Shown here piece after piece: positions 1 through 64,000 of a stretch of DNA of 64,000 bases. Every line of letters begins with the position of its first letter. Positions within the stretch are counted from its first letter, which is position 1. Below the pieces are notes generated by a model, which saw nothing but the letters and a program-made list of their open reading frames with translations, was not told the origin of the DNA and made no database searches. The stretch covers positions 1 to 64,000 of the forward strand of contig CANRAZ010000001.1 in assembly GCA_947628705.1 (NCBI GenBank), written 5' to 3'. A program made the position numbers and the translations under genes. The DNA is from an uncultured Lachnospiraceae bacterium (GTDB lineage: Bacteria; Bacillota; Clostridia; Lachnospirales; Lachnospiraceae).

Positions 1-585
1 CGTTACTGCCAAAGCAAAGCCTGAAAAAATACCCGGAATAATCTGTGGAATCACAACAGAAAACAAAGCCTTTGTTGGAGACGCTCCCAAATCAAGAGCG
101 GCCTCATAAAGGTTATTGTCCATCTGTTTAAGCTTCGGCGTTACCGAAAGGAAGACAAAAGGCGCGGTGAGCACAGTGTGCCCTATTATAAGCGGTATAA
201 AGCTGTCCTTGTCAACTCCCAAAACAACGATGAACAGAACGCATATTGAAAAGGCCGTAACAACCTCTGCGTTAACAACAGGTATCTGGTTAAAGCCGCT
301 TATAACTCCGTTTGTAAGCTTTTTAGAGTAAAATGCTCCTATTGCGCCGCAGGTGCCGATAACCGTGGCAATTACCGCCGATACGACTGCAAGAACAACC
401 GTGTTCAGGATCATATCCCTAAGCTCAGGAGTAGTAAAAAGCGTAACGTAATTTTGTATCGAAAATCCTCTTATGCGTCCTATCATAGTAGAGTCGGTAA
501 AGCTGTAAACCGTAAGAATCAAGATCGGCAGGTACATAAATGCAAGTACCAGCGTGCACCAGAGAACAGATAATGTTTTTTTCAT
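1..585 (-). CDS. potC: Spermidine/putrescine ABC transporter permease PotC (C-terminus truncated by window edge)
   Basis: Minus-strand reading from ATG at 585 gives MKKTLSVLWCTLVLAFMYLPILILTVYSF..., with the EAA-loop-like LYEAALDLGASPTKALFSVVIPQIIPGI; runs off left edge; 4-bp overlap with potB. Confidence 0.9.
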   Translation of the reverse strand, partial: MKKTLSVLWCTLVLAFMYLPILILTVYSFTDSTMIGRIRGFSIQNYVTLFTTPELRDMILNTVVLAVVSAVIATVIGTCGAIGAFYSKKLTNGVISGFNQIPVVNAEVVTAFSICVLFIVVLGVDKDSFIPLIIGHTVLTAPFVFLSVTPKLKQMDNNLYEAALDLGASPTKALFSVVIPQIIPGIFSGFALAVT

Positions 586-1376
586 ACTACTCTGCCTCCT
601 CCCTGATTGTCATCGCCGAAGTGATTTGTCAGCAGGGTGATGATGAAAATAATGACAAGGAGCACTACCGAAATCATCGCTCCGTTGTTCCAGTCATACG
701 CATTGAAATAACTGCCTATCAGGCTTCCCATTATGTAGGTGGAATTATGAAGCATATCCAGAACGACGTAATTCGTCATAGCAGGTAGAAATACCATCAT
801 AACGCCGCTTATTATTCCCGGAATTGACAGCGGAAGCGTTATCTTAAGGAAAACATTAAGCTTGTTTGCCCCAAGGTCCGCCGCCGCCTCGTTTAAGTCT
901 CTGTCCAGCTTTAAGAAGGATGTATAAAGCGGAAGCACCATAAACGGCAGGAAGTCATATGTCATTCCGATGACCGTGTTCAGAAACGGGTGAAAGGCAA
1001 GATTGCCCTCGAAGACATCAAGAATTTCCTTAAGCGCGGTTATTCTGAGCGTAAAGTTGATCCACATCGGCATAACAAAAAGCATGAGAAGGATCGAACG
1101 TTTTTTAAAGCCTCCTCTGGCGAGAATATAAGCCAGCGGATATGCAATTATCAGACACACCGCAGTCGCCGTTATCGACAGACAAAAGCTGTACACAAGC
1201 GTGCCTATCGTGTTGCGGTCAGTAAAAAAGTTTATATAATTTGTAAGGGAAAAATGCCCCGCCGCATCCGTAAACGCATAGTAGAATACCACTATGAGCG
1301 GAGCAACTACAAAGCAAAGCAGGAACATGACGTACGGTACCGCCAGCTGCTTTCTTGTAAACATTAATTTACGCAA
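582..1376 (-). CDS. potB: Spermidine/putrescine ABC transporter permease PotB
   Basis: 264 aa, EAAADLGANKLNVFLKITLPLSIPGI EAA loop; between potA and potC. Confidence 0.92.
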   Translation of the reverse strand: MRKLMFTRKQLAVPYVMFLLCFVVAPLIVVFYYAFTDAAGHFSLTNYINFFTDRNTIGTLVYSFCLSITATAVCLIIAYPLAYILARGGFKKRSILLMLFVMPMWINFTLRITALKEILDVFEGNLAFHPFLNTVIGMTYDFLPFMVLPLYTSFLKLDRDLNEAAADLGANKLNVFLKITLPLSIPGIISGVMMVFLPAMTNYVVLDMLHNSTYIMGSLIGSYFNAYDWNNGAMISVVLLVIIFIITLLTNHFGDDNQGGGRVV

Positions 1377-1391
1377 TGCCGTGTACCTCCG

Positions 1392-2864
1392 TTATTTAAG
1401 CCTGAGCTTTATGTTTTCCTTTGCCACAACAACGCTTACATAGTCGTTTTCATTCCAAAGGTATTCGTCCGTAATGATAAAGTCCTCTTCGCTCTTTGTC
1501 CTGACAGTATAGGTGTAGTGGTCGCCCTTATAGATAAGAGAAATAATATTACCGCAGGTGCCGCCTTCCTCCGCATTGTCGCTCATCGAGAGGACTGAAA
1601 TCGGAACTTCCACTTCAACAGCCACGTCCGTAAGGTCAATCTTCTTTCCGTCGGCAGTAATAAGATATTCCTCCTCGTCAAGGTGCGAGCCCGGATAAAG
1701 CTGAGTCACGTCGCATTCAAATTCACCGTCTGCGAACAGTACGGTATTGTGCTTGGATATTACTCCGTCAAAAATATTTGTGGTGTATTCAGCCTCCATA
1801 ATATGAATTTCATTAGGGCCGATATTCATTCCGATTTCAGAATCCACCGCCGCTGACTTTGTTGAATGAATAAGTATTTCGTAATTTCCCGATTCAACGG
1901 TTATTTCAAAATGCACGCCCTTGAACACTACAGACGTCACCTTGCCCTTTATCGCTCCCTTGTCAGGCTCAGTTATTACAATATCCTCCGGCCTTACCAC
2001 AACGTCCACAGCAGTATTTTTAGGAAAATCGTCCACACATTCAAATTCGGTGTCGCAGAACCTGACTTTAAGCCTGCCTGTCATTTTACCGTTAAAAATG
2101 TTGCTCTCCCCGATAAAGTCGGCGACAAAGGCGTTTGCAGGCTCATTATATATATCCTCAGGAGTTCCTATCTGCTGAATACAGCCGTCAGACATTACAA
2201 CGATTTTATCTGACATTGTAAGAGCCTCCTCCTGGTCATGCGTTACGTAAATAAAGGTTATGCCAAGCTCCTTGTGCATGGCTTTAAGCTCAATCTGCAT
2301 TTCCTTTCTCATTTTAAGGTCAAGCGCTCCGAGCGGCTCATCAAGCAAAAGGATTTCAGGTTCGTTTACTATCGCCCTTGCTATCGCTATCCTCTGCTGC
2401 TGACCGCCTGAAAGAGTAGTTACGCTTCTCTTTTCAAAGCCTTCAAGGTCAACTATTTCGAGCGCATGCTGAACCTTTTCCTTAATTTCTTTTTTGCTCA
2501 GCTTTTTAATGACCGTACCGCCTGTTTTTTCGTCCTTTACCTCAACTGTTTTTAGCTTAAGGCCAAAGGCCACATTGTCATAAACATTGAGATGCGGAAA
2601 CAGCGCATACCTCTGAAACACAGTGTTAATAGGTCTTTTGTAGGGCGGAACATCACTGATGTCCTTCCCGTCTAACAGAATCTGACCCTCCGTCGGCAGT
2701 TCAAAGCCTGCGATCATACGAAGAGTGGTAGTCTTTCCACAACCGGACGGACCAAGAAAAGTTACGAATTCACCTTTTTTGATTTCGAGGTTAATATCCT
2801 CAACAACAACATTACCATCATATTTTTTAATGATGTTTCTAAGCTCGATAATGTTATTACCCAT
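1392..2864 (-). CDS. potA: Spermidine/putrescine ABC transporter ATP-binding protein PotA, with extended C-terminus
   Basis: 490 aa; Walker [18 protein letters not shown] signature, LLLDEP Walker B; extra ~120 aa after the first TOBE-like region. Confidence 0.93.
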
Positions 2865-2960
2865 CTAGTTTTACTTTACCTCCTTGACTGAAATTTGGAA
2901 ATATACCCGTGCCTGCGCACAACCCTGCCGAACACTCAGCCGGTAATTTACCGCAGCTAA

Positions 2961-2993
2961 AAAATAAGGAGGTCTGCGGTTATACAGACCCCC
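2961..2993 (-). terminator. Terminator-like hairpin in the potA 5' leader (possible attenuator)
   Basis: Minus strand GGGGGTCTG-TATAACCG-CAGACCTCC followed by TTATTTTTT; 9-bp stem including one G-U pair. Confidence 0.55.
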
Positions 2994-3010
2994 TGTGTTC
3001 GATAGACAAG

Positions 3011-3039
3011 ATTATACATAATGTGACCGATAATAGCAA
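3011..3039 (-). promoter_or_regulatory. Sigma-A-type promoter for pot operon
   Basis: Minus strand TTGCTA-17 nt-TATAAT. Confidence 0.6.
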
Positions 3040-3092
3040 GTATTTTTTTCAAATCAAACAAATTTTTTCCAAACCTGCAGCTGTTGCGTTTT

Positions 3093-4052
3093 TTACATAC
3101 TAACCAGATTTCTCGGAGTTCCTTTTAGGTATGCCTTAATATTTTCAACCGTTTCGTCCACGCATCTCTGTCTCGCCTCCGCCGTTCCCCAACCGATGTG
3201 CGGAGTAATAAGAAGCCTTCCGCTGTCCTTAAATTTCATCAAGGGATTGTTTATGCATATCGGCTCTTTGCTGAGCACGTCAAGACCTGCCCCTGCAATT
3301 CTGCCATTTTCAAGCGCCTCAAAAAGCGCATCTTCATTAACGATATTCCCTCTGCCAAGATTCAGAAGCACGGCATTTTTCTTCATCATCATAAACTCAT
3401 TGTAGGAAATAAGATTAAAGGTTTTCTCGGTAAGAGGCGTATGAATTGACACAATGTCGCTTTCCGAAAGCAGCTCCGCAAGCTGCTTTCTTTCGCAGCC
3501 GTAATCATAGCTTCTCCCTGACGGCGAGCAGTATATGACCCGGCAGCCAAAAGCCTTTGCAATTTCAGCAACCCTTCTTCCAATTGCGCCAAGGCCGATT
3601 ATTCCCCATGTTTTACCGCACAGCTCGTTAAAACGGTAATCAAAGAACGAAAATGTCTCCGCCCGTGAGTACTCTCCGCTCTTAACGTAGGCGTCGTAAA
3701 GGGCAAGATGCTCATATACATAAAAAAGCATTGCAAAGGTGTGCTGAGCAACCGATTCAGTGGAATAGCCTCTTATGTTTACAACCTGTATGCCTCTTTT
3801 TTTCGTATATGCAAAATCCACATTGTTTGTACCGGTTGCGGTAAGGCATATCAGCTTCAGTTTATGCGCATTCTCAAGCAAATCGGCATTTACAGGTATT
3901 TTATTCAAAACGATAATGTCTGCGTCCTTTATCCTGTCAGCGTCTTCCTCAGGAGAAGACTTCCCATAGATTTTGACGTCTCCCAGCGGATAAAATCCTG
4001 ATAAGTCCGCATCAGTGCCGAGAGTCCTGCTTTCCATTACAACGATATTCAT
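3093..4052 (-). CDS. D-2-hydroxyacid dehydrogenase
   Basis: 319 aa; GIIGLGAIGRRVAEIAKAFG NAD-binding motif, NLGRGNIVNEDAL and HIGWGTAEAR catalytic motifs. Confidence 0.92.
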   Translation of the reverse strand: MNIVVMESRTLGTDADLSGFYPLGDVKIYGKSSPEEDADRIKDADIIVLNKIPVNADLLENAHKLKLICLTATGTNNVDFAYTKKRGIQVVNIRGYSTESVAQHTFAMLFYVYEHLALYDAYVKSGEYSRAETFSFFDYRFNELCGKTWGIIGLGAIGRRVAEIAKAFGCRVIYCSPSGRSYDYGCERKQLAELLSESDIVSIHTPLTEKTFNLISYNEFMMMKKNAVLLNLGRGNIVNEDALFEALENGRIAGAGLDVLSKEPICINNPLMKFKDSGRLLITPHIGWGTAEARQRCVDETVENIKAYLKGTPRNLVSM

Positions 4053-4173
4053 TTATTTCCTCTTTTCCAAAACCGTTTATATAAAGAATACTGTCACGCT
4101 TATTTACTCACCCAGCGGCCGCGTTAATTAACGTTTGTGATATCCGCAGAACCATTTTACGTATTATTAAAGC

Positions 4174-5358
4174 TTACAAATACATTCCCAGAATAATAAA
4201 TCCTATCATCACAACTATCGCCGCGGCAACGCCTATATTCCCGAACGCCGTTTTGGCATCGGCATCGTACTCTGTGCGTACAAGGAAAAATCTTTTTTTT
4301 CTTACTATAAGCAGAATCAGTCCTATGAACGCCATAACGTATTCCGTAAGGGCAACCAGCGCAACCAGCATAAACATAATCAGCCCCTTCTCGTCCTTAA
4401 GCAGTTTTTCAATAAGCATTTCATCTGTAAGATTTGCCAAATCATCAAATATCGAGACTTTTGACATCAGATAGACAAGCAATGTCGATACTCCGTTCAT
4501 AATGAAATGAAGTGTAATCGTATAACGTATCTTACCGGTTCTTACGTAGATAAACGCAAATAAAAGCCCGATAAAAAATGCATAGAAAAACTGCTCAACA
4601 TTGCCGTGCATAAGGGCAAATGACAAGCCGGAGAGCAATATCACATTCTTTTCACTGTAAACTCTGAGCTTATCAATCAGGAATTTTCTGAAAACCAGTT
4701 CTTCCACAACAGGTGCGATAATTACGCTGAAAATCGCCGTGAACACAAAACCGTTGTCGAAAAATACTCCGATTGAAGAATCAGAGCTTACGCCCGCGCT
4801 TGAAAGTATTATTGAGTTAATTAAAGAGGCAATAAAGGAACCGGCGATAGACACTGCATACATCATGCAGATTGCAGCAAGAAAATTTCCTGCTCCCATC
4901 TTCTTCTTTTCCGGCTTATAGGAAGGTATTTTTTTTATAACAAGCAAATATACAGGCAGGGCTACGCCGACCTCTCCAAGCAGATTAAGAAGAAGCGCCG
5001 TTTCAATGCTGATGCTTTTTAATTTAAATACCGAAAAAAGCACCAGCTCCGCTCCTATGACCACAAGGTTAAAAAGAAGCACAAACGCAAGAATTGCAAA
5101 TCCTGTCCTTGTATATGCTTTTTTAGGCGGCAGCTCCCACGACGGTTTTTTCGATTCTTCCGGTTCGGTTTGCAGTGCCGGGTCTCCGTACTGCGAGCCA
5201 TACTGCACATAATCCTGCGTTTTCGACTGCAGATCCGTTTGTGCGCCGTCCGGTATTCCGTCCTTAGATTCATTCTGTACGTCCTTATTTAAATCCGTTT
5301 CCATAATCCCCGTCTCCTTTTTCACATAACTGTCGGCATGATGCCGCAGCTTCCGCAA
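4174..5358 (-). CDS. CPBP (Abi/CAAX) family intramembrane metalloprotease
   Basis: Motifs EELVFRKFL, FALMHG, LHFIMNG; multiple TM segments; start may be internal (METDLNKD...). Confidence 0.85.
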   Translation of the reverse strand: MRKLRHHADSYVKKETGIMETDLNKDVQNESKDGIPDGAQTDLQSKTQDYVQYGSQYGDPALQTEPEESKKPSWELPPKKAYTRTGFAILAFVLLFNLVVIGAELVLFSVFKLKSISIETALLLNLLGEVGVALPVYLLVIKKIPSYKPEKKKMGAGNFLAAICMMYAVSIAGSFIASLINSIILSSAGVSSDSSIGVFFDNGFVFTAIFSVIIAPVVEELVFRKFLIDKLRVYSEKNVILLSGLSFALMHGNVEQFFYAFFIGLLFAFIYVRTGKIRYTITLHFIMNGVSTLLVYLMSKVSIFDDLANLTDEMLIEKLLKDEKGLIMFMLVALVALTEYVMAFIGLILLIVRKKRFFLVRTEYDADAKTAFGNIGVAAAIVVMIGFIILGMYL

Positions 5359-5482
5359 TTATCTGCTGTTAATTCTACACTATATTTCGTTTTACTTCAA
5401 GATAAGTATTGACTTAACACGGATTTAATGCAATAAATAATATTAATTATTATTACTGGCAAGGAGGTTTGCAGAAAACGAC

Positions 5483-5962
5483 ATGAAAACCATCGCAAGC
5501 TTTACGGTCGACCACACTAAACTACTCCCGGGAATCTACATTTCCAGAAAAGACAGGGTCGGCTCTGAAACAGTTACTACTTTTGATTTACGAATGACGA
5601 GACCTAATATTGACCCTGTGCTCGGTACCGGCGAGGTACACGCAATTGAGCATCTTGCCGCCACCTTTTTAAGAAATGACCCTGAATATGCCGACAGGGT
5701 AATTTACTTTGGTCCGATGGGATGCCGGACAGGCTTTTATCTCATACTTGCAGGCGATTTAGAATCCGAAAGCATTACCGAACTCATAAAAAGAACATTT
5801 GAGTTTATAAAAGATTTTGAAGGGGATATTCCCGGAGCCACGCCTGAGCAGTGCGGAAACTACAGCGACATGAATCTTCCAAAGGCAAAAGCGGCTGCTG
5901 AAAAATATTACGACGAAGTATTGCTTGACATAAAAAGAGAGCATCTGGTATATCCGCAGTAA
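5483..5962 (+). CDS. luxS: S-ribosylhomocysteine lyase LuxS
   Basis: 159 aa; HAIEHLAATFLRN metal-binding motif, PMGCRTGFYL, ECGNYSDMNL-like end; AAGGAGG RBS. Confidence 0.97.
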   Translation: MKTIASFTVDHTKLLPGIYISRKDRVGSETVTTFDLRMTRPNIDPVLGTGEVHAIEHLAATFLRNDPEYADRVIYFGPMGCRTGFYLILAGDLESESITELIKRTFEFIKDFEGDIPGATPEQCGNYSDMNLPKAKAAAEKYYDEVLLDIKREHLVYPQ

Positions 5963-5990
5963 TGCGGACAAACCGGACGCTCATTAATGA

Positions 5991-6788
5991 CTACCAAACC
6001 GATATACCGAAACGGCTGTATATTTTGTCATATACCTCATATGCCTGCCGGAGCGGTTCCGAATCGGCAGGCTCCGTATTTCCGAATACGGAAATGCTTC
6101 CTGCCGCGCCCAAGGACATCTGACAGCCGTCTTCATCAGAGGTCATAATAATGTAACGCTCAACAGGATTTGCATTAGAAATTTTTTCCGTAATGTCAAG
6201 GCTTTTTTCGGTTTCCTCAAGACATCTTTCGGCAGAATACGCATAAACATTGCCTTCTTCAAAGGAAATATTCGCCGCAGCAGCGATTTCCGCTTCAAGC
6301 TTTTCTCCGCTCTTGACAAAATCACAGAGCCCGTCGATACCTCCAAAATCTGTCTTTATTACTATTACCTCACTAAACTCCTGCGAGCCTGTTGACCTGT
6401 ACATAACCAAACGTTCGTCAGAATTTTCTTTGTTATAGTAATATTCATAAACAGAAAGTTCAGAACGGACAAGTTCAGCGCTGACTACATCTCCTTGTAC
6501 ACGCTTGGTCTTCGGTATTTCGTCAGGCTCCGGCAACGTTCCCGGAGGAAGAATTTCAGGGGTGGGCGTTACAGGCGGTTCTTCTGTTTTTTCCGATTGC
6601 TCCGTTTTACCGGAAGCTCCGTTTTCACCTTGCGCCGGATTATTATCCGCCGACTTATTTTCTCCCCCTGTCGGAGCAGACGTCTCTGTCAGGACATTCT
6701 CCCGAGCGCTTAACTCCTTGTCTGAATCTTTATTGCAGGCGGTAATTAGTATCAGTATAATACTTACAGAAAAAAGCAGCTTTCTCAT
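5991..6788 (-). CDS. Putative lipoprotein, possibly DUF4358-like
   Basis: 265 aa; lipobox ILITAC; low-complexity linker then globular C-terminal domain. Confidence 0.6.
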   Translation of the reverse strand: MRKLLFSVSIILILITACNKDSDKELSARENVLTETSAPTGGENKSADNNPAQGENGASGKTEQSEKTEEPPVTPTPEILPPGTLPEPDEIPKTKRVQGDVVSAELVRSELSVYEYYYNKENSDERLVMYRSTGSQEFSEVIVIKTDFGGIDGLCDFVKSGEKLEAEIAAAANISFEEGNVYAYSAERCLEETEKSLDITEKISNANPVERYIIMTSDEDGCQMSLGAAGSISVFGNTEPADSEPLRQAYEVYDKIYSRFGISVW

Positions 6789-7150
6789 TTAGCATTCCCT
6801 CCTCGCCTTCAAAAACAAAATACTTTTAATCGGCAGCTAACCTTTTTGATTTAATATAGGGCGGCGCTCTGCTCTTTCCGCTGGCAATTGCCGCTTCCCA
6901 AAGGGTAGCATAGCACATATTGACCGCCCTTACAACCCTTGCAGACCCTAAGTAAAACTAATTTAATCCTTCTGTAACATTTTAAAATAATTAGGAATAT
7001 TTTTTCCTATCTCCGCTTTAGTTTATGCAGACGGTTTTTAGTGTCGTCGTAATATTTTTCGCGGTTTATCAATATATCGCAGTTTAAATCGGTAATCTTT
7101 CTATCCGAACTGAATATAATTTTATTAACCGTATTTTGAAAGCCGCCGCT

Positions 7151-7720
7151 ATGAACGAAAGGCAGATTAAACTTATCCGAACCGTCTGTCCGTACATAAA
7201 CCCTCACCTGCGTCCTCACATTCTCGCCTTTTTGTCCTTTATGGAGTTCCGGCTTAACTTTTCCGCAATAAACACCCCGTTAAATTATTTTTTTACACGT
7301 AATGAACCTTTGGTTACGGACAGCGAACAGCTGCTTAACCAACTTAAATGCAGCGTCAGCAGAGAAGAACAGAAAATAATCGACCGTGTGATGATGCTTG
7401 AGCAGATGATGAAATTTATGGAAGTGATGCAGGATATTCAAGGCATGCAGGGAATGCAGAATATGAGCGATATTCAGGGAACCCAGGATAATAAGAACGG
7501 TTCAGGCACACAAGGCAGTGCAGACATTAATCGAAACGCTCAAAACGGCAGTGAAGGAAGCAATTTAAACGGAAACGTTGGCAGTGAAGGAAGCAATTCA
7601 AATGGAAACGGCGGTTTCGGCGGCATAAATTTTGAAATGCTTAAAAATTTTCTTCCTAAGGAAAGCGCCGAGACCTTTGAACTCGTGAAAATGATGATGG
7701 AAAATAATGATGCGCAGTAA
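7151..7720 (+). CDS. Hypothetical protein with Met/Gln-rich and Gly/Asn/Ser-rich segment
   Basis: Open frame, N-terminal MNERQIKLIRTVCPYINPHLRPHILAFLSFMEFRLNF; low-complexity middle, ordered C-terminus (FEMLKNFLPKESAETFELVKMMMENND). Confidence 0.6.
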   Translation: MNERQIKLIRTVCPYINPHLRPHILAFLSFMEFRLNFSAINTPLNYFFTRNEPLVTDSEQLLNQLKCSVSREEQKIIDRVMMLEQMMKFMEVMQDIQGMQGMQNMSDIQGTQDNKNGSGTQGSADINRNAQNGSEGSNLNGNVGSEGSNSNGNGGFGGINFEMLKNFLPKESAETFELVKMMMENNDAQ

Positions 7721-7773
7721 AAAAGCAATAGATAACTGAACAAAATTGAATTAAAAAGCTGTAATGGAGAATT

Positions 7774-8052
7774 ATGACAATGGAAGCTAAATGGCTGAAT
7801 GATCCTCGCTTTAACCATATCGATGAAAGAAAGAAGAAATATCTTGAAAAGGTATTTATACAAACCTCCGGCAAGTCCATGAATGAGGTTGTCAAGGTTT
7901 TTACACAGGTTTCCGCCGAAATGAAAAAAGAAGGGCTTGCCCTCACGCCTGATGAGGGAAGCCTCATGATTGAATATCTGATGCAGAATATGACGCCTTC
8001 TGAAAGACAGAAATGGAATAAAATCACTGAATATCTGAAGAAAAAGCGCTGA
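7774..8052 (+). CDS. Small hypothetical protein (92 aa)
   Basis: RBS-like GGAG before ATG; charged, predicted helical; follows the previous ORF on the same strand. Confidence 0.65.
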   Translation: MTMEAKWLNDPRFNHIDERKKKYLEKVFIQTSGKSMNEVVKVFTQVSAEMKKEGLALTPDEGSLMIEYLMQNMTPSERQKWNKITEYLKKKR

Positions 8053-9436
8053 GCTTTTGACAAAGCCCGTCCAGCACGCTGAAATATTCCTTAAACGTCT
8101 TTGCACAGCACTCAGGATTTAGTATTCTGATTCCCTTAATACGAAGCCCCGTCAGAGAAAATGCCATGGCAACCCTGTGGTCGTCAAAGGTTTCGATATC
8201 CGCACCGTGAACGGCATCAGACATATCAGGCATATCAGACATATCGGATATGCTGCACAGATCCGATTCATCGGTAATATCAGGCACATTTTTGCCGACG
8301 GATATCAGAACTCCGTCCTTATTTTCGTAAACTCTGACACCCATTGCTTTAAGGTTTTTAACTATTGCGTTTATCCTGTCGCACTCCTGAAGCCTGATAT
8401 GGGAAATTCCTGTTATTTCAATGCTACCGTCTGCAAAAGGCGCAATGGCGGCAAGCGTAAGCGCCTGATCCGAAAATGCGGACATGTCCACAGTAAAACC
8501 GCCCTTAAGCTTTCCGTCCTCCGGTCCCTCAACAGTCAGAGTACCGTCCGACTCAATAAGGGCGCATCCCATTTCTTCAAGCACTTCCAGAAAACGCACG
8601 TCTCCCTGAAGCATGTCTGTGTGAACTCCGGGAACGGTAATCTTTGCGCCTGTAACGGCGGCAAACGCATAAAAATACGAAGCGGCGGACATATCGGGCT
8701 CAATTTCATAAACTCGGGGACTGTAACCCTCTTTCCCCGAAACACAATATGACAGACCGTCGCTTGTCCTCTTTTCAGCTGATACGCCAAAGCTCTTCAT
8801 CATTTCGACAGTCATGTTTACGTAAGCCATGCCGTGGCTGCCTTCAATTTTAATCTCAACAGCCTTTCCGGCAGTACCCGACGCAATAAGCAATGCGCTT
8901 AAAAACTGCGAGCTTTTATCTATATTTACCGTAACGGTTTCAGGGAAACAGTCCTTTTTGATGCCTTTTATTTTAAGCGGAAAATGCCCTTCTTCTTCAA
9001 GGCACTCTATTTCCGCACCCGCAAGCCTCAATGTTTCGATAAGCGGAAGCATCGGCCTTTTCTTCATCTGCTCCGAGGAATTTACAGTATATTCTCCCTC
9101 GTTAAATGCAAGCATCGCAACAAGGAACCTTGCCGCAGTACCCGCGCTTCCGACATATATTTCGGCTTTTTTTTCGGGAACAACGCCTCCCCTGCCTGTT
9201 ATTGCGACTTCACAGTTTTTTTCATCATATGCCACATCAAAGCCAAGCCCTTTAAGACATTCCAAAAAACGCCTTGAGTCATCGCTGAAAAGGCAGCCCT
9301 TAAGAACGCTCCTGCCCATCGCCATTGCGGCAATGAGCAGGGCTCTGTTTGTTATGGATTTTGAACCTGGAACCTTAACGGAAACCGTTTTATCCGTTTT
9401 AACCGTTCCGATTACAGGCACTTCATATACATTCAT
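8024..9436 (-). CDS. aroA: 3-phosphoshikimate 1-carboxyvinyltransferase (EPSP synthase)
   Basis: PGSKSITNRALLIAA, GSAGTAARFL, DDHRVAMAFSLTGLRIKGI motifs; unusual insertion just before DDHR. Confidence 0.96.
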   Translation of the reverse strand: MNVYEVPVIGTVKTDKTVSVKVPGSKSITNRALLIAAMAMGRSVLKGCLFSDDSRRFLECLKGLGFDVAYDEKNCEVAITGRGGVVPEKKAEIYVGSAGTAARFLVAMLAFNEGEYTVNSSEQMKKRPMLPLIETLRLAGAEIECLEEEGHFPLKIKGIKKDCFPETVTVNIDKSSQFLSALLIASGTAGKAVEIKIEGSHGMAYVNMTVEMMKSFGVSAEKRTSDGLSYCVSGKEGYSPRVYEIEPDMSAASYFYAFAAVTGAKITVPGVHTDMLQGDVRFLEVLEEMGCALIESDGTLTVEGPEDGKLKGGFTVDMSAFSDQALTLAAIAPFADGSIEITGISHIRLQECDRINAIVKNLKAMGVRVYENKDGVLISVGKNVPDITDESDLCSISDMSDMPDMSDAVHGADIETFDDHRVAMAFSLTGLRIKGIRILNPECCAKTFKEYFSVLDGLCQKLSAFSSDIQ

Positions 9437-9468
9437 ACCGTTTTACCGTTTCCAATAATACTTGGGTC

Positions 9469-11880
9469 TTACTTCACAACAATGTTGTAAATTCTTCCCT
9501 TTACATAGATTTCCTTTACAACGGTTTTTCCGTCTGTAAGCGATTTTACCGTTTCAAGAGAAAATACCTTTGACTTAACGCTGTCGTTATCCTCGTCCAG
9601 TCCGACCGCAAGCTGAGCCTTTACCTTACCGTTAATCTGAACGGCGATTTCAACCGTGTTCTCAACGGTCTTGGCTTCGTCATATTCAGGCCATTCGTTC
9701 TGATACGCTCTTCTTCCGTCTCCGTATATGCTCCAAAGCTCTTCCGTCATATGAGGAGCAACAGGATTAAGCAGTAAAATTACCGTTCTGTACTCGCCCT
9801 TTGTCACCTTCCCTGCTCTGTAGAACTCGTTTACAAGAGACATGAGCGCGGCAATTGCAGTGTTGAACTTGAGAGTTTCATAGTCATTTGAAACCTTTTT
9901 TATGGTCTGGTGCATCTTTACTTCAAGCTCTTTTGAATAGCCTTCCTCATCGGTAAGCATATCCTGAAGCTTCCAAACACGGTCAAGGAACCTTCTGCAG
10001 CCCTTAACGCCCTCAGTGCTCCACGAAGCGGCAAGGTCAAACGCGCCGATAAACATCTCATAGGTTCTCAAAGTGTCTGCTCCGAACTCATTTACAATGT
10101 CGTCAGGGTTTACGACATTGCCTCTTGACTTACTCATCTTCTCTCCGTTTTCACCGAGTATCATACCGTGAGAGGTACGCTTCATATAAGGCTCCGGAGT
10201 ATTTACATAGCCTTGGTCATAAAGGAATTTGTGCCAGAATCTTGAATAGAGCAGGTGAAGCGTGGTATGCTCCATGCCTCCGTTGTACCAGTCGACCGGC
10301 ATCCAGTAATCAAGAGCCTCCTTTGACGCGAATGCTTCGCTGTTGTCAGGGTCGATATATCTAAGGAAATACCACGACGAGCCCGCCCACTGAGGCATTG
10401 TATCCGTTTCTCTTTCAGCCGGACCGCCGCACTTAGGGCAGGTCGTCTCAACCCAGTCACGCATTGCGGCAAGCGGCGATTCTCCGTTATCCGTCGGCAT
10501 GTAGCTTTCTACCTCAGGAAGCATAAGCGGAAGCTCTTCCTCAGGAACAGGCACATAACCGCAGCACGGGCATTTTACGATAGGTATAGGCTCTCCCCAG
10601 TATCTCTGACGTGAGAATACCCAGTCACGGAGCTTATAATTTACCTTGCTGTGTCCGAGACCATTTTCCTCAAGATACTTGATAATGGCCTTCTTTGCGT
10701 CCGCAACCTCAAGTCCGTTAAGGAAGCCTGAATTTACAAGCTTTCCTGTTGCGACGTCAGTAAATGCCGCCTCTTCGATATTGCCGCCTGCAACCACTTC
10801 AATCATCGGAAGTCCGAATTTTTTAGCAAAATCCCAGTCACGCTCGTCATGTGCAGGGACAGCCATAATTGCGCCCGTTCCGTAGGTCATAAGAACGTAA
10901 TCTGAAATCCAGATCGGGATTTCTTTTCCGTTTACGGGATTGATTGCATTTATTCCGTCAAGCAGAACGCCTGTCTTATCCTTTGCAAGCTCTGTTCTTT
11001 CAAAATCGGACTTCTTGGCTGCCATCTCACGGTATTCTATTATCGCATCATAGTTGTTAAGCCTGTCCTTATACTTCTCAATAAGCGGATGCTCCGGGGA
11101 AATTACCATGTAGGTTGCGCCGAACAGAGTGTCAGGTCTCGTCGTATAGACAGTGAGCTTTTCATCAAGCCCTGCAAGGCTGAAATCAACCTCTGCGCCC
11201 TGAGAACGTCCGATCCAGTTTTTCTGCGAGACCTTTACCTTTTCAATGTAATCAACGGTGTCAAGGTCATCAATAAGCTTCTGCGCATACTCGGTAATTT
11301 TAAGCATCCACTGGCTCTTAACCTTTCTTACGACCTCAGAACCGCAGCGCTCGCATACGCCGTTTACAACCTCCTCGTTTGCAAGTCCGACCTTACAGGA
11401 GGTACACCAGTTAATCGGCATTTCCGTCTTATAGGCAAGACCTGCCTTAAAAAGCTTAAGGAATATCCACTGCGTCCACTTGTAGTAGTTAGGGTCTGTA
11501 GTGTTTACCTCTCTGCTCCATGTAAAGGAATAGCCGAGGCTCTTAAGCTGCTGTTTAAATCTTGCGACGTTATTTTTTGTAACTTCCTTCGGGTGTATAT
11601 GATTTTTTATCGCATAGTTTTCGGTCGGAAGGCCGAAAGCGTCCCAGCCCATAGGGTAAAGAACATTGTAGCCCTGCATTCTTCTTTTTCTGGCAACAAT
11701 ATCCAGCGCGGTATACGGTCTCGGATGACCTACGTGAAGTCCCTGACCGCTAGGATAAGGGAACTCTACAAGAGCGTAATACTTCGGCTTTGAGTAGTCC
11801 GTGCTTGTCTCAAAGGCTTTTTCCTCGTCCCAGATATCCTGCCACTTTTTCTCGATTTCTTTTGGATTATAATTAGCCAT
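9469..11880 (-). CDS. leuS: Leucyl-tRNA synthetase
   Basis: 803 aa; [21 protein letters not shown] (HIGH) and [14 protein letters not shown] (KMSKS). Confidence 0.98.
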
Positions 11881-11924
11881 ATATCCTCCGCTATATATAA
11901 ATTTTAATTTTTTTCATATGCTTC

Positions 11925-11952
11925 ATTATAACGTTTTGGAAAATAAAGTCAA
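11925..11952 (-). promoter_or_regulatory. Sigma-A-type promoter for leuS
   Basis: Minus strand TTGACT-16 nt-TATAAT; no T-box sequence apparent. Confidence 0.6.
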
Positions 11953-12060
11953 CAAGGATAAGTTTTTTTGTGATTATTTCCGCCTGATAAACATATAGAT
12001 TACAAATAATCAGAACGTATCAAAAGAATTTTTCTCTTTTGAGCTTGATCAAAAAGTGCA

Positions 12061-12687
12061 ATGGACAGTCTTATCAGCTTTATAACCCAGTATGGGATTT
12101 TTGCAATGATACTCATGGTTTTTCTGGAATATGCCTGCTTTCCTGTTTCAAGCGAAATCGTGCTTCCGCTGACAGGCGCCGCCGCTGCTGCCGCAAAAAT
12201 GGGATATTTCCCTGTGACGCTTGTATGCTCGATAGCCGGTCTTATGGGAACATATCTGATTTATTCTGTTTCACGCTGCGCCGGAGAAAAAATATTGTCA
12301 GGCAGGAAAGAGCGCTCCGACAAGGGCGAAGCAGGCCAAGCTTACGCCAGCAGGCTCGCAAAGTGCATGAAACTGATTGAAAAAAGAGGAAAATACGCCG
12401 TCTGCATCAGCCGGGTAATTCCTCTTTTCAGGACCTATATTGCATTTGCAGCCGGCTTTTCCGGAATGCCGAGACGTGAATACCTGGCATGGTCGTTCTT
12501 GGGAATTGCCGTCTGGAACAGCGTACTCATTGCCTGCGGTTACATACTGGGCAGCAACTGGTCAGCCGTAAGCGCTTACTATAAAAGCTACAAATATCTG
12601 ATAATTGCACTGCTTGCCGTATTAATTCTGATGATAATAGCTTTCAGGCTTATTATCACCGTGCATAGAAAACGACGATACTGCTAA
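12061..12687 (+). CDS. DedA/VTT-family membrane protein
   Basis: 208 aa; FLEYACFPVSSEIVLPLTGA, SRVIPLFRTYIAFAAGFSGMPRREYLAWSFLGIAVWN. Confidence 0.9.
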   Translation: MDSLISFITQYGIFAMILMVFLEYACFPVSSEIVLPLTGAAAAAAKMGYFPVTLVCSIAGLMGTYLIYSVSRCAGEKILSGRKERSDKGEAGQAYASRLAKCMKLIEKRGKYAVCISRVIPLFRTYIAFAAGFSGMPRREYLAWSFLGIAVWNSVLIACGYILGSNWSAVSAYYKSYKYLIIALLAVLILMIIAFRLIITVHRKRRYC

Positions 12688-12705
12688 CAGGATACTATTG
12701 GCGTC

Positions 12706-13623
12706 TTATGCAAAAATGCCGTTGATATCCTCAATCATATCCAGGACCGCTCTTCTGGAAGCCTCTGCATAATCCTTCGGAGCAAGCCCGTATTTCTCAT
12801 TTCTGTAGGCGGCAATAATGCCTCGGCTTGAGTTTACAATCGCTCCCAGCCCGTCCTCGTTAAAGTAAGGAAGGAGGTCCGCCGCTTTTCCGCCCTGAGC
12901 GCCGTAGCCCGGAACAAGTATATACGCCTTAGGCATTACCCTTCTTAAAACCCTGCCCATTTCAGGATAGGTCGCTCCAACAACGGCTCCGATATAGCTG
13001 TAGGAGTCTCCCATGCACTCTCTGCCCCATTCATCAACCTTCTCGCCCACTATTTCGTAGAGCGGTCTGCCGTCAATAAGTCTGTCCTGGAACTCTCCGC
13101 TGCTGGGATTGCTTGTCTTAACCAGAATAAAAATTCCCTTTTTCTCCGTCTTACAGACGTCTGCAAACGGCTTAATTCCGTCTATGCCGAAGTAAGGGTT
13201 AACGGTCGCAAAATCCTCATCAAACGCACCGTAGGATTTGCTTCCGACCTCAGTTCTTCCAAGGTGAGCAGCGGCATAGGCGGCAGACGTCGAGCCGATA
13301 TCTCCTCTTTTTACATCGGCAATTACCACCAGTCCTTTTTCCTTGCAGTAATCCACGGTTTTCTTAAATACAATCATACCCGGAATTCCGAACTGCTCGT
13401 ACATTGCGATCTGAGGTTTTACGGCAGGAACCAAATCGTAAATCGCGTCCACTATGCTTTTGTTAAACGTCCAGATAGCCTCTGCTGCGCCTTCAAGCGT
13501 TTCCCCATGCTCCTTGAAAGCCTTTTCCTTTACGCATTCAGGAATTATTGCCATTGTCGGGTCAAGACCGACTACCACAGGCGCATTTTTCTTTTTGATT
13601 TCATTTACAAGCTTGTTAATCAT
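12706..13623 (-). CDS. pyrF: Orotidine 5'-phosphate decarboxylase
   Basis: VVGLDPT, VIADVKRGDIGSTSAAYA; 305-aa long-form PyrF. Confidence 0.95.
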   Translation of the reverse strand: MINKLVNEIKKKNAPVVVGLDPTMAIIPECVKEKAFKEHGETLEGAAEAIWTFNKSIVDAIYDLVPAVKPQIAMYEQFGIPGMIVFKKTVDYCKEKGLVVIADVKRGDIGSTSAAYAAAHLGRTEVGSKSYGAFDEDFATVNPYFGIDGIKPFADVCKTEKKGIFILVKTSNPSSGEFQDRLIDGRPLYEIVGEKVDEWGRECMGDSYSYIGAVVGATYPEMGRVLRRVMPKAYILVPGYGAQGGKAADLLPYFNEDGLGAIVNSSRGIIAAYRNEKYGLAPKDYAEASRRAVLDMIEDINGIFA

Positions 13624-13666
13624 TTCATCGACCTCGCATTTTTATTGTTATTCGCATTTTCAGCTT

Positions 13667-14992
13667 TTATTGCATTTTTCTCTGCTCTTTTTCGGATTTG
13701 AGAGTTCCGTTTTCAAAAACCACCTGTCCGTTAAGCAGTGTGTATTTTATCCTTCCCTTCACCCTCATGCCGCCAAACGGAGTGTTCTTTCCCTTTGACT
13801 TAAATTCGTCAGGATTAATGACATATTCCTCGTTTATATCGGCAATACATATATCGGCCGGTTTGCCCTCCGCAAGATTCCCTTTGTCAATTCCTATGAT
13901 TCTTGACGGATTAACGCTCATTTTTTCAACCAATCCGTCAAGCGTAAGAACCCCTGTCTCAACCAGCCTTGTATAAGCAAGGGCAAACGAGGTTTCAAGA
14001 CCGACAATTCCAAACGGAGACTTTGAAAATCCCTTTTGCTTTTCCTCTGCCGAATGAGGCGCATGATCGGTTGAAATAACCTCCATCGTGCCGTCTCCAA
14101 GTCCCTCTATAAGAGTCTTTACATCCTCGCGGCCGCGCAGCGGAGGATTCATTTTATACATTGCATCATCACACGGAATATCTTCGTCACTCAGAGTAAA
14201 ATGATGAGGGCAAACCTCGGCAGTGACGTTATATCCCAGCTTCTTCGCCATTCTCACCAATTCGACCGAGGCCTTTGTCGAGCAATGGCACAGATGAAGC
14301 CTTGCGCCTGTTTCACCGGCAAGAAAAATATCCCTTGCGGTTATTACGTCCTCAACACTGCTGCCGATTCCAGCAAGACCAAGCTCCTTTTGCTTTTCTC
14401 CTGAATTTATCACACCGCCGTTTACAAGCTCTCTCTCTTCGCAATGAGCCATTATGAGCATATCGTTTTCGGCAGCAAGCTTCATCGCCTCTCTGTAGGT
14501 CACGATATCCATTACAGACTTTCCGTCTTCCGAAACGGCAATCGCTCCTGCCTCCTTTAAAGCACCGAAATCGGTGAGCTCCCTGCCCTCCTGTCCGACA
14601 GTTACGGCAGCAACCGGAAGCACATTGGTCAAGCCGCATTTTTTGCCCTTTTCGATTACGTACCTCACGGTTTCCGCACTGTCCGTCACAGGCTTTGTAT
14701 TAGGCATAGCGCAGACGGAGGTCACGCCTCCGCAGGCGGCAGCCGCCGAGCCCGTTTCAACAGTCTCCTTATATTCAAAGCCGGGGTCGCGAAAATGCAC
14801 ATGAAGATCAACAAAACCCGGCATCACCAAAAGCCCCTCAGCGTCAATTATCCTGTCGGCCTCTCCTTCGCTGAATGAACCGTCTTCCGCTATCGTTCCG
14901 TCCTTTATAAACAGGTTTTTCTTTTCATGAATATTATTTGCCGGATCTATTACCAGTCCGTTCTTAATTAAGATTTTCAAATTTGCCTCCAC
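13667..14992 (-). CDS. pyrC: Dihydroorotase
   Basis: VMPGFVDLHVHFRDPGFEYKET, DHAPHSAEEK. Confidence 0.95.
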   Translation of the reverse strand: MEANLKILIKNGLVIDPANNIHEKKNLFIKDGTIAEDGSFSEGEADRIIDAEGLLVMPGFVDLHVHFRDPGFEYKETVETGSAAAACGGVTSVCAMPNTKPVTDSAETVRYVIEKGKKCGLTNVLPVAAVTVGQEGRELTDFGALKEAGAIAVSEDGKSVMDIVTYREAMKLAAENDMLIMAHCEERELVNGGVINSGEKQKELGLAGIGSSVEDVITARDIFLAGETGARLHLCHCSTKASVELVRMAKKLGYNVTAEVCPHHFTLSDEDIPCDDAMYKMNPPLRGREDVKTLIEGLGDGTMEVISTDHAPHSAEEKQKGFSKSPFGIVGLETSFALAYTRLVETGVLTLDGLVEKMSVNPSRIIGIDKGNLAEGKPADICIADINEEYVINPDEFKSKGKNTPFGGMRVKGRIKYTLLNGQVVFENGTLKSEKEQRKMQ

Positions 14993-15080
14993 ACAGCCAT
15001 TTTAGCCTGAATCGCTTCAAGAAACATTTTAACACACTATCGGGAAAAACTGTACAGAAAATTGAAAAAAGAAAAAACAA

Positions 15081-15109
15081 TTGACAAGAAACCTCTTATA
15101 CTCTATTAT
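15081..15109 (+). promoter_or_regulatory. Sigma-A-type promoter for TPP riboswitch-thiT
   Basis: TTGACA-17 nt-TATTAT. Confidence 0.75.
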
Positions 15110-15162
15110 GTGTCTGTACGTTTCAACGGTTAAATGCCGGACGTACAAGCATTATTATACTT

Positions 15163-15243
15163 TTGCTAGGGGCGCTTATGCTGAGAAGTGTGTTCACTGA
15201 CCCTCATTACTTGATGCGGTTAATACCGACGTAAGGAAGCAGG
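15163..15243 (+). ncRNA. TPP riboswitch (THI element)
   Basis: Conserved core GGGGCGC...CTGAGA...ACCC...ACTTGATGCGGTTAATACCGACGTAAGGAAGCA; upstream of thiT. Confidence 0.95.
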
Positions 15244-15282
15244 TTTGCGGCGAGCCGCCGTAAAGGACTCTTTTTAAGTTCC

Positions 15283-15311
15283 CCTCCAAGCAATGCTAAG
15301 GAGGTTTTTTT
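15283..15311 (+). promoter_or_regulatory. Terminator-like hairpin overlapping the thiT Shine-Dalgarno
   Basis: CCTCC-A-AGC-AAT-GCT-AA-GGAGG followed by TTTTTTT and then ATG at 15312; 3' arm is the SD. Confidence 0.65.
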
Positions 15312-16094
15312 ATGTTCACAGCAAGCATCACAAGCTTTTTCCTCAAGGAAAATGACGGTTACTACAGCTTTACCAAACACGGAACCATCGTAATGATAGT
15401 GATTGCCGTTTTGATAATTGCAGCCGGAATCATACTTGCACGGAAGCTTAAGGACGATGGCGATGAGGATGAATTCTCAAAGAAAAAGAAAAAAGACGGT
15501 TCCGGTAAAAGAAAGGATTTCGGAACAAAGAAGCTGGTAGTGTGCGCGGTCTGCCTTGCACTTGCCTATGTGACAAGCAATATCAAGTTTCTTGAGCTTT
15601 ACAACGGCGGAAGCATCACTTTGTTCAGTATGCTGTTCGTAGTGTATATCGGTTATTGTTTCGGTATAAAAACCGGTATTTTATGCGGACTTGCCTACGG
15701 GATCCTGCAGCTTATTCAGGACCCGTGGCTTCTGAGCCCGATGCAGGTGTTTTTTGACTACATACTTGCATTCGCTGTCCTCGGACTTGGCGGACTTTTC
15801 AGAAATCTTAAGGAAAAGAACAAGGAAACAGGCGAGAAAAGGCTTACGAAAAAAGGACTTATCATCGGCTATGCTGCAGCCGCCTTTCTCCGTGCGATCA
15901 GCCATACTATAGGAGGCTATCTTTTCTGGATGGACGGAATGCCGGACAGCTTTCCAAAGAGCATTTCATTCCTTTATCCGATAGCATATAATTTCTGCTA
16001 CATCGGAGTTGAGGCAGTGCTTACCGTTGTTCTTCTTTTGATCCCCGAAGTTGCTGCGGTTCTTATACGTCTCAGACGTGAAGCAAATTCCTAA
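15312..16094 (+). CDS. thiT: Thiamine transporter ThiT (ECF S component) with extra N-terminal TM and charged linker
   Basis: ALAYVTSNIKFLELYNGGSITLFSMLFVVYIGYCFGIKTGILCGLAYGILQLIQDPW; TPP riboswitch upstream. Confidence 0.92.
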   Translation: MFTASITSFFLKENDGYYSFTKHGTIVMIVIAVLIIAAGIILARKLKDDGDEDEFSKKKKKDGSGKRKDFGTKKLVVCAVCLALAYVTSNIKFLELYNGGSITLFSMLFVVYIGYCFGIKTGILCGLAYGILQLIQDPWLLSPMQVFFDYILAFAVLGLGGLFRNLKEKNKETGEKRLTKKGLIIGYAAAAFLRAISHTIGGYLFWMDGMPDSFPKSISFLYPIAYNFCYIGVEAVLTVVLLLIPEVAAVLIRLRREANS

Positions 16095-16169
16095 AAAGGC
16101 TCTAAACGCCCGCTTCCAAAGCGGCACGGATCAATCTTTCTCTACTACCGATAAATTTCAGATATAAAT

Positions 16170-16206
16170 AAAGGCATATCTCGCATCTGCGGTATGCCTT
16201 TACTTT
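16170..16206 (+). terminator. Intrinsic terminator after thiT
   Basis: AAAGGCATA...TATGCCTTT followed by ACTTTTTG; near-symmetrical, may serve both strands. Confidence 0.7.
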
Positions 16207-16279
16207 TTGTCTGTAACACGGTTATCTACGATATGCTTTATGTGCTCTTTAAATGCTTTATACCCCTTGACCGTAAACG

Positions 16280-16966
16280 TTATAACGGAAATCCTCTCAC
16301 AGAAACCTGTTCCGGCACAAATTCACCCACAATCAAAAGGCTCCCTCTTTTCACGGAAACCCTTGAGGCCTTTCCTGTAAAATGATTGCTTGCCCCAAGC
16401 GAAACATTCGGAGCAAGCCTTGCATTTTGAAGGCTGTATTTAAGTCCCTCCTCGCTAACGCCTTCAGCCGCTCCTCCAAAGGCAAAAACGGATAGATTTC
16501 CGCTGCAGGAGGCGTCAAATATTATGCTTCCTTCTTTTACTACCGTCAGGCTGCTTCTGCCGTCAAACATATACGCCTGCTTTCCCCACTCTGCCGCATA
16601 TGAAAGCAATCCGATGTTTGCGATCATATGGTCGATCCTCTTTCCTCCGGCCGCTCCCAAAAGGATTATTTCATCACAGTTTTTCTGAATTGCCAGCTTA
16701 ACTGCAATCTCGGTATCCGTCTCGTCCTTCTCAGCCGGATATTTCACTACCTCGATTCCTTTTTTAACTAAAGCTTTTAGTTCGTTATCTTCCAATTTCA
16801 AGGAATCAAAATCTCCGACAAGCACGTCGGGAGAAATTCCCATTTCTTTTGCATAGTCAAGTCCCCCGTCTGCTGCAATTACCAAGTCATTTTTTCCGAT
16901 TTCCGTCAAAAGCTCTGTCCTATCGCCAGCACAGAAAATAAAACATCTCTTCATTTTAGACCTCAT
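16280..16966 (-). CDS. thiN: Thiamine pyrophosphokinase
   Basis: VIAADGGLDYAKEMGISPDVLVGDFDSL, YPAEKDETDTEIAV, LLGAAGGKRIDHMIANI. Confidence 0.93.
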   Translation of the reverse strand: MRSKMKRCFIFCAGDRTELLTEIGKNDLVIAADGGLDYAKEMGISPDVLVGDFDSLKLEDNELKALVKKGIEVVKYPAEKDETDTEIAVKLAIQKNCDEIILLGAAGGKRIDHMIANIGLLSYAAEWGKQAYMFDGRSSLTVVKEGSIIFDASCSGNLSVFAFGGAAEGVSEEGLKYSLQNARLAPNVSLGASNHFTGKASRVSVKRGSLLIVGEFVPEQVSVRGFPL

Positions 16967-17129
16967 GCTTTAAAGCTACTGCTTTCCTTAAATTTCAGCC
17001 CTCCTAATTTGTTTACCGCTTTCTCCTGCTTTTACCCTGTTTTTCCGGTCAGCAAACTATGCCTGACCTTCACCGTTTGTATTAATAATGCCGTTTAATA
17101 TTTTTCAGCCCTGATACAGCCTGTGTATT

Positions 17130-18890
17130 TTACACAGCCGACGCCCTTGGAAACATATATCCGTTTAAATAAATCTGCACCGAACGCTCACCGTTATACT
17201 TATTTATTATGGGACTGTAGGTAAAATGAAGCTTACAGCTTCCCTTTCCCTGAAAGGCAAGATCAAGCTCTCTTTCCCCGAAATTTTTTTCAAAAGCCTC
17301 GAGAAATTCCCTTGTATCATTAAACATCTTCGCTGTTACAGGAACATTTGTGCTATCCGTCAGCTCAAATTTAAGAAATTCCGCCTCTCTCCCAAACCAT
17401 GAAATCCTTTTGACCGTTACATTCCTATCTGCGAAAACCGGCCCTGCATTACCTTTTCCGGTCGGCTCCAGAAGCTTAAGCTCTTCAATGAATTCACAGC
17501 TTGAGTAAGAAAGCGAAAGTCTGATATCAATCAGCTTTTTTTTCGGAATATCCGTAAGGTCTTCCTTGCAGTTTTCGTTGATCATTTTTCTGAAATTTTG
17601 GATCAAATCCTTTTCAAGACTTAGACCAGCTGCCATAGGATGCCCTCCGAATTTAAGCAGAAGCTTACTGCATGCTTTGATTTCTTCAAACATATTGTAA
17701 CCCTCAACGCTTCTGCCGGAGCCCTTTACAATGCTTCTGTCTGCCACGCTGTCAGTAAGCACGATAGCCGGTCTGTTAAATTTTTCCTTTAACCTTCCTG
17801 CAATAATTCCCGCAATGCTTTCGTGACAGGTTTTCAGATAAACCACAAGGACTGAATCCTGCGCCAAATCGCTGTTTTCGATCTGTTCTATTGCCTTTTC
17901 AGTTTCCGTCACCGTATTATTTTTACGTGTTTCGTTAAGATCTCTAAGGTGTTTTGCAATTGCTCTTGCTTCTCCTATACTCCTCGCTCTAAGAAGTTCT
18001 ACTCCTGCATCTGCCGTTTCAAGCCTTCCTGTCGCATTAAGGCACGGTCCAAGCACAAATCCCAAATTGTAGGCGCTGATCCTGACGTCCTTAAGCCTGC
18101 ACTCCTCGGCAAGAGCGGTAAGGCCCACATTGCTTTTTTCGTTGATTTTCTCGAGTCCAAGCTTTACAATCGCCCTGTTTTCGCCTCGCAGATCCATTAC
18201 GTCACAAACCGTCGCGACAGCCATAACGTCTAAATGCTTTTCGATAAAGCTTCCGAATCCGTATATGTCGTAAAGCGCCTCGCAGAGCTTTGCTGCAACG
18301 ACGGCTCCGCATATGCCTTTTTCCGGGTAATCGCAATCCGTCTGCTTAGGGTCCACGATACAGTCCGCCGGCGGAAGCTCATCCGGTATATCATGGTGGT
18401 CCGTGACAATAACTGTCATTTTGTTTTCTTTTGCAAACTCAATCTGGGATTTCGCAGCTATGCCGTTGTCACAGGTAACGATCATGTCTATTCCGTCTGC
18501 AATTGCTTCTTTAATAATGTCCGTACTGATCCCGTAACCGTCAGTAACTCTGTTTGGAATGCGGTATGTAACAAAAGCGCCAAGTTCTTCAAAAGCTGTG
18601 AACAAAAGATAAGTTGCCGATACTCCGTCAACGTCATAATCTCCGACAATTCTGATGTTTTCTCCGTTGTCAATTGCTTTTTTTATAAGCTCCGCCGACT
18701 TCTTTACGTCCTTCATAAGACTGTAATCATGCAGGGCTTTAATATCAGGGTAAAGAAATTCTCTGATTTCCTCCTCTTGGGTATAGCCTCTGTTGACTAA
18801 CAATACTGCCATAGGCAGGCTGACATTAAATTTCCTGCATATTTCATTAAAGTCGGCCTTTTTATTTAACAGTATCCATTCTTCTTTCAT
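17130..18890 (-). CDS. recJ: Single-stranded-DNA-specific exonuclease RecJ
   Basis: RIVGDYDVDGVSATYLL, VTDHHDIPDELPPADCIVDPKQ, GGHPMAAGLSL. Confidence 0.95.
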   Translation of the reverse strand: MKEEWILLNKKADFNEICRKFNVSLPMAVLLVNRGYTQEEEIREFLYPDIKALHDYSLMKDVKKSAELIKKAIDNGENIRIVGDYDVDGVSATYLLFTAFEELGAFVTYRIPNRVTDGYGISTDIIKEAIADGIDMIVTCDNGIAAKSQIEFAKENKMTVIVTDHHDIPDELPPADCIVDPKQTDCDYPEKGICGAVVAAKLCEALYDIYGFGSFIEKHLDVMAVATVCDVMDLRGENRAIVKLGLEKINEKSNVGLTALAEECRLKDVRISAYNLGFVLGPCLNATGRLETADAGVELLRARSIGEARAIAKHLRDLNETRKNNTVTETEKAIEQIENSDLAQDSVLVVYLKTCHESIAGIIAGRLKEKFNRPAIVLTDSVADRSIVKGSGRSVEGYNMFEEIKACSKLLLKFGGHPMAAGLSLEKDLIQNFRKMINENCKEDLTDIPKKKLIDIRLSLSYSSCEFIEELKLLEPTGKGNAGPVFADRNVTVKRISWFGREAEFLKFELTDSTNVPVTAKMFNDTREFLEAFEKNFGERELDLAFQGKGSCKLHFTYSPIINKYNGERSVQIYLNGYMFPRASAV

Positions 18891-18931
18891 TGTAACCTCC
18901 GTTCAAAACTATACCGCCATAAAGCAAAGAA

Positions 18932-18965
18932 GGGTGAAACTTAAGGCATTGCCTATGTTTCACCC
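18932..18965 (-). terminator. Hairpin terminator after secDF
   Basis: GGGTGAAAC...AGGC/GCCT...GTTTCACCC followed on the minus strand by TTCTTTGCTTT. Confidence 0.6.
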
Positions 18966-18987
18966 TGTATTGAGCAAAGCTGATTAC

Positions 18988-21270
18988 CTATTTGGCTGCT
19001 TTTTTACTCCGTTTAATAAAGAACAGCCACAGCGAACCTGCTATGCAGACCGATGAATATGCGCCGCATATCATGCCGACCATAAGCGGTACTGCAAACT
19101 CACGTATTGAATCTACGCCGAGTATAACTATCATTACAACCGAAATAAGCGTTGTAATTGAAGTATTTATGCTTCTTGAAAGCGTCTCGCTGATGGAAAG
19201 ATTTACAACGTCGTCCAAGTTCTGCTTCTTTGTCATCTCTTTAAGGTTTTCCCTTATTCTGTCAAAAATTACGATGGTTGCGTTAATCGAGTAACCGACT
19301 ATGGTAAGCATGCAGGCAATAAACGAATTGTCTACGGTCACCCTGAACACGGCATAAACCATAAGCACAACCAATACGTCATGCAGAAGCGCCAGAACCG
19401 AGCTGGTGGCAAATGCAAGGTTCTTAAATCTTATCCAGATGTAAAGAAGCATACATATGCCTGCAATAACGACCGCCCAGATCGCATCCATCTTCATTTC
19501 GTCCGAAACAGATGCGCTGATGCTGTCTACCTGAATTTTATCGTCCGTCACTCCGTAGGTTTCATTAAGCTTTTTCTTAAGCTGAACGATTTCAGAATCC
19601 TCGGATTCCTGGGCAATCATTTTATCAGTTTTAATCACTACGGCATTTTCGCCGTCAACCTGAACGATCTGAGGCGTTGAACCGAACACGTCTCCGACAA
19701 GACCCTCGATCTCAGCATTGGAAGGAGGCGTCTGGTCAAAATAAACCTCAATGGAAGTACCTCCTACAAAATCAAGACCGTAGTTAAGGATGTTGCCTGT
19801 TGAAGCCTTGCCGACAATCAATCCGACAATGCCTGCGACAATCAAAACGCCGGAAATTATCAGATATTTGAGCCAGTGCTTTGTAAAATTAAATATCTTC
19901 CGTTCTTTAAGCTTTCCGTAAAATTTTTCCTTTGTAAAGCCAAGGTTGTAAGCGCATAAAAGCACAAACCGGCAGATAAGGAGCGAGGAAATTACAGAAA
20001 GAATAATACCGATTGCAAGCGTAATAGCAAAGCCCCTTATCGTACCCGAACCTCTAAGATAAAGGACTACCGCGGCAATAAGCGTGGTTACGTTTCCGTC
20101 AATTATGGCAGAGGTCGCTCTGCTGAATCCGATTTTTATCGAAGAACGAACCGTCTTGCCCGCTCTGATCTCCTCCATTATTCTCGTAAAAATAATGATG
20201 TTGCCGTCAACCGCCATACCGATTGAAAGTATGATGCCGGCAATACCCGGAAGGGTGAGCGTTACGTCAAACAGTATAAGGCTGAGAATAAGAAGACCCG
20301 TGTAAATTATAAGGGAAATGCCTGCGCATATTCCCGGAAGCTTGTAAAACACAATCATAAACAGGATTACGAGGATAATACCGATGAGTCCTGCAAGAAG
20401 TATCGTCTCAAGCGCGTTTGAACCAAGCTGAGCGCCGACAATGCTGTACTGGAGCTGGTGGAGCTCAAGAGGAAGCGCGCCGATTTGGATAGTATTTGCA
20501 AGGTTCTTTACTTCTTCATAGGTGAACTGACCGGTTATCGTCGCTGTGTCGCTGTCAATCGGCTCCTGACACCTTGGAGCGCTTATTACCTCGTCGTCAT
20601 AAACGATTGCAATAATTCCTTTATTGTAATTCTGTGTTCCCTGTACCGCATAATAGTACTGAGAAGCAATTTTTGTCGCCTCATAAAATTTACTTCTGCC
20701 ATCCGGCTTAAGAGTAAGCTCAACAAAATAAGAGGTTCCCTGAATTCCGTTCTGCTGATTCTGGCTGTACATCGCCTCCGCCTTCTGAATGTCGGAGCCG
20801 TCAAGTATACAGTCTCCTGCCGCAATTATCTCTTCAATCGGACGTGAAAGAACATAATTTCCGGAACCGTCGTTCAAAATATTATCCGTTCCGCTTTCGC
20901 CGTTGCCTAAAATGAAATAGACGTTTCCCGAATCACCGAGCTCCTCCAGAATATTTTCGGCATTTTCAACACCCGGAATATCTACGCAGATTCTGTTGTC
21001 GCCCTGCTGATAGACCTGTGCTTCAGTGCTGTAATTCTGAACTCTTTTCTGCATTCTGTAAATCGTAGTTGAAAGTTTTTCAGCATCAGGCTTAGCTTCC
21101 GACGTTTCGTAAGTAATGCTGAGGCCTCCGTCAAGGTCAAGACCGAGCCCGATGTCTCTCACACCGGGGATTTTATCATTTACTTCCCCCAGATAGGCGT
21201 AAACGCCAAGCAGTGCGATTACCGCTGCTATTGCAAGAAGCTGCAAAACTCCCTTTTTAGTATTTTTCAT
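18988..21270 (-). CDS. secDF: Fused protein translocase subunit SecDF
   Basis: 760 aa; LGLDLDGGLSITYE and GLDFVGGTSIEVYF, both SecD and SecF TM blocks in one ORF. Confidence 0.96.
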   Translation of the reverse strand: MKNTKKGVLQLLAIAAVIALLGVYAYLGEVNDKIPGVRDIGLGLDLDGGLSITYETSEAKPDAEKLSTTIYRMQKRVQNYSTEAQVYQQGDNRICVDIPGVENAENILEELGDSGNVYFILGNGESGTDNILNDGSGNYVLSRPIEEIIAAGDCILDGSDIQKAEAMYSQNQQNGIQGTSYFVELTLKPDGRSKFYEATKIASQYYYAVQGTQNYNKGIIAIVYDDEVISAPRCQEPIDSDTATITGQFTYEEVKNLANTIQIGALPLELHQLQYSIVGAQLGSNALETILLAGLIGIILVILFMIVFYKLPGICAGISLIIYTGLLILSLILFDVTLTLPGIAGIILSIGMAVDGNIIIFTRIMEEIRAGKTVRSSIKIGFSRATSAIIDGNVTTLIAAVVLYLRGSGTIRGFAITLAIGIILSVISSLLICRFVLLCAYNLGFTKEKFYGKLKERKIFNFTKHWLKYLIISGVLIVAGIVGLIVGKASTGNILNYGLDFVGGTSIEVYFDQTPPSNAEIEGLVGDVFGSTPQIVQVDGENAVVIKTDKMIAQESEDSEIVQLKKKLNETYGVTDDKIQVDSISASVSDEMKMDAIWAVVIAGICMLLYIWIRFKNLAFATSSVLALLHDVLVVLMVYAVFRVTVDNSFIACMLTIVGYSINATIVIFDRIRENLKEMTKKQNLDDVVNLSISETLSRSINTSITTLISVVMIVILGVDSIREFAVPLMVGMICGAYSSVCIAGSLWLFFIKRSKKAAK

Positions 21271-21426
21271 GCGTTTTATTACCTCACGTTAAAATATCTG
21301 ACTATTTTCTCTTTAATACAGAGAATCCGCAATAAGTGTTATTATAACACACAGATACAAAAAGTCAAAGCCTTTTGTCATAACCGACAGCCATTTCAAA
21401 CTTACAATTGCACTGCGTAAGGATTT

Positions 21427-22368
21427 TTATTCCTCAGTATCGGTTTCTTCCTGCCTGTTTTCGAAATCCAGCATCTCACTGCCGTCCGGCACCAGTCTTT
21501 TATATTTGTTATTATTATAATCACGCTTTCCGAGCATAGACGTCGCCTCCTGTATCCGGTAGCTTACGCCTGCATAGTTCGTTCCTATTATAAGCTGCAC
21601 CGCCCGTCTCAGCTTGCTTATCAGGACATATTCCTCAGACTGACGCGTGCAGCTGATGTTTTTTCTCACATAGTCCATAACCCTGCCGCGTCTGATTTGA
21701 ATCTCAAGATTTTCGGTGCATGGCAATATTATCAGCCTTGTACCTGATATTCTCAGATTTGCAACCGCTTTTCTCACTTCATCGATCGGGACGTAATACG
21801 GAACGAGGTAAACAAAAAAACATTTATTTCTGACGGAATTATACTTATCCAAGAACTCCAGCGACCTTCTTTGCGACAAGGGCATCATAACAAGAACGGT
21901 TTTAGATATGTCTATTATTTCCGGCGACGAGATATTTTCCGATTTTTCGGTGGATATTATAGTAAAATCCCCCCAGTCCTCCGCTATTTCTATGTAATTA
22001 TAAAGATTGTAATTAAAATAATAATTAAAGGCTTCTCTGTTTATGTCCCTGTATTGCGGAATATAAAACAGCGAGTTGTCGATTATCTCCAAAAGGCTGT
22101 TTCTCCTTACCTTTCTCCCGAATTTTTCGGATACTATTTTAGCTACCGTCTCTTCGGCATTTCTTCCCGAATTGTAAAACGTGTCTTCCTTTACCGTATG
22201 AGAGTACCTGTTTCCGAATATCATATCTCCTATTGTCGGGTCGGATAGTGAATTTTCAAAAATCGTCACCTTACACGACGGGTACATACAGGCTGCTGCC
22301 GTTGATAATAAAGTAATAAAAACACTGGACTTGCCGCTTTCGTCATGATTCCAAACTGCTATAACCAT
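21427..22368 (-). CDS. MinD/CpaE-like P-loop protein with atypical Walker A
   Basis: RBS-preceded ATG at 22368: MVIAVWNHDESGKSSVFITLLSTAAACMYPSCKVTIFE; ORF track start upstream probably too long. Confidence 0.6.
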   Translation of the reverse strand: MVIAVWNHDESGKSSVFITLLSTAAACMYPSCKVTIFENSLSDPTIGDMIFGNRYSHTVKEDTFYNSGRNAEETVAKIVSEKFGRKVRRNSLLEIIDNSLFYIPQYRDINREAFNYYFNYNLYNYIEIAEDWGDFTIISTEKSENISSPEIIDISKTVLVMMPLSQRRSLEFLDKYNSVRNKCFFVYLVPYYVPIDEVRKAVANLRISGTRLIILPCTENLEIQIRRGRVMDYVRKNISCTRQSEEYVLISKLRRAVQLIIGTNYAGVSYRIQEATSMLGKRDYNNNKYKRLVPDGSEMLDFENRQEETDTEE

Positions 22369-22481
22369 TTTCTTCCTCACATTCTGTAAAAAAAATATTA
22401 TGTGTAGAGCTACACTTGAGATGTTTTCACAATTATACAGATGAGGATTTAAAAAAATAATCAGCATTTTGTTGAATTTGC

Positions 22482-22530
22482 TTTGACAAAATATACAGGA
22501 TAAACAATTTTTTTGCCTTATTTTGTCAAA
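22482..22530. repeat. 11-bp perfect inverted repeat
   Basis: TTTGACAAAAT (22482-22492) and ATTTTGTCAAA (22520-22530). Confidence 0.8.
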
Positions 22531-22720
22531 AAAATCATTTTTGAAATGACTTTTCTTGAGTTATTTTAAAATTATGAACAGCAGGTTCTAAAACGCATGA
22601 ACTGACAAGCCCCAAAAAAGACGTTTTAAAAAAATAAAAACTGCTGTCTGTCTGAATAAAAAAAACTCAGCTAAAAATACTATTATTTAAAAAATCAAGA
22701 ATATGGCGAGGAGTTTGCAT

Positions 22721-23140
22721 ATGAAAACTTTTTTTAAAAATTTTATTGCCTGCGGTCTCACGGGCTGGTGCATTGAATGCTTTTATACGGGTCTGGCGGA
22801 AATGTTCAAGGGAAATCCCAAGCTGACAAGCTCTACCTCTCTTTGGATGTTTCCGATTTACGGTCTTGCGGCATTCATGATTCCCGTTTACAACGGAATA
22901 AAGGAACAAAGTATACTTTTAAGAGCGACCGTTTACGGGCTGCTGATAACTTCAATAGAATTTATAACCGGCTCGCTGCTCTCGCTTTTCGGAAGCTGTC
23001 CGTGGGATTACCGTTACACCGCTTTTAACTATATGGGATTGATACGGCTTGACTATTTTCCGCTATGGATGTTTTCCGGACTTATATTTGAATTTATCAT
23101 ATGCCGCAGAGAGCTAATAACCAATGCTTTTAAGAATTAA
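22721..23140 (+). CDS. Small integral membrane protein, CmpB-like (putative ABC transporter permease family PF06541-type)
   Basis: MKTFFKNFIACGLTGWCIECFYTG..., EFITGSLLSLFGSCPWDYRYTAFNYMGLIRLDYFPLWMFSGLIFE; internal ATG after GAGGAG RBS. Confidence 0.75.
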   Translation: MKTFFKNFIACGLTGWCIECFYTGLAEMFKGNPKLTSSTSLWMFPIYGLAAFMIPVYNGIKEQSILLRATVYGLLITSIEFITGSLLSLFGSCPWDYRYTAFNYMGLIRLDYFPLWMFSGLIFEFIICRRELITNAFKN

Positions 23141-23194
23141 AAAATAAGGTGCTGCCAAAAGCCCATGAAGGCTTATTATGCAGCGCCTTATTTT
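23141..23194 (+). terminator. Strong hairpin terminator between convergent genes
   Basis: AAAATAAGGTGCTGC...AAGCC/GGCTT...GCAGCGCCTTATTTT. Confidence 0.75.
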
Positions 23195-23231
23195 GATATT
23201 ATGATTTAATTTATAATTTCTTTGGTATGGG

Positions 23232-23711
23232 TTATCTGGCAGCCGTGCTGTTTCCGCCGCTTTTTCTTCCGGCCACATCGTCTACGGTATCCTTGATTCC
23301 GTCTTTGATATCTTCCGCCCCGTCCTTGATATCATCCTTGATATCCTCGGCTCCGTCCTTGATATCTTCTCCAAGATTTCCCTTATCATCGCCTGTTCCG
23401 TTGCCGTCCATCAGATTGCCGTCGTCCGGTCCTCCTGTAACTGTCGGATCGTTTCCGTTATTGCCGTTATCAGAGCCTCCTGCCGGAGTTCCGCTAACAC
23501 CGGTATTGTTACCGCCGCCGTTATTCTTATCATCTGCATCATCGTTCTTATCCTTGTCATTGCCCGTATTGTTTTTATCGCTTCCGTTTTTGTCATCGGT
23601 GCTGTTTTCGCTCCCGGGATGTGTTGCTGAATTATTCATGTCGTCACCGCATCCGGTAAGTACTCCCGCAAGCATCAGCGCGCTTAAAACAAATATTGCT
23701 GTTTTTTTCAT
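23232..23711 (-). CDS. Low-complexity lipoprotein with acidic 11-residue repeats
   Basis: MKKTAIFVLSALMLAGVLTGCGDD lipobox; Asn/Asp/Gly-rich; DIKDGAEDIKDDIKDGAEDIKDGIKD tail. Confidence 0.7.
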   Translation of the reverse strand: MKKTAIFVLSALMLAGVLTGCGDDMNNSATHPGSENSTDDKNGSDKNNTGNDKDKNDDADDKNNGGGNNTGVSGTPAGGSDNGNNGNDPTVTGGPDDGNLMDGNGTGDDKGNLGEDIKDGAEDIKDDIKDGAEDIKDGIKDTVDDVAGRKSGGNSTAAR

Positions 23712-23802
23712 AATTACCTCAATTACCTCACAATCTGCACATTCTCTTTTATAACTTTTCGTGCTTATATGATTGTCTCCAAAACACAAAAATTTATTCT
23801 TT

Positions 23803-23831
23803 ATGACAATTTTTACATTAATTCATATAAT
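23803..23831 (+). promoter_or_regulatory. Sigma-A-type promoter for ABC operon
   Basis: ATGACA-17 nt-TATAAT. Confidence 0.5.
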
Positions 23832-23857
23832 ATTTTATAATTATCCGGAGGCCTTTA

Positions 23858-24631
23858 ATGGGATCAAAGCTTAAGGTTGACAATGTGTGCTTTTCTTATT
23901 ACGGATTAAAGGGAGAAACCAAAACTATTGATAATCTTTCCTTTGAAGCTGATGAAGGCGAATTTGTTGCCATTGTCGGGCCGTCAGGCTGCGGAAAGAC
24001 CACTCTGCTTTCCTGTCTTTCCGGACTGCTTGTACCAACAGAAGGAACAATTACGATCAACGGCAAGCATATAAGCGAAGCGGACGTGCGCATCGGCTAT
24101 ATGCACCAGAAGGATTTGCTGTTTGACTGGCGCGACAATTATAAAAATATTGCGCTGTCAATTGAAATTTCACCGTTTGATAAAGAAGAAAGAACCGAAA
24201 ACATAAAAAAACTGCTTGAGACCTATGATTTAAAGGATTTTAAGCACAGCTATCCCAGCGCCTTATCCGGAGGAATGAGGCAGCGGGTCGCCCTTATCAG
24301 AACGCTAATCTGCAAGCCTGACTTTCTCCTTTTGGACGAACCGTTTTCGGCTTTAGACTTTCAGACGCGCCTTGAGGTTTCGGATGACATATATCGGATA
24401 ATCAGAAAAGAAAAAAAAACCGCTATACTTATCACTCACGACATAGAAGAAGCGATAAGCATGGCGGATAAAATTCTTGTGCTCAGCAAGCGTCCGACGC
24501 ATGTCATAGAAACAATCAGAATAAAGCTTTCCGTTGAGGACAGAACGCCTTTTACGGCAAGAGATGCACCAGAGTTTTCTGAATATTTTCATCACATATA
24601 TAAGGAGCTGAAAGATGGAGAAATCGGATAA
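23858..24631 (+). CDS. NitT/TauT-family ABC transporter ATP-binding protein
   Basis: [52 protein letters not shown]. Confidence 0.92.
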   Translation: MGSKLKVDNVCFSYYGLKGETKTIDNLSFEADEGEFVAIVGPSGCGKTTLLSCLSGLLVPTEGTITINGKHISEADVRIGYMHQKDLLFDWRDNYKNIALSIEISPFDKEERTENIKKLLETYDLKDFKHSYPSALSGGMRQRVALIRTLICKPDFLLLDEPFSALDFQTRLEVSDDIYRIIRKEKKTAILITHDIEEAISMADKILVLSKRPTHVIETIRIKLSVEDRTPFTARDAPEFSEYFHHIYKELKDGEIG

Positions 24632-25427
24632 CGGCGCAGTCTCCTACGGTCAGAAGCAGTTTATGCGGAAATACCGTATAAGACAGATAATAATACATAC
24701 CTCACGTCTGCTTATTCTCGTTCTTTTCATCGGCGGCTGGGAAATGCTTACAAAATATAAGATAATCGACTCTTTTATCTTTTCCAGCCCTTCGAGGATA
24801 ATAAAGGCCGCCGTAAAATATTGGACTGACGGAACGCTTAAATATCACATCGGGGTAACGCTTGCGGAAACCTTCATATGTTTTGCCATCGTAATTCTTG
24901 GGGGCATGGCGGCAGCTGTTCTTTTGTGGTGGAACGATTTGGTCTACCGAATCCTCGAGCCTTACCTTGTCATTCTCAACAGCCTGCCTAAATCGGCTCT
25001 TGCGCCTCTGTTTATCGTCTGGCTGGGGACCGGAATGAGAACGATTATCGTTGCGGCAATTTCTGTTGCAATCTTCGGAGCCATAATGTCTTTGTATGAA
25101 CATTTCAGGCAGACCGACCCGGATAAAATAAAGCTTATTTACACTCTGGGAGGAAATAAGCTTACGGTGCTTTTCAAGGTTGTTATACCTTCCAACAAGG
25201 CGTTTATTATAAATGTCATGAAAGTCAACATGGGGCTTTCGCTTGTCGGCGTCATAATCGGAGAATTCGTCGCGGCAAACGCCGGACTCGGTTATCTGAT
25301 ACTTTACGCCAGTCAGGTTTTTAAGCTGGATCTGGTTCTTCTGTCAATCACTATTCTTGCCTTTGTGGCAGCCGTCCTTTATCTGGCGCTTGACCTGCTG
25401 GAAAGATTCTGCTTAAGAAGCCGGTGA
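24615..25427 (+). CDS. NitT/TauT-family ABC transporter permease
   Basis: 270 aa; GWEMLTKYKIIDSFIFSSPSRI, NSLPKSALAPLFIVWLGTGMRTIIVAA. Confidence 0.9.
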   Translation: MEKSDNGAVSYGQKQFMRKYRIRQIIIHTSRLLILVLFIGGWEMLTKYKIIDSFIFSSPSRIIKAAVKYWTDGTLKYHIGVTLAETFICFAIVILGGMAAAVLLWWNDLVYRILEPYLVILNSLPKSALAPLFIVWLGTGMRTIIVAAISVAIFGAIMSLYEHFRQTDPDKIKLIYTLGGNKLTVLFKVVIPSNKAFIINVMKVNMGLSLVGVIIGEFVAANAGLGYLILYASQVFKLDLVLLSITILAFVAAVLYLALDLLERFCLRSR

Positions 25428-26380
25428 TACTCTTCCACAACGCTTTCCGGGGCAGTCAGCTTTATTTTGTCTGAAACTCCAAGGAGCCAGCCGAAAAGCT
25501 GATTGCTTACCTGAAGCTTTACCCGGCATATATACTTTGCTTCCTCTGTCGGGAGCGGCGCAATCTCAACAGCTGAGGTTCCGAATTCGTCAATCAATAT
25601 GCCGACGTCTTTTTCTTCGGCTTCAAATTTAAGCGTCTCAAGCTTGCCCGAAAACATATTTGCCATCTGCGCAGAATAAGAAGCCTGTTCTTTTTTGTCT
25701 ATTGCTTTAAGCCTTTTTTTGCCGTTAAGGCATATGCCGCTCATCTTGTCTACTCTGTAGTGCTTGACTTTACCGTCCAAAGGGTCGTATGCTATAAGGT
25801 AATATTTGCCGTCATAGAATTCCAAAAAGCTTGGGCTGATGTCCTTTTTCTCGCCGTTAAGACGCAATACCAGCTGTTTTTTTCTATTCCATTGCAGATA
25901 ATTAAAATCTATCATTTCATCGGCGGCAATTGCCTCGGTAAGAGTCCCGATATTTGCAAATATGCTTTCATTAATGCTTTTAGGCCTGTCGTAAATGAAT
26001 ATGTTTCTCTGAAGCTCCTTTGCCTGTTTTTTACTTGCCAGCTTCGTGATTTTTTTTATCAGCCTTTCCGACTGTCTTGCTGTGACAAGCCTTGACGACG
26101 CTACTGCGTCCGCCATAAGCTTAAGCTCAGACAGTGTAAAAAGCCTTTTGTCAAGGCTGTAGTAGGTCTTATAGCCTTTTTTTGTTTTTACAACATTGTA
26201 CCCAAGATTTCTCAGGGCTTCAAGGTCACAGTAGAGTCCCTTTCTTTCGGCAGGCACGTCGTAGGTCTTAAGCTTTGCAATAATCTCCGGCATGGTAATG
26301 CCGTTTTCTTCATCTGTGTTGTCCTCCAGAATTTTTAAAAGATAGATAAGCTTGTACCTGTGGTTCTGCTGCAATGCCAT
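25379..26380 (-). CDS. WYL-domain HTH transcriptional regulator
   Basis: 333 aa; N-terminal winged HTH (YCDLEALRNLGYNV), FNYLQWNRKK..., FYDGKYYLIAYDPLDGKVKHYRVDKM. Confidence 0.88.
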   Translation of the reverse strand: MALQQNHRYKLIYLLKILEDNTDEENGITMPEIIAKLKTYDVPAERKGLYCDLEALRNLGYNVVKTKKGYKTYYSLDKRLFTLSELKLMADAVASSRLVTARQSERLIKKITKLASKKQAKELQRNIFIYDRPKSINESIFANIGTLTEAIAADEMIDFNYLQWNRKKQLVLRLNGEKKDISPSFLEFYDGKYYLIAYDPLDGKVKHYRVDKMSGICLNGKKRLKAIDKKEQASYSAQMANMFSGKLETLKFEAEEKDVGILIDEFGTSAVEIAPLPTEEAKYICRVKLQVSNQLFGWLLGVSDKIKLTAPESVVEEYHRLLKQNLSSRSSAR

Positions 26381-26444
26381 CTTCCGTTTTCTCCGTAATC
26401 CGGACCTGCAATTATAAAACTAAAAAACTGCCGTCCCTATTCTT

Positions 26445-27269
26445 CTACCTGTGAATTCCAAATGTCCTGATTATAAAGCCTGCGTTATTGGGCTGACCTA
26501 CCTTAAACGTTTTAAAGAAATCCTGCCAGCCGATGTATGCAAAAATAATACCGATTATCATTGCCAGAACGCACAGTACCAAGGCTCTGGTATTCTTATT
26601 GACATAGCTTCTGTAGCCTGAAAAAAGCGACGTCATCATCGTTATAACGGGGAACAGGCACATACTGTGAAAAAAAATTGAAATTATCGCAAAGGTCATG
26701 CTGATGATCCCCATCGTAAACGAATAATCCTTTACCTGATCTTCATCGTGGGGAATCATGTTTGTCGCCATTATCTTATCATACTCGCTTTTCAGGGTCT
26801 CAGCCTGCTTTTTTGAAACCTTGGCTGTCTTCATTACAGCGAGTTCTTCCATCCAGTCATTGATATCAGAGCATACTATTTTGAAGCTTTTCGTATCCGT
26901 TTTAAAATCCGCATCCGTTTTTATTTTCAGCATTATAGGCTGTTTTGTCGCAACAGCATCCTCTGCTCCGCTTACGACCGGAGAAACCTCCGCACCGTTC
27001 CCGAGAGAATTCGCTACCCTCTTTAAAAGGTCTGAATTCATCCTTTCGGCAGAATTTTCGTCAAGATCGTCACGAACTGCGCTGATGCTCAGCAAAGTGT
27101 CCTTGTCTGCTGCAACTGCATAGTACAACCCGCTCTTTTTATTTTTTTTGTCTGAAAAAAGACTTACGCTGTAGACCTTACTGCCCACGTAAACATCCGA
27201 TTTGTTTATGCAGTTAGCGTTGTCTGATATGATTCCTATTACGCTTTCATCCAATACTTGCTTTCCCAA
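26445..27269 (-). CDS. Hypothetical membrane protein (C-terminal TM segments)
   Basis: 274 aa, soluble N-terminus, two-three C-terminal TM stretches. Confidence 0.65.
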   Translation of the reverse strand: MGKQVLDESVIGIISDNANCINKSDVYVGSKVYSVSLFSDKKNKKSGLYYAVAADKDTLLSISAVRDDLDENSAERMNSDLLKRVANSLGNGAEVSPVVSGAEDAVATKQPIMLKIKTDADFKTDTKSFKIVCSDINDWMEELAVMKTAKVSKKQAETLKSEYDKIMATNMIPHDEDQVKDYSFTMGIISMTFAIISIFFHSMCLFPVITMMTSLFSGYRSYVNKNTRALVLCVLAMIIGIIFAYIGWQDFFKTFKVGQPNNAGFIIRTFGIHR

Positions 27270-27308
27270 TGCATTATCCCTCCGTATTGTCGATATAAAA
27301 TCAATTTT

Positions 27309-27337
27309 ATCATAGCATTTATGGGCGCTTATGTCAA
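27309..27337 (-). promoter_or_regulatory. Sigma-A-type promoter upstream of the hypothetical membrane protein
   Basis: Minus strand TTGACA-17 nt-TATGAT. Confidence 0.65.
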
Positions 27338-27503
27338 AGAAAATATGATTTCAGGCTTATTTTTCAAGGAGAAGGCTCCCTCCTGACGCACGGTAAGCCG
27401 CCTCCTGTTTTTCTAAAAAGCCTTCTTATCTGAATACGGTTATAATACTGCCTGACTTTAACAAATAAATCAAAGCACGCGAAACATATCCAGCAAAGAC
27501 ATA

Positions 27504-28352
27504 TCAAAGCCCCTGAAACATATCCAGCACAAGCATTAAAAGTATTCCGGACATTATTCCTACCGTACCCATGTGCCTTTTACTGTCTGTCTGGACGTCG
27601 GGGATAAGCTCTTCTATTGTCACATGAAGCATTGTTCCGGCTGCATATGCAAGCAGAAACGGCATCAGCGGTTCGATATAGGAAGAAAGATATACTGCCA
27701 ATACTCCAAACACAGGCTCTACTACGCCGCTTAAAACGCTAAAAACGAAAGCCTTCGCCTTGCTGTAGCCGTCGTCAATAAATGTTACTGCCAAGGCCGC
27801 TGTCTCCGGGAAATTTTGAATTCCTATTCCTATTGCAAGCACAACAGCCGCATACAAAAGCCCGCCCTGCTCAGGTTTAGCCGCACTGGCGGCGCAGGCA
27901 AGGCCGACGGTTATGCCCTCAGGTATGTTATGCAGAGTCATTGCAAGCATCAAAAGCCCTGCCGAGCTTTTCTTCCTGCTGCATTTCAGTCCGATAATTT
28001 CATCTGTGGCTATCAAAATCACACAGCCAAGAACAAAGCCAAGCGTAATTAAAGCAATTCCTTTCAGACCCTTTACGTCTTCCATCGCCGGAATCAAAAG
28101 TGCAAAAACAGAGGTTGAGAGCATTACTCCTGCCGAAAATCCCAAAATAAGCTTTGCAAGCTTTCCGGTATTAAGCGGCTTTATAAAAAATGCCATTGCC
28201 GCTCCCAAAACAGTCATCAGAAAAAGAAAGCCGGTTCCCAGCAAGACTTCTATTATAACGTTCACAAATATATCCCTTTGCGTTTTAATACTGCTAATGC
28301 CAATATATCCTTTTTTTCGCCTTGGGTTACTAAAAAGCACATTTTTTCCCAT
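27504..28352 (-). CDS. ZIP-family metal transporter
   Basis: MLAMTLHNIPEGITVGLACA, GIGIQNFPETAALAV; start may be internal (MNVIIEVLL-like region). Confidence 0.9.
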   Translation of the reverse strand: MGKNVLFSNPRRKKGYIGISSIKTQRDIFVNVIIEVLLGTGFLFLMTVLGAAMAFFIKPLNTGKLAKLILGFSAGVMLSTSVFALLIPAMEDVKGLKGIALITLGFVLGCVILIATDEIIGLKCSRKKSSAGLLMLAMTLHNIPEGITVGLACAASAAKPEQGGLLYAAVVLAIGIGIQNFPETAALAVTFIDDGYSKAKAFVFSVLSGVVEPVFGVLAVYLSSYIEPLMPFLLAYAAGTMLHVTIEELIPDVQTDSKRHMGTVGIMSGILLMLVLDMFQGL

Positions 28353-28523
28353 ATCCTGCCATGTTTTTATCTCTTCTGAATCAAATCCAAAAAACGGCTG
28401 TCCTGTAAGTCCGTCCCGTTCCGCAGAAAATAAGCCGTTATGAGAAGCTGCAAATCAGGAGCCCAGCCGACAGGCATATCACGACCCACGTAATAAATGA
28501 CGCACAATTAATAACAAAAGCTA

Positions 28524-28552
28524 TTGACTTTAAAGCCGTTTGTTCCTATAAT
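28524..28552 (+). promoter_or_regulatory. Sigma-A-type promoter for aconitase-icd operon
   Basis: TTGACT-17 nt-TATAAT. Confidence 0.75.
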
Positions 28553-28568
28553 TAGAGCAGTTGAAGGT

Positions 28569-28613
28569 GTTTGCAAGGTCGTAAGCAAAATTATGTCTTT
28601 GCAAACTTTTTTT
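28569..28613 (+). terminator. Terminator-like hairpin in acn leader (candidate attenuator)
   Basis: GTTTGCAAGG...CTTTGCAAAC (10 bp with one G-U) followed by TTTTTTT; no + strand gene upstream needs a terminator here. Confidence 0.65.
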
Positions 28614-28661
28614 CTTTAAAAGAAAAATACGGTAAAATAAAGTAATAAGGAGGTCAGCCTT

Positions 28662-30905
28662 ATGATTACATTACATAAAGGCGGCGTTTATCTGGTTGAC
28701 GGCGCTCCTGTGGAAAGCTGCGAGGTTTCTGCAGATGAGGCGCGCAGGCAGACAATTGCTTACTCGGTGCTTTCAGCGCATAACACGTCGGGAGACGATG
28801 CAAAGCTGAAAATCAAATTTGACGCTATGGTTTCTCACGACATTACCTATGTCGGCATTATTCAAACTGCCAGAGCAAGCGGATTAAAGGAATTTCCTCT
28901 CCCTTATGCGATGACCAACTGCCACAATTCCCTTTGTGCGGTCGGCGGAACGATCAATGAGGACGACCATGTTTTCGGACTGTCCGCCGCAAAAAAATTC
29001 GGAGGAATCTACGTTCCTGCAAATCAGAGCGTTATCCACTCCTATGCACGCGAAGCTCTTGTCAAATGCGGCGGCATGATACTCGGCTCTGACAGCCACA
29101 CCCGTTACGGAGCCCTCGGCACGATGGGAGTCGGAGAAGGCGGTCCTGAGCTTGTAAAGCAGCTTCTTAAAAACACATGGGACGTAAACCTTCCTGAGGT
29201 CGTGCTTGTCTACCTTACAGGCACTCCAAGACGCGGAATCGGACCGCATGACGTTGCAATTGCCCTTGTCGGCGCGACCTTTGCAAACGGCTTCGTAAAA
29301 AACAAGGTGCTTGAATTTGTCGGACCCGGAGTTAAAAATCTTCCTATTGATTTCAGAAACGGCATAGACGTTATGACAACGGAAACGACCTGCCTTTCTT
29401 CTATTTGGGAAACGGACGATATCGTTAGGGCGTCCTATGCCGCTCATGGCAGGGAGGAATTCTACAAAGAGCTTAAGCCCGGCAGAACCGCTTACTATGA
29501 CAGCATGATTACGATTGACCTTGACAAGATGGAATCAATGATCGCTCTTCCGTTCCACCCGTCAAATGCCTACACAATACATGAATTCAACCTTCATGCA
29601 AAGGAAATCCTCGCAGGCGTTGAGGAGGAGGCAAGGAAGAAATTTCCTAAAGCAGTATTTAATCTTCAGGATAAAGTCAAGGACGGTAAGGTATATGCAA
29701 GCCAGGGCGTAATCGCCGGGTGTTCGGGCGGTACCTTTGATAACATCAATGAGGCTGCTGCGATTCTTAAGGACGGAAGCACCGGCAACGATTACTTTTC
29801 TCTGTCGGTTTACCCTACAAGCGTGCCTGTAAGTCTTGAGCTTACGAAGACAGGCGCTACCGCTGAGCTCTTAAAGGCAGGCGCAATAATAAAGCCTTCC
29901 TTCTGCGGTCCTTGCTTCGGCGCAGGCGATGTTCCTGCAAACAACGGGCTTTCAATCAGACACACGACCAGAAACTTCCCTAACCGCGAAGGAAGCAAGC
30001 CGGGTGAAGGACAGATCGCAGGAGTTGCCCTCATGGATTCACGTTCTATTGCTGCCACCGCTCTTAACGGAGGCGTAATAACTGCCGCTACCGATATTGA
30101 CTATGAGGTTCCTGTACATGATTACAGCTTTGAAAGCACGGTATATGAACACAGGGTATATAACGGCTACGGGAACCCGAAGCCTGAAACCGAGCTTATT
30201 CTCGGCCCGAACATTACAGACTGGCCTGAAATGGACGCGCTGGCGGACAATCTTCTTGTTAAGCTTGCAGCAGTTATCCATGACCCTGTAACTACTACAG
30301 ACGAGCTTATTCCTTCGGGAGAAACCTCTTCCTACAGAAGCAATCCTTTAAGGCTTGCCGAATTTGCCCTTTCAAGACGTGTTCCGGATTATGTCGGAAA
30401 CAGCAAGGCAATTAATGAAACAGAAAACAAGAGAAGAAAGGGCGAAACCCCGGAGGAGCTTATAAACGTGCTCGGAAAACTTGGCGACGCTTCCGCGCTG
30501 CTTTCAAGGACACAGTTCGGTTCCTGCGTATTTGCAAACAAACCGGGCGACGGTTCCGCACGTGAGCAGGCAGCTTCCTGTCAAAAGGTTCTCGGCGGCT
30601 TTGCAAACATCTGTTACGAATTTGCTACCAAGCGCTACAGAAGCAACTGCATCAACTGGGGCATTCTTCCTTTCACAATTGCAGAGGGAACCGAATTTCC
30701 TTATGAAACGGGCGACTATGTGTTTGTCCCTGATATCCGGAAAAGGATCGAGGCAGGAATCGAAGAATTCCCTGCAAAGGTTGTTAAAGCCGACGGAAGC
30801 ATCGACGATATTACTCTGTATGTCAAGGGGCTTACCGCCGATGAAAAGGAAATAATCCTTGACGGCTGCCTGATTAACTATTACGCCGCGCAAATGGACA
30901 AATAG
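28662..30905 (+). CDS. acn: Aconitate hydratase (aconitase/hydratase family)
   Basis: 747 aa; DSHTRYGALGTMGVGEGG, GCSGGTFDNINEAA, FCGPCFGAGD, TATALNGG; adjacent to icd. Confidence 0.9.
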   Translation: MITLHKGGVYLVDGAPVESCEVSADEARRQTIAYSVLSAHNTSGDDAKLKIKFDAMVSHDITYVGIIQTARASGLKEFPLPYAMTNCHNSLCAVGGTINEDDHVFGLSAAKKFGGIYVPANQSVIHSYAREALVKCGGMILGSDSHTRYGALGTMGVGEGGPELVKQLLKNTWDVNLPEVVLVYLTGTPRRGIGPHDVAIALVGATFANGFVKNKVLEFVGPGVKNLPIDFRNGIDVMTTETTCLSSIWETDDIVRASYAAHGREEFYKELKPGRTAYYDSMITIDLDKMESMIALPFHPSNAYTIHEFNLHAKEILAGVEEEARKKFPKAVFNLQDKVKDGKVYASQGVIAGCSGGTFDNINEAAAILKDGSTGNDYFSLSVYPTSVPVSLELTKTGATAELLKAGAIIKPSFCGPCFGAGDVPANNGLSIRHTTRNFPNREGSKPGEGQIAGVALMDSRSIAATALNGGVITAATDIDYEVPVHDYSFESTVYEHRVYNGYGNPKPETELILGPNITDWPEMDALADNLLVKLAAVIHDPVTTTDELIPSGETSSYRSNPLRLAEFALSRRVPDYVGNSKAINETENKRRKGETPEELINVLGKLGDASALLSRTQFGSCVFANKPGDGSAREQAASCQKVLGGFANICYEFATKRYRSNCINWGILPFTIAEGTEFPYETGDYVFVPDIRKRIEAGIEEFPAKVVKADGSIDDITLYVKGLTADEKEIILDGCLINYYAAQMDK

Positions 30906-31023
30906 CATTGCGGCAGTTTCCAGCGAGCTTTAACGAGTTTTTATTCCAAAAAATGTTAAGGTGCAGGCATATGCGTCCGCACCGGCATATACAGGCAGGA
31001 TTTCTGCCGGAAAGAAGGTTAAT

Positions 31024-32238
31024 ATGGACAAAATCAAAATGACCACTCCCCTTGTAGAGATGGACGGCGACGAAATGACCAGAATTCTCTGGAAAATGAT
31101 TAAGGACGAGCTTCTGCTTCCTTTCGTTGAACTTAACACCGAATACTACGATTTAGGTCTTCCTGAAAGAGACAGAACTGCGGATCAGGTAACGATCGAT
31201 TCCGCCAACGCGACAAAGAAATACGGCGTTGCGGTTAAATGCGCTACCATTACTCCTAATGCTCAGCGTATGACTGAATACAATCTCCATGAAATGTGGA
31301 AATCTCCTAACGGAACAATACGTGCAATACTTGACGGAACGGTTTTCAGAGCGCCGATTATGATTGACTCCATCAAACCTGTAGTTAAAAACTGGGAAAA
31401 GCCGATCACAATCGCACGTCATGCCTATGGCGACGTATATAAAAACACCGAGTTCAGAATTCCGGGACCGGGCAAGGCGGAGCTTGTTTTCACAGGCGAG
31501 GACGGAAACGAAATGAAACAGACAATTTATGACTTTGAATGTCCGGGAGTACTCCAAGGGCAGTATAACAAGGATACCTCAATCCGTTCCTTTGCTCACT
31601 CCTGCTTCCAGTATGCGATAGGCACCAAACAGGATTTGTGGTTCGCCACCAAAGACACGATCAGCAAAAAATACGACCATACCTTCAAGGATATTTTCCA
31701 GGAAATTTACGATGCCGAATACAAGGAAAAATTTGAAGAACTCGGAATCGAGTATTTCTACACTCTTATTGACGACGCAGTTGCAAGAGTTATCCGCAGC
31801 AAGGGCGGTTATATTTGGGCATGCAAGAATTACGACGGCGACGTTATGAGCGATATGGTTTCAACGGCCTTCGGTTCCCTTGCCATGATGACCTCGGTAC
31901 TCGTAAGTCCTGAAGGAAATTATGAATATGAAGCCGCTCACGGAACCGTAACCCGTCACTACTACAAATACCTTAAGGGTGAAGAAACTTCAACAAATCC
32001 AATGGCAACCATTTTTGCATGGAGCGGCGCTCTTAAAAAGCGCGGTGAGCTTGACAGTCTTGATGAGCTTGTTGCCTTTGCAGAGAAGCTTGAAGAAGCC
32101 TGCATAGACACCCTGAATGACGGAATAATGACGAAAGACCTTGTCGGACTTGTGGAAAAGGGCTTTAACGCCACTGCCGTAAACAGCAGGGATTTCATAC
32201 TCGCAATCAGAGAAAGACTTGAAAAGAAACTGGCATAA
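31024..32238 (+). CDS. icd: NADP-dependent isocitrate dehydrogenase (eukaryotic-like type)
   Basis: [81 protein letters not shown]. Confidence 0.96.
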
Positions 32239-32257
32239 ATAAAATGCCCAAATAAAC

Positions 32258-32301
32258 AGCTCCCGAAAGCAGGACAAACGTCTGATTTCGGGAGCTTTTT
32301 T
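32258..32301 (+). terminator. Intrinsic terminator after icd
   Basis: AGCTCCCGAAA...TTTCGGGAGCT followed by T-run. Confidence 0.9.
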
Positions 32302-32321
32302 ACAAAACGAAGAAGCGTCCT

Positions 32322-33137
32322 TTATACGGAAATGTTGATATCAAATCCGTTCTCATATACTGAAAACTCCAATAATATTTTTCCGTATCTGCTGTCGAGC
32401 CACTTAAAATTCGTTTGCGCTCCTCTGAAGGAATTACTGTAGCTCATCGTCATCTCCGCAGAGCTGCCCAAATGAAGCTTCGGATTTACCCTGTCAAGCA
32501 TATCCATGTAGACTCCGTAAAAGGACTGTAAAAAGCTTTCGTACTCCTCGTTGGAAGGTTTTTGCTTATTCAGCAGGCTGACGCCGTCGCCCAGTACGAT
32601 ATAGTTCATCATTATAATCTCTCCCGTCTCGTCATCCAGCCATGCGTAAAGCATGTATTCATACCCGTTTTCACTGTCTGCAAAATTCATTTGTACTTCC
32701 CATGCCAGATTTGAAATGTAGGTATTAGAGCTTTTACCGTTGTTTTCCGTTTGTCCGCCGCTTACGCAAAGCCACGGAACAAATACCGCAACGTCCGCGT
32801 CGTATATTTCCCTTCCAAGCACTCCTGCCTCGACATAAGCTTCTAAAGACCTTCTAAAATCCGACATCGCCCTGTCATATTCATCATAAGCGGCAGAAAA
32901 TTCAACTGAAGTACCGTTTTTTAAAAGGTAAAGCTTGCCTAACATATCAGGCGAATCCTGCTCCTGCACCTCATATTTTACAGTCTGTAATTTGCTGTAG
33001 CTTATCCTTCCGTCAGACTGCCTGTCCTGAACAGCGGCTGATACCTTCGGAAGAACGGCGCACAGAAGAGTTATTGCAATGCTTACTGCAATCAGAGTTA
33101 CGCATTTTATTTTCCGTAAAAGTTTTTCCTTTATCAT
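32322..33137 (-). CDS. Hypothetical secreted/membrane-anchored protein downstream of histidine kinase
   Basis: 271 aa; N-terminal TM signal, same strand as RR/HK. Confidence 0.6.
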   Translation of the reverse strand: MIKEKLLRKIKCVTLIAVSIAITLLCAVLPKVSAAVQDRQSDGRISYSKLQTVKYEVQEQDSPDMLGKLYLLKNGTSVEFSAAYDEYDRAMSDFRRSLEAYVEAGVLGREIYDADVAVFVPWLCVSGGQTENNGKSSNTYISNLAWEVQMNFADSENGYEYMLYAWLDDETGEIIMMNYIVLGDGVSLLNKQKPSNEEYESFLQSFYGVYMDMLDRVNPKLHLGSSAEMTMSYSNSFRGAQTNFKWLDSRYGKILLEFSVYENGFDINISV

Positions 33138-33183
33138 TTTCTTTAAATCCTGCCTTATATATCATAACTTCAGCTTTCGGCTG

Positions 33184-34611
33184 CTAATTATTGCTCTCAG
33201 CCTCTTTAATGTCTGTCATACTGTCTGTAAACAGTTCAACCGTTACACAGGTTCCTTTTCCGATTTCACTAAAAAAGCTGATAGTTCCTCTGTGAAGCTC
33301 CACTATCCTCTTACATAGAGCAAGCCCAAGTCCGGCTCCTCCCTGTTTTCTGGATCTTGATTTGTCAACCCTGTAAAACGCTTCCGTAATTTTAACGGTT
33401 TCCTCCTTCGCCATGCCTCGTCCGCTGTCCGTAACCTTAATCCTGAAGCCTCCGGGGATAAGCTTCCCTTCAATAAGCACCGTTCCCTTATCCTCTATTG
33501 CCTTAAGCGCATTGTCGATAAGATTAAAAATAAGCGACCTGATGAGATCCGGCTCCATGTAGGCCTTTCCCTTGCCGCATCTGCAAACAAGTCTTACCTT
33601 TCTCTTTGCCGCAACCGGCGCCATTGCCTTTGTGACATACTTAAACAATGAGGAGAGACTGACCTGCTTTAACACAAGCTCGTCCTTTTCCATCAAAAGC
33701 AGATCAAGCAGCTTAAAGGAAAGCTTTTCAAGCCTCTTCCCCTCTGAATAAATATAATCGGCCGCCGCTCTTCTGTCACTGTCTTCAAGCCCCTCCTGCC
33801 TCAACAGATCTGCATAGCCTATGATCGACGTCATCGGAGTCTTAAGCTCATGTGCGAAAGCTCCCATGAAGCTCTCCTGTCTTTCTACGTCCTCCTTCAG
33901 TCTGCTGATATTCTCCTGAAGCCTGTCCGCCATTGCGTCAAAATCAGCCGAAAGCTGACCGAATTCATCCTGACTCCTGATATCGGAACGCTGCGAGAGG
34001 TCTCCGCCGGCTATTTTTCTTGCGGTATTTGTCAGCCTTCTGAGCTGTTTTGTAAGAATAAATGAGATTATTATCGAGACTGCGATCCCTAAGACGATTA
34101 CAACGCTGTAAATAATAAGATATATATTCTGCTGCACTTCTCTCGTCTCATAAGCAGAGGTAAGGTCATAACGGGCCTCCAGAATAAGATGCCTGTCCCC
34201 GGACTGTACCGTTCCGAGTATTAGGAAGCCGTAGCCGTTTTTGTCATGTATTACAGCCGAACTGCAGCTGCCGCCGTCGGGGACGGGAAGATTTTCCGTT
34301 ATAAGATTTCTGTCGCCTTTGACAAACAGCTCCTTGTCGCTTGCTCTAAGCAAAAGCACCTGTAAATCTATAGAACCCTGCGCCTCCATTTGCTTAAGCG
34401 CATCAGCCATATTTTCATTGTTCACCGTGTCGCTGAACGTACCGATAAGCTCAAGAGTGTTTCTTACATTTTCATAGGCATGTATCGCTGCTTTTTTTTC
34501 TTCCTTCAAAACGGAGCTAAAGGAGGTTGAAATTAATATTGTGCCCCCGGTACCAAATGTAATCGCAATAAGCAGGGCTGTCGTAACGGTAAGCTTTAAT
34601 CTGAAACTCAA
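33184..34611 (-). CDS. Sensor histidine kinase
   Basis: HAMP, FAHELKTPMTSIIGYADLLR H-box, NLIDNALKAI N-box, GGAGLGLALCKRI G-box. Confidence 0.95.
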   Translation of the reverse strand: MSFRLKLTVTTALLIAITFGTGGTILISTSFSSVLKEEKKAAIHAYENVRNTLELIGTFSDTVNNENMADALKQMEAQGSIDLQVLLLRASDKELFVKGDRNLITENLPVPDGGSCSSAVIHDKNGYGFLILGTVQSGDRHLILEARYDLTSAYETREVQQNIYLIIYSVVIVLGIAVSIIISFILTKQLRRLTNTARKIAGGDLSQRSDIRSQDEFGQLSADFDAMADRLQENISRLKEDVERQESFMGAFAHELKTPMTSIIGYADLLRQEGLEDSDRRAAADYIYSEGKRLEKLSFKLLDLLLMEKDELVLKQVSLSSLFKYVTKAMAPVAAKRKVRLVCRCGKGKAYMEPDLIRSLIFNLIDNALKAIEDKGTVLIEGKLIPGGFRIKVTDSGRGMAKEETVKITEAFYRVDKSRSRKQGGAGLGLALCKRIVELHRGTISFFSEIGKGTCVTVELFTDSMTDIKEAESNN

Positions 34612-35267
34612 TCCTGTACCTCCAGCCTGTAGCCTACTGTATATACTCTTTTCAGCGTATCGTTCCAGCCGACCTTCTTTTTAAGCCTCTGAACGTGAAG
34701 CTCGACAGTTCTCGTATTATCCGGATACTCTCCTCCCCATACATGCTCGTAAATCGTGCTTTTATAAATTACTATTTTGGGATTTCTGGCGAAAAGAAGA
34801 AGTATGTCATATTCTTTTTTAGTAAGCGGAATCACCTCGCCGCCTCTTTTGACAACCATGGATGAGGTATCTATTTCCAGTCCGCATATATTAATTATCT
34901 TCTCTAATTTTCCGTGCCTTCTTAGGACATTTTCAACCCTTGCCAGAAGTTCAAGTATATCGAAGGGCTTAACAATGTAGTCCTCTGCTCCCATTTTCAA
35001 GCCCTTTACCCGGTCATTTACAGAATTCTTAGCCGTAAGGAAAATAACCGGAGTTCCCAAGGTGGATATATATTCCATAAGCTCAAATCCGCTTATTTCC
35101 GGAAGCATTACATCTAGAATTATCAAATCGTAAATACTGTTATCAACTTGATTTTCTGCTTCTTTGCCGTCATATGCGCAGGTGCATCTGTAGCCCGCCT
35201 TAGTGAGACTCATGCGAAGCAAATCCGAAATCGGTTTTTCATCCTCAACTATAAGAATGTTTATCAA
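34608..35267 (-). CDS. OmpR-family response regulator
   Basis: ILIVEDEKPI, LIILDVMLPEISGFELM, C-terminal winged helix; 4-bp overlap with kinase. Confidence 0.95.
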   Translation of the reverse strand: MINILIVEDEKPISDLLRMSLTKAGYRCTCAYDGKEAENQVDNSIYDLIILDVMLPEISGFELMEYISTLGTPVIFLTAKNSVNDRVKGLKMGAEDYIVKPFDILELLARVENVLRRHGKLEKIINICGLEIDTSSMVVKRGGEVIPLTKKEYDILLLFARNPKIVIYKSTIYEHVWGGEYPDNTRTVELHVQRLKKKVGWNDTLKRVYTVGYRLEVQD

Positions 35268-35427
35268 TGGTGCCGCTCCTTTATTTTTAAATATTTATTA
35301 TCTGCCTGACAGTCATATTATATCATTTTTGCATCGTATTTGCATCATAAGGTGTATAAAGAGACTTCCCATGAACATTAAAATAAAGCTGAAACAACTG
35401 ACTGTAAACTTTAAAATATACCTAAAA

Positions 35428-35452
35428 ACGGCTGTCTGCAACAGACAGCCGT
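35428..35452 (-). terminator. Intrinsic terminator after htrA
   Basis: Perfect 11-bp stem ACGGCTGTCTG-CAA-CAGACAGCCGT with minus-strand T-run (TTTTTAGG). Confidence 0.85.
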
Positions 35453-35494
35453 AATAAAGGAGTATAGAAGAAAAAATGATTTTATATTAAAATT

Positions 35495-37033
35495 TTAGTA
35501 TCCGAAATAATCCCAAATGCTTCCGCCGCCGTTGCCGTTTCCGCCGTTATTTCCGCTGCCTCCGCCGCTGCTGTTTTGGGAGCCGTTCAGCTTTTCCTGA
35601 AGCTTATTAAAATCATCGTAGTTGTTAAGCTTAACCTTTACCTCTTTTTCAACATAACCGCTCTTTCCGCTTTGCCTCATAAGCGTAATGGTAACTTCTT
35701 CACCGCCTGCATAATAGCTGAGCTCTTTTTTAAGCGAACTCATGCTCTTGACCTCTACTCCGTTTACCGCAGTGATTATGTCATTTTCCTCGATTCCTGC
35801 TTCCTTTGCAGCTGTGTCGTCATAGACCTTTGTAACAAGGGCTCCGTCAGGTATGCCGTAAACTGTAACCGCCTCTTCCGACACATCTCCGCCGCTGATG
35901 CAGAGATAACCCTGCTCTTCCTCTGAAAGAGGAATCCTTACCTCGCGGTTCATAAGCTCGTTTACAAGGTCATGGATGTCCGAAATAGGTATAGCATAGC
36001 CCATGCCTTCAATCTGGCTGTCAGAAATTTTAGCAGAATTAATTCCGACCAGTTCGCCCCTCATGTTTAAAAGAGCGCCTCCGCTGTTGCCCGGATTTAT
36101 AGCGGCGTCCGTCTGTATGCAGTGATTTGAAATAGTGGTTCCGTCCGTTCCTTCAAGCTCTACAAGCCTGTCGGTAGCGCTTACATAGCCTACCGTTACC
36201 GACTGACCGTAGCCAAGGGCATTTCCGATTGCAACAACCTGTTCCCCAAGCTTAAGCTCCTCAGAATCTCCGATTACAGCTATCCTGATCGAAGCAAGCG
36301 TCTCACTGTCAATTTTATCTAACGGTATTGAGATAACAGCGATATCACGCTCGGCATCATAGCCCTTTACATTGGCTGTAACCGCCTTAGGGTCATCCTC
36401 GTCCTCATCAAAGCTGAAAACAACTGTAAGCTCCTTGCTTCCTGAAACGACATGGTAGTTGGTCAGTATGATGAGCTCCGTATCCGACTGTCCGATAATA
36501 ACGCCTGAGCCTCTGCTCTCGCTGTCCTGTTGATACGTTCCCCAGAAGGTCGTCACCTCAGAAACGCCAAGATTGGTAATCGCCACTACGCTCGGCATAC
36601 AGTTTTTAGCGATTTCAACCACTGAAAGATTGTCGCCTGTCGGAGTAAGCTTAGATGCGTCAGCGCCGCTTGCAAGACTGTCTGACGTAGTCAGCTTGTT
36701 ATCGCCCTGACTGCCTCCTGCGTAATTATTGGTTTTACCTCCGTTTTCAGTAACGCCCTGCTCGGTTTTATTTTTTTCAAGAAGATAATTGGTACCGTAA
36801 AGCGAGCCGCCTGCAACTGCGCCAAACAGAACGCCTGAAAGCGTTATGGCGCAAACCTTCTTTGCAATTCCGCCCTTCTTTCCTTTTTTCTTTTCAAAAT
36901 TCGGAGAAGCATAAGCCGCGCCGTACGCTTCGTTTTTTTCTGTTTGCACATCCTCAACAAAATCAGCCTCTGCGTTTACCTTAAAGAAACCGTCACTGCT
37001 TTCATACGGAGCATTTTCAAATTCATCACTCAT
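35495..37033 (-). CDS. htrA: HtrA/DegP-like S1C serine protease with PDZ domain
   Basis: TNYHVVSGSKELTV, RDIAVISI, INPGNSGGALLNMRGELVGIN; PDZ region; Gly/Asn-rich tail. Confidence 0.94.
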   Translation of the reverse strand: MSDEFENAPYESSDGFFKVNAEADFVEDVQTEKNEAYGAAYASPNFEKKKGKKGGIAKKVCAITLSGVLFGAVAGGSLYGTNYLLEKNKTEQGVTENGGKTNNYAGGSQGDNKLTTSDSLASGADASKLTPTGDNLSVVEIAKNCMPSVVAITNLGVSEVTTFWGTYQQDSESRGSGVIIGQSDTELIILTNYHVVSGSKELTVVFSFDEDEDDPKAVTANVKGYDAERDIAVISIPLDKIDSETLASIRIAVIGDSEELKLGEQVVAIGNALGYGQSVTVGYVSATDRLVELEGTDGTTISNHCIQTDAAINPGNSGGALLNMRGELVGINSAKISDSQIEGMGYAIPISDIHDLVNELMNREVRIPLSEEEQGYLCISGGDVSEEAVTVYGIPDGALVTKVYDDTAAKEAGIEENDIITAVNGVEVKSMSSLKKELSYYAGGEEVTITLMRQSGKSGYVEKEVKVKLNNYDDFNKLQEKLNGSQNSSGGGSGNNGGNGNGGGSIWDYFGY

Positions 37034-37245
37034 AATATTCCTCCTTCTGAGTTATTATATCTTAACTCTGCATTTGTCAAAGCATTTTTTGTCCCACGAT
37101 CTGAGCCATCGGTGCTTTCCTAACCTTCGACTCGGATTATAGAATAAAATTATGGCTTTTTTTTGAAAAAAAGAAGTCAAATTGTGTTCAAACTGTGTTT
37201 TTTGTGTGAACTCGTCATTACCGTTTATTGTCTGTAATGAAAAGC

Positions 37246-40206
37246 TTATTCGTCATATTCATATGACTGCGTATACATTATTTCATCATTCACGGTAACG
37301 ACAGCCGCGGCAATCCTGTCCCCGTCATAAGAGTATTCATAAAGCTTTGTCCCATCTGCATTGATTTCACGCTTTGATGAAAGCAATCCGTTGCCGTCAT
37401 AGGAATAGCTTACGGTCTCAACATGTCCGTCGGCATAATTATATGTGTCGGACACGGGCTTATTAGAAGTGTTAAACGCCGTGTCCACCGTAAATACCCA
37501 GCTCTCATCGTCGGCAAAATAATGTCTTTTTGTACAGTTTCCCTTTATGTCGAATTCCACATAATTCCAGAATCCTGTTCTGTTGCCCTCAGCATCACGG
37601 TCTTCGCCGAAGTTCGGCGCCGTTCCTAAGTACGAATACTGAGAGGCTGATATGAGGGTATCGTCTGCCGCATATTTTTTTTCTGACAAAAGGCAGCCCG
37701 ATTCATTATATTCATACTCGGTATAGGATTCTATGCCTCCGTCAGTATCATTTGCGGCTAATCTCGTCACTATGCGCGCCGGTCTGCTTACGGAAGACTG
37801 GCTGCTTCCGTCGTTCGTAATAATCTCCTGCTCTATCTCCTTATTCCTGTCTACCTTTACAATGTAGGTTTCATACAGCTTACTGTCGCTTGCTTCGCTT
37901 ATCGTTATAACCTCGCCGAGACTCTTAAGAAGCGCATGGTTAGTGTCTATTATACTGTAGCTTTCGCCATGGTAGTTGTAGGATCTGCTCCCTGTCGACG
38001 CCGAATAGCCGTCAAGCATTTCAGCCTCGCCGACATAAATATAGTCCACATTGTATTTATCTAAAAGAAGCCTTACTTCCTTAACGTTCGTCGACGTATA
38101 AATGTTTATTATATCTGTGTGCCTGTCGCTTACGACCTGCGGATATTCTTTTGCCCCTGAACTTCTCCACAGCCACTCGTGCGTCCTCCAGCCAAGCACA
38201 GTCTGATTTCCCGTAAACACTGATATTCTGTTAAAGAAGGTATAGCTTGTGCCGCACATTTCCAGCACAACGGCGTCATCAGGCACGTTCTTATTTATCC
38301 ATTCGACTCCTTTTGCATCGTCCGGCGATTCCTCGGCAAGGAATTGGGAGGCGTCCAGAGTTTTATAGTAACTTGAGAACCAGTCCTCGCAGGCCTCGAA
38401 AAAATATAAGAAGGTGCTGCATAAGAGAACCGTTCCGACAAGCGCCGTTTTCCTTACCGTATCGCTGTTTGAAAAATACCTCAGCTTGACTACAATATAG
38501 GACATTGCAAGCGCAAGCAGCATAAAAGCCTGATACACAAGCTTGAACATGGTATTGGATCTCTGGTAAGCGTCTCCGTAAATATCCACAACATATATTA
38601 CTTCCGGAAGAAGCACAAGGCCGAGACCGCAAAGCCCGATTATAAATACAAACAAATCGCTTGCCGAAAGCGAATCCAGAAAATGCCTGTGCTCGGACTT
38701 CACGTACTCCCTTATCTTCAAGCCGACAAAAATCAGAACCAAAGCGGCAGGAAGTCCCCACAAAATCAAAAGCTGATACAACGGAGTATGTTTTGTACAG
38801 AATTTAATCGCTGAAGAAATGCTGTCAAAGGAAAGCGTAAAAGGAAGCGCAACAAGAGTCCAGACGACTATGAAAGCTGCCGCCTGCACTACGGTAAGAA
38901 TCCATGCCTCCTTCTTGTACCTGTAGGTAATAAGGTTTGAAAAAAGGACTACCGCTCCGCACACGACAAAATAAATCGGAAAATCCCAATAATTCGTCAT
39001 GTGGAAAAGCCCGATAAAAAACATGCAGAAAATCAGCTGCGGAGAAAGAACCTCTTTTAAAATATTTAATTTGCAGGCTCCGTCGGCTGACTTTGCAATA
39101 TCCATTTTAGCCTTTCGGTTCATTAACCATGCTAAAAGCAGGGCAACCACTGAAAGAACAAAGATAATGTTTATTACATGGGCATGCAAATCTCCCAGTA
39201 CAAAAGAATAGCTCGGGAATTCATGTATGGTTTTATCGTTGGTTTCCGGATTGTAGCCGATATATCTCGTGGCATCGGCAAACCAGTAGCCGTCAACTGC
39301 CTTACCCGTTATCCGGTTGATACGCGGCACTATCCATTTATAAATCGGGAAGTGCATGCTTCCGGCTATTGAAAGCGCTAAACCCGAAAGGATCCCCGCC
39401 AGCTTGCAGACGAATTTCTTCTTATCCTCTGTTAAAACAAATTTTTCTTCCCTCTGCATCTCAATTCTGTTGAGCCTCATGAGGTTATAACCGATTGAAT
39501 ACGGAAGCGAAAATCCCATTGCCGCAAGCGTCATGAGCATCAGGTTGTAGCCGTAACCGGCCCCCACGCCCGTAACTCTAATAAAGAATGCGGAAATATA
39601 CTGTCCGACATAGTAATAGTTTATCCCCTCGCCTGAAAGCCACAGGTCGTGCGCAGGCATATAATCCGATTTAAGGATCGCAGTAAGGAAACCGTAATCC
39701 ATGAACTTTTCCGTTCCGTAGGCTTTAGCGTTAAAGCCCTTTAGGTAACACCATATTCCGAATATGCAGAAAAACACCGCTTCTGCATTAATCATTTCGG
39801 CTATTTTATTCGGAGAATACGCTTCTTTGAGCTTTATTTTTGTTCCCGAAAATTTTTCATAGAGCTTAAATAAGGCGATATTAATGAGCAGACAAACGAA
39901 AATAATGATATAGCAGTTAGCCTGCGAAAATTTCAGCAGCTTAAAGCTCGAAAAATACCATAAAAGCCATGCGGACACAGCAAGCCCTATCGCCTTTGAG
40001 AAAACCCATCCGTTGTCGTGGAACCTGTTAAACAGTATCACCGCAACAGGCTGGAACACAAATCCTAAAAGCAAAAGCGCAGCCCACCATACAAGTACTG
40101 CAGAAAAATCCTTCATTCCCATGTAGTACCCGTCAAAAATTGCCACCAGAATAAAAAATGTTGCCGGCAGATATATTTTTGCCAGAATAGAATTTTTAGT
40201 TTTCAC
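37246..40206 (-). CDS. DUF2298 (YYY)-type multi-TM protein with C-terminal YD-repeat-like extension
   Basis: 986 aa; many TM helices, GEGINYYYVGQYISAFFIRVTG, SYSFVLGDLHAHVINI; C-terminal YSYDGNGLLSSKREINADGTKLYEYSYDGDRI. Confidence 0.8.
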   Translation of the reverse strand: MKTKNSILAKIYLPATFFILVAIFDGYYMGMKDFSAVLVWWAALLLLGFVFQPVAVILFNRFHDNGWVFSKAIGLAVSAWLLWYFSSFKLLKFSQANCYIIIFVCLLINIALFKLYEKFSGTKIKLKEAYSPNKIAEMINAEAVFFCIFGIWCYLKGFNAKAYGTEKFMDYGFLTAILKSDYMPAHDLWLSGEGINYYYVGQYISAFFIRVTGVGAGYGYNLMLMTLAAMGFSLPYSIGYNLMRLNRIEMQREEKFVLTEDKKKFVCKLAGILSGLALSIAGSMHFPIYKWIVPRINRITGKAVDGYWFADATRYIGYNPETNDKTIHEFPSYSFVLGDLHAHVINIIFVLSVVALLLAWLMNRKAKMDIAKSADGACKLNILKEVLSPQLIFCMFFIGLFHMTNYWDFPIYFVVCGAVVLFSNLITYRYKKEAWILTVVQAAAFIVVWTLVALPFTLSFDSISSAIKFCTKHTPLYQLLILWGLPAALVLIFVGLKIREYVKSEHRHFLDSLSASDLFVFIIGLCGLGLVLLPEVIYVVDIYGDAYQRSNTMFKLVYQAFMLLALAMSYIVVKLRYFSNSDTVRKTALVGTVLLCSTFLYFFEACEDWFSSYYKTLDASQFLAEESPDDAKGVEWINKNVPDDAVVLEMCGTSYTFFNRISVFTGNQTVLGWRTHEWLWRSSGAKEYPQVVSDRHTDIINIYTSTNVKEVRLLLDKYNVDYIYVGEAEMLDGYSASTGSRSYNYHGESYSIIDTNHALLKSLGEVITISEASDSKLYETYIVKVDRNKEIEQEIITNDGSSQSSVSRPARIVTRLAANDTDGGIESYTEYEYNESGCLLSEKKYAADDTLISASQYSYLGTAPNFGEDRDAEGNRTGFWNYVEFDIKGNCTKRHYFADDESWVFTVDTAFNTSNKPVSDTYNYADGHVETVSYSYDGNGLLSSKREINADGTKLYEYSYDGDRIAAAVVTVNDEIMYTQSYEYDE

Positions 40207-40226
40207 CCTTGTCTCCGCCTCTTATC

Positions 40227-40952
40227 TCAAATCTTTTTATTGATTTCCCTGAAATCCCTGAGCGCATTGATTCCAATTTTAAAGATTTTCTTCAAATTGA
40301 TGGAATTAACTCCGCCCTGCCTTGGCCTGAAGGTAATGTGCCGATACAGTACAGGATATTTTCTTTTAGCCGCAACTACAGATATTATTACATTCGGCAG
40401 ATTGTACTGTTCATTTGGAAAAACTTCAAGGCATTCCTTTACAAAATCTCTTTTCATAAGCCTGTAGGGAGTGTTGGCGTCGGTTACGCGGACGCCGAAA
40501 ATAACCCTTATGACAAGCTTAAGCGTCTTTGTGACAAATACTCTCGACGCTCCGTCCTGCCTTCCCTTTCTGTGTCCGATAATCATTGTATAGCTTTCCC
40601 TGTGGTGCCAGAAGGGCTCAAACTCTTCAGGTCTTGTCTGACCGTCGGAATCCGTCTGGAAGATATAATCCGCCCCCTGCTCTACTGCATAGCCGTAACC
40701 CTTTATCAGAGACGAGCCGTGTCCGCCGTTAGGCTTGTCTATTATATCTATTTCAGGCATTGTTTTCTTAAGCTCACGCATAATGGAAAGCGTGCTGTCC
40801 CTGCTTCCGTCATTTACAAGAACCAGACGTGACCCGTTTCCGTACTTTTTTACGACAGGGTACCATTCCTTTACAACGCTTTCTATATTACACTCTTCAT
40901 TGTAAGCCGGAATAACAATATAAAGCTTATCCATTTTTTCCTCCATCTTCAC
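40227..40952 (-). CDS. Family 2 glycosyltransferase (polyprenyl-phosphate-sugar synthase-like)
   Basis: YIVIPAYNEECNIESVVKEW, VLVNDGSRDSTLSIM, FQTDSDGQT. Confidence 0.92.
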   Translation of the reverse strand: MKMEEKMDKLYIVIPAYNEECNIESVVKEWYPVVKKYGNGSRLVLVNDGSRDSTLSIMRELKKTMPEIDIIDKPNGGHGSSLIKGYGYAVEQGADYIFQTDSDGQTRPEEFEPFWHHRESYTMIIGHRKGRQDGASRVFVTKTLKLVIRVIFGVRVTDANTPYRLMKRDFVKECLEVFPNEQYNLPNVIISVVAAKRKYPVLYRHITFRPRQGGVNSINLKKIFKIGINALRDFREINKKI

Positions 40953-41084
40953 ATTTGAACTCTTAAGGATTTTATTACCGTCCTTAGTTTTTTCTTATTC
41001 CTTTTTCAGCTCCCTTGCTTATAATCCTTCTAAGCGATAGGCTGTTTTTTCACGGTATTCTTAGTAAAAAACGCCTTTTCTAAG

Positions 41085-43154
41085 TTATAATTTTACGCTT
41101 TTTGTATCATAAATGCTGAATTTCCATTCTCCCTCGCCTTGCGTGTAAACACATTCAAATGTCGTCTGTATAACGTCCTCACGGACAAAATAATTTTCGT
41201 TTGTCCTGTTTGCGAATTCGACGACGATATACCTGATATTGTTTTTTTCAACCAACTGCCTCAACGTGTCCGGATCGGGAGCTTCATACATCATGTGAAC
41301 CTGTTCTTCCCTTTCTAAGGTGTCGTATCCGGCGCTCCACGCATAATACGGCCACCCGTAATACAGCATTCCGCCTCCAAGCACTACGTTGCTTAACGAG
41401 TACCAGTCCGTCAGGAAAATATCATCTGCGTCGGAATGAGACATTACCCATCTGGTGACAGGGTCGTTCAGATCAAATAAAACGCTTCCTGAATTGGACG
41501 GGGCGTTCTTTTTTACCAAGACGCTGAAATCGTATATTCCGGTACAGGTCATAAGGCATATTATCAGTATTGCCGCCGCTTTTGCCGCAATGCCTCTTTT
41601 TACGTATATTTTGTAAATGAGAGCCGCTGCAAACGCACACACAAACATGCACCCGATCATAATGTATTTATGATTAACGGCAACATCCGTTGTCATCTGG
41701 AAGGTCACCGCAAATATTATAGGGGAAATAAATGCGGCAAGTATCCATCTGTACCAGCCGTTTACCATCAAAAACGCAGCAGCCAGCACTACCGGCAGTA
41801 TTCCCAAAAGCATATTCAGGTATTTAACAGTACCGAAAAAGGTTTTTACCTGCGCCAAAAATCCCGGTTCCCACCTGAGCTGCAGGGCGCTTCCGTTTAT
41901 AAATATTTTTGACTGAAGCAAACTCAAAAGCACTGCGATAGCCGCGGCGATAAGATACTCCAATCTTCTGTCGGCGATAAAGGCCAGAAAAAACAAAACC
42001 AGCAGAGCCGCTATTACGCAGGCTCCGTTAAAAAATGCGCCGGCTCCCAGCATCAAACCGCAGAATATCGGCAGCCTGAAGCTTTTTACCAGCCAGCCTT
42101 CCTTTGAGAACAGGGATTCCCTGACAAAGCAAGCGCTTTCTGCAAAAAAACCGTATCCGCTTTTTTCCGTAATCTTTTTAAGCTTTTCGGAAATCCTCTT
42201 TATTGCGGAAAAAACCGGCTCCAGCATCAGCATAACTGCCAAAACCGCCATTGCCATTCCAAAGGCCAGATGTCTTTGATTAACGTAAACGTTAAGGTTC
42301 CACAGACCCCAATCCTCATGCTCGGTTTTCCCTATATAGCTGCCGTTATCCTTCAAGCTCTGTACTATGTCCTTAAAAGAACCGTCAATTTCGCTTATAT
42401 AATCGGTAAACGCGCTTCCGCTTCTGAAAAGGAAAAACAAAACCGCAAGCATTCCGACGGCACGCTTTCCAAAAAGCTTGACGCTGAGAGAATAAAGCAG
42501 CATGCACAGACATATCATGCAAACGGCCGACGGGATATTGAACGCAAGGTCGATCCGCATCCCCAGAAATTCCATGTTCCCGACTAAAAACTGGAACATA
42601 AAGTGATATTTAATGTCCTCGCCGGCAAAATGCGAATAGGACGTCGGAAAATTGTTTCCGCAGGAGAAGGATCTTATCATCCCAAGGTGAGGTGCAAAAT
42701 CGCTGAAAACCGAAAGGCCGACTCCCAAAGCTCCGTTGCTGACATAAAAAGTAAGGAACATAATAAAGAACGTTATTGAAGAGACAAAGAGAAGAAAAAT
42801 TATGTCCTTCGCCCTTATGCCCCTGACCGAATTCTTTACGGTTTGGAATACCGCTTTTCTTCGGAATGCAAAAACCGTTCCGATAAAAATCAAGTCGGCA
42901 ATAATCGTTATTACATTTGCCGTCCCCAAGGGATTTTCGGATTTGCTGAAAGCACATGCCAGCGCATAAGTAAGCCATGCCATAGGAAGCGTTCCGACAA
43001 TAACTGACGCCGGAAATAATACGAAAACGGAAGGAAAATCTATTTTCTTTCCCGAATATGTTTTCTCTGTAAAATTACCTATGCCGGGCAAAAAAACGCT
43101 GATTGCCGCCAAGCCTGTAATAATGCAGAGTAGATAATAAAACAGTCCTGCCAT
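41085..43154 (-). CDS. Multi-TM GT-C-like membrane protein
   Basis: 689 aa; ~12+ hydrophobic segments with C-terminal soluble domain; SDFAPHLGMIRSFSCGNNFP loop. Confidence 0.7.
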   Translation of the reverse strand: MAGLFYYLLCIITGLAAISVFLPGIGNFTEKTYSGKKIDFPSVFVLFPASVIVGTLPMAWLTYALACAFSKSENPLGTANVITIIADLIFIGTVFAFRRKAVFQTVKNSVRGIRAKDIIFLLFVSSITFFIMFLTFYVSNGALGVGLSVFSDFAPHLGMIRSFSCGNNFPTSYSHFAGEDIKYHFMFQFLVGNMEFLGMRIDLAFNIPSAVCMICLCMLLYSLSVKLFGKRAVGMLAVLFFLFRSGSAFTDYISEIDGSFKDIVQSLKDNGSYIGKTEHEDWGLWNLNVYVNQRHLAFGMAMAVLAVMLMLEPVFSAIKRISEKLKKITEKSGYGFFAESACFVRESLFSKEGWLVKSFRLPIFCGLMLGAGAFFNGACVIAALLVLFFLAFIADRRLEYLIAAAIAVLLSLLQSKIFINGSALQLRWEPGFLAQVKTFFGTVKYLNMLLGILPVVLAAAFLMVNGWYRWILAAFISPIIFAVTFQMTTDVAVNHKYIMIGCMFVCAFAAALIYKIYVKRGIAAKAAAILIICLMTCTGIYDFSVLVKKNAPSNSGSVLFDLNDPVTRWVMSHSDADDIFLTDWYSLSNVVLGGGMLYYGWPYYAWSAGYDTLEREEQVHMMYEAPDPDTLRQLVEKNNIRYIVVEFANRTNENYFVREDVIQTTFECVYTQGEGEWKFSIYDTKSVKL

Positions 43155-43241
43155 TTCCCGTCCTTTCTCGCCAATCCGACTAATTACCGGTTAAGAACCG
43201 AGCTTTAAAAGCAAAGCATTAAAGACCAACCCTTAACTTAG

Positions 43242-45266
43242 TTAGTATACCATATGTTCTGTACCTGTGACAAGGTTATTTCTTCCCTCAGCCAGCTTTT
43301 CGGCCTCCTCATCGCTTAGATTCTGTACAGCCTCTGCGGCATAAGAAAGGATTATTCCGTCCCTCAGCGGGTCTGCAAGCACAAACTGCCTTTCTCCGCT
43401 CTGCCTTACTCCGAAGAAATCTCCGGGCCCCCTAAGCTGCATATCTTGGCTCGCAATATAGAATCCGTCATTTGAGCCGCCTACTATATCAAGCCTTTTC
43501 TTTATTTCACCGCCTTGCTTTCCGGCCATGAATATACAGTATGACTGGCTCTCTCCCCTTCCGACTCGTCCTCTTATCTGATGGAGCTGCGCAAGTCCGA
43601 ACTGCTCGGCGTTTTCAATAAGCATCACTGTCGCGTTAGGTACGTTCACGCCCACTTCTATAACCGTCGTTGAAACAAGAATATCCGTTTCCCCCGATGC
43701 AAAGCCGTCCATTATTTTCTGCTTTTCCGCCGGCTTCATTCTACCGTGCAGGGCTTCAATTTTTATATCGCCGCCAAGAGATTCCCTCAGCTCCTCGACA
43801 TATGTCTCAACGGCGGCGGCGGTTATCTTGTCGCTTTCCTCTACAAGCGGACAGATCACGTAAGCCTGATGCCCTGCTGAAATTTCTTTGACAAGGAATC
43901 TGTTCACAGACTCTCTCATGGATTTATCCGCCACACAGTTCTTTACCGGTTTTCTTCCTGACGGAAGCTGCCTTATTGCCGATATGTCCATATCTCCGTA
44001 AAGCATTAAAGCGTAGGTTCTTGGAATCGGCGTGGCGCTCATAAGCAGCAGATGCGGATTTTCCCCCTTCAGGGTTATCGCCTCTCTTTGTTTTACGCCG
44101 AATCTGTGCTGTTCGTCCACTACCGCCAGAGCGAGCGACAAAAATTCCACGCCCTCCTGAATTGCAGCATGAGTGCCGACGACGATCAGCGCCTCTCCGC
44201 TTTTTATCCTTTCATACTCCGCTTCCTTCTGTTTTTTTGTCAGCGAGCCGGAAAGGAAAGCTGTTTTAACGCCGAATTTTGAAAAAATACGGTTAAAATA
44301 ATCGTAGTGCTGTTTTGCAAGCACCTCTGTAGGCGCAAGTATGCACGCCTGTTTCCCTGCAAACGCAACAGCCGACATCGCGATCAAAGCGACGGCGGTC
44401 TTTCCTGAACCGACGTCTCCCTGCAAGAGCCTCTGCATGATTTTATCCGACGCCATATCTTTAAAAATGTCTTCAACCGCTTTTTTCTGGTCGTCCGTCA
44501 GCTCGTAACCCAGTTCCTCTATAAGCCTGTCGCACTCGGGAGACGGCTGGATAACATTGGTATTTTTCTGCTCCGTAACGCCCTTCATTCTCCGCATATT
44601 AAGCAGAAAGAAAAAGAACTCATCAAACACCAGTCTTGAAAGCGCGCCCGTAAGGCTTTTTTCATCCTTCGGAAAATGAACGGCGCTCAAAGCCTCGCGA
44701 AGACCCTGAAGCTCGTACTGCTTCTTCAATTTCTGCGGCAGATAGTCTTTAATCGGAGCCTCGTTAAGAGCCTTTTTTACAGAAGAGCTCACCGCATTCT
44801 GGGTAAGTCCCTCGCATACGGGATAAACCGGCTTTAAGGACTTAAGCATTTCCGCATATTTTTCTTTGGTAAAACATTCGGGCTGTATCAAAGCCTTGGC
44901 GCTTCCTCTTTCCTTTACCTTGCCTCTGAATATCTTTCTGTCTCCGAATTTGACAGACTTTCTCATAAAAGGCGCATTGAACCACTTGACCGTAATCCTT
45001 CCGGTATCGTCCATTATAACGGCTTCGGTTATTTTATATCTTCCTGCCACAGTAAATTTAGGCGTGGAATAAACCGTCCCTTCGACGCTGACAAGCTCGC
45101 CGTCGGAGCATGATGAAATCGGAACAGGATAAGCATAGGTTTCATAGCGGAAGGGATAATGGCAGAGCAGCTCGCCTACAGTGTTTACTCCTATTTTGGC
45201 AAACGCCGCGGCAGTCTTATCTCCTACTCCCTTAATTGATTTTACGCTGTCAATTGGCTCAAGCAT
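43242..45266 (-). CDS. recG: ATP-dependent DNA helicase RecG
   Basis: LLQGDVGSGKTAVA, VVDEQHRFGVKQRE, LMSATPIPRT, HQIRGRVGRGESQSYC. Confidence 0.97.
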   Translation of the reverse strand: MLEPIDSVKSIKGVGDKTAAAFAKIGVNTVGELLCHYPFRYETYAYPVPISSCSDGELVSVEGTVYSTPKFTVAGRYKITEAVIMDDTGRITVKWFNAPFMRKSVKFGDRKIFRGKVKERGSAKALIQPECFTKEKYAEMLKSLKPVYPVCEGLTQNAVSSSVKKALNEAPIKDYLPQKLKKQYELQGLREALSAVHFPKDEKSLTGALSRLVFDEFFFFLLNMRRMKGVTEQKNTNVIQPSPECDRLIEELGYELTDDQKKAVEDIFKDMASDKIMQRLLQGDVGSGKTAVALIAMSAVAFAGKQACILAPTEVLAKQHYDYFNRIFSKFGVKTAFLSGSLTKKQKEAEYERIKSGEALIVVGTHAAIQEGVEFLSLALAVVDEQHRFGVKQREAITLKGENPHLLLMSATPIPRTYALMLYGDMDISAIRQLPSGRKPVKNCVADKSMRESVNRFLVKEISAGHQAYVICPLVEESDKITAAAVETYVEELRESLGGDIKIEALHGRMKPAEKQKIMDGFASGETDILVSTTVIEVGVNVPNATVMLIENAEQFGLAQLHQIRGRVGRGESQSYCIFMAGKQGGEIKKRLDIVGGSNDGFYIASQDMQLRGPGDFFGVRQSGERQFVLADPLRDGIILSYAAEAVQNLSDEEAEKLAEGRNNLVTGTEHMVY

Positions 45267-45347
45267 TATTTACGCTCCTGAATGTTCGTGTTTTCTTACG
45301 CTCAAAACTGTTTAGCGCTCCACCCGTTATTTTCCTAAAAATAATGA

Positions 45348-45372
45348 CAGCATGGGAACAAGCCTCATGCTG
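45348..45372 (-). terminator. Hairpin terminator after fakA
   Basis: CAGCATG...CATGCTG with TCATTATTTTTAGG on minus strand. Confidence 0.5.
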
Positions 45373-45390
45373 CCACTAAATTAATAAATT

Positions 45391-47076
45391 CTATTCAACA
45401 GACATAATGTAGTAATATACAGGCTGTCCGCCCTCATGGACCTCTACGTCAAGGAAATCGTATTCCTCTGTTATTCTGCCTGCAAGCGCTTCAGCCTCTT
45501 CCTCGGTAATTCCCTCGCCGTAATATACGGAAACAAGCTCCGCCTCACCCTCGGAGACAAGCTTCTTAACTGTCTCGAACGCAGTTTCTGAAATGTCCTG
45601 CCCGACAGCCGCAATGTTTTTATCCCCGATTCCCATGATGTCGTTCACATGAATGTCAAAGCCGTCAATCGAGGTGTCCCTGACCGCATAAGTTACCTGA
45701 CCTGTTTTTACAAGCTTCATGCCTTCGGTCATCGTGCTTTCGTTGTTCTCAGGCGACTCGCCGTCAAGGAAATTTATCATGGCTGATATGCCCTGAGGAA
45801 TGGTTTTTGAAGGAATCACAATGACATTTTTGTCCTTCGTAAGCGCCTTTGCCTGCGAGGCTGCAAGTATAATGTTGCTGTTGTTAGGAAGAATGAACAC
45901 ATTATCGGCATTAACTGCCTCAATGGCTGTGAGCATATCCTCAGTGCTCGGGTTCATCGTCTGGCCGCCCTCTATGATATAGTCGACTCCAAGCCCTCTG
46001 AAAATCTCGTTCATTCCGTTTCCGATCGAAACGGCAATAAATCCGTTTTCCTTTTTAGGCATCGGCTTATCCTCTTTTACAGGCTCCGCAGGCTTTTGGG
46101 AAATTTCGGAACTCTTAATTACTCTTTCGTTGTGCTCCTCACGCATGTTGTCGATCTTCATGCTGGTAAGCTGACCGTAGGTAAGAGCCTTCTGTATGGC
46201 AAGACCCGGATCGTTGGTGTGCACATGGACCTTTACCACGTCATCGTCAGCAACGCACACAATCGAATCTCCTATTGATTCAAGATATGCCTTAAACTCA
46301 AGCTCCTGCGGCATCAAAAATTCCTTCTCAAGCATTATTATAAACTCAGTACAATAACCGAATTTAATATCTGCGGTAGAAATCGAATCATTGGCAGCGC
46401 CTTTAGGAGCCGACGAAGCCTTTGACGTTCCCTCCTGCTCAAGCACAATTTCCTCATCGCCGTTTATAAAGGCGTCCCTTACTCCCAAAAGTATCTCAAC
46501 CAGTCCCTGTCCGCCGGAATCCACGACTCCCGCTTCTTTAAGAACAGGCAACAGCTCCGGAGTGTTTTCAAGAGCAGCCTGCATTGCTTCGATAATATGC
46601 GCTCCGAACTCCTCAAAGCTTTCGGCTTCCCCGTAAATCTCTTCTGCTTTTTCAGCTCCTGCTCTTGCTACCGTGAGTATCGTTCCCTCCTTAGGCTTCA
46701 TTACAGCCTTGTAGGCAGTTTCAACAGCCCTTGCCGACGCAGTCTTTACTGTCTCAATGTCAAGCTCGTCACACTCGCCGACAACCTTGCAGAAGCCTCT
46801 TAAAAGCTGTGAAAGTATTACTCCTGAGTTTCCTCTTGCTCCCCTCAGAGAGCCGCTGGAAATCGCTTTTGCAAGCTGATTCATGCTCGGATTTTCAAGC
46901 TTCTGAACCTCTTTTGCAGCCGAGAGAATCGTAAGCGTCATGTTTGTTCCCGTGTCACCGTCAGGTACGGGAAAAACATTCAACTCGTTAATCATTTCTT
47001 TTTTTGCTTCAATACGCCTTGCCCCTGCCAGAAAAAACCTCTTTAAGAGCTGTGCATCAATAGAACTCAGTGCCAC
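45391..47076 (-). CDS. fakA: DAK2-domain fatty acid kinase-like protein (YloV/FakA)
   Basis: 561 aa; NVFPVPDGDTGTNMTLT, GARGNSGVILSQLLRGF, DSGGQGLVEIL. Confidence 0.93.
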   Translation of the reverse strand: MALSSIDAQLLKRFFLAGARRIEAKKEMINELNVFPVPDGDTGTNMTLTILSAAKEVQKLENPSMNQLAKAISSGSLRGARGNSGVILSQLLRGFCKVVGECDELDIETVKTASARAVETAYKAVMKPKEGTILTVARAGAEKAEEIYGEAESFEEFGAHIIEAMQAALENTPELLPVLKEAGVVDSGGQGLVEILLGVRDAFINGDEEIVLEQEGTSKASSAPKGAANDSISTADIKFGYCTEFIIMLEKEFLMPQELEFKAYLESIGDSIVCVADDDVVKVHVHTNDPGLAIQKALTYGQLTSMKIDNMREEHNERVIKSSEISQKPAEPVKEDKPMPKKENGFIAVSIGNGMNEIFRGLGVDYIIEGGQTMNPSTEDMLTAIEAVNADNVFILPNNSNIILAASQAKALTKDKNVIVIPSKTIPQGISAMINFLDGESPENNESTMTEGMKLVKTGQVTYAVRDTSIDGFDIHVNDIMGIGDKNIAAVGQDISETAFETVKKLVSEGEAELVSVYYGEGITEEEAEALAGRITEEYDFLDVEVHEGGQPVYYYIMSVE

Positions 47077-47094
47077 CTTGCTTTCCTCCCATGC

Positions 47095-47463
47095 CTAGTC
47101 AATAATGCGTACGCCTTCGACATAAATCTTAATCTTGTTAACCTTAAGACCGGTAAAATCTTCAACCTTATACTTTACATTCTGTATAAGGTTCTCACAA
47201 ACAGCCTTAATACTGACACCGTAAGCCACTATAACATGGAACTTAATATTGATTTCGTTGTTTATGACCTCAACATTGACTCCGTGTGTCAGACTTTCTT
47301 TATATAACAGCTTTGCCAGCCCGTCCTTCATGCTTATTGATGCCATACCGACAATACCGAAGCACTCAACCGCAGCTGAACCTGCGTACTTTGCAATAAC
47401 ATTGGAATCGATGGAAACCTCTCCCACATTTCTCATTAATGTACCATCCATATAAACCTCCAA
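47095..47463 (-). CDS. Asp23/Gls24 (YloU) family protein
   Basis: 122 aa; VIAKYAGSAAVECFGIVGM; adjacent to fakA. Confidence 0.92.
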   Translation of the reverse strand: MEVYMDGTLMRNVGEVSIDSNVIAKYAGSAAVECFGIVGMASISMKDGLAKLLYKESLTHGVNVEVINNEINIKFHVIVAYGVSIKAVCENLIQNVKYKVEDFTGLKVNKIKIYVEGVRIID

Positions 47464-47590
47464 TCTGCCGCCTGCGACGGTAACGTCTGCGACGTATAAA
47501 AAATAGTTCTTAAATCATTATACCCTTCATAAGTAAATTAGTAAAGTAACTTTCTTATTCAGTGTGCGTTAAACGCAGAAATGAGGAACC

Positions 47591-47731
47591 ATGCGTAAAA
47601 TGTGCGGCTTTATTCTGCTGTGGATTGCAATAGGCATGATGCTTATGCTCCTTATAAGAAACATGTTTCTTGGGCTTTTTATCATCGTGCTCTGCCTTGT
47701 TCTGGGCTATAACCTTTTCTGCAAGCCTTAG
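47591..47731 (+). CDS. Small hydrophobic membrane protein (46 aa)
   Basis: MRKMCGFILLWIAIGMMLMLLIRNMFLGLFIIVLCLVLGYNLFCKP*, GAGGA 5 nt before ATG; not in supplied ORF track. Confidence 0.6.
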   Translation: MRKMCGFILLWIAIGMMLMLLIRNMFLGLFIIVLCLVLGYNLFCKP

Positions 47732-47764
47732 CAGACCTGTCAGGCAGCTTATACCTTAAAACGA

Positions 47765-47799
47765 AAAAAGGGTGTCATGTTACAGACGTAACGACACCC
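47765..47799 (-). terminator. Intrinsic terminator after rpmB
   Basis: Minus strand GGGTGTCGTTAC...GTAACATGACACCC then TTTTTT. Confidence 0.8.
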
Positions 47800-47823
47800 A
47801 TATTTGTTTCGCAGTACAAAACA

Positions 47824-48021
47824 TTATGCTCTTTCAACCTTACCTGATCTCAAGCAGGATGTACAAACGTGCATCTTCTTTGCTCCTCCGTTGACCTTAA
47901 CCTTAACGGATTTAACGTTGGACTTCCATTCTCTGTTAGCTCTGCCGGAAACCTGACTTCTTGTTATACTGATCTGTCTTCCGAAAAGTGCGCCCTTTCC
48001 GCAAATATCACATTTTGCCAC
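47824..48021 (-). CDS. rpmB: 50S ribosomal protein L28
   Basis: MAKCDICGKGALFGRQISITRSQVSGRANREWKSN; CxxC pair near both ends. Confidence 0.97.
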   Translation of the reverse strand: MAKCDICGKGALFGRQISITRSQVSGRANREWKSNVKSVKVKVNGGAKKMHVCTSCLRSGKVERA

Positions 48022-48207
48022 TGGTCTAGCACCTCCTTACTATATATAATAGTCCTTCAAGACCTAAACGATGGTATTCTAACATAAATATACATTAAAT
48101 GCAAGCATATTTTTATTAAATCGCATCCGTGACGGGTTTGTCCGTTTTTTATCGGTAAATACCGCCGGAACGCCGCCGTTTAAGCTAAAATTATACTTCT
48201 CAGGATT

Positions 48208-48651
48208 TTACTTCTCCGTGTTTTTCTTTTCTTCGTCAAAAACCGGCTTTTCGCACTGAGCGTTTACGGCTTCTCTTGCGACCTCATCTACTATTTCGTC
48301 AAGGTTGTCGCCATTTTTCAGCTTTTTAATCTTTTTTATGATTTCAGGAATAAGGTCTATGCACTTTGTAAGAGCGTCCTGTTCTTTAACGTTAAGCAGT
48401 CTTATATCCTGCCCCTGAATGATGATTACGCTGTTGGCAGTCATTTTACCGCCCAGTCCGCCGCCTGCCTTGTTCTTTACTTCCTTATTGAAAGCGCCGC
48501 CGCCCACGCCGAAAGTAACGTCTACGAGCGGTATCAGAATCGTTCCGTTAGGAAGGGTTATCGCATCTCCTACCACCGTCTTGGAATCAATGTAGGTCTC
48601 CATACCCTTAAATAAGCTTCCCAACATCTCATTAAAACCGTTTGCTGCCAT
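48208..48651 (-). CDS. ytfJ: YtfJ/GerW family sporulation protein
   Basis: GDAITLPNGTILIPLVDVTFGVGGG... Confidence 0.92.
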   Translation of the reverse strand: MAANGFNEMLGSLFKGMETYIDSKTVVGDAITLPNGTILIPLVDVTFGVGGGAFNKEVKNKAGGGLGGKMTANSVIIIQGQDIRLLNVKEQDALTKCIDLIPEIIKKIKKLKNGDNLDEIVDEVAREAVNAQCEKPVFDEEKKNTEK

Positions 48652-48724
48652 TGTTATCCTCCTTCAGACAATTTAACTTTTTGTTTGTTCTCCCTGTCCC
48701 TAAAGCAGACCGCCGACACAGCCG

Positions 48725-49729
48725 CTAAATCTGCTTTAAACAGTCTATGTTCTCAAGAGTCGTATCCTTCAGACTCAAAACATTCTTGATAAACCTTCTG
48801 ACCTGTTTTCTTATTATAACGTCGATTGCGATGTATGCAATACGCCCCAGGAATATCCTTCCCGAAAGCGAAACGTCAGCTTCAAGAGTTTTTTCCGAAA
48901 AATCAGGCGTTATGTCAAGGCTTTCACAGTATAATCCGTAAAACGCCGAAATCGCTGCCAGCGCATATCCTGTCTTCGACGGGTCGTCAAAGCCAAAGGT
49001 AATGCTGCCGTTGAGCTTTCTGGGACGTATGTGGCAAATCAGCTTGATTATATCCTTTTTCAGGACGTCAAAGGCGTACTTCGTGGATTTTCTCTTAAAA
49101 AAAATCTCAACCTCGTCCTTTTCCTTTCCGCATATATCAAGGGCTTTCTTGATTCTTGCCGAAAGCCTGTCTATTTTCTGCTGAACAGTCTCCTTTTCCT
49201 TCTCATCTGCTCCGGCGTTCAAATTTTCTTCAGTTTTTTCCGTTGAAGCATCAGTCTCTGTTACGCTTTCCGCAAGTCCAACTGCTTTACCGGCTGTATT
49301 TTCCGCAGCCTCAACCGCTTTACCTGCCGTATCTTCCGCAAGCTTAACCGCTTCATCGGCCGTATTTTCCACAGCCCCTGCCACGGCTTCAACACTTTCC
49401 TTCGCATCAGACTTTACAGCCTCTGCCGCCCGTTTTGTTTCCTTCTTTACGTCTTTTTCAACGCTTTCCTTCTCCGCCTTAGGAAAAATGCGTTTTCCAA
49501 ACAGTTTTACCGCAAACTCAGGTTTTTTGTCTTTGTACGAGACGTCCGCACCGATAAAAAGCAGCCACTTAATCTTTGCAAGGACGCATATATCCCCATT
49601 TGATGCTTTTACAGACGCGCTGTACTTTATCGGCGCCGCAAGTATAACAATAACGAGAAGCAGGATAATCCCCAGTATAACTAAGACAATTATGCCTATT
49701 ATCATTAAAATTTTCAGAAGTATATCCAT
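48725..49729 (-). CDS. DUF2953-type membrane-anchored protein with Ala-rich repeat insert
   Basis: MDILLKILMIIGIIVLVILGIILLL TM; FGFDDPSKTGYALAAISAFYGLYC; ~33-bp repeats in the middle. Confidence 0.75.
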   Translation of the reverse strand: MDILLKILMIIGIIVLVILGIILLLVIVILAAPIKYSASVKASNGDICVLAKIKWLLFIGADVSYKDKKPEFAVKLFGKRIFPKAEKESVEKDVKKETKRAAEAVKSDAKESVEAVAGAVENTADEAVKLAEDTAGKAVEAAENTAGKAVGLAESVTETDASTEKTEENLNAGADEKEKETVQQKIDRLSARIKKALDICGKEKDEVEIFFKRKSTKYAFDVLKKDIIKLICHIRPRKLNGSITFGFDDPSKTGYALAAISAFYGLYCESLDITPDFSEKTLEADVSLSGRIFLGRIAYIAIDVIIRKQVRRFIKNVLSLKDTTLENIDCLKQI

Positions 49730-49832
49730 CTTTTCTCCCGATTTTATGCTTCCAAGCAATCATGCTGATTCAGCATACATTCCATAAATTCAGGCGAAGA
49801 AATTTATGTCGCCAAAACATATTTTCCGGCCT

Positions 49833-51179
49833 TTAATCAAACTCCTTCCAGAACATTCTGAGCGAAGCCGTTTTTTCCGCCTTGTCGCCGCAATGGTCAA
49901 GCGTAAATCTTACATAGTTCATGACCTCCGTATGAGACACAAAGAAAACAGGGAGCTCTTTAAGCACGGACGCCATCATGGCTCTTTTTACCTGTCTGTC
50001 TTTTCCTTCAAATTCTTTTTGAAGATTCTCTACGAGTTGAATTCCTGTTTCTTCTATTATGTCTGCGCTGCACTCGGTCCTGTCGGTACTGTCCTCTATT
50101 TCTGCGAAATCGGATGTTGACATCAGCTTGCCTGCAAGCGTTAAATCACGGTATATTTCAGGATTCAGCTTATCAAGCTCATCTTTAACAGATTCAAGCC
50201 TTCCCTCAGATGCCGCCACCCTTGCAACAAGCTTTTCCGGCTTTCCCTCAAGAGATGCAAAAACCCTGTCTGCGCCCTCTGTGTCAACCCGGATAAAATC
50301 ACCCTGTTGACCGGCTTCATGCTTAAAAGCATCCGTCACCTCGTTTATCACACCCTCAAGACGTTCCTTTAGCGACAGCTCCTGCGGAACATACTTTTTT
50401 ACTAAATGATATGTGTACAGAGAGTTTATCAGAGTCTGCATCGCAATGCAGAATTCCGTTGAAACGTTCAAAGCCTCGCTCACTGAAGCGAGCCGCTCTT
50501 CAAGACCGTCAAAGGTCTCCTTGTCTATCTCCTTATAGTTTACCTTAAGAAACGGTTCCTTAAACTGTTCAAACTCTTTAAAATACTCTTTGTTTTCAGG
50601 CTTATAAATTCCCGCTGCCGAAAGAATCATATAAACAAATCCCTTAAGGGATTCTCTTTCAGCGCCCTTATAAACCGAGAGGCTTTCTCTGATAAGCTCA
50701 AAGAATCTTTTACTTGTCATTCTCACCGGAAGCTGGGAAATCATCTCTTTTATTCTGAGATTGACCTCCATGTTGTCCTCGGATTCAAAAACAAACTGCA
50801 AAAGCCTCCTTGCTTCTTCGTCATTGTCAATTTCGGGAAGATCGTCCTCAAACTTAAGCTCAGCCCTGTTTAAAAGATACTCATGGATATTAAACCAATC
50901 TATATATGCGGTAAGAACATCCATGCGCCCCACGACTTCCCTTCTTATTCTGTCAAGAAGCGCAACCGTGCTTTCTGAGCCTTCATCCTCCTGATAAAGA
51001 GCCTCGGCTGCCTTAAGTACGGCATCCATTATCTCCCTTCCGTTTTCGGCATATGCCAGCTCGCAGTCGTAAAACTGCTCATAGGTATTGTAAAAATCCA
51101 TCGCAAAATTTAAAATTGCAAGCTCTGCATACTCTTCTGCCAGCGCCTCTGCCGCAGCAGGAATCTTTTTTTCGCTCAT
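49833..51179 (-). CDS. Hypothetical protein (~448 aa, mostly helical)
   Basis: Long ORF; RBS GGAGG 5 nt before ATG (MSEKKIPAAAEALAEEY); directly follows rhomboid-like gene. Confidence 0.7.
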   Translation of the reverse strand: MSEKKIPAAAEALAEEYAELAILNFAMDFYNTYEQFYDCELAYAENGREIMDAVLKAAEALYQEDEGSESTVALLDRIRREVVGRMDVLTAYIDWFNIHEYLLNRAELKFEDDLPEIDNDEEARRLLQFVFESEDNMEVNLRIKEMISQLPVRMTSKRFFELIRESLSVYKGAERESLKGFVYMILSAAGIYKPENKEYFKEFEQFKEPFLKVNYKEIDKETFDGLEERLASVSEALNVSTEFCIAMQTLINSLYTYHLVKKYVPQELSLKERLEGVINEVTDAFKHEAGQQGDFIRVDTEGADRVFASLEGKPEKLVARVAASEGRLESVKDELDKLNPEIYRDLTLAGKLMSTSDFAEIEDSTDRTECSADIIEETGIQLVENLQKEFEGKDRQVKRAMMASVLKELPVFFVSHTEVMNYVRFTLDHCGDKAEKTASLRMFWKEFD

Positions 51180-51190
51180 TACGGCCTCCA

Positions 51191-52174
51191 TCAGTTATCC
51201 TTCTGCTCATGCACGACATGCGTGTGAGTGTAAAGGTGTTCCATGCAATATTCGTAATTTCCGTCGCATTTTGAACAGAATCTGAATTCCAAGTCATCTC
51301 CGTCAAGCTCCGTTCTTCCGCATACCGCACATTTGTGTCTTGTAATGACCTGCCTTCTGGTTCCGCCTGAACCGTTTCCCTGTCCGTATCCGGAATTACT
51401 GTAATTTCCGTAAACTCCGCTCATATAGTCCTGAGTAAACTTTCTGCGCCTTCTTGCGGCGGCAGGCGTTTTTCCCTTACGCTTAAGCACCGTAAGATAG
51501 AAAAGCAGAAAATTCATCAGTGAAACCATAAGCAGAATAAGGCTGCAGACTCCAAGAACCACGCTGGCGTTTAAGAACACGTCGACAACGCCGTAAATTT
51601 CCACCGCAATATAGACGTAAGCCAGATACTTTACCTTTATCGGTATTATGAAGAACAGCAGGAACTGAACATCAGAATAAATCGTTGCAAATGCAAGGAA
51701 CATGGACAAGTGTATATAGTGCAGGCTAATCGGCACCGACAGATGAAGCGCTCCGTGCGTCCACAGAAGAATTATGATATAAATCAGCACGGCGGCAAGA
51801 ATGTTGAAAAGCACTCCGCTGAAATAGAATACGTTAAATTTAAAGCTTCCCCAGTTTGCCTCAAGCGAGTTTCCTATCATGTAGTAAAGATATACTGCAA
51901 TCAGCATGAAAAAAATGTTTGTGTCAAGGGGCTGTATAAGAAAGGTAACTATTCTCCAAATCTGCCCTCTTAAAATCATGTCGATGTCGAATGAGAAATA
52001 AAGGGAATAAAGGTCTACTCCCCTTGTAGCGCTTATCATTGCAACAAAAAAGCCAAGTATATAGAGCATCACTACATACTTCATGAGGTTTCTTATCGCA
52101 TATTTTCCATACTTGCGTTCAAGCTTGTCCAACATAGTCAAGATCCTCCCAAGCGGACTCAAACTATCTTTCAT
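51191..52174 (-). CDS. Rhomboid-like membrane protein with C-terminal Cys/His-rich zinc-finger-like tail
   Basis: RIVTFLIQPLDTNIFFMLIAVYLYYMIGNSLEANWGSFKFNVFYFSG rhomboid-like; CAVCGRTEL...FCSKCDGNYEYCMEHLYTHTHVVHE. Confidence 0.75.
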   Translation of the reverse strand: MKDSLSPLGRILTMLDKLERKYGKYAIRNLMKYVVMLYILGFFVAMISATRGVDLYSLYFSFDIDMILRGQIWRIVTFLIQPLDTNIFFMLIAVYLYYMIGNSLEANWGSFKFNVFYFSGVLFNILAAVLIYIIILLWTHGALHLSVPISLHYIHLSMFLAFATIYSDVQFLLFFIIPIKVKYLAYVYIAVEIYGVVDVFLNASVVLGVCSLILLMVSLMNFLLFYLTVLKRKGKTPAAARRRRKFTQDYMSGVYGNYSNSGYGQGNGSGGTRRQVITRHKCAVCGRTELDGDDLEFRFCSKCDGNYEYCMEHLYTHTHVVHEQKDN

Positions 52175-52329
52175 TATAATTGTGATTGAGTCTAATGTAA
52201 ATCTTTTTTTGCTTATTTAGCAGGATTTTTATAAAAAGAATTTAAATCGGCTTAACATGTTAAATCAGAAATAAACGTTTTATTATACGTATCACCGCTT
52301 AAAATAATTGAGCCCCAAGATTTAATTTA

Positions 52330-52359
52330 TTGTCATTTAACGTGTAAATGTGTTATACT
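52330..52359 (+). promoter_or_regulatory. Sigma-A-type promoter upstream of rqcH
   Basis: TTGTCA-18 nt-TATACT. Confidence 0.55.
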
Positions 52360-52437
52360 AGCCAACGGGTACGGTTTTTAGGTAAAGTCTGAAAATTTGT
52401 AAACAAAATCCCGATATGCGAAAGAAAGCCTGATAAA

Positions 52438-52536
52438 AAGAGGCGGCTTACCGCATAATCATAATAATTGAAAAGGCGGCTCACCGCACAATCATAATAA
52501 TTGAAAAGGCAACTTACCGCACAATCGTTATTTTAA
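52438..52536 (+). repeat. 33-bp tandem repeat, 3 copies, in rqcH leader
   Basis: Unit AAAAGGCGGCTCACCGCACAATCATAATAATTG; third copy diverges at both the GCGG arm and the 3' end. Confidence 0.85.
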
Positions 52537-52552
52537 AAAGGAGGAAAGCGTC

Positions 52553-54358
52553 ATGGCATTTGACGGTTTTGTGATTTCATGCCTTGCAGACAGTCTCAGG
52601 AGCTGTCTCGTGGGAGGCAGAATAACCAAGATAAGCCAGCCTGAAAAAGATGAAATCATTCTGACAATCAAAAACTACGATGTCTACAGGCTTGATATTT
52701 CCGTAAACGCTTCTCTCCCTTTGGTATGCCTGACTGATGAAACCAAGCCTGCGCCGCTGACCGCTCCCGGCTTTTGCATGCTGCTTAGAAAGCATCTAAA
52801 CAACGCAAAAATCATTGATATCGTCCAGCCTAACATGGAAAGAGTCATCATGTTAAAAATTGAGCATTTGGACGAAATGGGCGATTTAAAAGAAAAATGG
52901 CTTATTGCAGAGCTTATGGGCAAGCACTCCAACATCATATTTACCGACGAGAGCATGAGGATAATAGACTCAATAAAGCATGTTTCGCAATTTGTAAGCT
53001 CTGTAAGAGAGGTTTTGCCGGGCAGGGATTACTTTATCCCAAAGACAACGGACAAGACTGACGCCCATGAATCTGATTATAAAAGCTTTTGCAGCGCCGT
53101 AAGGAGCAAGCATTGTGAGGTTTTCAAGGCTCTGTACTGCTCGTACACGGGCTTTTCTCCTTTGATCGCAAATGAGATATGCAAACGGGCGGGGGTACCC
53201 TCTTCCGAAAATACCGATGCTCTTACAGAGGACGCCCTCAGTTCGCTTTATGAAATTACGAAGCATATGCTGGATATGTCGGATAACGGCAAATACTCTC
53301 CCGTCATAATAACAAAAAATTCAGAGCCTGTTGAATTTTCCTGCTTTCCTCTGACCGTCTACAGTGAGGAGAGCTTTGAAACCGTGGAATACAACAGCAT
53401 TTCCGAGGTTCTTACCTCCTTCTACAGCATGAAGGAGAAGCTTTCAAGAATAAACCAGAAATCCGCCGCGCTTAGAAAAAACCTCTTAACGGCGATAGAA
53501 AGAGTCTCAAAGAAATATGACCTTCAGCTTGCGCAGCTTAAGGACACCGAAAAGCGTGACAAATTCAAGGTTTACGGAGAGCTGATTACCGCCTACGGCT
53601 ATTCGGTGCCCGAAGGCTCAAAAAGCATGAGCTGCATTAACTACTATGACGGAAAGGAAATTACGATTCCTCTCGACCCGACTATTCCTGTTCTTGCCAA
53701 CGCCAAAAGATATTTTGACAGATACTCCAAATTAAAAAGGACAAACGAAGCTGTCGCCGAGCTTTTAAAAAAGACCTCTGAGGAACTGTACCACTTAAAA
53801 TCCATACAGAATTCTCTTGATATGGCTCTGTATGAGGGCGACTTGGCGGATATCAGGCGCGAAATGGCTGAATACGGCTATATCAAAAAAAATTCTGACG
53901 AGCGGAAAAATCTCAAATCAGGAAATACATCTAAAGCCGGAAGAAGCGGAAAAAACAGGGAGCTTAAATCAAAAAATCACTCCTCGCCGCTCCATTACAG
54001 GACTGATGACGGCTTTGATTTATACGCAGGCAAAAACAATTACCAGAACGACGAAATAACCTTTAAGCTTGCCGACGGAGGCGACTGGTGGTTCCACGCC
54101 AAAAACGCTCCCGGCTCTCACGTTATCTTAAAAACAGACGGTAAGGAAATACCCGATAAGGTGTTTGAGCAGGCGGCGGCTCTTGCTGCGTACTACTCTT
54201 CGCAAAAGGACAGCGGAAAGGTAGAAATCGACTACCTGCAAAGAAAAAACGTCAAGAAACCGAACGGCTCCAAGCCCGGCTTTGTCGTTTACTACACCAA
54301 CTACTCTATGGTTGCCGCTCCCGATATCTCCTCTCTCACCGAGGTTGCAGGAGATTAA
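52553..54358 (+). CDS. rqcH: NFACT-family protein RqcH (Rqc2 homologue; FbpA-like)
   Basis: 601 aa; N-terminal SCLADSLRSCLVGGRITKISQPEKDEIILTI; C-terminal NFACT-R GGDWWFHAKNAPGSHVIL. Confidence 0.94.
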   Translation: MAFDGFVISCLADSLRSCLVGGRITKISQPEKDEIILTIKNYDVYRLDISVNASLPLVCLTDETKPAPLTAPGFCMLLRKHLNNAKIIDIVQPNMERVIMLKIEHLDEMGDLKEKWLIAELMGKHSNIIFTDESMRIIDSIKHVSQFVSSVREVLPGRDYFIPKTTDKTDAHESDYKSFCSAVRSKHCEVFKALYCSYTGFSPLIANEICKRAGVPSSENTDALTEDALSSLYEITKHMLDMSDNGKYSPVIITKNSEPVEFSCFPLTVYSEESFETVEYNSISEVLTSFYSMKEKLSRINQKSAALRKNLLTAIERVSKKYDLQLAQLKDTEKRDKFKVYGELITAYGYSVPEGSKSMSCINYYDGKEITIPLDPTIPVLANAKRYFDRYSKLKRTNEAVAELLKKTSEELYHLKSIQNSLDMALYEGDLADIRREMAEYGYIKKNSDERKNLKSGNTSKAGRSGKNRELKSKNHSSPLHYRTDDGFDLYAGKNNYQNDEITFKLADGGDWWFHAKNAPGSHVILKTDGKEIPDKVFEQAAALAAYYSSQKDSGKVEIDYLQRKNVKKPNGSKPGFVVYYTNYSMVAAPDISSLTEVAGD

Positions 54359-54492
54359 AGCAGGCCGACAGGTTGACCGTCTGCACCGAAAAAGATATAC
54401 GATTAAAAAAACAGCTGTTTACAAAAGGCTTGCTTTAAATTAGAATTAAACCTGAACGGTAATGCAATACATTTTATACGAAAGGAATACAC

Positions 54493-55308
54493 ATGATTTC
54501 ATCTGACTATCACGTCCACTCTTCATTTTCAACCGACAGCGACGCTCCCCCCAGTGAGGTCTTAAACGCCGCCGTAAGTCTCGGACTTAAATCTGTCTGC
54601 CTCACTGACCATATGGACTGCGAATGGCCCGAGGATCCTGAACTTTTTATTTTTGATACGGATGAATACTTTAAAGCCCTCACTAAATTAAAAGAGGAAT
54701 ATAAAGACAGGCTTGATTTGCGAATCGGAATGGAGCTTGGTCTAAGAAGTGAGCCTGACGTTTATGCTTTTCTTTCGGAAAGCTACAAAAAATATCAGGA
54801 TATGCCTTTTGACTTTATTATCGGCTCAACCCATGTTTTCGATTACGGAGACCCATACTACACTAAATTCTGGGAGGATAAGAATCCCGACAGCGTGGTA
54901 AACTCCTTTTACGAATCGACTCTGTTTAACGCCTCCCATTATGACTGCTACGACGTCTACGGACACATCGACTATATCACAAGATACCTTCCTGACGGCT
55001 GCCACTATGAGCAGTCACGTTATGCTGAACTAATTGAAGCAATCTTAAAGGCAATAATTAACGGGAACCGCGGAATCGAGATAAACACAGCTTCTCTTAC
55101 AAAGGGCTATGCCGACGCCAATCCCAACGCTTCTGTAATAAAGCTTTATAAAGAGTTGGGTGGTGAAATCATTACTGTGGGAAGCGATGCCCACTCTCCC
55201 GAAAACCTGACGGCACATTTTGACACGGCAGCTACGATTTTAAAGGATTGCGGATTCAAGTACTATACTGAGTTTGTAAACCGCAAGCCTGTATTTTTGG
55301 AACTGTAG
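54493..55308 (+). CDS. PHP-domain histidinol-phosphatase
   Basis: SDYHVHSSFSTDSDA, CLTDHMD, IIGSTHVFD, ITVGSDAHSPENL. Confidence 0.9.
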   Translation: MISSDYHVHSSFSTDSDAPPSEVLNAAVSLGLKSVCLTDHMDCEWPEDPELFIFDTDEYFKALTKLKEEYKDRLDLRIGMELGLRSEPDVYAFLSESYKKYQDMPFDFIIGSTHVFDYGDPYYTKFWEDKNPDSVVNSFYESTLFNASHYDCYDVYGHIDYITRYLPDGCHYEQSRYAELIEAILKAIINGNRGIEINTASLTKGYADANPNASVIKLYKELGGEIITVGSDAHSPENLTAHFDTAATILKDCGFKYYTEFVNRKPVFLEL

Positions 55309-55320
55309 AGCAAAGCATAA

Positions 55321-55359
55321 AAACGGTGCAGAACCTTTAGAGGCGCTGCACCGTTTTTT
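55321..55359 (+). terminator. Intrinsic terminator between convergent genes (bidirectional)
   Basis: AAACGGTGCAG...CTGCACCGTTT + T-run. Confidence 0.9.
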
Positions 55360-55402
55360 ATATGAAAGCAGTTTGAATGAGCCTTTTTACCGGCATGAAC
55401 CG

Positions 55403-56590
55403 CTAAGCCCTTGAGCTTTCCCTCATCTGTGCGATTACAATTTTAAGCTCGTCAACCGCCCTGTCGATTTCCTCAATTTTGTTATCATTCCCTATTGTAA
55501 ATCTTACGCTTGCCAGTGCGAGCTTTTCCTCAAGTCCGAGCGCTTCAAGAACGTGAGACGGCGCCTCGGAAAAAGCGCTGCACGCCGAACCGCTGGAAGC
55601 GCACACGCCTGCGGTATCAAGCATAAGAGGTATTGAACCCTCGTTTATTCCTGCAAAGCTGAAATTTACATTGCCCGGAAGTCTTTTGGCTCTTATGGCA
55701 TTTTCTACCCTGCCCGTATCTACTCTGCTTCCGTTTAGCCTGCACTCAGGGATTTCGTTCATAATTCGGTTTATCATATGGTTCCTGAGCTTGCTTACAT
55801 AAATAAAGTTATCGTTCATGTTTGCGGCCGCTTCCTTCGCTGCGGCTGCAAAGCCAACGATTCCTGCAACATTTTCCGTTCCTGCACGAAGTCCAAACTC
55901 CTGCTCTCCCCCATGAAGGAGGCTCTCGATTCCCGAACCCTTTCTTACATAAAGCGCGCCGACTCCCTTCGGTCCGTGAATCTTATGCGAGCTCATACTC
56001 ATAAGGTCAATTTGCAGTTTGTTTACATCAATGGGAATCTGCCCAAATGCCTGAACCGCATCTACGTGGAAAATCTTTCTGTAGTATGCGGCTATATTCC
56101 CGATTTCCTCTATCGGTTCAATCGTTCCGATTTCATTGTTCGCATACATTATGCTTATCATTCTGGTTATTCTGCTGATATTGCTTTGGAGCTGATATAA
56201 ATCAACCGTTCCATACCTGTCTACATTTATATACTTAACAAAAAAGCCCTCTTTTTCGAGATATTTACAGGTATTGATTACGGCGTGATGCTCTATTTTA
56301 GAGGTTATTATCTGGCTTTGACGGCCTGCGCCAGCATACATAGAACCCTTTATTGCAAAATTATCCGATTCCGTACCGCCTGATGTGAATATTATCTCCT
56401 CAGGGGCAGCTCCGATAACTCCAGCAATAACGGCTCTTGCCTCCTCCACTGCACGTCTGCACTCCATTGAGGAGGCGTAATTGCCCGACGGATTGGCATA
56501 ATTCTCAACCATATAAGGCAGCATTGCTTCTAGCACTTTTTCGCTGCACCTTGTCGTCGCAGCATTATCTAAATAAATACAGTCGTTCAT
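55403..56590 (-). CDS. Cysteine desulfurase (NifS/IscS family)
   Basis: YLDNAATTRCSEKVLEAM, FTSGGTESDNFAIKG, SSHKIHGPKGVGALYV, SGSACSAFSEAPSHVL. Confidence 0.95.
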   Translation of the reverse strand: MNDCIYLDNAATTRCSEKVLEAMLPYMVENYANPSGNYASSMECRRAVEEARAVIAGVIGAAPEEIIFTSGGTESDNFAIKGSMYAGAGRQSQIITSKIEHHAVINTCKYLEKEGFFVKYINVDRYGTVDLYQLQSNISRITRMISIMYANNEIGTIEPIEEIGNIAAYYRKIFHVDAVQAFGQIPIDVNKLQIDLMSMSSHKIHGPKGVGALYVRKGSGIESLLHGGEQEFGLRAGTENVAGIVGFAAAAKEAAANMNDNFIYVSKLRNHMINRIMNEIPECRLNGSRVDTGRVENAIRAKRLPGNVNFSFAGINEGSIPLMLDTAGVCASSGSACSAFSEAPSHVLEALGLEEKLALASVRFTIGNDNKIEEIDRAVDELKIVIAQMRESSRA

Positions 56591-56731
56591 GGTACTGCCG
56601 GAAATCAATTTACTATATTATATGCTTTACTTCCGTTTTGGACTGAAAATATTATCCGCTTACATTTTTTCCGTCTTTAAAACATATATTTTACTTGAAA
56701 ACTGCATTTTTCAAACGGCTGCATCAGAAAT

Positions 56732-58231
56732 ATGAAAAAGAAAATACTTCTCGGAACAATAATCCTCACCGTAGCAGGGCTCATATCCCGTGTCATCGGC
56801 TTTATGTATAAAATATTTCTTGCCAAATCCATGTCGGCGGAAACAATGGGGCTTTATCAGCTTGTTTTCCCTGTTTATAATGTGTGCTTTACCCTTTTTG
56901 CATCAGGAATACAGGTAACGGTTTCAAAGATGATTGCCGAAGTAAAGGAATATCCGGCTAAGAAATCCGCACTGCTGAAGCTGTCCTGTCTGGTTTCCGT
57001 TATAATTGCGACAGTGCTTACAATATTTATCAGCAGCAACGCAGGATTTGTCGCCCGTGTTTTCGTTAAAGAGGAAGCAGTTGCACCGGGGCTTCGCATA
57101 CTAAGCTATGCCTTTCCGTTCTGTGCGGTAACATCAGTCATAAACGGTTATTTCTACGGAATGAAGAAATCCGGAATTCCGGCGGCAAGCCAGCTTATCG
57201 AGCAGACGATAAGAGTAGGGCTTGTCTTTATCGTTGCAAGCGTTTACACCGACGACGGCGTAGTTACATGCGAGCTCGCTGTGCTTGGCATGCTTGCCGG
57301 TGAAATCGCATCCTGCATATTTAACGCAATAAGTCTTGCGGCAGAAAAGAAACAGCCTGTTCAAACAACGGAAAGCGTCCGCTACAGCGGAATTCTGTCA
57401 AGATTTGCAAAAATGAGCATTCCCCTGACTCTAAACAGATTCGTGTTAAGCCTGCTTCACAGCTTTGAAACCATCATTTTGCCTCTCCTGCTTGTAAAGT
57501 CGGGAAACACTCGCGAAGAAGCTCTCGCGACCCTCGGCATTTTAAACGGAATGACGATTCCGTTTCTCGTTTTTCCGTCGGCAATAACCAGTTCAATATC
57601 AATTCTCCTTCTCCCGACAATTTCGGAGGCACAGTGCAAGGGCAGGCTCTCCGTTTGCAGACAGGCTACGGCTCTGGTTCTTAAATATTCGTTTATCTTA
57701 GGTCTTGCGTGCTTCGGCATTTTCAATGTCAGCGGTCTGAAGCTCTGCTCTATGATATTCGGAAACGAAACATCGGGGCAATATCTTATCATACTTTCCT
57801 TTCTTTGTCCGATGATGTACATGTCAGCCACTGTTCCAAGCATCATAAACGGTCTTGGAAAGCCGCTTATTACCTTCAGAAATTCCTGCATAATAAATAT
57901 TGTTCAGATAATACTGCTTGCGGTTTTCATTATCAATTTTGGAATCAAGGGCTATTTTATAACAATGTTTATTACGCAGTTTATCCAGCTTTATCTGGAC
58001 GTTTACTCCTTAAATCACGAAAGAATGTTTAAAATGGACGTCAAAAACTCGATAATCATACCCGGACTCCTTGTCGGGCTTCTGATTCCGATTTTTAATG
58101 CAATACTCAGCAAGATATCAGGTCACTTTGGAGGACTTACGGGAATCTGCATAACAGTCCCTGCCTTTTTGCTGTTTTATGCAGTTCTGCTTGTGACGGT
58201 CAAGGTGATAAGGAAAAGCGATTTTGCGTAA
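56732..58231 (+). CDS. spoVB: SpoVB/MurJ-type polysaccharide biosynthesis (MOP) flippase
   Basis: 499 aa; TVAGLISRVIGFMYKIFLAKSMSAETMGLYQLVFPVYN. Confidence 0.9.
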   Translation: MKKKILLGTIILTVAGLISRVIGFMYKIFLAKSMSAETMGLYQLVFPVYNVCFTLFASGIQVTVSKMIAEVKEYPAKKSALLKLSCLVSVIIATVLTIFISSNAGFVARVFVKEEAVAPGLRILSYAFPFCAVTSVINGYFYGMKKSGIPAASQLIEQTIRVGLVFIVASVYTDDGVVTCELAVLGMLAGEIASCIFNAISLAAEKKQPVQTTESVRYSGILSRFAKMSIPLTLNRFVLSLLHSFETIILPLLLVKSGNTREEALATLGILNGMTIPFLVFPSAITSSISILLLPTISEAQCKGRLSVCRQATALVLKYSFILGLACFGIFNVSGLKLCSMIFGNETSGQYLIILSFLCPMMYMSATVPSIINGLGKPLITFRNSCIINIVQIILLAVFIINFGIKGYFITMFITQFIQLYLDVYSLNHERMFKMDVKNSIIIPGLLVGLLIPIFNAILSKISGHFGGLTGICITVPAFLLFYAVLLVTVKVIRKSDFA

Positions 58232-58536
58232 TGAGTTAACTAATAAACATTCTAAGCTATACAATAAATACTATACGGCTTCAAATAAGCTCGCATCGGC
58301 TCGCGCCGAAACGCTTCTGTAAACGGTGCAGTTTTAATAAAAATGAACATTCGATGCATTGGGCTTCCATATGCGAAGTTTTTTTGAAATAATCGACTGC
58401 TCGGTATTAAAAATCCCTCGAAAGGACTTTTTTCAGCAAAAATACAAGTTTGAATACCAATAATAAATTTGTTATGCTATAATGTCCTCAAGCAATACCG
58501 CCGATTTTGCCGGCTTATATTTGCGAGTAGAACATT

Positions 58537-58638
58537 ATGAGAAAGAAATCATCAGGTTTACTGCTTGACGCCGTCTGCTTTTTAATCGGCTGCGCCGAAT
58601 CACCGGCAAAGACGGCCGGCGGCACAGGCAAAAGATAA
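58537..58638 (+). CDS. Possible 33-aa peptide with lipobox-like motif
   Basis: MRKKSSGLLLDAVCFLIGCAESPAKTAGGTGKR*; ends 15 nt upstream of the zinc-ribbon gene. Confidence 0.3.
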   Translation: MRKKSSGLLLDAVCFLIGCAESPAKTAGGTGKR

Positions 58639-58653
58639 CGGAGGTGAATAATT

Positions 58654-59733
58654 GTGTTTTGCGGAAATTGCGGAAAAAAAATTCAAGAGGATTTTAAGAT
58701 ATGTCCTTATTGCGGAAAGGCAATCTCTCACTCGACAAGCAGTGTGCCGGGCGATTTAACCGCACCTGCTGCGCCTGTACAAGCGGCGGCGAACGTTACG
58801 GCTAGACAGACCGCGCCTGTTACGCCTGTGCAAGCGGCGGCGAACGTTACGGCTGAACAGACCGTGCCTGTTACGCCTGTGCAAACGGCGGCGAACGTTA
58901 CGGCTGAACAGACCGCGCCTGTTACGCCTGTGCAAGCGGCGGCGAACGTTACGGCAGAACAAACTGTGCCTGTTACGCCTGTGCAAGCGGCGGCAAACGT
59001 CACGGCCGGTACTCCTCAAGGGTACTATCAGCAGAATGTACAATCGGGGTACGCATATTCTGCACCTGTCAATGTTAAGAAAAAGACTCACCCGCTTTCA
59101 GTTATTCTGTTAGTTGTCGGCTTGCTTTGCATAGCGGGTGCGGCGGTTTTGGTTTTTATGAATCGCGGACTATTTTTCGAAAAATCAAATGTAGAAGAAA
59201 TCACAGAAGATTCCGTTTTGCCGTGTTCGTTTGATGTTTCTTTACTCTACCTAGGCGAACCTGTACGAACTACCAAATACACGCTTTCGCGTGAAGACGA
59301 CCGGAAGATGCTGAATGATTTGAATAAGCTTATGAAACCATTGAGAAATAATAACGTGGAGATAGACTCTTCGGTGTTTGTTTTACCGCCGATGAAAATC
59401 ACCCTTGATGAAGACGCAGGGTCTGAATATCCTTCTTATGCATATCATCTTGAAGATCTTGAAGATGCGCGTTTCAATGTCATTCTTAACAGATCGCTTT
59501 ATGATTTACAAACGAGTTATAGTTATGAGTATAACATAGGCGACAACATGCCAAGGTTTTTCTTTTTTTCTTATGACAGCGACGGTGATGTTTGGTTTGA
59601 ACCGTACCCTGTTGATAAAATAACAGAATTTGACGAAAACAGACAAAGTCAGCCGTTTGCGATCGTTGACATGGACAATTTACTAAACCAACTCAACATT
59701 TCTCCCCAACAGATGGCTCGATTCATGGATTAA
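58654..59733 (+). CDS. Zinc-ribbon, single-TM protein with 17-aa tandem repeat linker and novel C-terminal domain
   Basis: GTG start after GGAGGTGA; CGNCGKKIQEDFKICPYCGK; repeats; TM PLSVILLVVGLLCIAGAAVLVF. Confidence 0.8.
   Translation: MFCGNCGKKIQEDFKICPYCGKAISHSTSSVPGDLTAPAAPVQAAANVTARQTAPVTPVQAAANVTAEQTVPVTPVQTAANVTAEQTAPVTPVQAAANVTAEQTVPVTPVQAAANVTAGTPQGYYQQNVQSGYAYSAPVNVKKKTHPLSVILLVVGLLCIAGAAVLVFMNRGLFFEKSNVEEITEDSVLPCSFDVSLLYLGEPVRTTKYTLSREDDRKMLNDLNKLMKPLRNNNVEIDSSVFVLPPMKITLDEDAGSEYPSYAYHLEDLEDARFNVILNRSLYDLQTSYSYEYNIGDNMPRFFFFSYDSDGDVWFEPYPVDKITEFDENRQSQPFAIVDMDNLLNQLNISPQQMARFMD
58780..59007 (+). repeat. 51-bp coding tandem repeat (~4.5 copies)
   Basis: Unit CAAGCGGCGGCGAACGTTACGGCTGAACAGACCGTGCCTGTTACGCCTGTG = QAAANVTAEQTVPVTPV. 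Confidence 0.92.
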
Positions 59734-59749
59734 GAAGGAGGGATAATAT

Positions 59750-60424
59750 ATGAAAAAGAATACACCCCCTATGGGTCAGTATCCGCAGGATAATGCAAGA
59801 AAAAGAGTAAGTCCGCTCTCGGTAATTATTGCGTTGATCGGAGTGCTTTGTCTGGCGGCGGCGTTAGTTTTGCCTAAGTTTTTAAAGAAAAGCGTTGCTG
59901 ATACAGACTGGGAAAGTTCTCCTGATACAGAAAAGTATTCGTTTTTGGTTACTATAACGAACGATGACGCAAACAATCCGTTTCAGCCTACATCTCATTT
60001 TTCGGTTTCATATGAAAACACGGACGAATGGCTGGATATGGTGACGGAGGCTCTTGCCGATGAGGTGCCGAGCGGCACAGGCGAATTAAATTCGGAAATT
60101 TTCGTTGTACCGCCGATGAAGATTACTATTGACAAGACGGCAAGCAGGATTTTCAAAATTTACCCCCACACAGTTGATGCCACACAGGTGAAAGTTTGTT
60201 TAAATCATTCGGTTGAAACCTCGGAAACTTATTACGACGAAAACGTTTACGGCTATCGACGGTTTTTCATTTTTACTTTAAACGATGACGGAGAGCTTGA
60301 TTTGTTTCCTTTATTGAGCCCTTATAAGGTTCGGTTTGACGGAACTGAAAGCCCTGCGTTTGCCGTCGTTGACATGGACAAAATATGTAAGCAATTGGGA
60401 GTAGATCCGTCGACTGCGTTGTAG
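59750..60424 (+). CDS. Paralogue of preceding protein (TM + C-terminal domain, no zinc ribbon)
   Basis: PLSVIIALIGVLCLAAALVL TM; EIFVVPPMKITID and FAVVDMDKICKQLGV match FVLPPMKITLD and FAIVDMDNLLNQLNI of the upstream gene; AGGAGGG RBS. Confidence 0.82.
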   Translation: MKKNTPPMGQYPQDNARKRVSPLSVIIALIGVLCLAAALVLPKFLKKSVADTDWESSPDTEKYSFLVTITNDDANNPFQPTSHFSVSYENTDEWLDMVTEALADEVPSGTGELNSEIFVVPPMKITIDKTASRIFKIYPHTVDATQVKVCLNHSVETSETYYDENVYGYRRFFIFTLNDDGELDLFPLLSPYKVRFDGTESPAFAVVDMDKICKQLGVDPSTAL

Positions 60425-60516
60425 GACGTTCTTTAAAATCCTTGCAAAAGAGGATACAGACACATCGAAACTCCTTTTAAGATTACACAGCAAACTGTAC
60501 GACATACAATAACATA

Positions 60517-60546
60517 AAGGGAGGCTTCTCAACCAAAGCCTCCCTT
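60517..60546 (+). terminator. Intrinsic terminator after the paralogous pair
   Basis: AAGGGAGGCTT-CTCAACCA-AAGCCTCCCTT then ACATTTT. Confidence 0.75.
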
Positions 60547-60699
60547 ACATTTTACCCTTAATTCAATTATTTTATAATTCAATAATTTTACAATTAAATT
60601 ACTTCTATAATTCAATTACTTCTAAAATTTAGTTACTTCTAATTTCATACAAATTCGACTAAACTTCAAGCCGTACTGTCTGAAATGCCTCTAAGGATA

Positions 60700-62094
60700 T
60701 TAAACAGGATATGCCTTATTCTTTGTATCTGCGGCAGCCACGTCAACCTTCTTCTGCTGTGCCTGACGGTACTTAAAGAAATCCAAGGCAACCTGAGGGA
60801 AAAGCGCATAGGAAAGCACATCTTCCTCCTGCTGTATCCATTCCTTACATTCTTCTCTGAATTTCGGAAGCTGCGGCTCGATAAGATCCGCCGGCCTGCA
60901 GGTTATCGGCTTAACGTCGCCGATGCACTTTTTCTGGACCTCAGGATTGAAAGGCTTGATGGTCTGACCGAACTCGCCGGAAAGAATCTTCTTGGATTCC
61001 TTGGTAACCATCTTATAACGCTCTCCCTGAAGCACATTAAGGACTGCCTGTGTTCCGACAATCTGTGAGGAAGGAGTAACCAAAGGCGGTTCGCCGAAAT
61101 CCTTACGGACACGAGGAACCTCTTCAAGCACAGCCTCATACTTGTCTTCTGCATGAGCCTCTTTAAGCTGAGAAACAAGGTTGCTGAGCATGCCGCCCGG
61201 AACCTGATACATAAGAGTCTTTATGTTTACTCCAAGCACCTTCGGATTGAGAAGACCGTTTGCAAGAACCTCTTCTCTGTAAGGACGGAAGTAATCGGCA
61301 ATCTCAGAAAGAAGCTTCTGGTCGAGCCCTGTGTCATACTCCGTTCCCCTGAATGTTTCAACCATAACCTCTGTCGCAGGCTGAGAAGTTCCAAGAGCAA
61401 GAGGCGACATTGCACAGTCTATAATGTCACAGCCTGCCTCAACAGCCTTGAGATAAGTCATTGCGGCAACACCTGAGGTGTAATGCGTGTGAAGCTGAAT
61501 CGGAAGCGATGAGCCTTCCTTAAGAGCCTTAACAAGTCTGGTTGCCTCATAAGGAACAAGAAGGCCTGCCATATCCTTTATGCAGATCGAATCCGCACCC
61601 ATGTCTTCTATTTTTCTTGCGGTTTCCTTCCAGTAATCCAGCGTATAAGCGTCTCCAAGCGTGTACGAAAGGGCTATCTGAGCATGACCGTTTTCCTTTT
61701 TGCATGCCTTCACAGCCGTTTCAAGGTTTCTGAGGTCATTGAGACAGTCAAAAATTCTGATGATATCTATACCGTTTGCAATTGACTTCTGAACGAAATA
61801 CTCAACTACATCATCGGCATAATGGTTGTAGCCGAGTATATTCTGTCCTCTGAAAAGCATCTGAAGCTTTGAGTTTTTAAAGCCTGCTCTGAGCTTGCGG
61901 AGCCTTTCCCAAGGATCCTCCTTCAAAAATCTGAGACAGGCATCAAATGTTGCGCCGCCCCAGCACTCTACCGAGTGATAGCCTACCTTATCCATCTTCT
62001 CAACGATAGGAAGCATAAGCTCCGTAGGCATTCTGGTTGCAATTAAAGACTGATGTGCGTCACGAAGCACGGTCTCTGTTATTTTAACTCCCAT
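60700..62094 (-). CDS. oadA: Oxaloacetate decarboxylase alpha subunit / carboxyltransferase (no fused biotin domain)
   Basis: ETVLRDAHQSLIATRMPTELMLPI, ECWGGATFDACLRFLKEDPWERLR, CIKDMAGLL; 464 aa. Confidence 0.93.
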   Translation of the reverse strand: MGVKITETVLRDAHQSLIATRMPTELMLPIVEKMDKVGYHSVECWGGATFDACLRFLKEDPWERLRKLRAGFKNSKLQMLFRGQNILGYNHYADDVVEYFVQKSIANGIDIIRIFDCLNDLRNLETAVKACKKENGHAQIALSYTLGDAYTLDYWKETARKIEDMGADSICIKDMAGLLVPYEATRLVKALKEGSSLPIQLHTHYTSGVAAMTYLKAVEAGCDIIDCAMSPLALGTSQPATEVMVETFRGTEYDTGLDQKLLSEIADYFRPYREEVLANGLLNPKVLGVNIKTLMYQVPGGMLSNLVSQLKEAHAEDKYEAVLEEVPRVRKDFGEPPLVTPSSQIVGTQAVLNVLQGERYKMVTKESKKILSGEFGQTIKPFNPEVQKKCIGDVKPITCRPADLIEPQLPKFREECKEWIQQEEDVLSYALFPQVALDFFKYRQAQQKKVDVAAADTKNKAYPV

Positions 62095-62117
62095 TGTTGT
62101 TTACCTCCTTAAATTAT

Positions 62118-63593
62118 TTATACTCCGAATACCGCCATGAACACGCCTGCCGCTACGGCTGTACCGATAACGCCCGCAACGTTAGGCCCCATGGCATGCA
62201 TAAGCAGGAAGTTCGTAGGATCCTCTTTGGCGCCGACCTTCTGTGAAACTCTTGCAGCCATCGGAACCGCCGAAACTCCCGCAGAACCGATAAGAGGATT
62301 TACCTTTCCGTGCGTTGCCTTGCACATTATCTTTCCGAAAATAACACCGCCGGCTGTACCGAAAGCAAAGGCAACAAGTCCGAGTAAAACAATCTTGATA
62401 GTTGTTACCTGAAGAAATGCCTCGGCGCTTGTCGATGCTCCTACAGATGTTCCAAGAAGGATAACAACGATGTACATCATTGCATTCGATGCGGTTTCCT
62501 GAAGCTGTCTTACAACGCCGCTCTCCCTGAAAAGGTTGCCAAGCATAAGGCAGCCGATTAGAGGAGCCGTGTCAGGAAGGATAAGCACTACGACAACAGT
62601 TACGATAATCGGAAAAAGAATCTTCTCAAGCTTGGTAACAGGCCTGAGCTGTTCCATCTTAATCGCTCTCTCCTTCTTTGTCGTGAGGAGCTTCATTATC
62701 GGAGGCTGTATAATCGGTACAAGCGACATGTAGGAATATGCCGCTACCGCAATAGGCCCCATAAGCGCAGTCTGCCCAAGCTTGCCTGCAAGGAAAATCG
62801 ACGTAGGTCCGTCAGCACCGCCGATAATTGAAACGGCTGCCGCCTGAGCGTCCGAGAAGCCAAACAGGATTGCAAGAATATATGCAGTAAAAATACCAAG
62901 CTGCGCAGCGGCTCCAAGAAGAAAGCTCTTAGGATTTGCAATAAGAGGACCGAAGTCTGTCATTGCGCCTACTCCCATGAAAATAAGGCAAGGGAGAATC
63001 GACCACTCGTCAAGCATAAAGAAATAATGGAGAAGCCCTCCGTTTGTATTGCTTACCTTGTGATAATTTGCACCTGAAACGGATATTCTTTCCACCATGC
63101 TGTCGTAGGATACGCTGTCCGGCTCAGCAACAATAATTACGGGATTTCCGTCAGCGTCCTTATACACATAGTACTCAAAAACCGAAGAGTCCTTAGCGTC
63201 TATTGAATTTTCCTTTACTTCGACCTCTGCACCCGTAAGGCTGTCCAAATACACCTTTTCATAATCTACTTCCTTCAACTCGCCGTCGATTTTATACTTC
63301 ATTACGCATTTCCCGGATTCGTCGAACGTAATAGAAGCAATCTGTGAGTCTATTGAGTCTCCGTTCTCATAGTAAGCATAGGTAGTGCTAGGCTCCGCCA
63401 TAATTGACGGATACATGTTGACCAAAAGCATACCGAATGCAATCGGAACCAAAAGCAGAGGCTCATAGCCCAACTTGATGGCAAGAAAAAGGAAGATAAA
63501 AGCTACAAGTATCATAACCCAGTTGCCCCAGTAAAGGGAAGCAAAACCGGAAGCTTTTGCAAGATACGATACTGTATCAATAATATAATCCAT
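62118..63593 (-). CDS. oadB: Sodium-translocating decarboxylase beta subunit with N-terminal extracytoplasmic insertion
   Basis: GVGAMTDFGPLIANPKSFLLGAAAQLGIF, SIIGGADGPTSIFLAGKL, GPNVAGVIGTAVAAG. Confidence 0.93.
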   Translation of the reverse strand: MDYIIDTVSYLAKASGFASLYWGNWVMILVAFIFLFLAIKLGYEPLLLVPIAFGMLLVNMYPSIMAEPSTTYAYYENGDSIDSQIASITFDESGKCVMKYKIDGELKEVDYEKVYLDSLTGAEVEVKENSIDAKDSSVFEYYVYKDADGNPVIIVAEPDSVSYDSMVERISVSGANYHKVSNTNGGLLHYFFMLDEWSILPCLIFMGVGAMTDFGPLIANPKSFLLGAAAQLGIFTAYILAILFGFSDAQAAAVSIIGGADGPTSIFLAGKLGQTALMGPIAVAAYSYMSLVPIIQPPIMKLLTTKKERAIKMEQLRPVTKLEKILFPIIVTVVVVLILPDTAPLIGCLMLGNLFRESGVVRQLQETASNAMMYIVVILLGTSVGASTSAEAFLQVTTIKIVLLGLVAFAFGTAGGVIFGKIMCKATHGKVNPLIGSAGVSAVPMAARVSQKVGAKEDPTNFLLMHAMGPNVAGVIGTAVAAGVFMAVFGV

Positions 63594-63752
63594 TCTTATT
63601 TTACCTCCATCGGATAGTTATAATCTTACACCGTGTAACCGGCAGCCGTTAGCCGGCAGCCGTTAAGCGTTAATCGCATGCCCGCAGTCCTGATATTGCC
63701 GACTGCTTATCGGCGGCCGATAAAGCTGCGATTAAAATTCGCTGACTGACAG

Positions 63753-64000
63753 TCAGTTCATTGTTGCAAGGACTTCTCCTGCCTCAACGGACTGCCCCAC
63801 AGTTACATTAACAGATGCAAGAGTACCATCCTGAGGCGCCACAATCTCATTTTCCATCTTCATAGCTTCAAGGACAAGAATAACATCACCCTTCTTTACT
63901 GCTGCCCCTGCGGAAAGAACAGTCTTTAAAATCTTGCCCGGCATCGGAGCGTTTACCTTAACCGCTCCCTGTGCGCCGGCCGGAGCTGCCGCCTTTGGCG
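63753..64000 (-). CDS. Biotin carboxyl carrier protein (decarboxylase gamma/BCCP), truncated by window edge
   Basis: VLEAMKMENEIVAPQDGTL biotinylation motif; Ala/Pro-rich linker upstream runs off right edge. Confidence 0.92.
   Translation of the reverse strand, partial: PKAAAPAGAQGAVKVNAPMPGKILKTVLSAGAAVKKGDVILVLEAMKMENEIVAPQDGTLASVNVTVGQSVEAGEVLATMN

Follow-up and report, generated by a model that had tools for sequence, protein, structure and literature searches.

The leader of the aconitase-isocitrate dehydrogenase (acn-icd) operon contains a consensus-like promoter, a stable hairpin a few nucleotides behind it and, directly after the hairpin, a tract of seven T residues. The hairpin occurs once in the genome and is absent from the acn leaders of the closest relatives. 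The element is probably a lineage-specific, partial, promoter-proximal intrinsic terminator. The initial annotation had gone further and proposed that the operon is controlled by premature termination through an attenuator-like switch. Of this proposal, the promoter-proximal terminator-like element stands; the antiterminator, the switch and their conservation found no support.

The locus and the promoter of acn

The features of the locus are collected in Table 1. As had been noted initially, no plus-strand gene lies upstream of acn; its neighbour is a divergent gene for a ZIP-family transporter, and hence there is no plus-strand gene on that side that would need a terminator. The leader of this divergent gene has a modest terminator-like hairpin of its own (AACGGCT...AGCCGTTTTTT, 28391-28440, minus strand), which scores under the cut-off used. 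The gene called acn here scores 1213 bits against NCBIfam NF008503 (cut-off 641) and, judged by these profile matches, belongs to the PRK11413 (YbhJ-like) branch of the aconitase family. As it is paired with a gene for an NADP-dependent isocitrate dehydrogenase (668.6 bits against NF006156, cut-off 335), it is reasonable to read it as an aconitase. The source assembly, a draft of 89 contigs, is 86% complete, and its two matches to citrate synthase are both on contigs other than that of acn.

Table 1. Features of the acn-icd locus. Positions are those of the window, i.e. the whole stretch of 64,000 nucleotides that was analysed.
Feature	Position	Strand	Basis and remarks
Intergenic region, 309 nt	between minus-strand ZIP-family gene (27504-28352) and acn start codon (28662)		
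ZIP-family metal transporter gene, divergent from acn	27504-28352	-	Pfam Zip; list of open reading frames
acn promoter TTGACT-17-TATAAT	28524-28552	+	11 of 12 consensus positions; predicted start site about 28559
Terminator-like hairpin	28569-28606	+	-17.8 kcal/mol, z = -7.0; single genome copy; d = 23.3
T7 tract	28607-28613	+	Sequence; U-tract of the predicted terminator, tail in the terminator score
Weak second hairpin UUUUUCUU/AAGAAAAA	28609-28627	+	Fold of 28559-28661 and nascent-chain folds
Ribosome binding site AAGGAGG	28647-28653	+	Perfect sequence; 8 nt 5' of the start codon; not enclosed by the terminator-like hairpin in the 28559-28661 fold
acn, aconitase-family hydratase gene (PRK11413/YbhJ-like, 747 aa, ATG at 28662)	28662-30905	+	Pfam Aconitase; NCBIfam
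icd, NADP-dependent isocitrate dehydrogenase gene, partner 3' of acn	31018-32238	+	NCBIfam

The promoter and the ribosome binding site are both present where the initial annotation had placed them. In a set of 108 acn leaders from related genomes (duplicates of one genome removed), a promoter of the TTGACN-17-TATAAT/TACAAT type was found upstream of acn in 54 relatives, at a distance of 30-147 nt (median 40). Because these 54 related genes carry a similar promoter, TTGACT-17-TATAAT is very probably the genuine promoter of acn, which would place the hairpin inside the acn transcript. The promoter-to-start-codon distance of 109 nt is the second longest among the 55 (the 54 relatives and the window), and the hairpin occupies the extra length.

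The hairpin as a probable intrinsic terminator

The hairpin turned out to be larger than the 10 bp initially described. Its outer stem, GTTTGCAAGG/CTTTGCAAAC (28569-28578/28597-28606), has 10 bp including one G-U and is stacked across one U-U mismatch on an inner stem of 5 bp that had been overlooked (CGUAA/UUAUG, 28580-28584/28591-28595), for a total of 15 pairs around a GCAAAA loop. The folding energy compares with a mean of -4.8 kcal/mol for shuffled sequences, and the GC content of the stem is only moderate for a terminator. The TTTTTTT tract follows the hairpin as claimed. The terminator score d was calculated with a formula of the d'Aubenton-Carafa type, which combines the hairpin energy per length with a weighted T-tail; when the 109 nt between the -10 element and the start codon were shuffled 5000 times with the dinucleotides preserved, one shuffle reached the value of the hairpin. 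The hairpin and the T7 tract are thus more than chance, and positions 28569-28613 have the composition of an intrinsic terminator, a stable hairpin directly before a U-tract. The reading as a minus-strand terminator was rejected, as that side of the hairpin has no T-run. A whole-genome search for further copies, as expected of a repeat element, found none in intergenic sequence. The weak second hairpin re-pairs the U-tract in the read-through RNA and, according to the folding model, forms too late to influence termination.

A sample of 464 kb of the same genome (the window together with 400 kb from elsewhere, both strands) contained 32 candidates with d of at least 20. Twenty of them were intergenic and directly 3' of a same-strand gene, which is the expected place for real terminators, and six were in coding sequence, so that a d of this size usually, if not always, marks a terminator. 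Leaders that face a divergent neighbouring gene rarely have such elements: the sample contained four with d of at least 0. One of these was discarded because it actually ends an 80-aa gene that was shorter than the gene-length filter, and another is the acn hairpin. The remaining two are attenuators of known types, namely the terminator behind a TPP riboswitch before a thiT-like gene and an element before a trpE-type gene, 3' of the T-box motif GGTGGCACCGCG. Since both are of this kind, the position of the acn hairpin, between its own promoter and the start codon and with no co-directional gene upstream, is attenuator-like; the sample, which is very small, supports such a placement.

Both of these leaders can be described in their own right. 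The TPP riboswitch with its terminator is an ordinary known element on the plus strand of the window (15158-15304), before a gene for a thiT-like thiamine transporter. The T-box-like leader with its terminator is located elsewhere in the genome (L128, 7103-7500, minus strand); its motif was read by eye, and Rfam at the gathering threshold did not report it.

According to the proposed mechanism, RNA polymerase would initiate near 28559, and the hairpin (+11 to +48) would fold as it emerges, followed by the U7 tract. A fraction of the transcripts would terminate at about +50 to +55, giving an RNA of about 50-55 nt, and the remaining ones would read through into acn-icd, where the ribosome binding site is left free. 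By default, acn-icd expression would be lowered to a fixed extent. The computation establishes the promoter, the hairpin, the U-tract, the single copy and the absence from relatives; the occurrence of termination, its partial nature and its effect on expression are what we infer.

Folding of the nascent leader and known regulator classes

The alternative helix TTTGC/GCAAA, which had been proposed as an antiterminator, exists as complementarity in the letters, but it is not a meaningful structure, with p of at most 0.01 in the nascent RNA. When nascent chains were folded from the predicted start site at 28559, the early RNA preferred a 7-bp register (28568-28574/28581-28587) of -6.0 kcal/mol. 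This competitor was lost once position 28602 was exposed, and the terminator fold then had a probability of 1.0 at every length tested. When the loop was shuffled and the 5' arm kept, 13% of the sequences were as stable as -6.0 kcal/mol and 44% had at least five arm-loop pairs. Hence, the alternative pairing is at chance level, and neither the nascent-chain folding nor the loop shuffles revealed a mutually exclusive antiterminator fold.

Furthermore, only about 10 nt separate the predicted start site from the hairpin, which is too little for an aptamer, a T-box or a leader peptide. The initial statement that the leader matches no riboswitch class is correct: no Rfam family was found in the leader at either gathering or permissive thresholds (best permissive match, E = 3.4). 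The T-box sequence GGTGGNACCGCG had no match on either strand of 28353-28661, and the start site (TAGAGCAGTTGAAGG) has no homopolymer run for slippage of the pyrG type. Reading of the leader for peptides gave only GTG- or TTG-initiated frames of 5-7 codons within 28561-28584; these have no room for a ribosome binding site past the start site and no codon run of the trp/his type. A short core pattern of the BglG/LicT-type RAT site had no match.

Comparison with related genomes

An acn leader exists in three congeners (G001, G003 and G004; acn 79-85% identical), and the genus set comprised no genome beyond those used. The promoter is present in all three, at 51, 32 and 45 nt, respectively, from the start codon chosen, and both hairpin and T-tract are missing from each leader. 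Conservation of both exclusive helices had been set beforehand as the test that could refute the switch, and neither helix was present in any of the three. A DNA search of the leader against 60 related genomes gave no convincing match; besides itself, it returned one 33-nt AT-rich match, which was taken as chance. The hairpin, known from one genome only, is therefore specific to the species or to a very narrow clade. As the same promoter is followed in the three congeners by leaders of 32-51 nt that have no hairpin, it is also dispensable for acn expression.

When the 110 nt preceding the start codon were scored, 4 of 108 acn leaders and 5 of 96 controls taken at the same loci had a terminator-like hairpin, i.e. 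terminators are no more frequent in acn leaders than in the controls. A recurrent hairpin shared by acn leaders was considered and rejected, as the few hairpins in other lineages differ in sequence and do not exceed the control rate. Conserved or covarying counterparts of the two helices were found neither in the three congeners nor in the 60 genomes. The two predictions that a switch makes for the sequence, an exclusive antiterminator and conservation, thus both failed, and an on/off switch in the acn leader is not supported.

Several relatives have other elements at this place. Five related genomes (L066, L075, L078, L080 and L083, at about 2910-2965) have a different leader hairpin, TGCCCGTAGT...ACTACGGGCA, followed in most of them by TTTTT and located between a ATCGTATACAAT element and the acn start codon; its DNA is strongly conserved, without compensatory changes and without an Rfam match. 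L063 and L081 have an unrelated hairpin, AGCTGTCGCA/TGCGGCAGCT, 56-30 nt before acn and directly behind a putative TATAGT -10 element, adjoining a TTGTATACAATC...GATTGTATGC repeat that resembles the operator of a regulator. In L032, L003, L114 (G001) and many other relatives, GTATG/GTATAC words, absent from the window, occur a few bases past the -10 element of acn; they are possibly the operator of a shared transcription factor. An operator common to the acn promoters of the relatives was rejected: there were only weak T-rich signals and these words, and none of them in the window.

Alternative explanations

Regulation of acn-icd at the hairpin is possible. A protein or another trans-acting factor at the hairpin or its loop could respond to a carbon, nitrogen or iron signal and set the balance between termination and read-through into acn-icd accordingly. 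The element is directly behind the promoter, the other confirmed divergent-leader terminators of the genome sample are attenuators, and such a use of 5' terminators is widespread (PMC2965389). However, the chance-level antiterminator, the lack of an aptamer, T-box, leader peptide or start-site slippage run, the absence of the hairpin from the congeners and the lack of terminator enrichment in acn leaders all speak against it, and we regard it as rather unlikely. Regulation would require a factor that has the hairpin, its loop or the polymerase as its target. The more specific version, a recently evolved, aptamer-less attenuator in which a candidate RNA-binding protein would gate acn-icd, and with it 2-oxoglutarate and glutamate, at a hairpin about 10 nt from the start site, is doubtful.

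The hairpin is also stable and no more than about 10 nt away from the predicted 5' end, as would suit a structure that shields the acn-icd mRNA from 5'-end-dependent decay, with little or no termination at the T-run. In B. subtilis, such 5'-proximal hairpins are known to stabilize long stretches of the mRNA downstream of them (PMC3997798). A stabilizer is plausible, and stabilization and termination can coexist; however, the T7 tract is not needed for a stabilizer, and the hairpin with T7 scores as a terminator, which makes stabilization an unlikely explanation in place of termination.

It is quite improbable that the element is a DNA operator, in which the TTTGCAA words at 28570-28576 and 28598-28604 bind a transcription factor just past the start site. 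The near-palindromic TTTGCAAR does occur twice in 36 bp, and the promoters of the relatives have a T-rich stretch and the recurrent GTATG/GTATAC words past the -10 element. However, those words are not found in the window, and an operator leaves both the inner stem and the T7 tract unexplained. A genome-wide search for TTTGCAA pairs, as members of a regulon, found nine others, all in open reading frames and none intergenic. By eye, the leader of a citrate synthase gene of this genome (L153) has no hairpin similar to that of acn.

Although the promoter and the terminator enclose about 50 nt and could yield an independent small RNA of 50-55 nt, with acn served by a promoter further downstream, a separate small RNA gene is very unlikely, given that the promoter is the one conserved for acn: in the 54 relatives it stands before acn with no terminator-like hairpin between, and no further promoter is among the matches listed within 28613-28662.

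Comparison with known systems

Promoter-proximal intrinsic termination, the reading that we prefer for the acn leader, has many parallels. Terminators in 5' leaders are common in bacteria, with 15,930 predicted candidates in 302 genomes (Naville and Gautheret 2010, PMC2965389). Like these, the acn element is Rho-independent, lies in a leader on the same strand as the downstream gene and close to it, and is far from the 3' end of any upstream gene; no sensor, alternative fold or conservation is visible for it. The text of the survey mentions neither aconitase nor isocitrate, and a literature search found no report of attenuation at an aconitase gene.

The B. subtilis pyrG attenuator, which PMC4448216 cites as an example of CTP-sensitive reiterative transcription, likewise lacks an aptamer and has a terminator that follows the start site almost at once. 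It depends, however, on G residues being added reiteratively at the start site, whereas the start region of acn, TAGAGCAGTTG, has no homopolymer run. The stabilizing hairpins of Bacillus mRNAs (PMC3997798) share with that of acn a stable fold at the 5' end, but T7 directly follows the latter, which is the signature of a terminator. In the ABC importer operons of cellulolytic Clostridia (PMC9045158), terminator efficiency sets the level of the downstream genes, as we propose for acn-icd; those terminators sit between the genes of an operon, whereas the acn element sits at the promoter.

The acn hairpin is thus an ordinary kind of element that is absent from the closest relatives. If termination is real, it would be another bare promoter-proximal terminator; of single-lineage origin and without a recognizable sensor, it would determine how strongly an operon of central metabolism is expressed. 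Were it regulated, the supply of glutamate precursor would be controlled at this point without a sensor. Set beside the known attenuators, the acn case mainly shows that a terminator and a short internal complementarity do not by themselves make a switch.
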